In this document: piece after piece, positions 1-64,000 of the stretch
How the letters are laid out: the number at the start of each line of letters is the position of its first letter
Numbering within the stretch: position 1 is the stretch's first letter
Assembly: GCF_963675165.1 (NCBI RefSeq)
Contig: NC_087382.1
Coordinates: 6,124,315 to 6,188,314 of the forward strand
Origin: Halichondria panicea
Lineage: Eukaryota; Porifera; Demospongiae; Suberitida; Halichondriidae
Length of the DNA: 64,000 nt
Direction of reading: 5' to 3'
Program-made: the position numbers and the translations under genes
Notes under the pieces: generated by a model
What the model was told of the DNA's origin: nothing
What the model saw: only the letters and a program-made list of their open reading frames with translations
Databases searched by the model: none

Positions 1-610
1 ACCATCAAACAAGTGAATGCACTTAGATTCAGTCATAATACATGATATCATTCTAATCAGTTCTTTCTACACATGCTGGCATAATGCAGATTCATCAAAG
101 CATCCTATAATATAGACTATCAAAGCATCTTCTAGACTAATAATTAGACTTTACAGGAATTGAGGATACAATTGCAACTATATGAATCCACCACAGTTAG
201 ATCAAAGTATCTTAACTACACTTATAATTAGACTACACAGGATACAACACTCTATGGACCTTAGTCTTATATAATATCATTTTCTAATTAGTTCTTCTAC
301 ACCACTTGGGATTAATCAAAATATTTTGCTTCCATAATAATTATGCAGCAAATTAAAGTTGAGCAGTATAAAAAAGAACAGTTAGGCCAACTCAGACAGT
401 TGCTCTGAAATATCATCAAGAAACAAATTAACAGTCGCTTAATCTCTGTCAAGCTTCAATGTGAGTATAAGTTTAATGATCATTCCAAGCATTATTATTG
501 TTATTATTATAATCATTATTGCATGACATGTATTCAATTATAGAGCTAAATTGTTTTGACTGTTCGCAAATTGATAATTCGTGTTCAATAATTACTATAG
601 TGTAATTCCC
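1..610. other. AT-rich non-coding flank of the crystallin array
   Basis: No coding region is visible. The stretch is AT-rich with scattered short direct repeats (for example variants of an atcaaagcat motif near 95-125). Its right edge is a pyrimidine-rich tract ending in a splice acceptor (AG at 623-624) just before the first crystallin reading frame. An untranslated or very short coding upstream exon is therefore likely, but I could not identify it. Confidence 0.5.
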
Positions 611-628
611 TTTTTCTCTTGCAGAGTG

Positions 629-1092
629 ATGCCTAAACTTATCCTGTACGAGGCGACCCAATTCCAGGGAAAAACCCTTCCCCTTACCGAAGCTACCTCC
701 AACTTTTTTCCTCTCGGCTTCAACAATAAATCCTCCTCCATTGAGGTCAAGAGTGGTGTGTGGACTATCTACGAGGCTGTCAACTACGAAGGGAGCAGCC
801 TCACTCTAAGGGTGGGAAAGTATGACCTGGAGTACATCGTTAACAACCTAGGAAGTGACATAATTTCCTCTGCGGGAAAGTCCTGAAGTTGTACGATGAT
901 ACTCAGAGCTTGATTCCGCTCGATTTAAACAACTGTGTCTCCTCTATTGAGGTGACCTTTGGTCAATGGTCAGTGTACAATCACGTCGACTACCAAGGAG
1001 CAAGACTCGATCTGAATGTCGGAAAGTACGACATTGACTACATCACCAAGAATCTGGGAAATGATGTCATCTCTTCCGTGAGACTGAGGTGA
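629..1092 (+). pseudogene. Betagamma-crystallin copy 1, second domain frameshifted
   Basis: From the ATG at 629 an 85-residue frame encodes one complete betagamma-crystallin domain of two Greek-key motifs, with a calcium-site motif of the N/D-N/D-x-x-S/T-S type (NNKSSS). The frame stops at 884-886. Alignment by eye with copies 2 and 3 shows about 43 bp missing after the conserved ISSA, which shifts the second domain out of frame; it continues, recognisable, at 889-1092. Either the gene now makes a single-domain protein or it is a pseudogene. The frame is preceded directly by a splice acceptor, as in copies 2 and 3. Family identification is secure; functional status is not. Confidence 0.75.
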
Positions 1093-1236
1093 ACATAATT
1101 ATTGCAATGAGCACAATATACTTTCAATTGTATCTGTTTGAAACAGTAGTAAAAACCATAATTATATCTAAAAGAATGTGGCATGTTAAAGTACTTTTAT
1201 TGTTTTTGTGAATATACCTCTTCCCCTTACAGAAAA

Positions 1237-1740
1237 ATGCCCACACTTATCCTATACGACGCACGCCAATTCCAAGGAAAAACCCTTTCCCTCACCAAAG
1301 CTGCCTCCAACTTAATTCCTCTCGGCTTCGACAACAAAGCCTCCTCCATTGAAGTCAAGAGTGGTGTGTGGACTATATATGAGTCCGTCAACTACGAAGG
1401 GTACAGGCTCACTCTGGGAGTTGGAAAGTACGATTTCAACTTTATCGCGGAGACAATTGGAAGTAATGTCATATCCTCTGCTAGACCTGCTGAGATAACC
1501 CTGTACGATGCTGCCGGTTTCAAAGGTAAAACTCTGAAGTTGTACGATGCTCAGAGCCTTATTTCGTTGGGTTTTAACAATATTATCTCCTCTATTGAGG
1601 TCACCTTTGGTGAATGGTCAGTGTACACGCATTGCGACTACCAAGGAGCAAGACTCGATCTGAATGTCGGAAAGTACGACATTGACTACATCACCAAGAC
1701 TCTTGGAAACGATGTCATCTCTTCTGTGGGACTGAGGTGA
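1237..1740 (+). CDS. Betagamma-crystallin, two-domain, intact copy 2
   Basis: A 167-residue protein begins with MPTLILYDARQFQGK and contains two betagamma-crystallin domains (about residues 1-83 and 84-167), each with two Greek keys. Both keep the calcium-binding signature (DNKASS in domain 1, NNIISS in domain 2). Such proteins are compact beta-sandwich calcium binders; sponges are known to carry crystallins of this type. A splice acceptor (AG at 1231-1232) lies five bases upstream of the ATG, so transcripts probably have an upstream exon. This is the only one of the three tandem copies that has both an ATG and an uninterrupted frame. The physiological role is unknown. Confidence 0.85.
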   Translation: MPTLILYDARQFQGKTLSLTKAASNLIPLGFDNKASSIEVKSGVWTIYESVNYEGYRLTLGVGKYDFNFIAETIGSNVISSARPAEITLYDAAGFKGKTLKLYDAQSLISLGFNNIISSIEVTFGEWSVYTHCDYQGARLDLNVGKYDIDYITKTLGNDVISSVGLR

Positions 1741-1969
1741 GCACTATATTTTCAATGCTAATACATGATTAGTAATTAAATTAAAAGGCATACTGTAATG
1801 TTTAAATAGTACTGTATACATGCATGTATACTAGCAGTAGATGTACAATGCCGTGTGTAGCACTGAAGAGAAGTGAGACGGAAGTTTAAGTATTTATTAG
1901 GCATCGTGTGCATGTACTGTTCTCACATAAATCCATTGTAACTATGATTCCCTCTTCCCTTGCAGAAAG

Positions 1970-2485
1970 ATACCTAAACTTATCTTGTACGACACTGGCT
2001 ATTTTCAGGGGAAAGTTCTTCCTCTTTCTAAAGCTACCCCTAACTTCACTCCTCTCGGCTTCGACAACAAAGCCTCCTCCATTGAGGTTGAGAGTGGTGT
2101 GTGGACTGTCTACGAGTCCGTCAACTACGAAGGGTATAGGCTCACTCTGGGAGTTGGGAAGTACGACTTCGGATTTATCTTGGAGAAAATTGGAAGTGAC
2201 GTAATTTCCTCTGCTAGACCTGCTGAGATAATCCTGTACGATGCTACCAGTTTCAAAGGGAAAAGCCTGAAGTTGTACGAAGATATTCCAAGCTTTACTC
2301 TGCTAGATTTTAATGACGTTGTTTCTTCTATTGAGGTCACCTTTGGCGAATGGTCAGTGTACGATAAGGTCAACTACGAAGGGAAAAGCCTCACTCTGAA
2401 AGTGGGAAAGTACGACATTGACTACATCAATAGTAATCTGGGAAACGATGTCATTTCCTCAATGAGGCCGACAATAACTGCTTGA
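1970..2485 (+). CDS. Betagamma-crystallin copy 3, canonical ATG replaced by ATA
   Basis: Two complete betagamma-crystallin domains are open from about 1970 to the stop at 2485, with calcium-site motifs DNKASS and NDVVSS. At the position where copies 1 and 2 have ATG this copy has ATA (1970-1972), straight after a splice acceptor (AG at 1964-1965). In all three copies the reading frame stays open back to the acceptor (phase 2), so an upstream exon could supply the real initiator. Otherwise this copy has lost its start. No upstream exon with a matching donor phase was convincing between 1741 and 1960. Confidence 0.7.
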   Translation: MPKLILYDTGYFQGKVLPLSKATPNFTPLGFDNKASSIEVESGVWTVYESVNYEGYRLTLGVGKYDFGFILEKIGSDVISSARPAEIILYDATSFKGKSLKLYEDIPSFTLLDFNDVVSSIEVTFGEWSVYDKVNYEGKSLTLKVGKYDIDYINSNLGNDVISSMRPTITA

Positions 2486-2811
2486 AGAGAATATGCAGAT
2501 ACACATTGTCGAGAACATTATAATGTATTAGATTAGCTACCCCGGTATATAATTATAGTGGGCATGAGAAATTGTCTAAACAATAATTATGTTGCTTTGC
2601 ATGTGTTACATAATAATTGTTGCTGTAAAATTTATGAAATAATAATTTGTAGAAATGATAATTATAGTAAAACTAATAAGTATTAATTTTTTAGCAACCA
2701 AGTCATAATAAAGAGAGCAGATCGAGGCACACTATCCTTTAGTTTTCAACATTACTCATGTTACCTCTCACTATACATTTATTATACAACTTCGCTATTA
2801 AAGGCTTACCC
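2486..2811. other. AT-rich intergenic stretch after the crystallins
   Basis: Nothing gene-like is visible. A polyadenylation-like aataaa context occurs near 2700-2715 in AT-rich sequence. The stretch ends where the duplicated segment starts. Confidence 0.4.
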
Positions 2812-2924
2812 CACACAATGCTTTCAGAACTCCCCTATAGTAGTAGTCTGTCCGTCTGTCGTTCTGTGTATTCTATATACTCTAGTCCCCTGGCTCTGCG
2901 ATAGTGCTGTGTTTGTACTAGCTA

Positions 2925-2978
2925 TAGACTCGCAAGCCGCTCACTGTTGCCGTGCAACAGTGACAGCTTGTGAGTCTA
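2925..2978. repeat. 54-bp hairpin of the TAGACTCGCAAGC family
   Basis: The sequence starts TAGACTCGCAAGC and ends GTGAGTCTA with a core of CACTGTTGC/GCAACAGTG, forming an imperfect palindrome. The duplicated partner at 27649-27703 is a nearly perfect 55-bp palindrome. Its ends match the inverted repeats of the 767-bp element at 58415-59181. Confidence 0.7.
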
Positions 2979-3743
2979 TGTTTGTACCCAGAGGAGGTAC
3001 GACATGAGGAGCAATTAGGCTCGATTGAACACTTTAATTACATTTCGTTTACGTGTAGGCCTAGGTTTTTTAATGCTGAGTCAGCTAGTCAAGTGTTTTA
3101 ATTAATCAAGCTGCCCAACCTCTGGTTTGTACCCAGAGGAGGTACGACACATGTGTATAGGACCACTAAACAGAAACAATCGGAAATAAAGCCAATAAAA
3201 ATCGGTGTGACTATATTGCGAGGTCATTCTAAGTTTAGATTAGTGTCCAGATTTACAATGTCCTCACGCTATGTTTTACTGCTGCCTTAACTCTTTACCC
3301 TTTGTTGTTGACGCTTTAAAGCATCACAAACAGTGCCCTAAACTGCGCCGCACATAAATGTCACAAACAGCGCAATAAATCGAAAAATCGATTAGTATAA
3401 AGCTATAAGCCCAATTCAGTAAATCGGGAGACCGTAGTGAAGAGCAGTTTTTATAATTACACATGGTGTTTTGACACAAATGACACCATACACCCGCTAT
3501 AATTAGTACAATCCAAACAATTATTTGAAAGATTTTATTATCGGAAACCGATTGGGGATTCACAAAAAATGAATGATGTGCTTGTCTTAATGAAATGCAT
3601 TTTTTAGGACTACTTGCAGCTGAAGGAAGGAGGAGGTGGTTCTCACCAGGCAGACACTTCATCAGAAAAACTCTGAGCTCGAGTGTTGTGGTGCAGAGCT
3701 TGAACACAAATGAATAGTTATGGACGGTGTTGTATAGGGTTAA

Positions 3744-3766
3744 GGTTAGGGTTAGGGTTAGGGTTA
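3744..3766 (+). repeat. Interstitial telomere-type (TTAGGG) repeat
   Basis: Almost four tandem GGTTAG/GGGTTA units occur here. The partner in the duplicated segment at 28527-28561 has nearly six. TTAGGG is the usual animal telomere unit, but both arrays are short and internal. Confidence 0.85.
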
Positions 3767-4133
3767 AAGGGATTAGTGTGCAGCACCCCCCCTAAAAATA
3801 TCTCCCCATGCTGATCATCAATTAGTGTAAACTCCAGCTCCCCGTGCACTTAACAAAATCAGTATTATCGTGTGAGCTTAAGCTATAGTACAAAGCATAT
3901 GCATGGTCTTTGGAATCCACAACTGTCAGTAATCTGTTTGAAATGCATGAACAGAATCCGATCATTGTAGGAATTTAAATTTATACGTCACTATAGATAT
4001 TAGGTTCTCATTATCTCAGGCTAATGCGTAGGCTAATGTGTAGACTGTAAAGTGCATGATAAGTATTATGCTATAACGGCTATGCAAGTATAATTATGTA
4101 TAATTATATAGATCTAAGTAGCTCACATCAGTC

Positions 4134-4206
4134 ATGTCGAAGTCATTTTGCTGTGTAGGTACAGTGGTGCTCTAAATTCTAAATTGTAACCAAACAGGTG
4201 AGTATA
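4134..4206 (+). pseudogene. Relic of an Ig-receptor signal-peptide exon
   Basis: The ATG at 4134 and the following bases match exon 1 of the receptor at 28958, including the NCNQT coding end and the CAG|GTGAGT splice donor. About 16 bp in the middle and a few others are missing, which destroys the signal peptide frame and gives an early stop. No receptor exon follows; an inverted-repeat element and a LINE remnant come next. It is a dead exon at the truncated end of the duplication. Confidence 0.75.
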
Positions 4207-4322
4207 ATTATATATACCACTGATTGCTAGCTATATATACATACAGGAGTGTATGAAGAGGAGTATGCGACTCCCACCACATTCCATTCTACATCTCGGA
4301 CTGAATTCGTCACTAACACTTG

Positions 4323-4566
4323 TACAGTGGTTTGCAGAACAGTTGTCATACTCAGATAGGCAGTAGGCGGTGGCTACACCATATTCATTAAAGGTTTTAC
4401 AGCTCAACATACAGTTCATGGGGAAAAACTTTTTTAAAGGGGCTGTCATGATTGATCATGAGTAAAAGGTCTATACATGTGTGAAAAGACCACAAAACCA
4501 CAACACACTTAAGAGCCACCGCCTACTGCCTATCTGAGTATGACAACTGTTCTGCAAACCACTGTA
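4323..4566. repeat. 53-bp inverted repeat with 138-bp loop
   Basis: Bases 4323-4375 are the reverse complement of 4514-4566 with no mismatch that I could see. The loop contains no gene. It could be a small fold-back element or a local inverted duplication; no target-site duplication is clear. Confidence 0.7.
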
Positions 4567-4899
4567 GTTGTGTAAACTGTTAGCCATGAATAAAATTAAA
4601 TGTGGGCTGGAGGTACAAACCACAACGTGTGTATGCTGATATCATAATTAACCTAGAGTACTACTGTATCTGATAATTAGCCCTTGTTAAAAAGGACCTG
4701 GGCAAAGAAGAAACCTATCCCAGATCCTGGACAACTCACAGCAATACTTCTGACATGCCAAAAATCCTACAGATCCCTTCAGAAGGAATGTTTTAGTCCA
4801 AGTCATATAAATTAAGAAGAAGAAGCTATAGATTGCCCTGGTAAAATCACACTATCCAAACTAGAAGGGCAAGGACAACCAATTTCATCCTCGGATAAT

Positions 4900-5220
4900 T
4901 ACAGCAGAACTACAGCAAAACTACAGACTACAAGACTCGCCTTATCAAACTCAATATGCTCCCACTATCTCTATTGTTTGAGCTTCAAGACCTCACGTTC
5001 GATTAACGTTCCTAGTCGAGTGTCTTAAATATCTACCAGACAATGTAGACCTGAATGCTTACCTGCAGGTATTATTTCCGCATCCACTAGAGCTAGTTCT
5101 ACTGTCAGAAATTTCCCCAAAAGAGCAGAACCTCTAAAAGTACTACAATAGGATTGCACGACTATGGAATTGACTGGACCCTATCGATCTATACAATCTA
5201 TTACATGTATTGACAGGAGT
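4900..5220 (+). mobile_element. Non-LTR retrotransposon (LINE) 3' reverse-transcriptase remnant
   Basis: Translated with frameshifts, the stretch gives phrases typical of the C-terminal end of LINE reverse transcriptases of the CR1/L2 type: YKTRLIKLNMLPLSLLFELQD (4924 on), then FLVECLKYLPDN after a frame break, then NRIARLWN near 5150 with stops in between. These match the Y..RL..L.LLPL..E..D, F..CLK and R..RLWN conserved phrases. The element is truncated at its 5' side and disabled by stops and frameshifts. Confidence 0.7.
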
Positions 5221-5539
5221 GCACTCATGCACTCTTAGTATATATAAGTGAACATTCGACATTGTGCTCGTGCCCCTGTGGAAACTGTCTCATGCACACA
5301 ATTAGTATGTCAGTCAGCTACTCCAGGGGTTTAGTCTGTCAGTACTCATGAGGTCACAACCTTATTCTCACAAATACACTGTATATCTAGACTACTGCTC
5401 GATTAATAATAATAATAACTCAAGCCTCAGGGATAGATCTTTAGTCTTTACTATGCTAGGTAAGCCCTCGTCTATGTATATATCTCCAGACTTGATTCTG
5501 GCTACAGCTTAATTAAGTGAGTCTGCAATGCGTAGGCAT

Positions 5540-5745
5540 CGTATGGCTTTGTTGCCTGTCAGGATCCGCCCATATTACTGAAAGCCCATGCTCATTTTCA
5601 CTGTGCCACCGTCACGCGACTTAGCGAGGCAGGCTCTCCTTTTTCTTGGACGGTTCGTTCTTTCTTTCTTTGTTCCTCCAATTGTTACCATAATTATTTT
5701 ATCTTATTGACCTGTGTGACAAAGAACAGAAGCTGCGAAGGAGGC
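5540..5745. repeat. Fragment related to the 39013-39802 mobile element
   Basis: The blocks gctcattttcac, gtcacgcgactt, caggctctcctttttc and tttctttgttcctccaatt recur in the same order at 39597-39700, and the stretch ends in aggaggcta like the right end of that element. The left end was not found, so this is probably a decayed copy. Confidence 0.55.
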
Positions 5746-8700
5746 TATACGCACCCACTTAAGAATCTGATAGTGACGTGGTATGACATACTTGTACCGA
5801 AACCTGGTTTACACTACAACTGCTACAGTTGGTCTTCATACACTCCTGGTTTTACTAATCAAGTTGGTGCGACGACACAATTAACTTGCCCCAATGGTTC
5901 TGTCTTTATATATATTAATTTCAACTACGCTTAATCTTTCAGTTTGACCTATAATGAAAGTGCAAGCTCTATAGGCTAGATAAAATAAGTATTACTTCAT
6001 CAAACGCATGCAGTCATTTTTGAACCTTATATATTATATGCACCTAGTAACCGGATGTCCCTGTGACGAGTAATTAATGACTCGCTAGCTAGGTGCATTG
6101 GAAAGTGAGCGAGCTATAGGCAAGCAGGCAACCCTAATTACATCTATATTTACCAGAAACCGGAACAAAAATGGTCAGTCCACCTCATCCAATTAAGTAT
6201 CACAATCTTTCAACAACAGAGTGTGCCCGAAGAGTCTTTCCAGTAGCTATAATTATAGCTACCATACACTGTATAAGTTAGCTAGCTAGCTGAACTACTT
6301 CTAAAATTTCACTAATTTCCTTGGAAATGCATATAAACTTGAATACAAACACTTGTAGTTGAGCATGCGCTTAAAATTAAGATACGATCTATACGGTAAT
6401 TTGTATGGACTCACCTTCAGTTTAGGGTGTTCCAGTTTCTGAATTAACTCAAGACACAACCTCAGGTAAATGTATAGCCACTGTGAGAGTGTGGTGAATG
6501 ACAATCACTGCATGCTTTAGCATTATACATAACACAAGAGTGACAAGAAATCATGTACTTTAACATGAATTGTTACCAGAGAGTTTTCAGACGTTCACCT
6601 TAAATTTGTGGTCAATTGGGCATTAGCAGCAGGGTGAACTGGATCTGTGCGCAATGTATACGTACTCATATAAATTACATAGGAAACACAGTAACAACAT
6701 CATAATACTCCGATAAGAAGTCTCCGAATAAGGGACACTGAATTAAACATAACTACAAGCAGACACGGCTTCAAATTGAATAAAATTACTTTAGTCCCTA
6801 TGAAAAAATGAAAGGTAAGGTAGATACCTGTATTATGAGTCAGGGGGTATTATGGGTCTCTTTGATAAAATGCTTCCAAAGTTTCAGTATATTCTTTAAA
6901 TTTTTAATTAAAAAAGATAACCTGATTTTCATAATCACCATAATTATCTTAATTGTATTATGGCGTAAATTTACATTTTTCCAACGATTATCTCCAGAGA
7001 AATTTATAATTAAGCTTAGGTGTGACTCATTATACCAACATTTACTTATACCACACAGAGACATCCGTCCATTTATAAAAAAAAAACAAGCTGATGCATA
7101 TAAGACACAGCATAAGACAAAATTTAAACCAATTTTGATGGACTGCGCTACATTTACAAATAACATATGATAATTGTGTATAATTATATATCAGTCATCT
7201 TCCTGTTTGAATTTTTTAAATTATAATTATGAGTCAGCAAGGTCTCAGCGGACAGGTATGCACCCACAATTTATCCAATCTCCCACGCACGCACGCACAC
7301 ACACACACACACACGCAAACACAAAATAAGGCATTTAATCCTGGGGAGGTGGTTCAGATTGTCAGAAGCAGTACATGTTTGTGGGTGTTCCTGAGTACAG
7401 TGGAGTTCAAAACCATAATTATTATAGGGGTAAGCCTAAACTTGCACCAAGCAAGAGTACTGAGCTCTCTTACACTTTATTATAGGTGTGTGTACAAAAC
7501 AGCCCCTCAACAAAGGCCACCTCTGTATAATGGCCAAACATTGCTCCCCAAAGGTGTCTGTTTAGAAGGGTTCCACTGGCTATAGGTATACTGAACTGCT
7601 ATTTGACACGCACACACGCACACGCACACACACACACACACACACACGCACACACACGCACACACGCACACACACGCACATACACGCACATGCACACACA
7701 CACACACACACCATAGATACTGTACACTCTGTGGATATGAAACACTTCCGCCCACTACGTAAAGTCCTGAAACACTCATTGCAACAGATGACACGGACGG
7801 AGTATCCGAGATTCTGTATATACCGTGTAGATAATACTGCGTGGATACAATAATAACAGTAACTACGGGTGAGTGATTCGATAACTGATTCTGACAGAAA
7901 CTCCCAGCCCAAGTTCTTCCAGTGATAACTGATTTTCTGTGCAGGGAGAGCCAAGAGAGGTGCTCATGAATGAAAGTGCATGGAGATGCAGAAATCATAT
8001 GGAAACCTGACTGATCTAGATCTAGCTACATGTACATGCACTGCTGACTTTAATTTGCACATGCATGCAGTGGTACCCAAGTCCCCAGAGGAAGCTTTGA
8101 GCGAAGATGGTGTTGTAGGATTTTTCTTCACATGTCTGTCTAGCGTATAATATTAAAGTATATGATGAAGCGATAATCCAAAAATCACCAAATGGTCAGG
8201 TGTTGGTGGTGTTGGTCCAAGTTCTTCCAGTGCTACTGATTCTCAGAACAAACACCTTTAATACATAGCTATGTATCACTTTATAACTGAACACTGGAGC
8301 TTTGTATGTTCAGTTTAGCACCATCACTGCATGGTGAGAGGGAAGCACTGGTATGTCACAAAGCTCTAGATCCTCTATTAACTTCCTAAACTACGAGAAA
8401 GATTTTCTCGCCTGTATGATAACAATTAACTGAGGGTTTGTGATGACATTGTATATAGCACAGCATGTATATGCACAGGAAATTATATAGGCAGACATCC
8501 GTACATGGAGATAGACTTAGAAAATGGACTCCCTTCCACTTCTTCTGGTGATATGGCATTACCTAAAATGTGTATATGTTTTAATAATTTACTCCGTCCC
8601 CTGTACAATCATGTATGCATTCTCATCATACATTACATTTGTATAAACATTTTCACTATAAAGAGACACACTTTCCTGAAATACTAAAATACTTAATGAG

Positions 8701-8822
8701 GGTTCAAACACATTCTCCTGGTATAAGGACATCTATAATATTATTGAATAACCACATCAGTTAAGTGATGGAGCTTTTTGTTGGCAAGATCGCCTAACGA
8801 AAAGATGAGTACCGTTAAACAC
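5746..8822. other. Gene-free AT-rich stretch with microsatellites
   Basis: Open frames here are short, overlap on both strands and lack domain signatures or splice-site support. Two CA/CG microsatellites are present (about 7288-7320 and 7597-7712). A short direct repeat, acattctcctggta, occurs at 8710 and 8887. I see no supported gene. Confidence 0.5.
7597..7712. repeat. Imperfect (CA)n/(CG)n microsatellite
   Basis: About 115 bp of alternating purine-pyrimidine sequence dominated by CACACA with interspersed CGCA and TACA units. Reading frames through it give only VCVCVCV-type peptides and are not genes. Confidence 0.95.
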
Positions 8823-11800
8823 CTAAATTTGACTTATCACTCTGCTTGCTGCTAGCCTTATGTATTTCCTTAAGTGCATGCTGAACACATTCTCCTGGTA
8901 CTTCACTTCATAGACTAACAGGAAAGCAAGGAGAGATGCTCCAACCACAAACCCAACCAAATATCGCCTAACCACAAAGTTATCACCTAGTAAGTTACAG
9001 GCAAAAATGCATGAGCTCCAAAAGGCTATATCCACTAATAATGCAGGCTCAATATACATGCTCCATGATAGACTTACCTCCCACCTACGAATAGCCCTCT
9101 CCTCAACTGAAGGCACAAGTGTGCAGTTGTGCAAGAAAAACAACACAAAAAGTGTTCATTTCTGCAGCTGGGTGCCATTGTAGTGAGTGAACACAAATAT
9201 TCCGTATAGGCCTACTCTCCGTATCAGTAGGTTGTACATAGGATTGACAGTGCAGTTGTGTGTGTTTTCTACGGTGGCCCTGAGGTATACACCTACTTCA
9301 TTTTGCATTTGCGGTTCATTTCCCAGTTCAACTGCGCTTCTACAGTTCAACTAGGCTTATGCAGTTGGCTTTTGCAGTTGGCTTCTGCAGTTGGCTTTTA
9401 CAGTTGGCTTTTGCAGTTGCTCAATCACAATGATCACTTAAGGACATACTTAGAAGTACTGTATAGCAGACCTAAAAATGCTGATAGCAAGCCTGTAGAC
9501 CATAATTATACAATAATAATTAGATGTTGCAACAACATATTTCTGTCAGGTCTCCACAGTAAAAGTATTTCATCAGCAGATATGTTGTTGACTACTTACT
9601 ATCTAATTCTCTAATCAAGTCAGTGTGCAGTGGGTTGAGTTTGAGGGTGGAGAAAAACTCATGGTACTTGTGGGGGTGGTGTTTGACCACACCCAGCAGG
9701 GCAGTGAACAATCTGTTGGCTTTGTCAGCATTGATCTCGTTCAGCTGGTTAGTCTCTTGCAACACACGCTCAGTGATGAGTCCGACTGATAGCAAACGAA
9801 CAGCTATGGCTTTGGGCTCTTGGGAGAGTGACTCGACTATCTTCTCACTGCACCTCACTAGCACATTGTACCCAGCGTTACCTGCAGGAGAAAGTGTGTT
9901 TACAGCATGGTACACCCCCACATTGGAGCACCAGGTATATGAAACACACTGTATAAGGAAAGCACTAGATGGTATGGCGTACAAATACTAAACGTACAGA
10001 ATATACAAACAGGCTAACAGACCAAGTACATGGCTTTACAGTACACCGTACCCAACAGTACAATTATAGAATATGGTATTGAAGAATTATAAAGATACGC
10101 ACATACACGTAATATAAGGTACATGTGTACATAATTATTAATACCGTACAGCGCTTTAGTTTCGAGGCAATAACATTTCACGGACTAACCTCGAAACCAA
10201 TACCTCTCTACGAAATAAAATCTTGATCAATATTCAAAATTTTAGTGCCTCGAAAATAAAGTGCGATTAATACGGTACTAAATACACAGCATCACCATGA
10301 CTCCGACTATTAATTTACACTCACCACTGAATCCACTGAGTGTATGAATGTCCTTGAGTAGAGAGTCCACACTTCTCAACAGATTTGCTCCATTCTCAAC
10401 CAGGTCAACAAGAGCAGCTGTCTCCTCTGACTGGTCTGTAACATTGAATAAGAGGAAGCTCAAACACTCGATATTGTGGAGACGCGCATTTAGTAGCTTC
10501 TCACTTTGACAGTGTTTGAGTTTGACCTTGGCCACTAGATAAAGCTGGTGAGATAAAGTCTCCACCTTAGAGAGACCGGCTACAATGTTCTCACTGATGC
10601 TCCGTATTGAGCACTCATCAACAACCCTCCTGGTTACTACAACGACAGACGCTATCTCTGCCCGTATGGAGTCAGTGTGGGCAGCCAGATCCCTCAGAGA
10701 AGATGACCTGAGGTAGAAGATATCGTAAATTCTACAGTGTGATCATTAAAATAGTAAACATCTCACTGAAGTGCAGTTGTCATAGTCTCCATTAGTGAAA
10801 TTACACTCTCCACAGTAGAGCCAAGCTGTGAGGTGGTCATCTCACTAACTGTTATCCTCAGTCCTTCAGTAGCTTCCTAACAATCACACATGCATTGTAA
10901 GTAAATGAGATTGTACACACACACACGCACATGCAGTACACAGTACGGTCATAGATCAAGTAAGCAACATGCATATACTGTACAGACATTAAATTACTGA
11001 GCCATGATAATAATTATATAGTCCCACGTGGGTTGATGGCATTCAATAATTATATATGCAGCACGTGAGGCACCAATTACCGCATGTTGCTGCAGTTGCA
11101 AGAACTCTGCAAACGTCTGTATATGCTGTGGTTTAGCCATGCACGTGATCAAGTCGGTTACCACCCACTTGAAAAGGAGTGTTACAGCAGAACAAATCCA
11201 AGATAGGCTTGCAATCCGACCACAGAAGGTTGGATTATTAATTTTGTATAACATTCCCGCAGGCTTTTGTTGACTCTGCTGTGATACTAGTCCAATGCAT
11301 GTCTAACTATGCACGGCAGCCGTTTTAAAAGCCTTGTCTAATTTTTTTCACTGCCCTATTATTCACTGTCCTCTGTTAGTTGCTGCTAGGTTTCCATTAG
11401 CCTCGATTCCAAGCCGCTGAGAAAGACGGCCTGGTATACACTGTTTACGCATGCGCCAGAATTACCCAGAATCTGGGTAATCGTAAATTGCAGTATATTT
11501 ATCAGTATTCTTATTCCGCATTAGTTTGTAAAACATTGATATCGTTTCATTTATAATGATGTCATTGAAAAAAGAAATCTAGTCCAAGTTGTGTCAGTAA
11601 TGGCTGCTACCTTCTCTTCTGCTCTCGCGTACGCGTTATCCTGTGTTGGAAAACCAGGTCTAGTGAAAGACAAGCAGCTGGAGGCGTTGAAGTGTCTGTA
11701 CGCTGGTGTTTATGTGGGTACCGTACCGACCGGCTATGGCAAGTCCCAGAGCAAGTCCATCTGCTTTCCAGACACTCCCTTTCTTGATTGATATGAAGCT

Positions 11801-13980
11801 TGACAGGACCAGTGCACCTCTCTCTGAAAGAAGTGTTGTGATGGTGATTTCTCCTCTTGTTTCTCTGAGTGAAGCCATCTTCAAAGTGTTGGTGTGTCTG
11901 TTCGACGTTCAGTGCCATTCTCTCTGGAAGGAAGTATTGTTGTGACATTTGCCGAAAATTGGTCACAGAGTAAGTACGTGGTGATCCGAGAACTGTGTGG
12001 CCTGAATGTGTTTACAATCCGAGGGACTTGTGTGTATCCGATCCGAGGGACTTGTTGCTTGAGTGTGTATCCGGACTTGTTGCTTGAGTGTGTATTAATG
12101 GATAGTGCTTTCAATGGTAAATCTATTGTGTAAATCAATAAGTAGTCCTCACATTATGTTACGTCACAGCCACTGTACTTATCCACATTTATTTTTTACC
12201 CACAGGTTTAACTAATTTCTTATGAGATTAACTTGTCGCCTGAGTGTGTATCCGATCCGAGCCTCAAGTTAAATCTACAGACCTGATGTTTTACTTAGCT
12301 GTCTCTGTCTACAGTATATTATATACAGAGAGGTAGCCTCTTCTTTTTCTGTTCTCTTTATCACAATAAGATAAAATACTGTTTTAACGTTCAATGAGAT
12401 AAAATACGGTAAATAATAAATTAATTGTCCACCCACGCGCCAACAGTAAATACCAGGCCCACTATTCAAGGGGCTGGAGTCGAGGCTAGGTTTCCATATT
12501 CATTATAACATACTGATAATTATTTTGTGCAACACTCTGGTGTGAGACGTTTAGTATACATGAGAGGCTGTATACACTGTATACAAATGTAAATACGTGT
12601 ATATACCTGAAGTTTAGTAGTATCCACGACACCTTTGGGGGTGGGTGCTTTTAATTCTAGATGAAATTTGGCTTGGGGCAGCAATCCAGACAAGGAGATG
12701 GTACAAATGGTTTTCTTGGGAGCATTTTCGTCAGGGAAGAACCTGCATACTATCCTGGGAGGGTAGTCGTGGAGATCCTCGGCTCTGAAGTTCTCCGTCT
12801 CAGGTTGATCCACTTCACTACGGGAGATCTGAGAAATAAAGAGAATGATAATTAGAGTGTGTCCAACTTCATATTTACCGTTTCCTTGTCTGGTTCCACA
12901 GACCACCCATGTACTAGGGGTCTGTTGAGGGTGGCATACATCTCAATAAACGTCAGTGATCCTAGAATCGTCTTGTCAATTGACTTTGAAGACACTTCAG
13001 GATAGTCTCGTGGGATCAACACATTATCAAGTGTCTCCAGAAACTGTAAAACCGGGGTACGTAAAATAAGCACACTTTAATTGAGCGTTCTTACCTTAGT
13101 ATAAAGGCTCCCAAAGAGACAGACTCCAATGATGACTATCCTGTCCCCAGTTGTCTGTGGAGGAGACCGGTAGACTCTGACAGTGTAGAGGTTACTGTCA
13201 GTCGCCCCTACTTGTATTTGTTGAAACAAAAGCCATTCGCAATTACAAATTAACTTTTACCTCTCTTTCTCTGACCAACTTTGAAGAAGTTCTTCAGTCG
13301 TGTGACCAGCGTAAGTCTCCCCTTATTTCCTCCAGGAGTAAACTCTGACTTGCCCTCTGGTACCTCCCGGTACACGTAGACAATCTTGGAGCCGGATCTC
13401 TTGGGAAACAAGTCAGCTTGGAGAAAGAGGAGGTCGTTAGCTTCTTGTTGGGTGGACACTCGTATATGATGCTCCATGGTCAGGGTCACCTCTCCGTCTA
13501 GACCTTCACTCGAGATCAAGTAAGATGGACTTGCAGACTGAATGCCCTCAGGCATAACAAACACATCCTTGGGGGCAAGGCTGGGTTGGACTTTAATGCC
13601 TACAGAGGTTCCTGGAGGAAAAGCGTTAGCTCGAACAGTCACTTCAACTCCATTGTTAAAGTCAGCATGTCCACCACTGGAGGTGAACTCTTTCTTTTGA
13701 GGCTCATCATAGAAAGTGACGTCAGGGTGTGCAAAGGTTTGGTAGAGGGGATCTACACATGTGGTAAACACACAGACCATGTGCTAGATACACAACAGAA
13801 GCACACACTTACATCCAGGTGGTGTGGAGAGTGTATCATTTGTTCTTGTCTTGTTCTGGTAGACTGGCTTCTTTCTAAAGTTGACTCACAATCATAAAGC
13901 CATTGACTCAACTGTGCAGTAGTTACTCACGCTTCTGTGTCAGTGAAAACTGTCCAGTTTCTGGGGAGGATCCGAACAGA
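8823..13980 (-). CDS. ZU5 and CARD-like domain protein, exons 3-13 (probably continuous with the PH exons upstream)
   Basis: Exons on the minus strand (plus coordinates): 13931-13980, 13813-13874, 13261-13752, 13095-13207, 12879-13043, 12607-12828, 11081-11167, 10767-10876, 10325-10707, 9600-9881 and 8823-9106; all borders are GT-AG and all phases agree. The 492-bp exon encodes a ZU5 domain (SSGGHADFNNGVEVTV through LDGEVTLTMEHHI), a beta-sandwich known from ankyrin, UNC5 and PIDD. A beta-rich region of unknown type follows (exons 6-8), then a helical segment (exons 9-11), then a CARD/death-fold-like helical bundle (exon 12, ending HEFFSTLKLNP). The last exon would add a hydrophobic helix (YLVGFVVGASLLAFLLVYEV). 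Exon 12 may instead stop at 9592. The C-terminus is the least certain part. Confidence 0.65.
10142..10277. mobile_element. MITE of the TACCGTAnnGCG family in an intron
   Basis: The 136-bp unit begins TACCGTACAGCGCTTTAG and ends in TACGGTA, with a cctcgaaa/tttcgagg core. It belongs to the same family as 32971-33181 and 40791-41029. It lies in the intron between exons 11 and 12 of the ZU5 gene. Confidence 0.65.
11398..12488. mobile_element. 1091-bp TAGCCTC-family transposon with a 9-bp target-site duplication
   Basis: The left end TAGCCTCGATTCC is preceded by GGTTTCCAT (11389-11397). The right end GGAGTCGAGGCTA is followed by the same GGTTTCCAT (12489-12497). The element sits in the intron between exons 8 and 9 of the ZU5 gene, in the opposite reading direction. 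It carries a broken RecQ-like helicase stretch. Its right part also contains an internal TAGCCTCTTC at 12333 followed by sequence that is the reverse complement of the right end of the element at 39013-39802. A 9-bp duplication suggests the Mutator-like group, but no transposase is visible. Confidence 0.75.
11600..11960 (+). pseudogene. RecQ-like helicase fragment inside the transposon
   Basis: From the ATG at 11600 a short frame reads through KQLEALKCLYAG and VPTGYGKSQSK, which has the Walker A motif (GYGKS) in the context usual for RecQ-type superfamily II helicases. The frame stops at 11791. In another frame, VMVISPLVSLSEAIFKVL (about 11838-11895) matches motif Ia (VISPLxSL) at the expected distance. 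The fragment is broken by a frameshift and has no later helicase motifs, so it is a captured or decayed piece. It could also be a true exon of an unrecognised nested gene. Confidence 0.6.
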
Positions 13981-14370
13981 CTGCAGAGTGTGCACAATTA
14001 TGTTAATTGATAGGGAATCTCAGTGGTGCATGTATCCAAAAGGCCGTGTAAAGTAAGCAAAAAAAAGTGTGCAGTATAATGTAGTATATAGCTACGCTAC
14101 AATGGATAAAGAACAAATATACGGAGTCTCAACACCCTCTTACTGCATTTTCTAGAAACGCCACTACATTATCTACAACGTAATTAATCACGGCACACGT
14201 ATATGCAGAGGTGGCTTGGTGTGCATGTATATTATTATGTGTGTATAATAATTATATGTGGGTGGGCGCTACAAGTGGTGCAAATTACACACTAGAGATA
14301 AGATAAGATCTACATGGGAACTACATGAAACTGAAAGTGCCTCAGATCGAGAAGGTATACGTATTAGCAG

Positions 14371-14590
14371 GAGCCCATTAAGAGAAGGAACGGCTGATCT
14401 GACTACAGAAATCACATTTCGTAAGTGGTTTATGACTTATTCACTAAGTGGTTGAATCCATACACGCATTATACGCAACACAGCACTGTGGTTTGCAAGC
14501 ACTTAGTCACTTCCTAAAAATATCTAGAATTCCTATGTCACCAGAAATTACAAAACGTGATCCCCAAAGGGTTTATAAAAGCAACAAGAC
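14371..14590. repeat. Copy of the aggagccca MITE, empty for the inner insertion
   Basis: The order aggagcccat, agagaagga, cgtaagtggt, aagtggttgaatcc and gcaagcacttagtc matches the two flanks of the element at 18338-19437. Here ttgaatcc is uninterrupted, so this copy serves as an empty site. It lies in the intron between PH exon 2 and exon 3. Confidence 0.65.
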
Positions 14591-15370
14591 TTAGCAACAG
14601 TTTTATTTTTGAAAATGTTCTGTTTTGACAGGGGATTTCTGCTTCTATACTTGGCGTTGGCCCTGAATTTCCCTGCTTCAACATTGGAATGGACGAGAAG
14701 ATTAACTATGTATAATTTATGACTCCCCTTTTTTCATTTTTCAGGAAGCGCTCTGCAACAAACAAGCCCAGCCCCTTTTTTTGCAAAAAACCACTCGAGT
14801 TCCACCCTCCAGCCTATAATTATGGCCAAGCTTCTCGGTTCTGTACAGCCAGCTTGCTACACTATTCAGTCCCAAAAAGATGCAAGAGTCTACTGAATGC
14901 GCAGTAAAAAAGTTTGAAACATGCATTGTTGCAGAATAGAAACAGAAGCAGTGGCGAATAGGAAAAATAAAAGGGGGGATCCAAACTAACAGGCGCACAG
15001 CGTGAAAATTTGGGGGTTACGCCCACTTCCGATCACATGTTGTGCAGTAAGACTAGGGAACAGCCAGGGGAAGTCCCATAATAGACTTGCGTAGAGAGCT
15101 ATAGAGTTAGTTGCTACTAACATTCAACTAGCTAGCCTAGGCTAACCATTGACTTTGAACACTCTTTTGGCAGTTGATACATCAAAACAACAGGTATATA
15201 TACCGTATTTACTTGATTAAACGTCCTCCTTGATTAAACGCCCATCTTGTTTAAACGCCCATGGTAAAAGCTGTCTTTGTCAATAAACGCCCCTCTTAAA
15301 TAATCACCCATGTATGGGGCGTGGCACTGTGGGTGGAGCTGAATTAGCACAGCTGAAACAATGGCCTGGC

Positions 15371-15759
15371 CGAGGGGTCCGACACTGTAATTTTTAGCGT
15401 ACAAGATTTCAAAATCTCGAGATTTCAGAGATTTCAGAGATTTCACAAAGCATCACTGGGGTTGAAGATTGAACGTTCTACCGTCATTCAACACTTGCAC
15501 TAGTCATGCACCTCGGTCATGGATGCACTAGCACTTGCACTAGCACTTGCACTGTGAGCTGATGCAGTCAAGGCATAGATGGGCGTGCCCGTCCCCTTTT
15601 TGTAGGCAGGCCACGCCCATCTGGTTAAGGCATGACATTGAGATTATATTAAGATTACAGAAATGAGGTCAAAGGTGGGATTTTAGAGATCAAGATTTCG
15701 GGATTTTATGAGATTTCAAAAGTTGGTGTACAAGATTTCACGCAGTGTCGGACCCCTCG
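15371..15759. mobile_element. 389-bp MITE with CGAGGGGTCCGACACTG inverted ends and a 9-10-bp target duplication
   Basis: The element starts CGAGGGGTCCGACACTG and ends with its exact reverse complement. ATGGCCTGGC flanks both sides (15361-15370 and 15760-15769). The inside has agatttcagagatttc-type and gcacttgcacta tandem words and no reading frame. It lies in a ZU5/PH gene intron. Confidence 0.85.
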
Positions 15760-16001
15760 ATGGCCTGGCAGCATAGAATAAATAGATATATACTATTCAT
15801 GATGGCAGAGAGGACACAGAGGAAGAAACACCACTCCTACGACTTAAGATTGAAGCTGAGACCTGTGGCAGCAGAAAGTTACTGGTGATTAACCCTACCA
15901 TCCTACAACTATAACGAGTGTTGCAAGCGTGCGCTTGCTAATGCCTCTCGCCATGTTATGCTTTCGCTCAAATAGTGTTATAGCAGTTTCTATTATATTA
16001 A

Positions 16002-16926
16002 CCCTTTAACCGCCACGGGCCACGATCGTGGCCCGCAATAGTGACTTTTTTTGCGAAATTCTAATTCTGCGATACTTAGGAAGTAGCTCGAACTACGCAC
16101 ATCCCTGTATAGAGGAAGAGCTGTAGAATCACGTGCAATTTAGTCTAGAATTTTCCAAGCCACGTTGCTATGTTAAAATTTCATTAGCATCTTACCGCAC
16201 GAAGTTTATAGCTATGGCTAGGTTGTTTACTCGTGCCGATGTGCTTGAACAGCTTGAGGACAGCAATGGCGATGTCTCCTCTGGTGATGACAGTGCCTAT
16301 GAAGGAGAGGGGATAGTAGGATACCTCCCAAAGGCTACCAGATTTATGCCAGACGCTGATGAACTGTCTAGGACTGAGGACATGCATGACATGGACCTAG
16401 ACGCTAGAGCTATGGACTAGGACGGTGAAAGACCAGGAGAGGGCTCACTGTGTGACTCTGGCAAGTAGTATAGTATAGCTAGAATATCAGTAGTAAGTAT
16501 AGTATAGCTAAAATAGAATTAGCAGTAATGAACAGTCTTTATGTGAGCTTGTAAATTTCATAGATCGTTCACCGATATAGTAATCACATGTACGTATTGT
16601 ACTTTAAATTGATATATCTTAGCACTGTTACATTCATATGATGTGAAAATCAAGCTTAGTCGAGCCTTTATACCATATGATAGGCTGATCCATAAAAAAA
16701 ATTTTTTGAAGTTTATCTCACCGCTGGCCAAGCATTTAAAATGATAAAAACGGGTGAGCGTAATAACCGTGGTTGTTATGGCAACACATGTTGCATTATT
16801 TTATTCCTTGTTGTATGGGCATTCTATTGGTATATGGTTGCTAGGCATTTTATTGGTCTGGAAACCTGATAGAGAATTTACAGACATTTCACTTCACTGT
16901 TAATTAAGAATCCGATGGTTAAAGGG
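16002..16926 (+). mobile_element. 925-bp piggyBac-like element with TTAA target duplication
   Basis: Left boundary TTAA (15998-16001) followed by CCCTTTAACC; right boundary GGTTAAAGGG followed by TTAA (16927-16930). CCCTTT ends plus a TTAA duplication are hallmarks of piggyBac. The paralogous segment at 21444-21447 has a single TTAA and no insert, proving the insertion. It retains a short N-terminal transposase-like frame, so it is an internally deleted, non-autonomous copy. Confidence 0.85.
16214..16420 (+). pseudogene. PiggyBac transposase N-terminal fragment
   Basis: The 68-residue frame MARLFTRADVLEQLEDS continues into an acidic, serine-rich stretch (SSGDDSAYEGEG). Such acidic N-termini are common in piggyBac transposases. 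The frame ends before the catalytic DDD domain. The identification rests mainly on the surrounding TTAA/CCCTTT borders. Confidence 0.5.
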
Positions 16927-17682
16927 TTAAAGTTAGCTTCTCTATATAAAGTCACTGAGAAGAAAAGACTTATTTACATGCATCTATATTGTTGTTATTT
17001 ATGGCTTACCAGGACCTCAAGAAAGAAGAAAATTGATTCTTTCAGGATCTGTAGTTCAGTGTATATAATATCTATGAAGAAAAGAGTTGTGTACATGCAT
17101 ATTGTTATCTATAATTATTGTTATATGGTAGTGTTTTGTGGTTTACCAGGCCCTCAAGAAAAATATGATTCTGCCAGGGGAGGATCTGGATCTTGAATAT
17201 TATTTTCTCACACATGGGGAATGAGCGCGCATGCGCATTACATCCACAGGAATAATTAAAGGGTGTGTCCAAAGAGATCAATTTCACAAAATTAATAGCT
17301 ACTGCTAGCTAGGCGTTTTAACTGAATCTTGTAGCTAACAAAAAGCTAGCGCTTTGGTACAAAGCTAACTCATATGTTGAATAGAAAGTTTGTGCGAACA
17401 GATATGCTATAAAAGATTCTGAAGAGACTGCAACAGCCTTCAATGTGAGTCAAACTAGCCATAACTCGAGAAAGAAGCTTTAGTTTGCTAATCCACTAAT
17501 CAAAATCCAAGAAAACGTGGCTAGAAGCCTATAGAAGCTGTCAGTTTTCGTCGCATTGCAACCGTTAAGCAGTTACTGCTGGAACACACACACACACACA
17601 CACAGTCAGCTTTACCGTATCCCTCGTGCGGCTACGCCTCGAGGAATAATTATACACAACATCCCGATACACAGATGCAAAG

Positions 17683-18102
17683 CAGGGGCGTAGCCAGGAT
17701 TTTAGAGAAAGGGGTGCTAATGAAAGAGGGCGCAAAGCGCCCGATTTTTAGCCGCGCAGTGCCGAAATTTGGTTGACCGGAAGCCACACCTCTTATTAAT
17801 GACGTCATAATTAACTTATGTGCCAAGTATGGCGTGGCTGAACCTTTATTTGCATAGAGAAGCTGGCCACGATCACAAAAGAGAACTAGTTCATAGATTT
17901 AAGCCAGAATAGCTCACAGTTTAGAGACTGAATCGTTTTCCTTGCTATACTAGCTAGCTAACAGCCTAACTGCAGTAAGATTTGGAAGAGAAGGGGGTGC
18001 TCAGCTGGATAATCAGATACATTTCTCTGTGATTTGTATACTTCACTCAGGCTGGTTGGGGGTGCTCGAGCACCCCTAGCACCCCCCCTGGCTACGCCCC
18101 TG
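17683..18102. mobile_element. 420-bp CAGGGGCGTAGC-ended MITE with 5-bp duplication
   Basis: The ends are CAGGGGCGTAGCCAGG and its complement CCTGGCTACGCCCCTG. CAAAG flanks both sides (17678-17682 and 18103-18107). The element at 35627-36849 has the same ends and also a 5-bp duplication (ATTAC). There is no coding potential. Confidence 0.8.
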
Positions 18103-18220
18103 CAAAGAAACGCCCAGATCCGAGATCTCGCACAACACAACAGCAAGCTGTTACATGCCACTGGCACTTATAGTGTAATACGCAAACCAAGGCATAATCA
18201 CCAAAGTTCCTGCATATTAC

Positions 18221-19584
18221 CAGGAGCCCATAAATAAGAGAAGGAGCGACTGGCTACGGGGATCACGTTTCGTAAGTGGTTATGACTGCATTCCATATTA
18301 TGTGCACAGTCACTTAACTGACATAAGTGGTTGAATCCTACGGAAGCCCGTAGGGGCCATTTAGTTCCACTCTAAGATTCCACTCTAGAACACACTTCCA
18401 CTCTGAAATTCCACTCTGGAATGCACTTCCATTCTAAAATTCCACTCTAGGATGCACTTCCATTCTGAAATTCCATTCTAGAATGCATTTCCAATCTGAA
18501 ATTCCATTGTGCTATCACATGATATTTAGCCATCCAGTGTGAAAAATGGCTAGTGAAGTTGAGACACTTGTTAATATTTTGAGAGTGCATGCATGCATGG
18601 GTATAATTATTCTTACAGGCTAATCCGGCCTGTGTTTTTGATCTTGTTAACCCCTAACAGCTACTGTAGTAATTATTCTGAAACAGTTAGGACACAAGCA
18701 AACAACCACAGCATTTGGGGACATGAATGCTAATGATCTGTCTATACAACACATGCACAAATTGATATTAATAATTCGTTATACAAATCATCAATAAACG
18801 TTTAATCTAGCTGCACTTTTATGTTCATAGTTGCCAGTTCTCCTACTAAGTGCCTGAACACGTACAGGACCAGATGATGTCAATTTGACCTTTGTTCTGA
18901 CACATACGACATGCACCTCCACTCTGGTTGAACATCAGAGAACGCAGAGCTGGTAGGCGGGACTTTGTTCTGCATTGGGGACACTATACTCCCATGCACA
19001 CCCCTTACAGATACTACACTAATATTACGCGTGGGTGGGGGTCACTCAAAGATGCGTAGCTACAACGGCTGAATCTGAATTTCGGTGTAGCCCTTACTAC
19101 AGAATAGTATCAATTAAATAATTATAACTACTTGCATGTGGGAGGTTATCAAAAACATGCACCATTCCTTCAACTGCTATTAATAAATGAGTCCACTATA
19201 CATACACACACACAGTAATATATACCATAATTATACTCACGAACGATTTATCAGAGCAGTTTAGTCAGTATAGTAGACACGATCTTGGTACAGGGATGAG
19301 GCCGGCCATGATATCACGTGATTAGCACAATGGAAGTGCACTCCAGAATGGAAGTTCAGAGTGGAATTTTAGAATGGAAGTGCATTCCAGAGTGGAATAT
19401 TAGAGTGGAACTAAATGGCTCCTACGGGCTTCCGTAGAATCCCTACACGTGTTATATGCAATACAGGGCTGCGGTTTGCAAGCACTTAGTCGCTTCCATA
19501 CAAGGAAGTAGAGTTTCATTGGGAAACGTGATCCCTGAGCATACATTGAAGTCAGCCGCTCCTTCTCTTATTTATGGGCTCCTG
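18221..19584. mobile_element. Outer inverted-repeat MITE, host of a nested transposon, next to a splice donor
   Basis: The left end CAGGAGCCCATAAATAAGAG recurs as its reverse complement at the right end (about 19550-19584). The element is split by the 1100-bp insertion at 18338-19437. Its right end lies about ten bases from the exon-2 splice donor of the PH gene (19594-19595). Confidence 0.7.
18338..19437. mobile_element. 1100-bp transposon with CTACGGAAGCCCGTAG ends and AATC duplication
   Basis: It starts CTACGGAAGCCCGTAGG and ends CCTACGGGCTTCCGTAG, with AATC on both sides (18334-18337 and 19438-19441). The related site at 14452 has one uninterrupted AATC. Both ends carry subterminal tandem words (ttccactctgaaattcc, gcacttccattct) in inverted arrangement, likely transposase-binding sites. 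No transposase frame is visible, so it is non-autonomous. Confidence 0.85.
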
Positions 19585-19595
19585 ATATTACTCAC

Positions 19596-22500
19596 GCTCA
19601 AGTCTTGCTCAGTGAACAGTTGTGCATGTGCATTGAGAGTGTCCACCCAGTCTTGTTTGTCATTCCCTGACTCTGCCACCAGATGATACACCCTCTCCTT
19701 TGTGTGCACGTCAAACACGTGCTCATGACCTTTGATGGGCTCACGACTTATAACCTGGGTGCACGAATTCATGTTGATGACCCCTATAGGGAGGAAATCA
19801 AGAAAACAATGCAAAGCTGTTAACACAAGCACCCCCTTTATTAGAATGATAGTGTTGAATCAACAAAATAAAATAAAGAACAGCACTCACAGAGGATCGA
19901 AGCACTATATACAGCATAATAATTATGTTACCTGACTTCAATTTATATAATTAATAGCATGGTTAAGAGTGCAATAACACAAGTAAGAAGCAATAGCAAG
20001 GCTTGTGAGACTACACTGACTTATTATGCCAGTTGTGCAATTATATGCGCAGTGAGGTATATGCATATGGTAGTGTGTTTGCGTGTCTGTGTGTGTAGAG
20101 TGTAGACTCGCAAGCTTTTGCACGTGAAAAAGATACTGCCGGTAAAACTCTGTGTAGAGACTTTTATGGCGTGTAATTTGAGTCAGTATTGTGCCGATAA
20201 TTTTGCCAGGGCAAAAATGTTTTACTGGGACAATTGCCGCGGCAAAACAGTTTGGCTCGCTAATACCGGGACGATTGCCACAGCAAAATGCAAAATTTTG
20301 TGGATAGGTAAATACCGCTCCAGAATGTTTACTGAGCTATTTGCCGCGGCAAAAACATTTCCCGGGACAATTACCGCGGTAAAAAATATTTACCGGGCCG
20401 GATCCAATCATTACATGATGTGCACCTGATCTGCCTTGTGGTGTAAGATGTAGCTATATATATAGCTGTACGTGTAGTGATCTTGTATTTACCATCTTCA
20501 GAGTGTTAGCAAGCTATGAATAGGTCAAGAAAGAGAGCCCCTCTGTGTAATATAAGTAATTAGATAGCTCATCTTTCAACTTGTGCATGCTATTATTTTT
20601 AGCACTCCCACAAGAGCTGGTGATGCTATGAAGACCTGGCTAGAAATTAAAGACTTTCTATCTGCTAAAGAGTTGTACTTCTCCATTGTTTTCCTGTTCC
20701 CCCCCCTCATTAATCCCGATGTAATTATTAGAATTTTTGTTGTTCACTTAAAACCAAGAAACGATTATGAGTATAAAACAATACACTTAATTGAGCTAGC
20801 TTCTTTGTTGTGTCACAGAGATGAATGTTCTGTTTCAGATATGCAAGTAAATGGAGTCCATGGTGGTTTCAGCTGTGCCAGTAAATGCAATCCATGGTGG
20901 TTTGAGCTGTACAAGACTATATTATCTACTTGTTAATTTAATACTCTCTGAAAGGCAGCCAATAACGAGATCACAACATCCATAACATTAACACTTGTCA
21001 ATGAATAAAAATAATAAATAAAAATTTATAAATGTACACCACGAGGCAGATCAGGTGCACATGCATCATGTGATGATTGGATCTGGCCTGATAAATATTT
21101 TTTGTCGCTGCAACTGTCCCGGTAAATGTTTTTGCTGCGGCAAATGGCTCAGTAAACATTCTCGAGTGGTGGTATTTACCCATCCACAACATTTTGCTTT
21201 TTGCCGCGGCAATCGTCCCGGTATTTAGCGAGCCAAACTGTTTTGCCGCGACAATTGTCCCGATAAAAATATTGCCGCGGCGAATGTCCGGGTAAACATT
21301 TTTGCTCCGGCAATAATTATTACCGGCACAATACTGACTTAAACTAGTGTTCAAGCTGGCGCTGTGCTAATGCCTCTCGCCATGTTTTTGCTTTCGCTCA
21401 AAAGTATTAGAGTGTTATATTAGTTTTTATAATGAATTTTATATTAAAGTTAGCTTATCTATATAAAGTCACTGAGAAGAAAATACTTATTTACATGCAT
21501 CTATTGTTGTTATTTATGGCTTACCAGGACCTCAAGAAAGAAGAAAATTGATTCTTCCAGGATCTGTAGTTCAGTGTATATAATATCTAAGAAGAAAAGA
21601 CCTGTGTACATGCATATTGTTATCTATATTGTTATATGGTAGTGTTTTGTGGCTTACCAGGCCCTCAAGACAAAGATGATTCTGCCAGGAGGATCTGGAT
21701 CTGGATATTATTTTCTCACACATGGGGAATGAGCGCGCATGCGCATTACATCCACAGGAATAATTAAAGGGTGTGTCCAAAGAGATCCACAAATGGCTAC
21801 TGCTAGCTAGCTAGCTAGCTGTTTTAACAGATATTTTCTGAGTATTGTAGCTAACAAAAAGCTAGCGCTTTAGTGCAAGGCTAACTCATATGTTGAATAG
21901 AAAGTTTGTGCGGACAGATGATGCTATGAAAGATTCTGAAGAGACTGCAACAGCCTTCAATGTGAGTCAAACTAGCCATAACTTGAGAAAGAAGCTTTAG
22001 TTTGCTAATCCACGAATCAAAATCCAAGAGAACGTGGCTAGAAGCCTATAGAAGCTGTTAGCTTTCGTCGCATTGCAACCGTTGAGCAGTTACAGCTGGA
22101 ACAGACACACAGACACACAGACACACAGACATACAGACACACAGACACACACACAGTCAGCTTTACCGTATCCCTCGTGCGGCTACGCCTCGAGGCATAA
22201 TTACACGCCATAGACTTGTGCAACGTTTGTCACAATATTTGTGGCAATTTTGCTAGATCACGTGCGGTTACCACATGCATGCAAGATCATTGACATAGTG
22301 AGCCCTAAGCCCTGATAAAAAATTAGAATACTTTTAGCATATAATATATAGGTGCGTCTAAAGAATAATTATTAGATCCCACTTGAGTGTATTTGCTTAT
22401 TGTTGCTATGTGCTTTATTTCTAATAGAGGACCTGGTATAACGTGCTCTATATTAATTGCCTTTGGCTATATTGAATACAATACACGTGAAGATCATACA

Positions 22501-22729
22501 ATACGTACAGCTATCTGCCATGATTGTTATTATTTTTTACATAAGCTTATATATAAGCATTCATGCAATACAAATATACATACCCATGCACGCTCTGCTA
22601 GATCCGCTCATAATTTATTATCCACTCAACTATAGTGTCCAATATACTAGACTCTGGAGACTTTTACGCGGTAGCCTTAGGTTCTTGGTATTTATGCCTC
22701 GGTGCGCATGCGCAAGCGAGGTATACGGT

Positions 22730-22760
<31 letters not shown>

Positions 22761-25585
22761 AGACTGCTACAGCTGCTCAAGGATCAATAAAGTGCAAGTA
22801 AGAGTTTTTATAGGCTTCTAGTCATGTTTTCTAGGATATTAATTCGTGAATTTGCAAAATAATGCTTCGTTCTCGAGGTATGCCTAGTTTTGCTTACTTG
22901 GAATACCATTGCAGCCTTTTCGGAAGAGCATGCACGTAGCCAAACTTGTTTACCGAGTGTTGCTACTCTACTTAGCAGTTAGCTCTGTACTAGAACACTA
23001 GCAATTGGTAGCTGCAAGAGTGAGAAGAGAGCTGCAAGCATAGATTGAAGAGTTAGAGGGATAGGAAACGGTTTGTATCTCGAGTAACATCCGCGCTACT
23101 ACGCTGCGGTTTAATCGAGGCCATCACAACAATATCTATTTCTACACTCAGTGCATAATAAACTACAAGTAACTGTGCTTAGTCCGTGCAACTCACTTAT
23201 ATTTCAAGGTCTATACCTATTGCAGTAGTCATAACCAGCACGCTTACACGTTATATGTTCCAATAGCTCTAAAACAGCCTTGGGAACATATAACTTTATT
23301 GGAAAGTTTCTTTTTACTGGGTGTGGTCAGACATTAGCAAGTACTACACGTGGCTCATGGACTAGGCGTGTTATAAATTGCTGAAAGAGATGATGTCTCG
23401 AGGAAACACAGCTTTGGGAGTTACCCGGCAAAAATGTGCTTAATAGCCTCGTAACGCGGATATTTTTCGAGGCTCCACTGCAGATTCAATGTAAAATCAT
23501 CACGTGCACCACTCCGTTTCCTATCCCTCTAACTCTTCAATCTATGCTGCAAGGCTCTGCTATGGCAGCCATTAATTTTAGACTTGAACTTTGGCATCGA
23601 TCGTTTTTAACAACAATCATGGTCGATCATTACCCACTCTTTGAGTTTGCATACAAAGTTCATCATGTGTATAAACAGGAGCACATTACAGAAGGAGCGT
23701 CTTACCTCGGGAATCGCATCTGAAGTTTGCAAAGCATGACCTTATATATGCAAAACCACTAAGTGGGTCTGCGGGCGAGTGCTAATTGAGCTGACGGTGC
23801 ACTTTTTACCAAGCATAGGTCAATAAAAGTGAAAAGCTACAGCTAGCTAGCTAGCTATAGGCCTGGTAGTAAGCTCTCTCTTTTAAGAACCCCAGTAAGA
23901 CTCCCTACTGCAAAAACAAAACGCCTAATATGTGTTAGTCTAAGTCTAGTAAACTTTCTCTGTACAAAGTGACTGGATATGCTCTGCTATATTTTAGAAC
24001 TTTCTGTACCTCACCGATGACAGTCTCTTCCATGATGTATACCAACATCCATCAAAGATCTAGCTATTCATTTTTTAGCTCTTTCTGGCTCAACCTAGCT
24101 CTCCTGCTGCTGCACTACATACAAAATTCGTTTATAATGATATTCACAGGCTGACCGTGGTCTGTAATAATATTTATGTATACGCCCTTGTCACAGTACT
24201 TGCACACTTTTCTTATAAAGCAATGCGGCGTTTAGGAAAGCACACGAGATGCGATTTCCGAACCCATGCACAGTTAGACGCTCCTTCTGTAATGTGCTCC
24301 TGGTATAAAACTGATTAAGCTATTATATAGTAGCTTTATGTTATGTAGCTTTGGCATCTCCACCGAGGCATCAACACCTGCGGTGCTTTCATTTAGCTCT
24401 GGAGTCTCTCTTAATTGTCCTCTTCTTTCCACGTATACTGACCATGCAGTGGTGTCATCAGCCTCCCTGATCACGTCAGAATCTTCTAGCACACGGCAGG
24501 CCATTGCATGCTTGGAAACAGAAAAACAAACATACTCCATGCAGAGCTAGAAGATCGAGAGGCTGGGCTACATACCGCAGTAGTCTCCAGAGTCTATAGT
24601 ACATGTATGATACTGGAGACAGTCTCCACGCAGTATACTGCCCTTGCCCTATCCCTATAGGGCAGTATGGAGGATTAGAAAATAAAAATGTTTTGGCTCC
24701 ATTTAATCGTTCACGCGTGGCCAGTTATGCTATAATTATGTGCAGAATTATTTTGATGACTGGCCAAACTTCAATGTTAGAAAATGACACAGGAATATAC
24801 CCCAGCCGTAACCTGATGCTATTATGCATTCCTGCAGCCTCACCCACTGCTGACTAGAAAAAATTAAATTGCGTATGCCTTACGTATATACATCACTCGA
24901 TCCTATATTCATATTTGCTACCGCAGCGATCGTGGCGTATAAAGGGCACCTATATATAGATCTCAGTATAAGCAGTGCACCAAGAATACCCACGAAAGTA
25001 AACTAGCTCCTTCATGCCCACGAGATACAATAAACCTGAAGTATAGCCACACCCAGTATTGGCTTTCACTTCTGTGGTAGGCGTGACAAGCCCACGACGT
25101 GGGTGCTGTTATTTAATGAATATAGCGAAGACTTGATTTTTCATATATAATTTATAGTAGATTTTTGCTCAACATAATGAAACATGCTGTTCTATATAAT
25201 ATAAGCTATTATACAATAATACAAGCTCAGTATGTACTGCATGTGTATGAGAATAACCCAAATTACACTTCACATGCGCACACTCACACGTCACAGACCA
25301 TGTTGTGCAGACTAGATCTTAGAATTACGCTGCAGCAGCCCGGGATAAGTGTCTTGGCTCGGCTGAGTATATTTTATTTGTATAATTAACCTCACCTTTG
25401 GGATTTGCTAGCTTCTCTGCATACTGATGACTCTGGTAGTATTCTAGCCGCACGTAGCGAGCTGATAGAGGATAGACAAGCTTTGAGTCCAGTAGAATGA
25501 ACCATCTTTTTTGCCATTGGGACAAGGGTTTGAACTGTGGGGGACTCTTTACCAAGTAACCAGCCTTCACAAACTCCCCTGACAT
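19596..25585 (-). CDS. GAB-like pleckstrin-homology domain, exons 1-2
   Basis: Exon 1 is 25396-25585 (start ATG at 25585, MSGEFVKAGYLVKSPP) and exon 2 is 19596-19783, joined in phase 1. The 126 residues form a PH domain: an N-terminal G-YL-KSPP strand, the QKRWFILL core, FDVHTKERVYHLVA and the C-terminal helix with the invariant tryptophan (DKQDWVDTLNAH). The start and loop pattern resemble the PH domain of GRB2-associated binders (GAB/DOS), which bind phosphoinositides at the membrane. Exon 2 ends in phase 0 and the next recognisable exon (13980) starts in phase 0, so PH and ZU5 parts read as one 875-residue protein. The intervening 5.6-kb introns are full of transposons. A separate GAB gene with unseen downstream exons remains possible. 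Confidence 0.7.
20168..21345. repeat. Fold-back element with about 280-bp arms rich in GCCGCGGCAAAA motifs
   Basis: Bases about 20168-20447 are an inverted, diverged copy of 21040-21345: landmarks gtcagtattgtgccg, aaacagtttggctcgc, atgtttactgagc and gatccaatcat recur in reverse complement. Each arm contains several spaced ttgccgcggcaaaa/ttaccgcggtaaaa words that are themselves palindromic. The centre (20450-21035) has a 117-residue frame at 20583-20936 without recognisable domains. The element lies in a PH-gene intron. Confidence 0.7.
21350..22195. repeat. Duplicated segment copy B, empty piggyBac site
   Basis: This segment is colinear with 15905-17645 but uninterrupted at TTAA 21444-21447. 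It ends in a (CA)/(GACA) microsatellite (22103-22155) and the cctcgaggcataatta word. Confidence 0.8.
22196..25395. other. Intron remainder: repeats, no supported coding sequence
   Basis: This is the 5' part of the large PH-gene intron. It holds a GT microsatellite (22733-22760) beside a tgcgcatgcgca palindrome, a 33-bp inverted repeat (about 23039-23071 against 23515-23547, a tagattgaagagttagag word), and AT-rich filler. Several 60-100-residue frames occur on both strands but none has domain, splice or codon support. Confidence 0.45.
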
Positions 25586-27537
25586 AGCTGGTTCACGTTG
25601 ATACTAGTGTCCAATAGTACTTGACTTCTAATTATTATTCTTTAATGATCGTATTATGTAGGGTTTCCACACAAAAATCTGATCTCTATACAAAATGTGT
25701 TTTCGGGCAGTTTTTTTAATTAAAAACAGGAAGTGCTTCCTGTCACTCAATCTGGCTTGTGGTTTTGAGCTTGTAAACTTGCAATGACTTCTACCTACTA
25801 TATTATCTTTGCACATACTATTTATGCCAATATCATATGCTATTCATATTCTATAGAATGTGTGCTTTCTAAAGAGTCTAAAATGATAGCTACACAGTCA
25901 TCTATCAGCACACAGTTGGCATTGTTTGATGGTCACTAACATTTTGTGGTTTTGACCTACCTCCACACTAAGCGTTATAAAATCAGTTCCCAATATGCTA
26001 TTGACTGGAGACTTGGAATATCATTAGTTTAATAGCTAAGCATTAAACTGATCAAAAGTTGTGCTGTTTTACCAGACAGTATTTATTATAGAGCCTACCG
26101 ATAATTGCTCACTATAAGGGTAATTTGACACACAACTCAAATATGTAAGGTGCATATGATACATTTCAACAAACACAGAAGGTAATATAACAATAAATGT
26201 CTGTCTATAGAAGTAGTATTGGAGTCTCACAGCGGCGATGTCCTGTCATTCAGAGGCTTGATATCACCTACAATGTATAGAAGCGAGGATTGATGTGATA
26301 ATACACACTGTGTTTTTTACCCTCCTAGCCATCAACACACCGAACGGCTTGAAAGAAATTTACCTATAATTATGTGCTTGACTCCAAACCCCGAAAGTAT
26401 TAATCATGCAATGTGAAGAAAGCAACACATTCGTATTGTATACACTTCAGCCGCTTTTGTGACTCGAGAATGATTCTTTTATTAATTCGGTTAGCCTCTT
26501 TTTTGAACATTCAACAGAAGCCCCAGGCAGCATAAGTAATACAATAAACTACATATAGTCAAGCTGCATGTTGCAGTGAGATGTATACCTATATCAAGAA
26601 ACCATGGATTTATGAAATCTTTTCCCCACAAAAGTGTGTTTGGATACTTCTAGTTATTTTACACGGGGCACAGCGAACAGTAGACTCTCGTTAATCTGGC
26701 CGCCCTTGGGACAATGCAGCTTCACCGGAATAGCGAGGTGGCTGTATTTCAGAAAATAACTGCGACTAAAAAACGACCCTACCTCGATTCTAATAACAAA
26801 TTTTGCGGTATCAGTATGCTCTCTATACTTAAGTGTAATCCAATTTTATCTTCTAAACCAAAACGTCATATCCGGCCATAATAAAATACCTAGTTTGGGG
26901 AAGCCAGTACTGGCCAGTATATAAGGAATAGCGAGTGGCCGCATTTCAGGGCGAGTTTTGTGCAGTAAACATATCTATATAATTTATAACCAGCAATCTG
27001 TGCCAAACCAAATGACCGGTATATCGAGGTGCCCGTACATCAGACAGCCAAAGTCTATACTGTAAATACGGGACAGAATTTGGACTCTAATACACCATGA
27101 TACCATTTTGTGACTTGTCCAGATACTGGAAGAGAGTGAGCACAATGGGTATCCTCAGTGTATGTTCACAAGAAAATAGCGAACATCTTCAGTGGTGATT
27201 GACATCAACGCTGAGGACATTGAACAATTGTATCACTGAAGCAAATAAAACCATGTATAAACAATTCATGGTATACATGACAGTCAGTTCTCCAGGTAGA
27301 AAGCTCAAGGTGAGATTGTCACCACCAGATAACAAGCCTGTTTGAACGTAGAAGATAGATGGGCGTGGCCCGCCTCCAAAAGGGAGCAGCGGTTTTCAGA
27401 GTTCTTGCATCTCCAATGTCTAGAGCGGAAGTCACTTGTCACGTGATATTCCCACAAATTTTGCTGAGTTAGACAAGTTTTTTTACATTGAGTTTTTAAT
27501 AGACAAAATTACTCCTCGTTACAAAATGTACTAGTTC
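25586..27537. other. Intergenic stretch upstream of the PH gene
   Basis: No gene is recognisable. It probably includes the PH-gene promoter just right of 25585. Around 26690-27070 there are decayed repeat-like phrases (taatctggccgccc, atagcgaggtggc, atatcgaggtgccc). A beta-helix gene fragment lies at 27292-27345. Confidence 0.45.
27292..27345. pseudogene. Small fragment of the beta-helix gene (matches about 46000-46050)
   Basis: The words ccaggtagaaagctcaagg, tgagattgtc and ccaccagataaca occur here and, in the same order, inside the N-terminal coding region of the beta-helix protein (about 46000-46040). No other exon of that gene is near, so it is an isolated duplicated scrap. Confidence 0.6.
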
Positions 27538-28957
27538 CACACAATGCTTTCAGAACTCCCCTAGTAGTAATCTGTCCGTCTGTCGTTCTGTGTATTCTAT
27601 ATACTCCAGTTTCCTGGCTCTGTGATAGTGCTGTGTTTGTACTAGCTATAGACTCGCAAGCCGCTCACTGTTGCCGTGCAACAGTGAGCGGCTTGCGAGT
27701 CTATGTTTGTACCCAGAGGAGGTACAACATGAGGAGCAGGCTTGATTGAGCACTTTAATTACATTCCATTCACGTGTAGGCCTAGGTTTTTTAATGCTGA
27801 GTCAGCTAGTCAAGTGTCAAGCCCAATTGCTCCTATAAATTTTTTTTTCTATAATTTTTTTTTTTTTGTCGTACCTCCTCTGGTTTGTACCCAGAGGAGG
27901 TACAACACGTGTGTATAGGACCACTAAAAAGGAACGGCACTAAACAGAAACAACCGGAAATGAAGCCAATAAATGGGCGTGGCTATTGCAAGGTCATTAT
28001 AAGTTTATATTGTTGTCCAGATTTACGATGTCCTCACGCTGTGTTTTCTGCAGCCTTAACCCTTTACCTGCGCTGTTGATGCTTTAAAGCGTCACAAACA
28101 GTGCACTAAACTGCGCGGCACATAAATGTCACAAACAGTGCAATAAATCGAAAAACCGATTTAGTAAAGCGTATGCCCGATTCAGTAAATCGGGAGACCA
28201 ATAATTATAGTGAAGAGCATTTTCATGTGTACATTGAACATGCAGTTTTTACACGTGTTTTGACACAAAATTAATGAGACCATACACCCGCTAGTACAAT
28301 CCAAACAATTATTTGAAGGATGTTATTATCGGAAACCGATTTTATGGGTTCACAAAAAAATTAGTGATATGCTTGTCTTAATGAAAGGCATTCTTTAGGA
28401 CTACTTGCAGCTAAAGAAGGAGGAGGTGGTTCTCACCAGGCAGACGTTTCATCAGAAAAACTCTGAGCTCGAGTGTTGTGGTGCAGAGCTTGAACACAAA
28501 TGAATAGTTACGGACGTGTTGTATAAGGTTAGGGTTAGGGTTAGGGTTAGGGTTAGGGTTAAATGGGTTAGTGTGCAGCACCCCCCCTAAAAATATCTCC
28601 CCATGCATGCTGGTCATGACTTAACTTCCGAACCACATGCACAATTAAGTGTAAAAATGCCGAAGTATAATTATATAAACTCCAGCTCCGGTGCACTTAA
28701 CAAGGAACAGTATTATCGTGTGAGCTATAAGCTAGTACAAAGTATAATGTGCATGGTCTTTGGAATCCACAACTGTCAGTTTATACAACTAATCTGTTTG
28801 AAATGCATGAACAGAATCCGATCATTGTAGGAATTTAAATTTATACGACACTATAGATTGGGTTCTCATTATCTCAGGCTAATGCCTAGGCTGTAAAGTG
28901 CATGATAAATATTATGCTATAACGGCTATGCAAGTATAATTATAGCTCACATCAGTC
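27538..28957. repeat. Segmental duplication, copy B, upstream of the Ig receptor
   Basis: This is the partner of 2812-4206. It contains the nearly perfect 55-bp TAGACTCGCAAGC hairpin (27649-27703), paired gaggaggtac boxes around a T-rich tract, the TTAGGG-type array (28527-28561) and a 5' flanking block shared with both receptor genes. Confidence 0.8.
28755..28957 (+). promoter_or_regulatory. Conserved 5' flank of the receptor family (putative promoter)
   Basis: The block gtctttggaatccacaac, aactaatctgtttgaaatg and ctcaggctaatgc precedes exon 1 here, at about 3907-4040 before the dead exon, and at about 36897-37020 before the short receptor. Conservation upstream of three copies suggests a promoter, but shared ancestry alone could explain it. 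Confidence 0.45.
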
Positions 28958-31900
28958 ATGTCGAAGTTCCTTAACTTCCTGGTCATTTTGCTGTTATGTA
29001 GGTACAGTGATGCTCTAAATTGTAACCAAACAGGTGAGTATTATTATATATATACCACTGATTGCTAGCTATATTACATACATACAATATTGTATTCCTT
29101 GTACAGCTCTCCCTCCTACCTTTCGTGGAGATGAAAGGGCACGTCAGCTGTATTACATGAACGTACCTCTTATAAATGTACATTCCCTTGAATCCCTACC
29201 AAGTTGTACAGGGAATACTCTTTCAACATACATCACTTGCGAATACGATGTCATCCTGGGAGACGGAGAAACTGTTCCTTTTCCTCCTGATTTGAACAAT
29301 TCAAGTTACTTCGAATATTTCCTTGCTTGGAAGAGGGACTCTGAATATCCTTTCATAGACTTTGATCTCAGTGAAATAACACCAGGGGTGTCTGCAATTG
29401 AGCTTACTTTGTTGAACAGCCCTGCTAACAGAATCAGCTTGCCAGACATTGAATTATACTGGGTGAAAGGACCTTTGAGTGCTTCAGAAATTGAGTCAAG
29501 TATTATAAGTACAATTCTTGACAACCAAGACCTTGCACAAACTGACAACCAAGTCAGAACTATTACTATTAGACTTGAAACAATGCAAACTGGCTTCAAC
29601 CTCAGAATCAGATTTCAATTTAAAGACTTTCACAACTTTGATTGGGTGTTTGTTAGTGAAGTACGATTTTGTACAGATCCTCAACCAACCTTCCAACCCA
29701 AAGTGATATTTCATTCACCAAAACCCGATAATGTTATTGTTCATCCCAGTGCAGATGACCTGAGCAGAGGATCAAAAGAGTTACGGTGTACTATTTCTAG
29801 CGAAGGAATGTACACATGGCAGTGGAAAAGAAATGGCTCTGTTATTACAAGTGATGGAGACTATAAGATCACCACTGGAGACGGAAGTAGAACAACCAAG
29901 CTAACTATTAACAATTTGAATTTCAGTGATACTGGTGAATACAAATGTACAGCAACAATTGTAGATTTTTCAGAAACGAAACACAGCGCTTCAAAACAGC
30001 ATGTTGTTACTTTTCCTGGTAAGTACTTTTCCTGGTAAGTCAGATACAAATTACTGTGCATGCATATGATTGCCCTTAAGAGATAATTAGTCTAATGCCC
30101 ATGCAATGGTTTTGCAGAATATGTCACCACTATTCCAGATGTCAAAGAATATCAACAAGCCGAAAAAGTTACCCTGACCTGTGAACTCCATGGCTACATT
30201 CAGTCACCATTCACTCCTCTTGTGTGGCTTGATATAGGTGGCAGTCAAATAACTATGTCAACAAAATACAGTATCACTTCTAATGACGGACTGAGAACAA
30301 AAATATATAAGAACGGCACAGCTACTCCTAGTGTGATATTGAACCTCACAATTCAAGATATCTCAGCAGCAGATACAGGGGAATACACATGTCAGGGTGC
30401 AAGAACAAATAGTGTTACTCAACTAACAATATTAGAGAGGAATGCTCCTCTAAGCACATCACTCCATCCATCACCTACCACTGTATCATCGATCACTTTG
30501 ACAACACTAACGCCAACCATAATGTCCTTCTTTTCCACAACCTCTCTCAGTCCTACGTCAATGACTAATGGTAAGAAATGATAATTTTATTTCATGTGCG
30601 TGACGGTATTTTGGTATTAATTAATTTGGGCTCATAATTAGCAATAATTACAGTCTTCATGATTGAAGTGTTCGAAGTTCCGTATACAATAACATGCATG
30701 CTCACAAAAGAGCAAGCTAGCCTATAATTATAATTATACACCATACCCTCGTGAAAATATGCCCATCTTTTTCTGCAAGAACTTTAGGCTTTACCTGTAT
30801 GCTGTTGACGCTTTAAAGCGTCAAAAACAGTGGCCTGCACTGCGTCCTTTAGAAATTTCACGGAGAGCGCACAAAGTTACTAAAATTGACGTATGTAGTA
30901 TAAAGTTTATGTTTTTTTCCTGTATTTTGGGCTGCCCCCTCGTCCAAACGTGTATGGGGGATTCTTATATGGCACTTTTAGTTTCAGCACCCCTGAGACG
31001 TATAATTTGGCAGGTAGCAGCGAGGACGTATGCTACAGTTTAGTACCAACCTCCTGATATAGGTATCCTCCTGCCGTTCCAAGAGTACTTTGAGGTCACC
31101 AAGAACATCAACCCCTTGCACATTCCAACCATTATTTGAAAAAAGAAGGGGTTTCACGAGGGTATTGAGTGTGGCTGCATGAGTTGAGTTATCACATGCA
31201 ATGAGCCAAAATTGAGGTCAGTGGGTGAGAGCTTGTAGCAGAAATGGGGCGAGGTAGCAGAAATCAAAATTTTAGGAAGAATCATTCAGAATACATGCAT
31301 GCAGTTAATGAGTCTAAGCTGACTCATTACTATAGTAATGAGTCAGTAATGAGTCAGCTTAGACTATAATTTTATACTACCATGCATAATTATATAGCAC
31401 GAAATTTTAGATCGAGGCACTTTATACTTTCATGGAATTGGCTCTAAAACACATTTAGTTGAGCGCAATATAGAGTATGTAATGCAGGTTACATCCGCTA
31501 TGATTGTGGAAAATTGTTTGTGGAGGACTACATGCTAACCCTCGAAAACAGCGAAAATTAAGCATCTCAACAATTCAAGCTATACGATATCATGCATAAG
31601 CTACGAATAGAATCTAGAGTCAGTTTTCCATTGTTCATTCTTATACTTTAATCATGCATTTAAGGCAGCAGGTGGGCGTACATTCGAGTAAAACTCGCCG
31701 CTCGCGATACATACGCCCAGTCCCTTAATAACCATTAAACTTTCCGTAAGTCCTTCGGTGAAATCATCAGCCCCTCCAGATTTTATTTCTGAATCATTCA
31801 TTTTGTGTATGTTATAGAGTAATCTGATAAATCATGAGGCGCAGCCGAGTTGGTTTATCTGATTACTCCACCGTGTAAAGCATATACCATGAGAGGCCAT

Positions 31901-34170
31901 AGTTTAACTGGCTTGTATATACTATGTTTAGAACTGTATGTTTAGAGCTATTTCCTGTCATGCTTCATGTCAATGAATATGCTTATACTACTGTTTGACG
32001 TCACTGTTGCTATAGCTATATGCAATGAATTTGCGTAGGGTACAAGCGGGTATTATGAGACATCTAAACGTTTCTTACTCCCCTGTCTTGCAGTAATCTT
32101 GAGGGAGCTAAATAGCCTGTTCACTAACTACTATGGTCATAGGCTTGGCACGTAAGCAAAAAATTCTAGTGACAGTGCTTTTTTACAGCTAATCTAGCAT
32201 TTAGTGTTCAAAGTGATTCGGGCATTATGAGACAGGGGGGCATTACGAGACACCATTAGATTTAACGCTAATTGGCTACTCTAGCATATCTTATATGTGA
32301 TTATTCTGTCTACAAAAACAGTTCCTCCTGTTTTAACAGATACCTAGTGAATTTTACTACAAAACATTTGGCACCCACTTAAATGTGGTCAATAAAAATG
32401 GATTAAATTCTGTTCTTAAACAAACTATTGTGGTATCTCTGTCAACACAAGCATACAACTCCAAATTTCTTGAAAAAATAGTAGAGAGGTAGTGCTATTA
32501 CTATGCATGATTAAGAATAGCTGAAGCACTCTTGTTTTAAACAGCTGTCTCATAATTGGTTCCGTCTCACAATACCCCTCATCTACCCTATAATTTTGTT
32601 TGTAAAAGCGATGGCCGATTGAATGATTCAAGTAAGTTTCTTCTATGATTCAAGCAAGCGATTGTGAAGGCTGTGTTTCTACATCTTTATCGAAGGCACT
32701 TCAAAAAAGTGCATTGGTGCTATATATACTTGTCCTACAGACAGTGCAAATGTACCCAAAAATATCATTCCACAAGCCTACTGACCACCAGTGCTGTCTC
32801 TCTAGTCTGTAGTATTTGAGGAAATGTGAAGGAACCAGATAAACATTTGGCAGTGTGGACCCTTCTCACTGCTCGGGTCCCATGCAGCAATGTAGACTAT
32901 ATAAGCAGGTTGTGACAACCAATGTTGGAAAAAGCAACAAACAATAAACCAGTGTACATGCATGTACAAGTACCGTATAGCGGGTAATTTTCGGGGGACA
33001 AAATATTCTGGTTCAGCAATATTGAGACATTTCGTGGGTAATATTTTCGTGGTTACTTAGCTTGCACTGCAGGTAAAGGTAGGCAGGTCGCTTCATTCGT
33101 GGGTAAAATATTCGTGGTCAGACCTCCAACCATGAAAACCACGAATATTTTGCCCCCACGAAAATTACCTGCTATACGGTATCATTTACAGTTCTTCCAA
33201 ATTTGCCTCCCTTGAACTATGCATCGAACTTCGGCTCTTTTTTCATGTTGACTAAAATCATTAGTAGTCTGTTTTGTATTGATTTAAGAATTTTCTCTAG
33301 CTCTATACATATTGAGTTGACTCAATGAACAGTGTGTTAATGTTATGAATGAATTGAATTGAACAGTGTGTCAATTTTGTTGCAAAGGTGATGTTGTATT
33401 CAAATCTATAGCTGTACGCGTAGTCTGACCACAAGCCACAGTATATGGTAGACCAGGTATAACTACCATAGGTGGTCCGACAGCTTGTATTAGTAGTATA
33501 AACTACAACTGAAGCCTTTGATCTTTGGTGCAACATAGTACAATCATGTAGTCTATATAATTATTATGAGAATTACCACGTGTAATATTGACAATACTGT
33601 TTTGTATTTATAATTGTAGGGTTTTCGAACATTTTCAACGGGCAAAGTCAACTTATTGCAATACCGATTGTCACCAGCATTGTTATGGCCTTACTACTTG
33701 TGCTCTTAATGCTAGTTATTTGTTATCTGTGGCAAAAGGTGAAGAAGCTATCAGCAGCATTAACTGCAATGCAACAGGGAGTACTGATCTCCAATACTGA
33801 CACAAACCTAGCGTATCAATCAGAAATCAGCTCTAATGATGATTACGAAGTTATCCAAGAAGAGAGAGCAGCAACACTCACTAGAAATCGATCGTACCCT
33901 CATCTTCACTCATGGATCACTGATCCACCACAAAGAGGCTTACTTGAAACAAATGCTATGGCTGAAGATATTGAATTAGCGGTGATTGAGACAACTTATC
34001 TAACACCATTGAGTTCTAGAAATCCACTCGCAAATGAAGAGATGGACAGTGAAAGCTATGACGATGTAATTCTTCCCCTGAAAACAGACACGAGTGATGG
34101 TCAGTCACTCAGAAGCTCAATGACGGTGAGTGTTGATGAAGAGCTAGTAGTTGAAGTGACTATGGTTTAA
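28958..34170 (+). CDS. Type I receptor with N-terminal unknown domain, two Ig domains and tyrosine-bearing tail
   Basis: Exons 28958-29033, 29107-30018, 30118-30570 and 33620-34170 join in phase 1 throughout and give 663 residues. Residues 1-20 are a signal peptide (MSKFLNFLVILLLCRYSDA). Residues about 26-245 form a cysteine-containing extracellular domain that I do not recognise, ending DWVFVSEVRFC. Two Ig domains follow, each with the C...W...DTGEYxC pattern, then a Ser/Thr-rich stalk, a membrane helix (IVTSIVMALLLVLLMLVICYLW) and a cytoplasmic tail. The tail has YEVI and YDDV motifs, YxxI/V sites that resemble SH2-binding sequences but are not strict ITIMs. Ligand and signalling partners are unknown. 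A 16-bp duplication creates a second donor (30035) after the first (30019). Intron 3 (3 kb) is full of repeats. Confidence 0.85.
30743..31165. mobile_element. MITE-like unit with ATACCCTCGTGAAA inverted ends
   Basis: It starts ATACCCTCGTGAAA and ends TTTCACGAGGGTAT, in intron 3 of the Ig receptor. A ttgacgctttaaagcgtc hairpin inside resembles words at 3311 and 28072. A 94-residue frame inside has no recognisable domain. No clear target-site duplication. Confidence 0.6.
31310..31373. repeat. Palindrome built from tgactcatta words
   Basis: Gtctaagctgactcattac is answered by gtaatgagtcagcttagac across a short spacer that repeats gtaatgagtca. It lies in the receptor intron and has no evident function. 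Confidence 0.6.
31817..33545. repeat. Duplicated block in receptor intron 3 (partner 38165-39000 and 39812-39920)
   Basis: It shares gaggcgcagccgagttggtt, ctgtttgacgtcactg, gcaagcgattgtgaaggctg and the tacaactgaagcctttgatc word with the 3' flank of the short receptor. The partner is interrupted by the 790-bp transposon at 39013-39802. In this copy the MITE at 32971-33181 and other inserted sequence are extra. Confidence 0.75.
32971..33181. mobile_element. 211-bp MITE of the TACCGTATAGCG family
   Basis: Ends TACCGTATAGCGGGTAATTT and its near complement AAATTACCTGCTATACGGTA, with an inner ttcgtgg...ccacgaa palindrome. It is located in intron 3 of the Ig receptor. Confidence 0.8.
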
Positions 34171-34329
34171 AACTTGAGAAAACCATAATTTGACATTTAT
34201 ATGCTGCATTTCTTATTATTGTTTGACAATTATAATAATAGCCGTTTAAAATAGCAAATTAGACACAGTTTAGTTTAAATTTGTTGCGTGCATTCATATA
34301 TGTATCAATGACATGTACATAAACTCTTA

Positions 34330-34379
34330 TAGCCTCGATTCCAGGCTGCCATCGTCCCTGCGGTTTGGAATCGAGGTTA
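34330..34379. mobile_element. 50-bp TAGCCTC-family hairpin, no visible target duplication
   Basis: TAGCCTCGATTCCAGGC at the left and GGTTTGGAATCGAGGTTA at the right form an imperfect palindrome 160 bp after the receptor stop codon. The flanking nonamers differ, so it may be an old insertion. Confidence 0.6.
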
Positions 34380-34779
34380 ATGAGCTCGCAATTGGAGAGT
34401 AATTATATGTTTAAAGCTCTACGTGCAAGCAGCATTGTGTCTATATACTTCTTTAATCTTGGTTTTGTATATATTACTTATTTTATTATGCTATGGTGAG
34501 TCAATTGTTCCGGTTATATTCTTTCGATTCATATAGTCGTTATTCTTTGTCGAGCAAATTGTAAGCAATTAACGGTTCACTATATGCTTTTCGCAACAAC
34601 TGCCAAGGCAACCAGCAATATACTCCGTCACAATAAATGCAGCATAGCAAGTTGCCAATTCAATGAGTATGATACTAGTATTGCGACCCTTGTACATGTA
34701 CGTTCATGCAATATATACGAAGACTTTTATTGCTCAGCTACAAAATACTAAGACTGCGTGTACCGGTATAAATAGGTCT

Positions 34780-35400
34780 AGCCTTTATAATATATTATCC
34801 TCCTATTGAGGTCAAGAATGATGTGTGAACTGTCTATATGGCTGCCATTTACGAAGGGAGTAGCCTCACTCTAAGCCGGGGTGAGTACATCAATAACTTA
34901 TATATAATTATATGCAGGTGGTGGGTGATGTGATTTCCTATGCACCTTGCAAAAAATGCCATAACTTATCCTGTATACGATGTGGGCCACTTTCAGGGGA
35001 AAACCCTTCCTCTCTCTGAAGCTACATGCACTCATACCTCCAAATTCACTCCTCTCGGCTTCAGCAATAAATGAGTCTTCTCCATTGAGGTCGAGTTGTG
35101 AACTGTCTACGAGTATGTCAACTACGAAGGGTACAAGCTCACTCTGGGAGTTGGGAAGTATGTTATTTTATCTCAGAGAAAATTGGTAATTCAGAGCTTT
35201 ATTCCTTTGTGTGTGAACTACACAGCAACATCTAGTTGGGCGTCCGACCTTCCGTTAAGAAAAAGAGGTCGGGTTTCAAGTTAATGTCAGCCGCTGGATT
35301 TTAATGGCGTTGTCTCCTCTATTACTCACTCTGAAAGTGGGAAAGTATACTAGTAATCTGTGAAACGATGTCATCTTCTCAGTGAAGAGAACAGCTACAC
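34780..35400 (+). pseudogene. Dead betagamma-crystallin copy
   Basis: Crystallin phrases can be followed at nucleotide level: cctattgaggtcaagaatg, aactgtctatatgg, ttacgaagggagtagcctcac (34850), then gggccactttcaggggaaaac (34983), tcctctcggcttcagcaata (35053), actacgaagggtacaagctcac (35120) and gggaagtatgt. Stops, insertions and large gaps break every frame. It lies between the two receptor genes, which links the crystallin array and receptor cluster by duplication. Confidence 0.85.
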
Positions 35401-35447
35401 TATTATAGCAATTGTAAGCTATAAGCTGTTCTCTTCACTGAGAAGAT
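35373..35447. repeat. 24-bp perfect inverted repeat at the end of the crystallin relic
   Basis: Bases 35373-35396 (ATCTTCTCAGTGAAGAGAAC and on) are the exact reverse complement of 35424-35447, with a 27-bp loop. It looks like a local inverted duplication of crystallin 3' sequence, not a terminator. Confidence 0.75.
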
Positions 35448-35751
35448 ACACATACATAAAAGCCTCTATTATATAGTATAGATCCTTTGTATAATTATTG
35501 GCCAGGGAAAACACCAGACAGTGTGGAAACGAGAACTCTGTCAAGAGCATAACTCCACTCCACATGTATTGAACCGAGGAACCTGCTAGAAATTGAACGC
35601 ATAGTACACAGTAACACCGTAATTACCAGGGGCGTAGCTTAATGGTTTCCTAGTTGGCCAGAAACCCCCACTTGCTGAAAAATGGGTGGGGCTGATCATG
35701 TGCTGAAGTTAATATTGACCAGAGTAGATTAATATCCAGTCTGTTTTTATT

Positions 35752-36266
35752 TAACCTCGAGACCAGCCGTTCGTTATCTGAAAGAACGCCTGGTCAAGTT
35801 CCAATGTAGCACTAGCCTCGATCCCAGGCCGCACTTCCTCGAAGAGTGGCCTGGGATCGAGGCTAGTGCTACATTGGGGCCAGTGAAGGAGGCTAATATG
35901 TAGCCTCGAACCAGGCCCAATGTAAGTTTTACATTGGGCCTGGTTCGAGGCTAAGGCTAATGTAGCACTCGTCCAGCGGTCCAGGAATATAATTGCCCGC
36001 AACAAGGTGTGAAAACCTACCCGTGAATATCATTATGACGTTACAGCAACGGCAGCTAGCTAGCTTGGACCTAGCCTTGATTCGGCCTTGAATCGAGGCT
36101 AGGTCCAAGCTAGCTAGCTGCCGTTGCTGCACGGTAAATAATTATGGTTTTCACACCTTGTTGCGGGCAATTATCGGTCCAAGAAATTCCTGGACCACTG
36201 GACGAGTGCTACATTGGAACTTGACCAGGCGTTCTTTCAGATAACGAACGGCTGGTCTCGAGGCTA
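35752..36266. mobile_element. 515-bp palindromic TAGCCTC-family element
   Basis: The outer arms (TAACCTCGAGACCAGCCG at left, CGGCTGGTCTCGAGGCTA at right) extend as near-perfect inverted repeats to a centre at about 36087, where a 30-bp TAGCCTTGA...TCGAGGCTA hairpin sits (36072-36101). Flanks are GTTTTTATT (35743-35751) and GTATTTATT (36267-36275), an 8 of 9 match. The left arm is lengthened by the nested insertion at 35813-35959. Confidence 0.75.
35813..35959. mobile_element. Composite of two TAGCCTC hairpins nested in the left arm, with 9-bp duplication
   Basis: The insert begins with a 53-bp hairpin (35813-35865) and ends with another (35901-35953) plus aggcta. ATGTAGCAC occurs on both sides (35804-35812 and 35960-35968) but only once in the matching right arm, which proves the insertion. 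The inner spacer repeats flanking words, indicating more than one event. Confidence 0.75.
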
Positions 36267-36777
36267 GTATTTATTGGTTACCTTCTGCAATCCAAGATAA
36301 GAGACCAAGATCAGCCCAGTTCCTCTACTACTGCTCAGAGTCAGACTCCAGACTGTATTTTACAGCGTATACTGCTAATGGCTGGAGACTAGCAAGAGTA
36401 TGGATTGATATCTAGCTTGGATTTATTTCAATGCCTATTATTAATACTGCAATCCAAGATAAAAGACCTGATTGTCAGCCCAGTTCCTCTATACTGCATG
36501 CTCAGACTCCAAACTGCATGTATATGCAGTCTCACCACAATCTGATTCTCAGCCACCAACCTCAGAGCTCATGCCCACTGTCAATGCCAATGGTACTGAT
36601 CCTGGTAGTACATTTGTACTTACAGTTTAGGAGATGAGGCCGAGGAGAACGACTTAGCAAATAAGGGGTGTAACCGGCATAATTAAGAGGCGTGGCACCG
36701 GAAATGGGCGTGGTCTAAAAATTTAGCGGCACTGTCGCGCCGCCTTATTCCTTTAGAAACCCCTTTTAGTAAATGTC

Positions 36778-36826
36778 TAGCCTCGATTCCAGGCCGATTA
36801 AAATACTCTGCCTTGAATCGAGGCTA
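36778..36826. mobile_element. 49-bp TAGCCTC hairpin with 9-bp duplication GTAAATGTC
   Basis: TAGCCTCGATTCCAGGC...GCCTTGAATCGAGGCTA is flanked directly by GTAAATGTC on both sides (36769-36777 and 36827-36835). It is inserted close to the right end of the CAGGGGCGTAGC element. Confidence 0.85.
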
Positions 36827-37084
36827 GTAAATGTCTAGCTACGCCCCTGATTACAATTTATAAATCATATTACAGGTTGTATTGATGTAGTGCAGTCTTT
36901 GGAATCCACAACTGTCAGTTTATGCAACTAATTAGTTTGAAATGTTGAAATGTCTAGAATTAGTATGTACTATAGTAGATTGGATTCCCATTGTCTCAGG
37001 CTAAATGCGTAGGCTACAAGATACTACAATGGCTCATGCATAGTATAGATTCTTATATGTAGCTAGCTAAAGCTCTGCACAGCC

Positions 37085-37959
37085 ATGCCGATCTCCCTAA
37101 ACTTTGTTCTATACCTGGTCATTTTGCTACTATGCAGGTACAGTGGTGCTCTCAATTGTAACCAAACAGGTGAGTAAGATGGTACCGTCACTAGAAGTAA
37201 GATGGTACTGATATAGCTATACAGTAGCAGCTAGTGCATAGTTTACTTTAATTGTATTCCTTATACAGTTCTCCCTCCTATACATACATCTGTCACTTTG
37301 ACAACACTGCCGCCAACCATAATGTCTCTCAATGCTACGTTAAATGGTAAGGATAATTATGCATTTGCCTGCATCGTGATGGTAACTTATTTTAGCTCAT
37401 ACAATGTAATTATGTAATTACGCATGCATTCTCTTCTATATAATTATGTGTATACATGTATAATTATACAGGGCTTTCAAACATTTTCAACGGGCAAAGT
37501 CAACTTATCGCAATACCGATTGTCACAAGCATTGTGTTGGCCTTACTGATTGTGCTCTTATTGTTAGTTATTGGTTATCTGTGGCGAAAGGTGAAGAAGC
37601 TATCAGCAGCACTAACTGCAATGCAACAGGGAGTACTGATCTCCAATACAGATACAAACCTAGCATATCAATCAGAAATCAGCTCTAATGATGATTACGA
37701 AGTTATCCAAGAAGAGAGAGCAACAACACTCACTAAAAATCAGTCATACCCTCATCTTCACTCATGGCTCACTGATCCACAACTACAAAGAAGCTTACTT
37801 GCAACAAATGCCATGGCTAAAGATATTGAGATGGACAGTGAAAGCTATGACGATGTAATTCTTCCCCTGAAAACAGACACGAATGATGGTATGTCATCCA
37901 GAAACTCAATGACTGTGAGTCTTGGTGAAGAACTAGTAGTTGAAGTGACTATGGTTTAA
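37085..37959 (+). CDS. Short receptor paralogue lacking the Ig ectodomain
   Basis: Exons 37085-37169, 37269-37346 and 37472-37959 join in phase 1 and give 216 residues. The signal peptide exon (ends GALNCNQT) and the last exon (GLSNIFNGQSQ, membrane helix, tail) closely match the receptor at 28958-34170. The middle exon is only 26 codons and corresponds to the start of exon 2 fused to the Ser/Thr stalk (VTLTTLPPTIMS). The ectodomain is therefore about 50 residues, without Ig folds. The tail keeps YEVI and YDDV but lacks about 20 residues present in the long form. It might work as an adaptor or decoy subunit, or be a decaying duplicate; codon conservation of the tail favours function. Confidence 0.8.
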
Positions 37960-39003
37960 AATTTGAGAGGATCATATATTAATGTTATGTATCTTAGATA
38001 TATTATTATACATATAATAGCTTATTATAACACTGACTATAGTAGCGATTTTATTTTAATTGTTCACATGCCTGCATAATTATCAAGTGTGTAAATTATT
38101 CGGTTGTATATTATTACCTGCATGGGTATAGGATAAGTTATAGTTAAACAATGGCCTCGAGTGGTATATTTGATTTACACGCGAGAGTAATCTGATAAAC
38201 CACGAGGCGCAGCCGAGTTGGTTTATCTGATTACTCGAGCGTGTAAAGCAAATATACCACGAGAGGCCATAGTTTAACTGGCTTGTACTATGTTTAGAAC
38301 TGTACTACTATGTTTAGCTACTTCCTGTCATGCTTCTTCAATGAATATGCTTATAACTACTGTTTGACGTCACTGTTGCTATACCTATGCAATGAATTTG
38401 CTATTTTTTTAAAAAAAGCGATGGCTGATTCAAGCAAGCGTCTATGATTCAAGCAAGCAATTGTGAAGGCTGTGTTTCTGCATCTTTATAGAAGGCACTT
38501 CAAGAAAGTACACTGGTGCTACTTGTCTACAAAGAGTGCAAATGTACCCCAAAATATCATTCCACAAGCCTACTGTACTGGCCCAGTGCAGTGCAGTCTC
38601 TTTAGTCTGAGAAACACTTGGCAGTCTGGACCCTTCTTACTGCTCCTGGTCCCATGCAGCAATGTAATAAGCAGGTTGTGACAACCAATGTTGAAAGTTG
38701 AAAAAAAGCAACACAAACAAACCAGTATCGTTCGATTCACGATCACGGAGTTCTTCCAAATTTGCCTCCTTTTTGGAACTATTCATCGCTTGAACTTGGC
38801 TCTTTTTATGTTGACTAAAATCATTAGTATAGTAGTCTGTTTTGTATTGAATTCTCTCTAACTCTAATATTGCTAATATTGATTGAATTGAGTAGTGTGT
38901 CATTGTTTTAATTGAAACAGTGTGTCAATTTTGTTGCAAAGGTGGGATACTGTATTCAGTTCTAGCTGTACATGTAGTTTGACCACAGCCATGGTATATG
39001 GCA
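37960..39003. repeat. 3' flank of the short receptor, duplicated from receptor intron 3
   Basis: About 38165-39000 matches 31817-33545 in order and orientation. No coding sequence beyond the receptor is visible. Confidence 0.7.
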
Positions 39004-39012
39004 GTTATACAC

Positions 39013-39802
39013 TAGCCTCGTTCCCAGGCCTTACTTTTTCTTGCTGTTGTCACTGTTCATCCATAAACATAAAAAGACATAGTGAGGCAGCAAAGAAAGA
39101 AATGGGCGTACAGTTAAGAAAAAGTAAGGCCTGGTTTGGGAAATCGCGTGATCCACAAGGATTTTTATGAACGTGGGCGATATGTAGCCCACAATTGTGA
39201 CGTGGTATTCTCCCACGCATTCAGAGTAAGGACTGTACTACTAGTACTATACTGTACTTGTACTGAGACAACCACCAAGCTGTGCTGCAAGTCAGATCAG
39301 AGAACCAGCGTGGCCAGCTCTGGTGGCAGTAGCTACCTGCTATATGATAATGATGACTAAGCTATTCTACTCTAGCATGTAGAAAGACACAAGAAAAGGT
39401 AATAGTGATAGAATCTAAACACACAATCTAGACTAGTAGTAGTAGATCATCTAGCTAAGCCTAAGGTATATAGCTAGCTATAGTGCTTGCAAACTTCCAG
39501 TTCCAAGTCCATGTCCAGCTTAATTGCTGCAGGCAAAGTTTTATTAGTCATAGACCTCTGCGTGGGCAGTCCAACATCTCTAGCTCAGTATGCCCACGCT
39601 CATTTTCACCCTTCTACCACCCTTCTACCCTCACGCGACTTCCCGATACAGGCTCTCCTTTTTCCTAACTCTACGTCTATTTCTTTCTTTATTCCTCCAA
39701 TTAATACCGTATTTTATCTCATTGAACGAATGATACAGTATTTTATCTTATTGAACGATTGTGATAAAGAGAACAGAAAAAGGAGAGCCTGTGTAGAGGC
39801 TA
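39013..39802. mobile_element. 790-bp TAGCCTC-family element with 9-bp duplication GTTATACAC
   Basis: The left end TAGCCTCGTTCCCAGGCC is preceded by GTTATACAC (39004-39012). The right end GTGTAGAGGCTA is followed by GTTATACAC (39803-39811). The paralogous intron copy (about 33440-33470) continues without the insert. The left part has an inner inverted repeat (39029-39048 against 39116-39134, ggccttactttttcttgc). The right part matches 5563-5745 and, inverted, 12333-12415. No transposase frame is visible. Confidence 0.8.
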
Positions 39803-39811
39803 GTTATACAC

Positions 39812-40790
39812 TAGGGTATAACTGCCATATACCATGGCTGTGGTCAGACAGGTTGTATAAGTAGTATAAACTACAACTGAAGCCTTTGATCTTTGGTGCA
39901 ACCATAGTACAATATAGTATACATTGCATGATAGCTATAATTATTAATAGCTGGTGATATCCATCTGGAATCACTCTAGTGTGTACCTTGTCTGATCATG
40001 ATGAGAGAATGTGAGACATGAGGTGGACTTGGACCCACTGTTAACTTATACTACGGCTGTAGCGACATATCTCTGCTGCATCGATATACTGCTTCAGGTG
40101 TGTGTATGTATAACTATATATAGCAATTGTTGATGCGGCTTTAGCTTCTCCCTTGCAGCATGCAGTTGGACTGTTTTGACCCATGTTATCAAGGCATCTC
40201 CATTCTATAACTGATGGACTCAAGCACCAGGTCCTCTGTGTGCCCCCCTGCATGGTGAGTATACAGACCCCCATGCATAGTGACTGCATGTATACATGCA
40301 TGTATACGTAGAAGAGCTTGAGAATCTTTCTATCTGTGAGGCCTTGTATTTATTAGCTGTACACGTATGTGTCTCTCCTATCCTATAGTACTTTTGGGCA
40401 ATTTTCGTTGTTCTATACAACGGACACCATGACTCCAGTTCTAAACATCCGGATTGAAAAGTTGAGTTACATTCCAAGCAACGTGGCTTTATAGTCAGCC
40501 ATGCAGTAAGAGTGCTGCAGTTAGATCGATATAAGCTTTGAGGATTATAGCTGGTTTTACATAGCTATATATAGTGCAACTATATATTCAGATGCATGCA
40601 CATGCAGTATACACTCACTGTTCTATTAAACTTATAGCTACCTCACATGCAGCTGCATGCTTGTTCTAATTATTCCGGACACTTTTTGTGAATGCTGTAT
40701 AAAAATCTGTTCCAATTATATACCTGGACAATTTCAAAAATTAATATTTTTCTGTCCGAAGTTAGACGGTAATGTTGTGGGAATATTAAA
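39812..40790. other. Non-coding stretch
   Basis: 39812-39930 completes the duplication of receptor intron 3. The remainder is AT-rich with catgcatg and tatata words; no supported gene. Confidence 0.45.
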
Positions 40791-41029
40791 TACCGTATAG
40801 CGCGAAATTTTCGAGGCACTTATATTTCGTGGAATGGCCTCTAAAACATTTCGTTGCACAATGTTTGCGGAATGACTGCTTACCGGAAGCTACGCCTTTA
40901 AATCTTTGCACGTTATATCAGATAATTCTAATTAAAGAACAATTTTCGTGGACTTAATTTTCGTGTAGGATTGCTAACCCACAAAATCCGCGAAAATTAA
41001 GCCCCTCGAAAATTTCGCGCTATACGGTA
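40791..41029. mobile_element. 239-bp MITE of the TACCGTATAGCG family
   Basis: Starts TACCGTATAGCGCGAAATTT and ends AAATTTCGCGCTATACGGTA, a perfect inverted end, with inner ttcgaggc/cctcgaa and ttcgtgg/cgcgaaa words. A decayed relative lies at about 31394-31610. The flanking TA suggests a dinucleotide target duplication. Confidence 0.85.
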
Positions 41030-41171
41030 TATGATTATAGCACAGCCATTTTATCTCTACAAAAAAACCTCAACTTAGTATAACACATTTAACCAATAAC
41101 GTGCAGTAACTGTTGGATAATCAATATCTAAGAATGTTATATAAAAGTACCTCAGCTATAAATAAGACAGT

Positions 41172-44135
41172 TCACACTTCATTGTGTATGGGACCGATTT
41201 CTGTGTGTGTAACAACAGGACGACGGTTGATTCTTAGAGGGGGAGGGGCTGATATTCCGTAGTCCTCTGCGGTGAGGGGGGCTAGTTCATCCAGGGCAGG
41301 CTCTCTCAGCTGGTCTGGCCTCGTGGCTGGTCTGATGATGGGAGGAGTGATGTATCGATCAGGGTCAGTTTCTTCCATGGCTCCATCAGTGTAAGGTGGT
41401 GTGTCCACAATGTCTTTTTGCTCAGCTATAAGTTGTTCATCGTCATCGTCATCAATTTCATTTGCTGCAAACTGATCCATGGTATTGTTAGGTTCTCGGT
41501 TCTTTTTGTATGCAACACCAGTTGTCAAGTTTTTTGCGACTTGCTTTATCTTGAGCCATGTTTTAGTCTTCTTTAGTATGTAGTGGTGGAAATGGTAGCT
41601 GATTATTGTCACAAAGAGAATGAAAGCTATGGACATTGAAACATTGGTCAGTATTTCTTGCTGTTGGTGTATTTCAGCAACATATAAAGTACCAATAGAT
41701 AGAATGCCGAGATTAAGCAGAAGGAACGTTTCTAGATATTCGTTAAATTGCTTTTTGTGCACTCGGTTGGTCAATGTTATCAGTCCGAATGCAATACACC
41801 CAGATGATAGAACAGGGAAAGAAGTGTTTGGAGCCATGGCAACTACTAGATTATGAGCAATCAGTGCAAAGAGGAGCAGTCCCACCCAGTAGCGATGCTT
41901 GGGAGTGAATGGAGCATGGTATGCATCCATGAAACCATTGTAGTATGTGTTTTTGGTCCATATCATAACCTTGGAACAGCGAGGAAACCATTGTCCAAAG
42001 AAGAGCAGTATAGTGAACAATTCACCGGCAATGAGGATTATGGCTGCAGCAACAAACTGAGGAATGTTATTGGGAGTGAAGTATAGTACATTGCCGTCAA
42101 ACAACCAAACAGTCTTGGTTGAACCGTCGGAATATTCCAAGACCCTGTTTTGTAGTGCAGCAACGATAAACCGTAAGAATTTTGAATAAGAGAGTAGGAC
42201 AAGTGTGCCTAGGGCAGCAACTGGATTCCTGTTGGAGAGGAGCTTTGAAAAGGAGTCAAAGTACTTGCTCAAAATTATAATAAGAAGCATTAGAAGAAAT
42301 AGGTAAGCGGGAAAGACAAGTTGAAGGAGTACTTTGGCTTGAGAGTTCATTCCATCATAAAAGCATGTCTCAATTCCCAGGTCAAGATTCACCCATGATA
42401 CAAAAACTGTTAAAAAGTTGTTTAAACTAGGAAAGAAAATTGCTCTATTAGCAGCTAATATGTTGGCGTAAAATACGAGGCCATGAATAGTTCCAGTTGC
42501 TATAGTGATGTTGAGCACGAGAATTAAAACAACTAGCAATATGCCAGCCAGTGCAAATGGTATTAGTAGAATAAGGTAAAGATTAGAGCATTCTTTACAG
42601 TCTGACGTAGCCAACACAAGACTGAAATTTGATTTACATTCTCCACACAAGACACCACTTCGATTGTAGGCACACTGTTCGTCATGGTTGCTTAGACTGA
42701 TGTTGACTGGTTTTTGCACACAATAGTTAAGTGTACAGCTGCTAACAACATACCCTGTTCCATTGGTGGTATTTGTGACTTCGATCCATGTGTTGTTATT
42801 TCTTTCCAGCGTTATGTTTCCATTTTCCTCAAAACAATTTGATATTTGATGTCCTTGTTGCAAGTCTGGATCACAGTCACACTTGCACTCAATATCAGAT
42901 TGAATTGGTTTGAGTCCAATAGGGCATATGCAGGATTGAAAAGAAATATTAAAAAGTTTTCTTGAAATTCCTAAGTTGAAGCATGGACCCTCGGCATAAA
43001 GTTCCACTTGAGCAAAACTGTCTTGTGAGAATACATTGTATTCTAATTCTGTGCACTGATTGCCAACTTCTTGTTCTGCCTGTCCTTCTTTGAGACGACC
43101 AACTCCACTCTCAGTTACAACAGAACTGTGAATTGTCGCACTCATTGGATTTCCAACTTGGTCAACAGCCATAACACTGATTTTAAATGTGTATCCCTTT
43201 CTTGTCGAAATAATGCCGTAGTTATTTTTGCAAAAAAATACTTGCACAGGCCTAGAGGATATTGATAATTCGGTGGAGGATTTTATGGTTTTATTTATGT
43301 AGTCCAATCCATTTAAAGCATTGTTATATTCAGCAGTTTGACTTGCAGTACACCTGTCCAACAGACCTCCATAGATGTCTGCTCCTGACTGGGTAGCTGT
43401 GTTGTTAGTCATGAATGTGTTACAGTTTGGGCTGCCACGAGAACTATACAATTGAATTGTTTGAAAAAAGCATTCAGCAAAACTAGTTTGAGTAGCATCA
43501 TCTTCAGTGATCCTTTCTCCACACGTGCTCTTCTGTGTGTCATCCGCCACAAAGATCCCCCCTCCGTACTGTCGAGCCAAGTTGTTGTTGATCAATAACG
43601 TCACAAAAAGATCCTGTAATTCTTTTTTAAATAAGTACAGTTTCGAATCCTGCTGTAGATACACTCCACCTCCATTAGCGTTAGCTGTGTTTGATTCAAT
43701 GTTGACGTGTGATCGAGTAAGATTAAGGGTTGTTGCTACTGCATAAATACCTCCACCATTCTCAGCAATGTTGTCAGTAATCTCACTTCGTTTATTTGGA
43801 GTGTTAAATTCAAGCGTGCTTGAATATGCATAAATCCCTCCACCATGCTTGTGTGCTGTGTTGCGATAGATCTTTATTGGCTCATTTACAAAAAGTGCAC
43901 TTTCTCTTAAAAATATCCCTCCTCCGGAGATAGCTTTGTTGTTGGTGATCAGTACTCCTTCTGTGTTAATGTATATTTGACTCTGTACGACACTGATGGC
44001 TCCTCCTAGCACACCACGATTGTTACTGAGTGTTGTTGGTCCATTAAACTCAACTCGACTGTTGACAGCAGCATAAATAATGCCTTCATCCATCATAGAA
44101 CTGGCCGTGTTATTAGTAACGTTAGTGTTTTTCAA
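41172..44135 (-). CDS. Multi-pass membrane half of a beta-helix repeat protein
   Basis: A continuous frame of about 987 residues. The N-terminal third has beta-helix repeats with GGGI/GGAI and NNxA motifs of the polymorphic-membrane-protein type. Next comes a cysteine-rich extracellular segment (CICPIG, CKCDCDPD, CGECKSNF, CKECSN). Then about nine hydrophobic segments follow (first LYLILLIPFALAGILLVVLI, last MSIAFILFVTIISYHF). The cytoplasmic tail is acidic (IDDDDDEQL) and proline-rich. The first residue is not an ATG, and the frame continues the preceding repeat ORF after a short break at 44136-44158. I therefore read both as one gene. It is probably a cell-surface protein of unknown ligand; the sequence does not establish a GPCR. 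Confidence 0.75.
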   Translation of the reverse strand: MKNTNVTNNTASSMMDEGIIYAAVNSRVEFNGPTTLSNNRGVLGGAISVVQSQIYINTEGVLITNNKAISGGGIFLRESALFVNEPIKIYRNTAHKHGGGIYAYSSTLEFNTPNKRSEITDNIAENGGGIYAVATTLNLTRSHVNIESNTANANGGGVYLQQDSKLYLFKKELQDLFVTLLINNNLARQYGGGIFVADDTQKSTCGERITEDDATQTSFAECFFQTIQLYSSRGSPNCNTFMTNNTATQSGADIYGGLLDRCTASQTAEYNNALNGLDYINKTIKSSTELSISSRPVQVFFCKNNYGIISTRKGYTFKISVMAVDQVGNPMSATIHSSVVTESGVGRLKEGQAEQEVGNQCTELEYNVFSQDSFAQVELYAEGPCFNLGISRKLFNISFQSCICPIGLKPIQSDIECKCDCDPDLQQGHQISNCFEENGNITLERNNNTWIEVTNTTNGTGYVVSSCTLNYCVQKPVNISLSNHDEQCAYNRSGVLCGECKSNFSLVLATSDCKECSNLYLILLIPFALAGILLVVLILVLNITIATGTIHGLVFYANILAANRAIFFPSLNNFLTVFVSWVNLDLGIETCFYDGMNSQAKVLLQLVFPAYLFLLMLLIIILSKYFDSFSKLLSNRNPVAALGTLVLLSYSKFLRFIVAALQNRVLEYSDGSTKTVWLFDGNVLYFTPNNIPQFVAAAIILIAGELFTILLFFGQWFPRCSKVMIWTKNTYYNGFMDAYHAPFTPKHRYWVGLLLFALIAHNLVVAMAPNTSFPVLSSGCIAFGLITLTNRVHKKQFNEYLETFLLLNLGILSIGTLYVAEIHQQQEILTNVSMSIAFILFVTIISYHFHHYILKKTKTWLKIKQVAKNLTTGVAYKKNREPNNTMDQFAANEIDDDDDEQLIAEQKDIVDTPPYTDGAMEETDPDRYITPPIIRPATRPDQLREPALDELAPLTAEDYGISAPPPLRINRRPVVTHTEIGPIHNEV

Positions 44136-44155
44136 GATCAGGAGAGACTGAGAAA

Positions 44156-46222
44156 TTAAATCACTCCATAGTCAGCACTGTTGTTTGTCAGTTCACAGTT
44201 GGAAATGAACACACTGCCTGAGTAAAGAGCACTGATCGCTCCACCATAGTCAGCACTGTTGTTTGTCAGCTCACTGTTGGAGATGGACACACTACCAGAA
44301 ACAACAGCAATCGCTCCACCATACAGCTCACCCGAGGAAAAAATCGATCCACCATCAGAGACAGCACTGTTGTTTATCAGCTCACTGTTGAAGATGGTGA
44401 CATTACCTGAGACACCAATCGCTCCACCCCAGTCAGCTCTGTTGTTTTTCAGCTCGCTGCAGGAAATGGAAACACTACCCGAGACAACAGAAATTGCTCC
44501 ACTAAGGTCAGCACTATTGTTTATCAGCTCGCTGGTCAGGATGGTCACATTACCTGAGGTGCTAATCGCTCCACCAATGTGAGCTCTGTTGTTTGTCAGC
44601 TCACTGTTGGAGATGGACACACTACTACCACCTGGGGCAACAAAAATCGCTCCACCATCATTGTTAGCACTGTTGTGTGTCAGCTCGCTGTTGAAGATGA
44701 ACACGCTACCTGCGGAAACACTAATCACTCCACCAATTACAGCATTGTTGTTTGTCAGCTTACTGTTGGAAATGGACCCGCTACCCGAGAAAACACTAAT
44801 CGCTCCACCATAAAAACCAGCACTATTGTTTTTCAGCTCACTGTTAGAGATGAGCACACTACCTGCGGTAACAATTATAATTGCTCCACCACTACCATAG
44901 TCTGCTCTGTTGTATGTCAGCTCACTGTTGGAGATGGACACATTACCCGAGGAAAAAATCGCTCCACCATTAGAGACAGCACTGTTGTTTGTCAGCTCAC
45001 TGTTAGAGATGGACACATTACTCGAGGAAACATGAATTGCTCCACCATAGTTAGCTCTGTTGTTTGTCAGTTCACTGTTAGAGATATCGATGGTCAAATT
45101 ACCTGAGTAAAGTGTATTAATCGCTCCACCACCATAGACAGCACTGTTGTTTGTCAGTTCACTGTTAGAGATATCGATGGTCACATTGCCTGAGAAAAAT
45201 GTATTAATCGCTCCACCATAGTTAGCTCTGTTGTTTGTTAGTTCACTGTTAGAGATATCGATTGTCACATCGCTTGAGAAAAGTATATTAATCGCTCCAC
45301 CATAGTTAGCTCTGTTGTAGATATCGATATTACCTGAGTAAACACTGATCGCTCCGCCGCCGCTGTCGGCACTGTTGTTTGTCAGCTCACAGTTGGATAT
45401 GTTTACACTACTGCCCGAACCAACATGAATCACTCCACCATCTTGAGCAGCTTCATTATTTGTAAAGTTACACCAAGTGATCACTACAGTTCCAGATACC
45501 ACTTTTACTGCTCCTCCGCTCTCAGCATTGTTATAGTTGAACTCCGTGTTGTTGATCAGAGAGTTGTTTGATTGAATGTAAGCTGCACCTCCATTATTTC
45601 TAGTGAACTCACTATTTGTTACGTACACATCATCAGCCTCAACGTGCAGTGCCCGACCAGTGTTGTTCATAAAGAGAGTGTTCTCAATTGTTGCAGTTTG
45701 AGTGTTAGCAATCTTAACTACGCAGGTTTTCACCTGATTGAGTAATTCATAGTCCGAAAAGTAGCAGTCTTTGATATAGATATCATGGGCACTGTCAATG
45801 ATGATCAAACTTTGATCAAAGTTTTGTGGTCCAAGATTCGCTCCAACGAAACCCAAGTTTTCAATGCTCAATTCAGTAATACTAACAAAAAGTATCGTAC
45901 TGCTATGAAATCCAACTACAGTTGTACTTGTGTTCTGGCCAGTGATTTGCACATGTGAGAAATTACGAATTAATAACTGCTCAGGTAACACATGATCTCC
46001 AGGTAGAAAGCTCAAGGTGAGATTGTCTCCACCAGATAACAGGTCTGTTTTAACAAGCTGCTCGAGAGCAAAACAAGTTCCATTTCGATAGTCATGACAC
46101 AAGTCAATTGAATCCACTGGCACAATGTGATAGTGCTCGCTCCTGGTAACAGTAGCTAGGGTCAGTAACACTAACCAGTTGAGAATGTTTCTAGACAGCA
46201 TATCTGAGGTGCATGCGTACAT
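44156..46222 (-). CDS. Secreted beta-helix repeat half (Pmp-like), N-terminal part
   Basis: The frame is open for 688 residues from 46222; an internal ATG at 46201 gives a better signal peptide (MLSRNILNWLVLLTLATVT). Residues about 30-230 form a non-repetitive parallel beta-helix start. About 18 repeats of roughly 21-25 residues follow, with SISNSELTNN and GGAI cores. At DNA level these are a coding minisatellite (44180-45420). The repeat is like chlamydial Pmp adhesins, but the attached eukaryotic signal and membrane half and the position among animal genes argue against bacterial DNA. The frame ends at TAA 44156-44158, 20 bases before the second half resumes in another frame. Confidence 0.75.
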   Translation of the reverse strand: MYACTSDMLSRNILNWLVLLTLATVTRSEHYHIVPVDSIDLCHDYRNGTCFALEQLVKTDLLSGGDNLTLSFLPGDHVLPEQLLIRNFSHVQITGQNTSTTVVGFHSSTILFVSITELSIENLGFVGANLGPQNFDQSLIIIDSAHDIYIKDCYFSDYELLNQVKTCVVKIANTQTATIENTLFMNNTGRALHVEADDVYVTNSEFTRNNGGAAYIQSNNSLINNTEFNYNNAESGGAVKVVSGTVVITWCNFTNNEAAQDGGVIHVGSGSSVNISNCELTNNSADSGGGAISVYSGNIDIYNRANYGGAINILFSSDVTIDISNSELTNNRANYGGAINTFFSGNVTIDISNSELTNNSAVYGGGAINTLYSGNLTIDISNSELTNNRANYGGAIHVSSSNVSISNSELTNNSAVSNGGAIFSSGNVSISNSELTYNRADYGSGGAIIIVTAGSVLISNSELKNNSAGFYGGAISVFSGSGSISNSKLTNNNAVIGGVISVSAGSVFIFNSELTHNSANNDGGAIFVAPGGSSVSISNSELTNNRAHIGGAISTSGNVTILTSELINNSADLSGAISVVSGSVSISCSELKNNRADWGGAIGVSGNVTIFNSELINNSAVSDGGSIFSSGELYGGAIAVVSGSVSISNSELTNNSADYGGAISALYSGSVFISNCELTNNSADYGVI

Positions 46223-46384
46223 GAATGTAATCAGTATAATTTTCTGATGGGCATAATAAATATATATTTACCTACTGTACAATGCATGCCCTATTATATA
46301 GTTACCTTCAACTCACTTCATATGTTTAATGGATACTGCAGTATATACTCTTTTCTCTTTCTTTCGACTTAGTGATTGCCACTG

Positions 46385-46710
46385 CACGCCACATCCCATG
46401 CACTTAGTAGAGTTTAAAAGCAGAAAGCACCAGTTTAACCACATAATGGCATGGCCATCTGTGGCTGTATTGTTGTCTAACCTAATTGTGGTAGACTCAC
46501 CTAGGATAAGGGTTTCAGATGTGGAAGCATATCCTGTGAGAAGCCTAGGTGTAAAAGCATGCACTTAATAGAGTTTAATTTAACCACATAATGGCATGGC
46601 CATCTGTGGCTGTATTGTTGTCTAACCTAATTGTGGTAGACTCACCTAGGATAAGGGTTTCAGATCTCGGAAGCATATCCTGTGAGAAGCCTAGGTGTAT
46701 AAAAGCATGA
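46385..46710 (-). pseudogene. Tandemly duplicated fragment of a beta-helix exon
   Basis: Two copies of about 145 bp (46400-46560 and 46565-46710) encode, on the minus strand, ETLILGESTTIRLDNNTAT, a beta-helix turn like those in the neighbouring gene, preceded by an acceptor-like cctag. No larger frame joins them. They may be a dead or unfinished exon duplication upstream of the gene. Confidence 0.6.
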
Positions 46711-47238
46711 AGCCCAACATTGTGAAACATCATCAGTATACATGCATGTTGAACATTTGGTGCTTTATGTAATGAAAGCATGCACAGCGGGTGCTGATGC
46801 GTCGGTAGGTGTAGCGATGCTATAGCATATGTACACATGCAGTATACTTATGCCCCACCACAAAGTCGTTCAAAAGCTCAACAAATTACACATGTTTTCC
46901 TATAATAGCAGACTAATTAATATACAACGAAAATTGCCCAAAAGAGTGTCCGGGGTAATTAGAAGTGTCCGATAAATTAGAAGATATATGGTACATAATT
47001 TTAAATATGCAACAGTATCTGCTTTCCTATATTACGCTATGATTACACATGCACATGTCTGGAACACATTAGCAAATTCACTTATCAGCCGGTAATCTCT
47101 CAAAGTGTTGAGCTGTTCTCTTGCAAATATCAGCGACTGATTCCTCAGACTCCGCCCACTCCAGCACGAGTCTCCACCCATACAAATGAGTGCTCTGAAT
47201 ACAGCAATCATCTTAATAATTATTTTTAAGTCGCCAAT
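46711..47238. other. Intergenic stretch, nothing recognised
   Basis: No coding or structural signal beyond short AT-rich words. Phrases around 46920-46990 resemble 40660-40690 (ggacact, attcc). Confidence 0.4.
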
Positions 47239-49257
47239 GGGACATTCCATGTGAACTCAACACAAAAAAATGAGCACCCCCTCCGATTTCAACGAAACTT
47301 GGTATATACATACCTTACCAAAATATAAGTTATATAACCACACCTAATTTTAGCCCTATATGTCGTATGGCTTCTTAGTTACGAGCCCTTGAAAATTCAC
47401 CAAAACAAAAAAATATCGGTGACCCACCTATGCTTCTTAGAGCATAACTTCTGCCATGATTAATTATGGCAGATAAAAACTGTACCACCATACTCCCTAT
47501 GATATGACCTTTCCAGTGACATGCTTAAAGGGGGTGGGCACTCGTTAAAGGGTCAAAGGTCATTATCGTAACCTTTAATTACTCAAAAATGGCGTCTTTT
47601 TTTTACCAAACTAGTCTTTAGGTACTATTTCCCGGCTTGTATAAGTTTTGTGATGGGATCTTTATGGGATCAGAAGATATGGACTTTGCAATACAAGTCG
47701 GTGCAATTATTAACATGCCTGTGGGGCATTCCATACCAATTTAAACGGATGACTTGTCAGAATTCTCCGAAATTTCATACATACATAGAGTACGGTGAGG
47801 TAATAACACACATAAGAATTTAGAGTTATTTATTGTATGGCTTCTGGGGTGTGGCCACCTGAATATTGCCGTTTTCCCAGACAGTTTCACTCACTTAGTT
47901 GTACGTAAAAGAGAGATAACTTATGATCAGAGTGTTTCCAAGATGCGTCACTAATATCAACTTGTAGCTTATGTAACAGGGTAGCCTCGAATCCACGCCG
48001 ATTAATATTTTAATCGGCGTGGATTCGAGGCTAGTAACAGGGTTTCGTATGGTATGTTGTGCGGCTTCTATTAATCAATTTACTGATTATGGGATACATG
48101 TTAAACTTGATTTAGATTTTTCTTTGATTGAAAAAATGTTTTTTCTAATGTATAATGATCAACTACAATTACCCTCTTTGTAGAACAAATTTGGTGATGG
48201 GATCATAATGGGTTTTGGACATAATAATTAATTTGTGTATACTCAAATGAATTTTTTTGTAATAAAGGTGTTAACAACATAATTACACATAATTATCTCC
48301 AAAACTCATTATGATCCCATCACCAAATTTTTTCTACAAAGAGGGTAATTGTAGTTGATCATTATACATTAGAAAAATTTTTTTTCAATTGGTTGTTTCA
48401 AAGAAAAATCTAAATCAAATTTTAACATGTATCCCATAATCAGTAAATTGATTAATAGAAGCCGCACAACATACCATACGAAACCCTGTTACATAAGCTA
48501 CAAGTTGATATTAGTGACGCATCTTGGAAACACTCTGATCATAAGTTATTTCTCTTTTACATACAACTAAGTGAGTGAAACTGTCTGAGAAAACGGCCAT
48601 ATTCAGGTGGCCATACCCCAGAAGCCATACAATAAATAACTCTAAATTCTTATGTGTCTTATTATCTCACCGTACTCTATGTATGTATGAAATTTCGGAG
48701 AATTCTGACAAGTCATCCGTTTAGGTAATGTTGAATTGGTATGGAATGCCCCACAGGCATGTTAATAATTGCACTGACTTGTATTGCAAAGTCCATATCT
48801 TCTGATCCCATCACAAAACTTATACAAGCCGGGAAATAGTACCTAAAGACTAGTTTGGTAAAAAAAAAGGAAAAAAAAGACGCCATTTTTGAGTAATGCT
48901 TAATTAAAGGTTACGATAATGACCTTTGACCCTTTAACGCACGTCACCGGAAAGGTAATATCATAAGGAGTACGGTGGTACAGTTTTATCTGTCATAATT
49001 AATCATGGCAGAAGTTTACAGTTTTATCTGTCATAATTAATCATGGCAGAAGTTATGCTCTAAGAAGCGTAGGTGGGTCACCGATATTTTTTAGTTTCGG
49101 TGAATTTTCAAGGGCTCGTAACTAAGAAGCCATACGATATATAAGGCTAAAATTGGGTGTGGTTATATAACTTATGGTAAGGTATGTATATACCAAGTTT
49201 CGTTGAAATCGGAGGGGGTGCTCATTTTTTTGTGTTGAGTTCACATGGAATGTTCCC
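47239..49257. repeat. 2-kb palindrome (arms of about 970 bp)
   Basis: The left arm (47239 to about 48222) begins GGGACATTCCATGTGAACTC. The right arm (about 48292 to 49257) ends GAGTTCACATGGAATGTTCCC and runs back through every landmark of the left arm: ggagggggtgctca, gacccaccta, ttgagtaat, gatgggatc, cagtaaattgattaatag. Arms differ by scattered substitutions and a few indels, including a local 37-bp duplication in the right arm (48977-49050). No long frame is present. The spacer is about 70 bp of AT-rich sequence. Confidence 0.9.
47982..48033. mobile_element. 52-bp TAGCCTC hairpin inserted in the palindrome arm, 9-bp duplication GTAACAGGG
   Basis: TAGCCTCGAATCCACGCCG is answered by CGGCGTGGATTCGAGGCTA, a stem of 24 of 26 base pairs. 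GTAACAGGG lies directly on both sides (47973-47981 and 48034-48042). The right arm of the palindrome has the same site uninterrupted with one GTAACAGGG, so insertion after arm formation is proven by the sequence itself. Confidence 0.92.
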
Positions 49258-50004
49258 AATTAGATACTGGGATATGTCACTTGTGTCACAACTCTTCACC
49301 AACTTTTCCCACGGTAATTATAATCATGTGTCAATTCATTGACCAGGACGAAATAACATCACTTCGCAGCACAATAATAACAATGACAATGCAAAAAAAC
49401 TCGTTTTAGAAAAAGACAACATTAACCAAATGCACAGAGAAAGAACCATAAAAACAGGATAATTCAGTTCTAGTAAACGGCATACTGGTGGTTTATAAAT
49501 AGCTATGACATCACTGTAGTTATAAATAGCTATCATTGTAGTAGTGCAATCGTACACAGCCAACACAACCTACATAGAACTTGACAACACTGACACACAA
49601 CACACACGAATACAGTTGCTATACTTGCAAGGTCTTTAAATACCAGTATCATCATCTGCATGTGTGTATGTAGGGGGAGGGGGGGAGATGTGTGTAAAAA
49701 TTATACATGTAAGATGCTCCATGTACACAGTGTAATTAATGCCATTCAATAAATACACATTCATTACTGTCGAGGGGCGTTGTACGTCTTCTTGCGGATT
49801 CTTTTTAAACCTCAGAAAATATGTGCCGCAAAAATATCGGTAGTGTAAAGGGGCATCCTCGAAAATATAATTGAATGCAAATTATATGTTTTTAAGCAGT
49901 CCGCAACATGTAGGTCCTCGAAAATTTGAAATTTGGCACTATAGATAATTATGGTAATTTGCACGGATAACTCATAATAATTATGCTCATCATCATGTAC
50001 CTCA
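49258..50004. other. Intergenic stretch downstream of PTEN
   Basis: Nothing gene-like. 49770-49910 has tcgaggggcgttg, cctcgaaaatat and gtcctcgaaaatttg words, a possible decayed MITE. Probable 3' untranslated region of PTEN near 49900-50004. Confidence 0.4.
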
Positions 50005-56608
<6,604 letters not shown>

Positions 56609-58153
56609 CTCAGCTATATATATATACGTAGGACACCAGAGAATTCCTACAAGGAAGAAGATACATTATTTTATATCAATGTGTGCAGAAAGGTACCTGG
56701 AAATCGTAACGCTTGTTCATAACCATAAATTATTATTGTATTGCAGACTGAACAAATTAACTTGCCAGTTGACAGTACATACAGTGCAGTGTAGATACTG
56801 CATGAAATTGTACATGAACAAAAAAAGGGGGAGGATTTATGTACAAATAAAAGCAACAGACTTGTAACTGCTAGGGTAGGGTTTCTAGCTAACTACGTAC
56901 TGTGACAATACTAAACAATACAGTGGCTCTAAACTTGCAATGACATTCGAGATACAAAGATCAACAAAATCTCGATGTAAAGCACTTTTACAAGTAGTTT
57001 CAGCTATTTTCTGAAGGATACACCAATCACATTGGCTTAGGAACTCACCTTGATAACTTATTACGTCGAAAATAGTATCAGAAGTAGCTTTTTAGAGACT
57101 GAAACGCACTATAACCAACAAACCACTGCCATTTTGCAAGCTAAGCGACCCAACCCATTCTTGTTGGCACGTGACAACCATGTGGCCTCATTGTCTCTGA
57201 TGATCGTCGCCCTTTAGTCTTTGTACTGTCCTAGATCGCCTGTTCAAGAGATCTGAGCTTGGTGTTTATAATATCATATAGCACCAGTATACAGCTGCTA
57301 TAGTTTCTATACCAAGATATCTAGACGTAGAGCCTGTGTTCTGATATTGTTCTTCACAAAGATCACAAGATTCAGGTAAATTGTTCTGATGTGATCAACA
57401 ATAGACTAGACAGTATAGTACTTTGTACTATCCTTATCCACATGCCACCTAGCCATTACATGTGTGTATAAGGAGCAAAATTGTGTGTAACTTATGGCAT
57501 ATAAAAGGTTGCCATTTGGAAAATTCCACCCCCTGAAAGGATCGTGCATGCATAAGTCAATTGTATGTATCATAAAAGGCTGTAACCTCGCTAAGCATGT
57601 TTATCACGTGTAAAAAAATAACATTGTGTGGATGAATGAGAGATTTGACCGTTATAGGCACGTAATGATCGACTTGTCACAAATTGTCAATTTATCTAGC
57701 TTTTATGACCATAACGCTTGAAAAATGCCTACATGCACACTGAGCTGTTAGAGTTGAGCAGAAGTGTCCTCAGTACGACCAATAACACGTCCTCCAACTT
57801 TTAAGCCGTTCCAGTGTGCAGCAACCAGAGCCATTTATAGTTCTAATGAATGTGTCTGTTGTCGTCCAGCGCTAAGTCTCGATTGAACCCTTGCTCTGCT
57901 CGAAATAAAGGTGCCGGGAAAGTTCTACTTTTCTCTGGCACACATAGAACAGAGAAAATTATGTGCGACGACCACGTTCAAATTACAACAATAACTATTA
58001 AACTCAGAGGTGCATTTAGCTATTAGAGTTGAGTTAGACTGTTCAGTTTCGGCGTTAAGATTAAAGTGGCACCTTTAGACTATCAGTACATGAACGTATA
58101 CGGATAATGAATGTGTGTGTGTATGTTCTGTGCATGTGAAGTAAATGAACATT
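56609..58153. other. Upstream region of PTEN, promoter not resolved
   Basis: No coding exon is recognised. The PTEN promoter should lie to the right of 56608. A GT-AG candidate 5' untranslated exon could not be picked with confidence. 57490-58100 is ordinary AT-rich sequence. Confidence 0.4.
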
Positions 58154-58325
58154 TGCCTCGAGCAATTAGTACTAATGCCCACCTCTTACTTACTTAGTGA
58201 CTGTTTACATTCCATCTGAAACTGTGTCACTTGGTAAATAAATTTCATGGAATACATTTGTTGGTTGCTAGGATAATATAGCGTGTTGTCTATGAAATAA
58301 TAACACATGCCTCGGTAGCAGAGGA
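58154..58325. repeat. 172-bp direct repeat (partner about 59192-59365)
   Basis: Both copies run from gcaattagtactaatgccc through aataacacatgcctcggtag in the same orientation with few differences. They flank the 767-bp element, which abuts the second copy. Confidence 0.85.
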
Positions 58326-58414
58326 GGCTGGAACCACTTGACCTTAGCTAATTAAGGTCACTAATTGGATTTCTCCAAACTTCTCTTGCAGACTACTTTA
58401 AGCCTAGTTTTTAT

Positions 58415-59181
58415 TAGACTTGCAAGCCACTCCCTTTTCTCTGATTGGACGGGGGCGGGAAAAAAGAGACTGGTGACTCTGGGACACATTTTGTGTCTCT
58501 ACCAGAATTTGGGTAGAGATTATTCATTGATTTTTCCACGTGATCCAAAAATTGCGTGAGGTTAAGTAGAATTGCGTAGCCTGCAAAAGTGATCGCGGGC
58601 TTCTTAGCTACAGTTTAAGAATGGATGCTAGTGCTAGAAAAGAGAAGATGATGGAGTAATAACATCATCAGGCATTCAGCTAGGATATAGTCATCTAAGA
58701 CACCAGCAGAGATTAGCTTGTTTTAGTTTTACGTGATGAGAACTGGCAGCCGAAAGTCATTGGTTGCCTAAAGCTTTTAATAACCTGTACAATACAAGAC
58801 AGATAATGGCAGACGGCAGCAGTTGAATTGAGAGTAGTCAGACTTGTACAAGCTGTCTTAAATCGCTGCCACTCCTCGGTTCAAAGAAGGACTGCCAAGA
58901 TTTCTACGTTCATCAGCTGTTCCATGCTAATCCACAAGTTATGGCACAACAGACACTAGCTGGTACAAGGATCTATAAAATCAAAAGGCTGGCTAAATAG
59001 ATCTGTATACTTGTCTTCTGTGTGTCTTTAGCTTTTGACGCATCAGAATAAATTGGATAATTTGCACGTGACATTAATATTTAATAGCATTCCTGATTTA
59101 CACAAGCTGTAGCCCAGAGTCACCAGTCCCTTTTCTCCCGCCCCCGTCCAATCAGAGAAAAGGGAGTGGCTTGCGAGTCTA
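58415..59181. mobile_element. 767-bp TAGACTTGCAAGCC element with 9-bp duplication AGTTTTTAT
   Basis: Starts TAGACTTGCAAGCCACTCCC and ends with the near-exact complement GGGAGTGGCTTGCGAGTCTA. Inverted ends extend for about 70 bp (through gactggtgactctggg). AGTTTTTAT flanks both sides (58406-58414 and 59182-59190). The interior has no transposase frame. Hairpins at 2925-2978 and 27649-27703 share these ends. Confidence 0.85.
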
Positions 59182-59465
59182 AGTTTTTATTTGCCTTGAG
59201 CAATTAGTACTAATGCCCACCTCTTACTTACTTAGTGACTGTTTACATTCCATCTGAAACCGTGTCACTTGGTACCTGTTTAAAAATTTCATGGAATACA
59301 TTGTTGGTTGCTAGGATGATATTAGTGTGTTGTCTATGAAATAATAACACATGCCTCGGTAGCATTCAAATACATTCGATCTGGATAATTTACTAACGAT
59401 TATCGTTAGTGCTTTTGTAGCGTACAAATACACCTGTTATTATCATTAGCACTATATACCTGATA

Positions 59466-59815
59466 GTGTTGTCCCTACATGTACATGCACTGTGTAACAG
59501 GTCATTTTCGAGGGGCTGATTGTAATATTGCTTAAGTGTTGTCCCTACATGTACATGCACTGTGTAACAGGTCGTTTTCGAGGGGCTGATTGTAATATTG
59601 CTTAAGTGTTGTCCCTACATGTACATGCACTGTGTAACGGGTCGTTTTCGAGGGGCTGATTGTAATATTGCTTAAGTGTTGTCCCTACATGTACATGCAC
59701 TGTGTAACGGGTCGTTTTCGAGGGGCTGATTGTAATATTGCGTAAGTGTTGTCCCTACATGTACATGCACTGTGTAACAGGTCATTTTCAAGTGGCTGAT
59801 TGTAATAATTATTAT
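59466..59815. repeat. Five-copy 70-bp tandem repeat
   Basis: Units start at 59466, 59536, 59606, 59676 and 59746 with gtgttgtccctacatgtaca and contain tttcgaggggctgattgtaa. The middle copies are almost identical while the last is more diverged. It lies just upstream of the coiled-coil gene. Confidence 0.92.
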
Positions 59816-60007
59816 TGCTGAAAGCGTAATTGTTAATTGAAAACCACTCAAGTACGTAAATTATGTCAAGCTTCCTGCAGTATCTTATTACAAATCATAG
59901 TTTTAATCGTAATACCTGCCACTTATACAGTATGTTTTATCAATCTAGCTGGGGACCCAACACATTTTTACATCCACTTTCTATTTTCACATGCAGGTCA
60001 TTACAAG

Positions 60008-63000
60008 ATGCAGTCTCGTAACGCTGGCAACCAGAATCGCATCATTCTGATCGGTTGTTTCTTGCTATTGCTGATAACTGGAGTGCTGTACTTTTTAAAG
60101 AGAATCGAAGCCAATAAACTACATTCAGAGCTCAGCAGTATAGAGGTACAGTACCATCAGTTTAAAATGTATTGCATTTCTGCTGATTGCACTTGATGAT
60201 CCCTACCCTTCATTTGATAGGAGCTGTGTTGTTTCAAACCTCTCATTCTGTGTTTGTGTCCTCTTAACTTTATGGCTACTTTGTAAGCTACGTACATGTA
60301 TGGAGCTAGTGTTCCCTTTACCTGTAGCTTCTATAACTTAGTGCTTGGATTTCCCAGAGGTTGAATCGCTTGTATGGTCTTCAACCCCACTGCATATACG
60401 TGCTGTTCTTACGAGTGTTCAAGCACTGTGGGGCTAAATGCCTCGGGCACATTTTGCTTTGCTCACTTTGCGAGAAGATGAATTAATTGAAAGTGTGTAT
60501 AGCCTGATAGGGAATAATGAAACGTATGCATAAGGATAGCCATGAAATGTTGCAGAGAAGGGGCGGATGAATTCTGATACTGCACGGTTAAAAAGGGGTG
60601 GATCTACAAAGAGGTCAAAGTTTACAATGCAGCCATTTTCTGGAAATGAAGCTTTGTAGCTCTTTTCTTACTAGTGTCAGATAGCAAACGCTTTAGTGGG
60701 AGGCTAAGTTACACATGTATATAGAAAGTTTGTACGAACATATGGCTGCTGCAACAGTGCAGCATTGCATCTCTTTCCTCACTCGTGCAACTACCAATAG
60801 CAAGCATTCTAGTGCAGAGTCTCTGAGCAGCTATAGCGGTCTACACACACACAAACACACTACCGTATACCTCGCTTGCGCATGCGCAGACAGAGGCATA
60901 ATTATGCCTCCTGTGGCTGTATCCTGCTTGAGCCCAATAAACACTTCTCTATTCCTCTTGTGCCGCCCCCATCTAAACAGACCTCCCCTTTTTTGAAACC
61001 ACGTTTAATTTTGCAGGCCCATAAGTTGGTGGAGTGCATGAATCTCATGGTGGTGGCTATAGAAACAAATTTTCTTGCATTGTAAAATACCATGCAAATG
61101 TTGCAATTAACTATCCCTGAGCACCACTGTAACCATGGCTACCCTCAGGTAGAGACAAAGGAGAGAGTGGAAGAGCTGACCTCCAAACTAACAGACTACC
61201 TACAGAAGATGGAGGAGATGACCAGACAACTGGGAGACCTGCAGTCCAAGCAAACGAAGTCAGTGTACTACTGTACAGTGGAACGTACCACTTGTAACAA
61301 ACATAATTTATTTGGGGATTAAATTTTATACAGAGATGACCGTTTTTGAGGGGTTGTTTTTGTGCCCAACCAATTCATTTGTACAGCATCTGATTAGCTG
61401 GTTTTCTCTCTAAAGAGAGATTCAATTCCGTGTGTCCTCGATTAAGGCTCTGCATGGAATCGCATTCTGTACGTACGTAGCTTTTAAATTGTGCAATATC
61501 ATACATGTACAGCACAATGTTATTCTACTACATACATACACATCTGATGTGGTTTATGTAAGCAAGGCCACACCAAAAATTGATCTTATGTTTCACGGAC
61601 CTTTAATCCCCAAAAATAGGCCATGGTGGCAGGTAAAAAAAACCGAATCATTATAAAACCTCAAACAGAGTCATAACGCACCGTTTTAGCAAAACATCAC
61701 TACATTTTGCTAGATCACATGGCCAATTTAACCTCTGACCTTGACCACTAATTGTTTTCTTTTTTTGGCATTCTATAAAAATAAAAAAATAACCTGGAAA
61801 ATCCGTGAAACATAATTTTGTTTCAACAAAAAATTAATGTTGTGCTACACTTAACATTGTGTGCTCTTACCTTCAGTTGTGAGGATGCCAAGCAGAAAAT
61901 TGCGATGGAGACTCGCACAGCCAAGAAGGCAGTGGAGGAGTGTCACCAACAGCAGTCAGAGCACGTGCTGAAGCAGGGAGAGCTGGAGGACGAACTCGCT
62001 GACCTAAAGAGTGAGGGTCTTTAACTTATAACTGTAACCATGACTCTCTCTACCCGTTTCTATGTGCTTGAGATAAATTAACGACCTTTACTGTGCCTGC
62101 TTTTTAGCTTGAACCGTGTTTGATAGCAGTTTGCCCAGATGAGGTCACATGCCTGCTAATTATAATTTTCTGATCCTTACTGATCATGCCCCAGCTTTCT
62201 AGTTCGAGTGTCAAAGCTAGCTTCTAGTTTTATACGATCAATAGCCTATCGTGTGATAGAAAAGCTAATACAGAAATTTTATTAAATTCTCTGGAGCTTG
62301 CCAATAAAACCACGTTATGATAATTATGCTTTTTTATGATTACCAAAAGCAATGGCAGTTATGACTATTTACTGATATAATTATTACCTTCCTCTTTTTA
62401 GCTGAGTGCGATGGTGCCAATGACAAAGTTAAGAGTCACCTGGTTTCACTGACACAGCTGCAACAAAGTGCCAAGGACAGTGAGATGGAGTTAGACTCTT
62501 GTCAGGCCCAAGCCTCTCAGTGCCAGACAACACTGACTGGGATGCAGGGAGAAATGTGAGTGTGTGCGTGTGCGTGGATGCATGGGTGTGGTGTCAGGTT
62601 GATAAAATAATGAGTCAGCATTTAAACTATAATGTAAATTTCTATTGAGTACAATGAAGTAAATATGGCATAAGGTATCTACAGTTGTTTGGATTTTATG
62701 CCGTGCCTACACTGTATATGTACATGATGTCATAAGCGAAATAAAATCACGCATGCATGTACATTTCAATTATTTTTTCCTTGTTGAGTGTACGTCTGTT
62801 GGCTGCACGCATGACACTGGTACATTTGCCTTTTGAACAAAGTTGAACATTAAAACTCTCTTTCTGTATAGGGTTCAGTTGAGAGCTCGCTGCAATCAGC
62901 AACAACAGCTTCAACAGCAACAACAAATGGTAGTGAATTGCATGTGTGTGTGTCATAAAACTTAAGCTGTTCGTTCGAGGTAGCCTAAATTAATGCATCC

Positions 63001-63480
63001 TGTGAACATGCCATTTATAGTCACTGAGTAGTTTTGTGTATTTCCCACTTGTGTGGCCCCCCTAGTAGTAGCTGTGCCAAGGTTTTTAGGCAGCTGCTAG
63101 CTAATATTCTTTAGGGAATAGTTCACAGGAATGCCAATAGAGGCTGTACGCTGCCTGGATACCACTTTTAGCTATACATACCAAACAATTAGGGATGTAC
63201 ACGTGTGTGTATCCATGCACCGAGCACAGTGTAAATGTTGTGTGCCAAGTATGGAATGTCCTTGTGCGTATCATAGTCCTACCAACTAGACATTATTTTT
63301 TCTTTCTTTATTCAGGTACAGCAACCAGCTCAGCAACTAGGACAGCACATGTTGCCTAACAACCCCGTGGTGCTTACTAAACCAAGAGTTTCTGTTCCAA
63401 ACCAGGCATCAAATAGATTCCCCATTCACCAACAGCAGCCAGTGATCCAAGAACAAGGTGACAACGTACAATGGACGTGA
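60008..63480 (+). CDS. Type II membrane coiled-coil protein
   Basis: Exons 60008-60145, 61149-61258, 61877-62010, 62402-62555, 62872-62929 and 63316-63480 have GT-AG borders and matching phases and give 252 residues. The N-terminus MQSRNAGNQNR is followed by one hydrophobic segment (IILIGCFLLLLITGVLYFL) without a cleavage-like site, suggesting a type II anchor. Heptad-rich coiled coil follows (ERVEELTSKLTDYLQKMEEM and on, through exons 3-4), then a Gln-rich stretch (exon 5) and a Pro/Gln tail. Golgi proteins of the GOLM1/GOLM2 kind share this plan, but residue similarity is too weak to name it. A splice acceptor just before the ATG (59998) indicates a 5' untranslated exon. Exon 6 may instead splice at GTGACA (63457), with further exons beyond. 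Confidence 0.7.
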
Positions 63481-64000
63481 TATATTTTCAAAGACTATTT
63501 TATAAAGACTAGCTTGGACAATTATTTCGTACAATCTATGGCTAATTATTCATGACATTTTTCTGTGTTACTTTATGATTGGATACATGATAAATGATTT
63601 CGGCTTTGCTTTTAAAAGAAACATTAATATGTGTGGAAAATTAGTAGTCTACTCACTGCCAAGTGTTAAAAGCTCAACCTTTCTCTTGCAGGTAAGTGAT
63701 GCCTGGTGTCTTCTTTGCTTTGAAGCTCTGGTATCCATGGTTACTGTGTGGGCGGGTATGTGCACGTTCATTTATAACTGACTTTTGTGTAGCAACTTAA
63801 TCCATCTAATTTTAACTCCAAAATAGAGAGAGCATGATCGATCCCACGCATACAATTATTGCATTAATTCCTGACATGTGAAACTGTTAGTGCAGATTTA
63901 GATTTTTATTTAGCTTTGTATGATTAGAGGGCTAAAAGATAATCCATGTGCATGCCAGTGCTAGAAATAATTTTTATTGGCTGTACGGTCAAATATGTCA
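63481..64000. other. Window end, nothing certain
   Basis: A pyrimidine-rich tract with ttgcag at about 63687-63692 could be an acceptor of a further exon of the coiled-coil gene. It is followed by gtaagt immediately, which makes a real exon doubtful. Confidence 0.35.

What the first reader, a model, noticed from the sequence alone, without database searches (positions are those of the whole stretch)
47982..48033. A 52-bp hairpin caught as a clean mobile insertion
Seen: a near-perfect 52-bp palindrome (TAGCCTCGAATCC...GGATTCGAGGCTA) sits in one arm of the 2-kb palindrome, flanked by the exact 9-bp duplication GTAACAGGG. The other arm has the empty site. An element this short cannot encode anything and is almost entirely stem, yet it moved by a cut-and-paste-type event with a 9-bp stagger. 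Known: 9-bp duplications are typical of Mutator-like transposases. Inferred: TAGCCTC ends alone suffice for mobilisation, possibly as a hairpin substrate.
Basis: partly seen in the sequence, partly recalled or inferred. Interest (0 to 1): 0.88.

Follow-up and report, generated by a model that had tools for sequence, protein, structure and literature searches.

The report
Tiny palindromic AcademH-type transposon derivatives
The 52-base hairpin really is a jumped-in piece of DNA, one of many such tiny palindromes in this genome, and it most likely belongs to a helicase-carrying transposon group called AcademH rather than to the Mutator group.

Summary
A 52-bp hairpin (47982-48033) sits between exact 9-bp copies of GTAACAGGG, and the opposite arm of the 2-kb palindrome holds one copy, a natural empty site. 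It is not unique. The genome (131 Mb, unnamed eukaryote) has 2832 exact TAGCCTCGAWTCC ends and 173 short two-ended hairpins. Of 71 hairpins read with flanks, 40 have an exact 9-bp duplication (38 distinct); none matches exactly at 4-8 or 10-12 bp; shuffled flanks give 0.6. The smallest is 35 bp. One identical 58-bp palindrome occurs at six sites, five with different exact duplications, so that form very probably moved as a palindrome. The Mutator reading is replaced. Three longer copies with the same ends and 9-bp duplications carry RecQ-like helicase sequence. The longest (5,643 bp) also has a convergent DUF6589 gene whose conserved acidic residues suggest a transposase. A 9-10-bp duplication plus helicase is the published AcademH signature. 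No Mutator transposase was seen inside these ends. Whether the 52-bp copy inserted at that size or shrank afterwards is unresolved.

The parts
47982..48033 (.). 52-bp palindromic non-autonomous element, TAGCCTCGAATCCACGCCG...CGGCGTGGATTCGAGGCTA
47973..47981 (+). left 9-bp target-site duplication GTAACAGGG
48034..48042 (+). right 9-bp target-site duplication GTAACAGGG
48484..48492 (-). empty site in the other arm of the palindrome, one copy of the target
47239..49256 (.). 2-kb inverted repeat that received the insertion in its left arm; arms 94.5% identical over 924 aligned columns
11398..12488 (+). 1091-bp element with the same ends, exact 9-bp duplication GGTTTCCAT, containing the N-terminal part of a RecQ-like helicase (ORF 11591-11791)
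36778..36826 (.). 49-bp element of the same family, exact duplication GTAAATGTC
39013..39802 (+). 790-bp element of a related TAGCCTC family, exact duplication GTTATACAC, ends less alike
35813..35865 (.). 53-bp hairpin with diverged arms (CGATCCCAGGCC) inside a nested inverted-repeat cluster
35901..35953 (.). 53-bp hairpin with diverged arms (CGAACCAGGCCC), same cluster

Best explanation
The hairpin is a non-autonomous, palindromic miniature of a TAGCC-ended DNA transposon of AcademH type. A transposase encoded elsewhere (candidate: the DUF6589 protein of the RecQ/DUF6589 element) recognises the roughly 18-bp ends and inserts the element by a pair of cuts 9 bp apart, so the target is duplicated. 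The palindromes arise from longer copies by internal deletion. Ends of the main long families carry a subterminal inverted repeat (CCAGGCC...GGCCTGG), so the two ends joined near their loops give a 58/59-bp near-perfect palindrome, and further central deletions give 35-54-bp forms. Shown: family, duplications, empty site, long relatives with the same ends, a helicase/DUF6589 copy with the same ends and duplication, and an identical 58-bp palindrome at sites with different duplications. Inferred: that DUF6589 is the transposase, that it acts on the short forms in trans, and the deletion route.
Confidence: 0.78

Rival explanations
1. In-place collapse (a rival only for the size at which this 52-bp copy moved): a longer TAGCC element (58 bp to several kb) inserted here with the 9-bp duplication and later lost its middle, leaving a hairpin that never moved as such.
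For: Most deletion structures were seen with one target only. Central palindromes are deletion-prone (general knowledge). L137 keeps an exact duplication while part of one end is gone, so deletions after insertion do happen.
Against: The identical 58-mer at six sites, and one identical 45-mer, 48-mer and 59-mer each with two different targets within one mismatch of a duplication. In segmental copies of one insertion (L034/L035/L040-L042, all 48 bp; L003/L008/L011, 58-59 bp) no large shrinkage was seen.
Confidence: 0.4
2. Mutator-like (MULE) mobilisation.
For: 9-bp duplications fit MULEs; 31 MULE transposase matches exist in the genome.
Against: In 30 cut loci no MULE gene was seen enclosed by TAGCC ends within about 1.5 kb (the L084 match was not read). 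The element's helicase and DUF6589 pieces give no MULE match at E<=0.1. The copies with coding sequence between TAGCC ends carry RecQ-like sequence.
Confidence: 0.08
3. Structure-driven movement: the transposase, helped by the element's helicase, recognises the extruded or single-stranded hairpin rather than the double-stranded ends, so near-palindromes are favoured substrates.
For: 10 of 25 long-element ends fold with z <= -2, nine of them through the subterminal hairpin, with differing loops (ends of one family are not independent). A helicase is encoded. Palindromes are abundant.
Against: 15 of 25 ends have z > -2, and one of the 10 folds another hairpin. A fixed 9-bp duplication with inverted repeats is ordinary for double-strand DDE transposition. 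No test of structure apart from sequence was possible.
Confidence: 0.12
4. Segmental or replication copying of flanks without transposition.
For: A few groups of hairpins share flanks.
Against: 38 distinct 9-bp duplications among 40 exact ones; empty site in the other arm.
Confidence: 0.02

Closest known systems
AcademH DNA transposons (Kojima 2020, Mob DNA 11:15; not held, seen only as quoted in passages of PMC10045372)
   Same: 9-bp duplication (9-10 in AcademH), helicase carried by the element
   Different: Academ transposase identity, termini and coding layout could not be compared; 35-65-bp palindromic derivatives are not mentioned in the passages I could read
Mutator-like elements and their MITE or foldback forms (recalled, besides the search listing)
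   Same: 9-bp duplications, terminal inverted repeats, foldback forms
   Different: no MULE transposase seen between these ends; helicase and DUF6589 instead
MADE1, the palindromic miniature of human Hsmar1 (size of about 80 bp and parent recalled; a palindromic transposable element behind mir-548 seen in passages of PMC6382214)
   Same: near-palindromic miniature made of two transposon ends
   Different: mariner family with TA target (recalled); larger; no helicase relative
Repetitive hairpin-forming elements of sponge mitochondrial genomes (PMC2800124, passages and section 22)
   Same: short dispersed hairpins with variable loops
   Different: mitochondrial; no transposase or duplication shown there; sequences not compared here
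KolobokH and Kolobok-1_CCri (PMC9587614, passages)
   Same: RecQ helicase in the same element as a DDE transposase, in one case on the complementary strand
   Different: Kolobok duplicates TTAA, not 9 bp

Membership tests
AcademH | 9- or 10-bp target-site duplication | tested here: met
   40 of 71 hairpins exact 9 bp; long elements including the 5,643-bp copy
AcademH | encodes a helicase | tested here: met
   DEAD 8.7e-13, Helicase_C 6.7e-12, RecQ_Zn_bind 5.9e-06 in the 5,643-bp TAGCC copy
AcademH | Academ-type DDD/E transposase | tested here: inconclusive
   DUF6589 protein with conserved D, D, E/D and a weak match to Hermes; no Academ reference available
AcademH | termini like published AcademH families | not testable with these tools
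   primary paper not held
Mutator-like element | long duplication, 9 bp typical (range recalled) | tested here: met
Mutator-like element | MULE transposase (PF10551) within the same ends | tested here: not met
   none seen enclosed in 30 cut loci of 31 hits, flanks about 1.5 kb, L084 match not read; no MULE match in the element's protein pieces
MITE (non-autonomous miniature) | short, non-coding, inverted repeats, duplication, many copies, ends shared with a longer coding element | tested here: met
DDE/RNase H-like transposase (for DUF6589) | RNase H-like fold with acidic triad | tested here: inconclusive

The most novel reading that the evidence does not exclude
Palindromes of 35-58 bp, little more than two 18-29-bp ends, are complete substrates that move and multiply through a RecQ-helicase/DUF6589 transposition system, and the subterminal hairpin in the ends both produces these miniatures and is read as a structure by the machinery. 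DUF6589, so far without a named function, would then be the transposase of a large, widespread group.
Probability: 0.25. Interest if true: 0.75.

Novelty: new variant of a known kind. Interest (0 to 1): 0.52.

Why it matters
It gives a natural series of internal deletions, from 5.6 kb down to 35 bp, with 9-bp duplications throughout, from which the minimum DNA needed by an AcademH-type transposase can be read and then tested. It ties a domain of unknown function (DUF6589; 0 papers in the held library) to a helicase-bearing transposon with defined ends. It also shows that palindrome and duplication length alone can misassign such elements to Mutator.

Tried and rejected
Mutator origin: searched MULE transposases and inspected the TAGCC-like matches near them; rejected. 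Known structured RNA: no Rfam match in the window at gathering scores. Viral contigs: a 16-base end gave 2 matches, not followed. A single polypeptide covering all of DUF6589: the listed database hits are exon-sized (best 120 of 231 and of 148 listed), so only the first part of the domain was modelled. Literature on very short or palindromic MITEs: I saw listings only (first 20 of 49, 11 of 11, first 20 of 77, 12 of 12, 1 of 1) and noticed no nuclear case of this kind by title or abstract start. This does not show that none is in print, and the AcademH paper is not held. Searches were searched for helicase-bearing or Academ transposons; the AcademH lead came from passages of PMC10045372.

Counting limits: a first RecQ-DUF6589 linkage used 146 of 150 and 70 of 92 places and some roughly typed contig lengths; it is replaced, which uses all 150 and all 92. 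These are themselves scored candidates, not a census (one search scored 150 of 278). One search listed 50 of 173 hairpins; the requested fuller listing did not complete. Reading the last DUF6589 exon as frame-broken is a comparison by eye.

Full report
What is there. The window (C6:6124315-6188314 of an unnamed 131-Mb genome; taken as an animal-like eukaryote from its size and from crystallin and immunoglobulin domains in the window) holds a 52-bp hairpin at 47982-48033 between two exact copies of GTAACAGGG. It lies in one arm of an inverted repeat of about 2 kb. Aligning the arms (924 columns, 94.5% identical) leaves a 61-bp difference at this point, exactly hairpin plus one 9-mer, and the other arm has a single copy of the 9-mer. 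That is a natural filled/empty pair. The arms differ by nine other gaps of 1-37 bp, none of which resembles this one.

It is one of many. The 13-bp end TAGCCTCGAWTCC occurs 2832 times exactly (control 0), and 173 places have two such ends 10-40 bp apart (control 0). I read flanks for 47 hairpins first: 24 had an exact 9-bp duplication and none an exact match of any other length from 4 to 12. With all loci fetched, 40 of 71 hairpins have exact duplications, 38 of them different; 6 more have one mismatch and 4 have two; shuffling flanks between sites gives 0.63. The duplicated target tends to begin with G and end with C (36 of 60 symmetrised counts over 30 distinct duplications). Sizes with exact duplications run from 35 to 65 bp.

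How the short forms relate to long ones. Elements with the same ends and exact 9-bp duplications also come in 516, 602, 606, 871, 1085, 1091, 1355 and 1927 bp. In the main long families an end has an outer unit, TAGCCTCGATT, followed by a small inverted repeat such as CCAGGCCG-ATTAAAATA-CGGCCTGG. Folding z-scores are -2 or lower at 10 of 25 ends (at one of these, the right end of the window element 39013-39802, through a different hairpin) and weaker or absent at the other 15; ends of one family are not independent. The 58/59-bp palindromes equal the two outer ends joined at ATACG|TAT, inside the loops. The 59-bp class keeps the one-base left/right asymmetry of the 602/606-bp elements, so both ends contributed. 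Shorter forms lose bases around the centre. This derivation is inferred from the sequences.

Do the short forms move? The same 58-bp palindrome is letter-for-letter identical at six places, five with different exact duplications. One 45-mer, one 48-mer and one 59-mer each occur with two different duplications, within one mismatch. The 58-bp form therefore very probably moved as such. For the window's 52-bp copy this is open: a 52-bp relative with its own exact duplication exists (L101), but L137 shows an exact duplication around a copy that lost part of one end, so shrinkage after insertion also happens. Most structures below 58 bp were seen with one target only.

What mobilises them. The 1091-bp window copy (11398-12488, duplication GGTTTCCAT) contains the start of a RecQ-like helicase; a 1085-bp copy (L098, duplication GATTTATGA) does too. 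The search with that piece scored 150 matches in the genome. Following one with a long open frame gave a 5,643-bp copy at C14:5650576-5656218 with TAGCCTCGATTCA/TAGCCTCGACTCA ends and the exact duplication GGTAAACAC. It has DEAD, Helicase_C and RecQ zinc-binding matches on one strand and, in several open pieces on the other, DUF6589 (1.9e-15 and 2.7e-31 in two pieces). The last DUF6589 piece looks frame-broken beside a database relative (by eye), so this copy is probably dead. RecQ and DUF6589 lie together elsewhere too: 18 of 60 DUF6589 loci are within 6 kb of a RecQ-like place, about 1 expected; 42 are not. Of two further such loci read, L117 has the same left end but no right end in 1.8 kb, and L118 showed no TAGCC end in 1.6 kb.

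Comparison with what is known. MULE transposases exist here (31 hits), but in the 30 loci cut out none was seen between TAGCC ends; 14 of the 15 loci with TAGCC-like matches were read and show nested insertions with their own duplications, or matches at the same place in all copies of a group. A 9-10-bp duplication with an encoded helicase is how AcademH is described, as against 3-4 bp with a nuclease for AcademX (PMC10045372, passages). The AcademH paper itself is not held, so transposase identity and termini remain untested. I therefore call this AcademH-type, not a proven AcademH family.

Verdict. A correct and useful observation; mechanism of insertion well supported; family reassigned. 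New, as far as the held library shows, are the extreme size range of palindromic miniatures, their derivation from ends that contain their own hairpins, and the DUF6589/RecQ partnership (no paper with DUF6589; listings). The palindromic miniature as such is a known kind.

Noticed in passing
L069:231-332; L145:49-231; genome-wide places: Neighbouring copies tend to lie exactly 9 bp apart, sharing one duplication (target-element-target-element-target in L069; in L145 with one mismatched copy). Of 96 sites, 50 were listed with 40 distinct spacers: 11 spacers are 9 bp (1.3 expected per length, P about 4e-8) and 6 are 4 bp.
   Followed up: partly
L151:164-198: Smallest copy with an exact duplication: 35 bp, target ACTAATGAT, 9 bp from another TAGCC element.
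   Followed up: partly
window 34330-36826: Cluster of nested inverted repeats with several diverged TAGCC hairpins, including a 30-bp one at 36072-36101 at the centre of a longer palindrome.
   Followed up: no
window 47239-49256: The 2-kb palindrome itself starts and ends GGGA(A)CATTCCATG with AAT on both outer sides; it may be a foldback transposon with a 3-bp duplication.
   Followed up: no
window 41175-46222 (-): Long open frames with Chlamydia-PMP-like and beta-helix repeat matches, in an array of tandem repeats.
   Followed up: no
G000 C3:3629098, C9:1650827, C14:4797543: A more distant DUF6589 match in single open frames of 1617-1732 codons.
   Followed up: no
window 39013-39802; L002:255-1000; L003:699-1468: A related family of about 750-790 bp with TAGCCTC ends of unlike inner sequence (TAGCCTCGTTCCC / TAGCCTCTACA) also has 9-bp duplications.
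   Followed up: no
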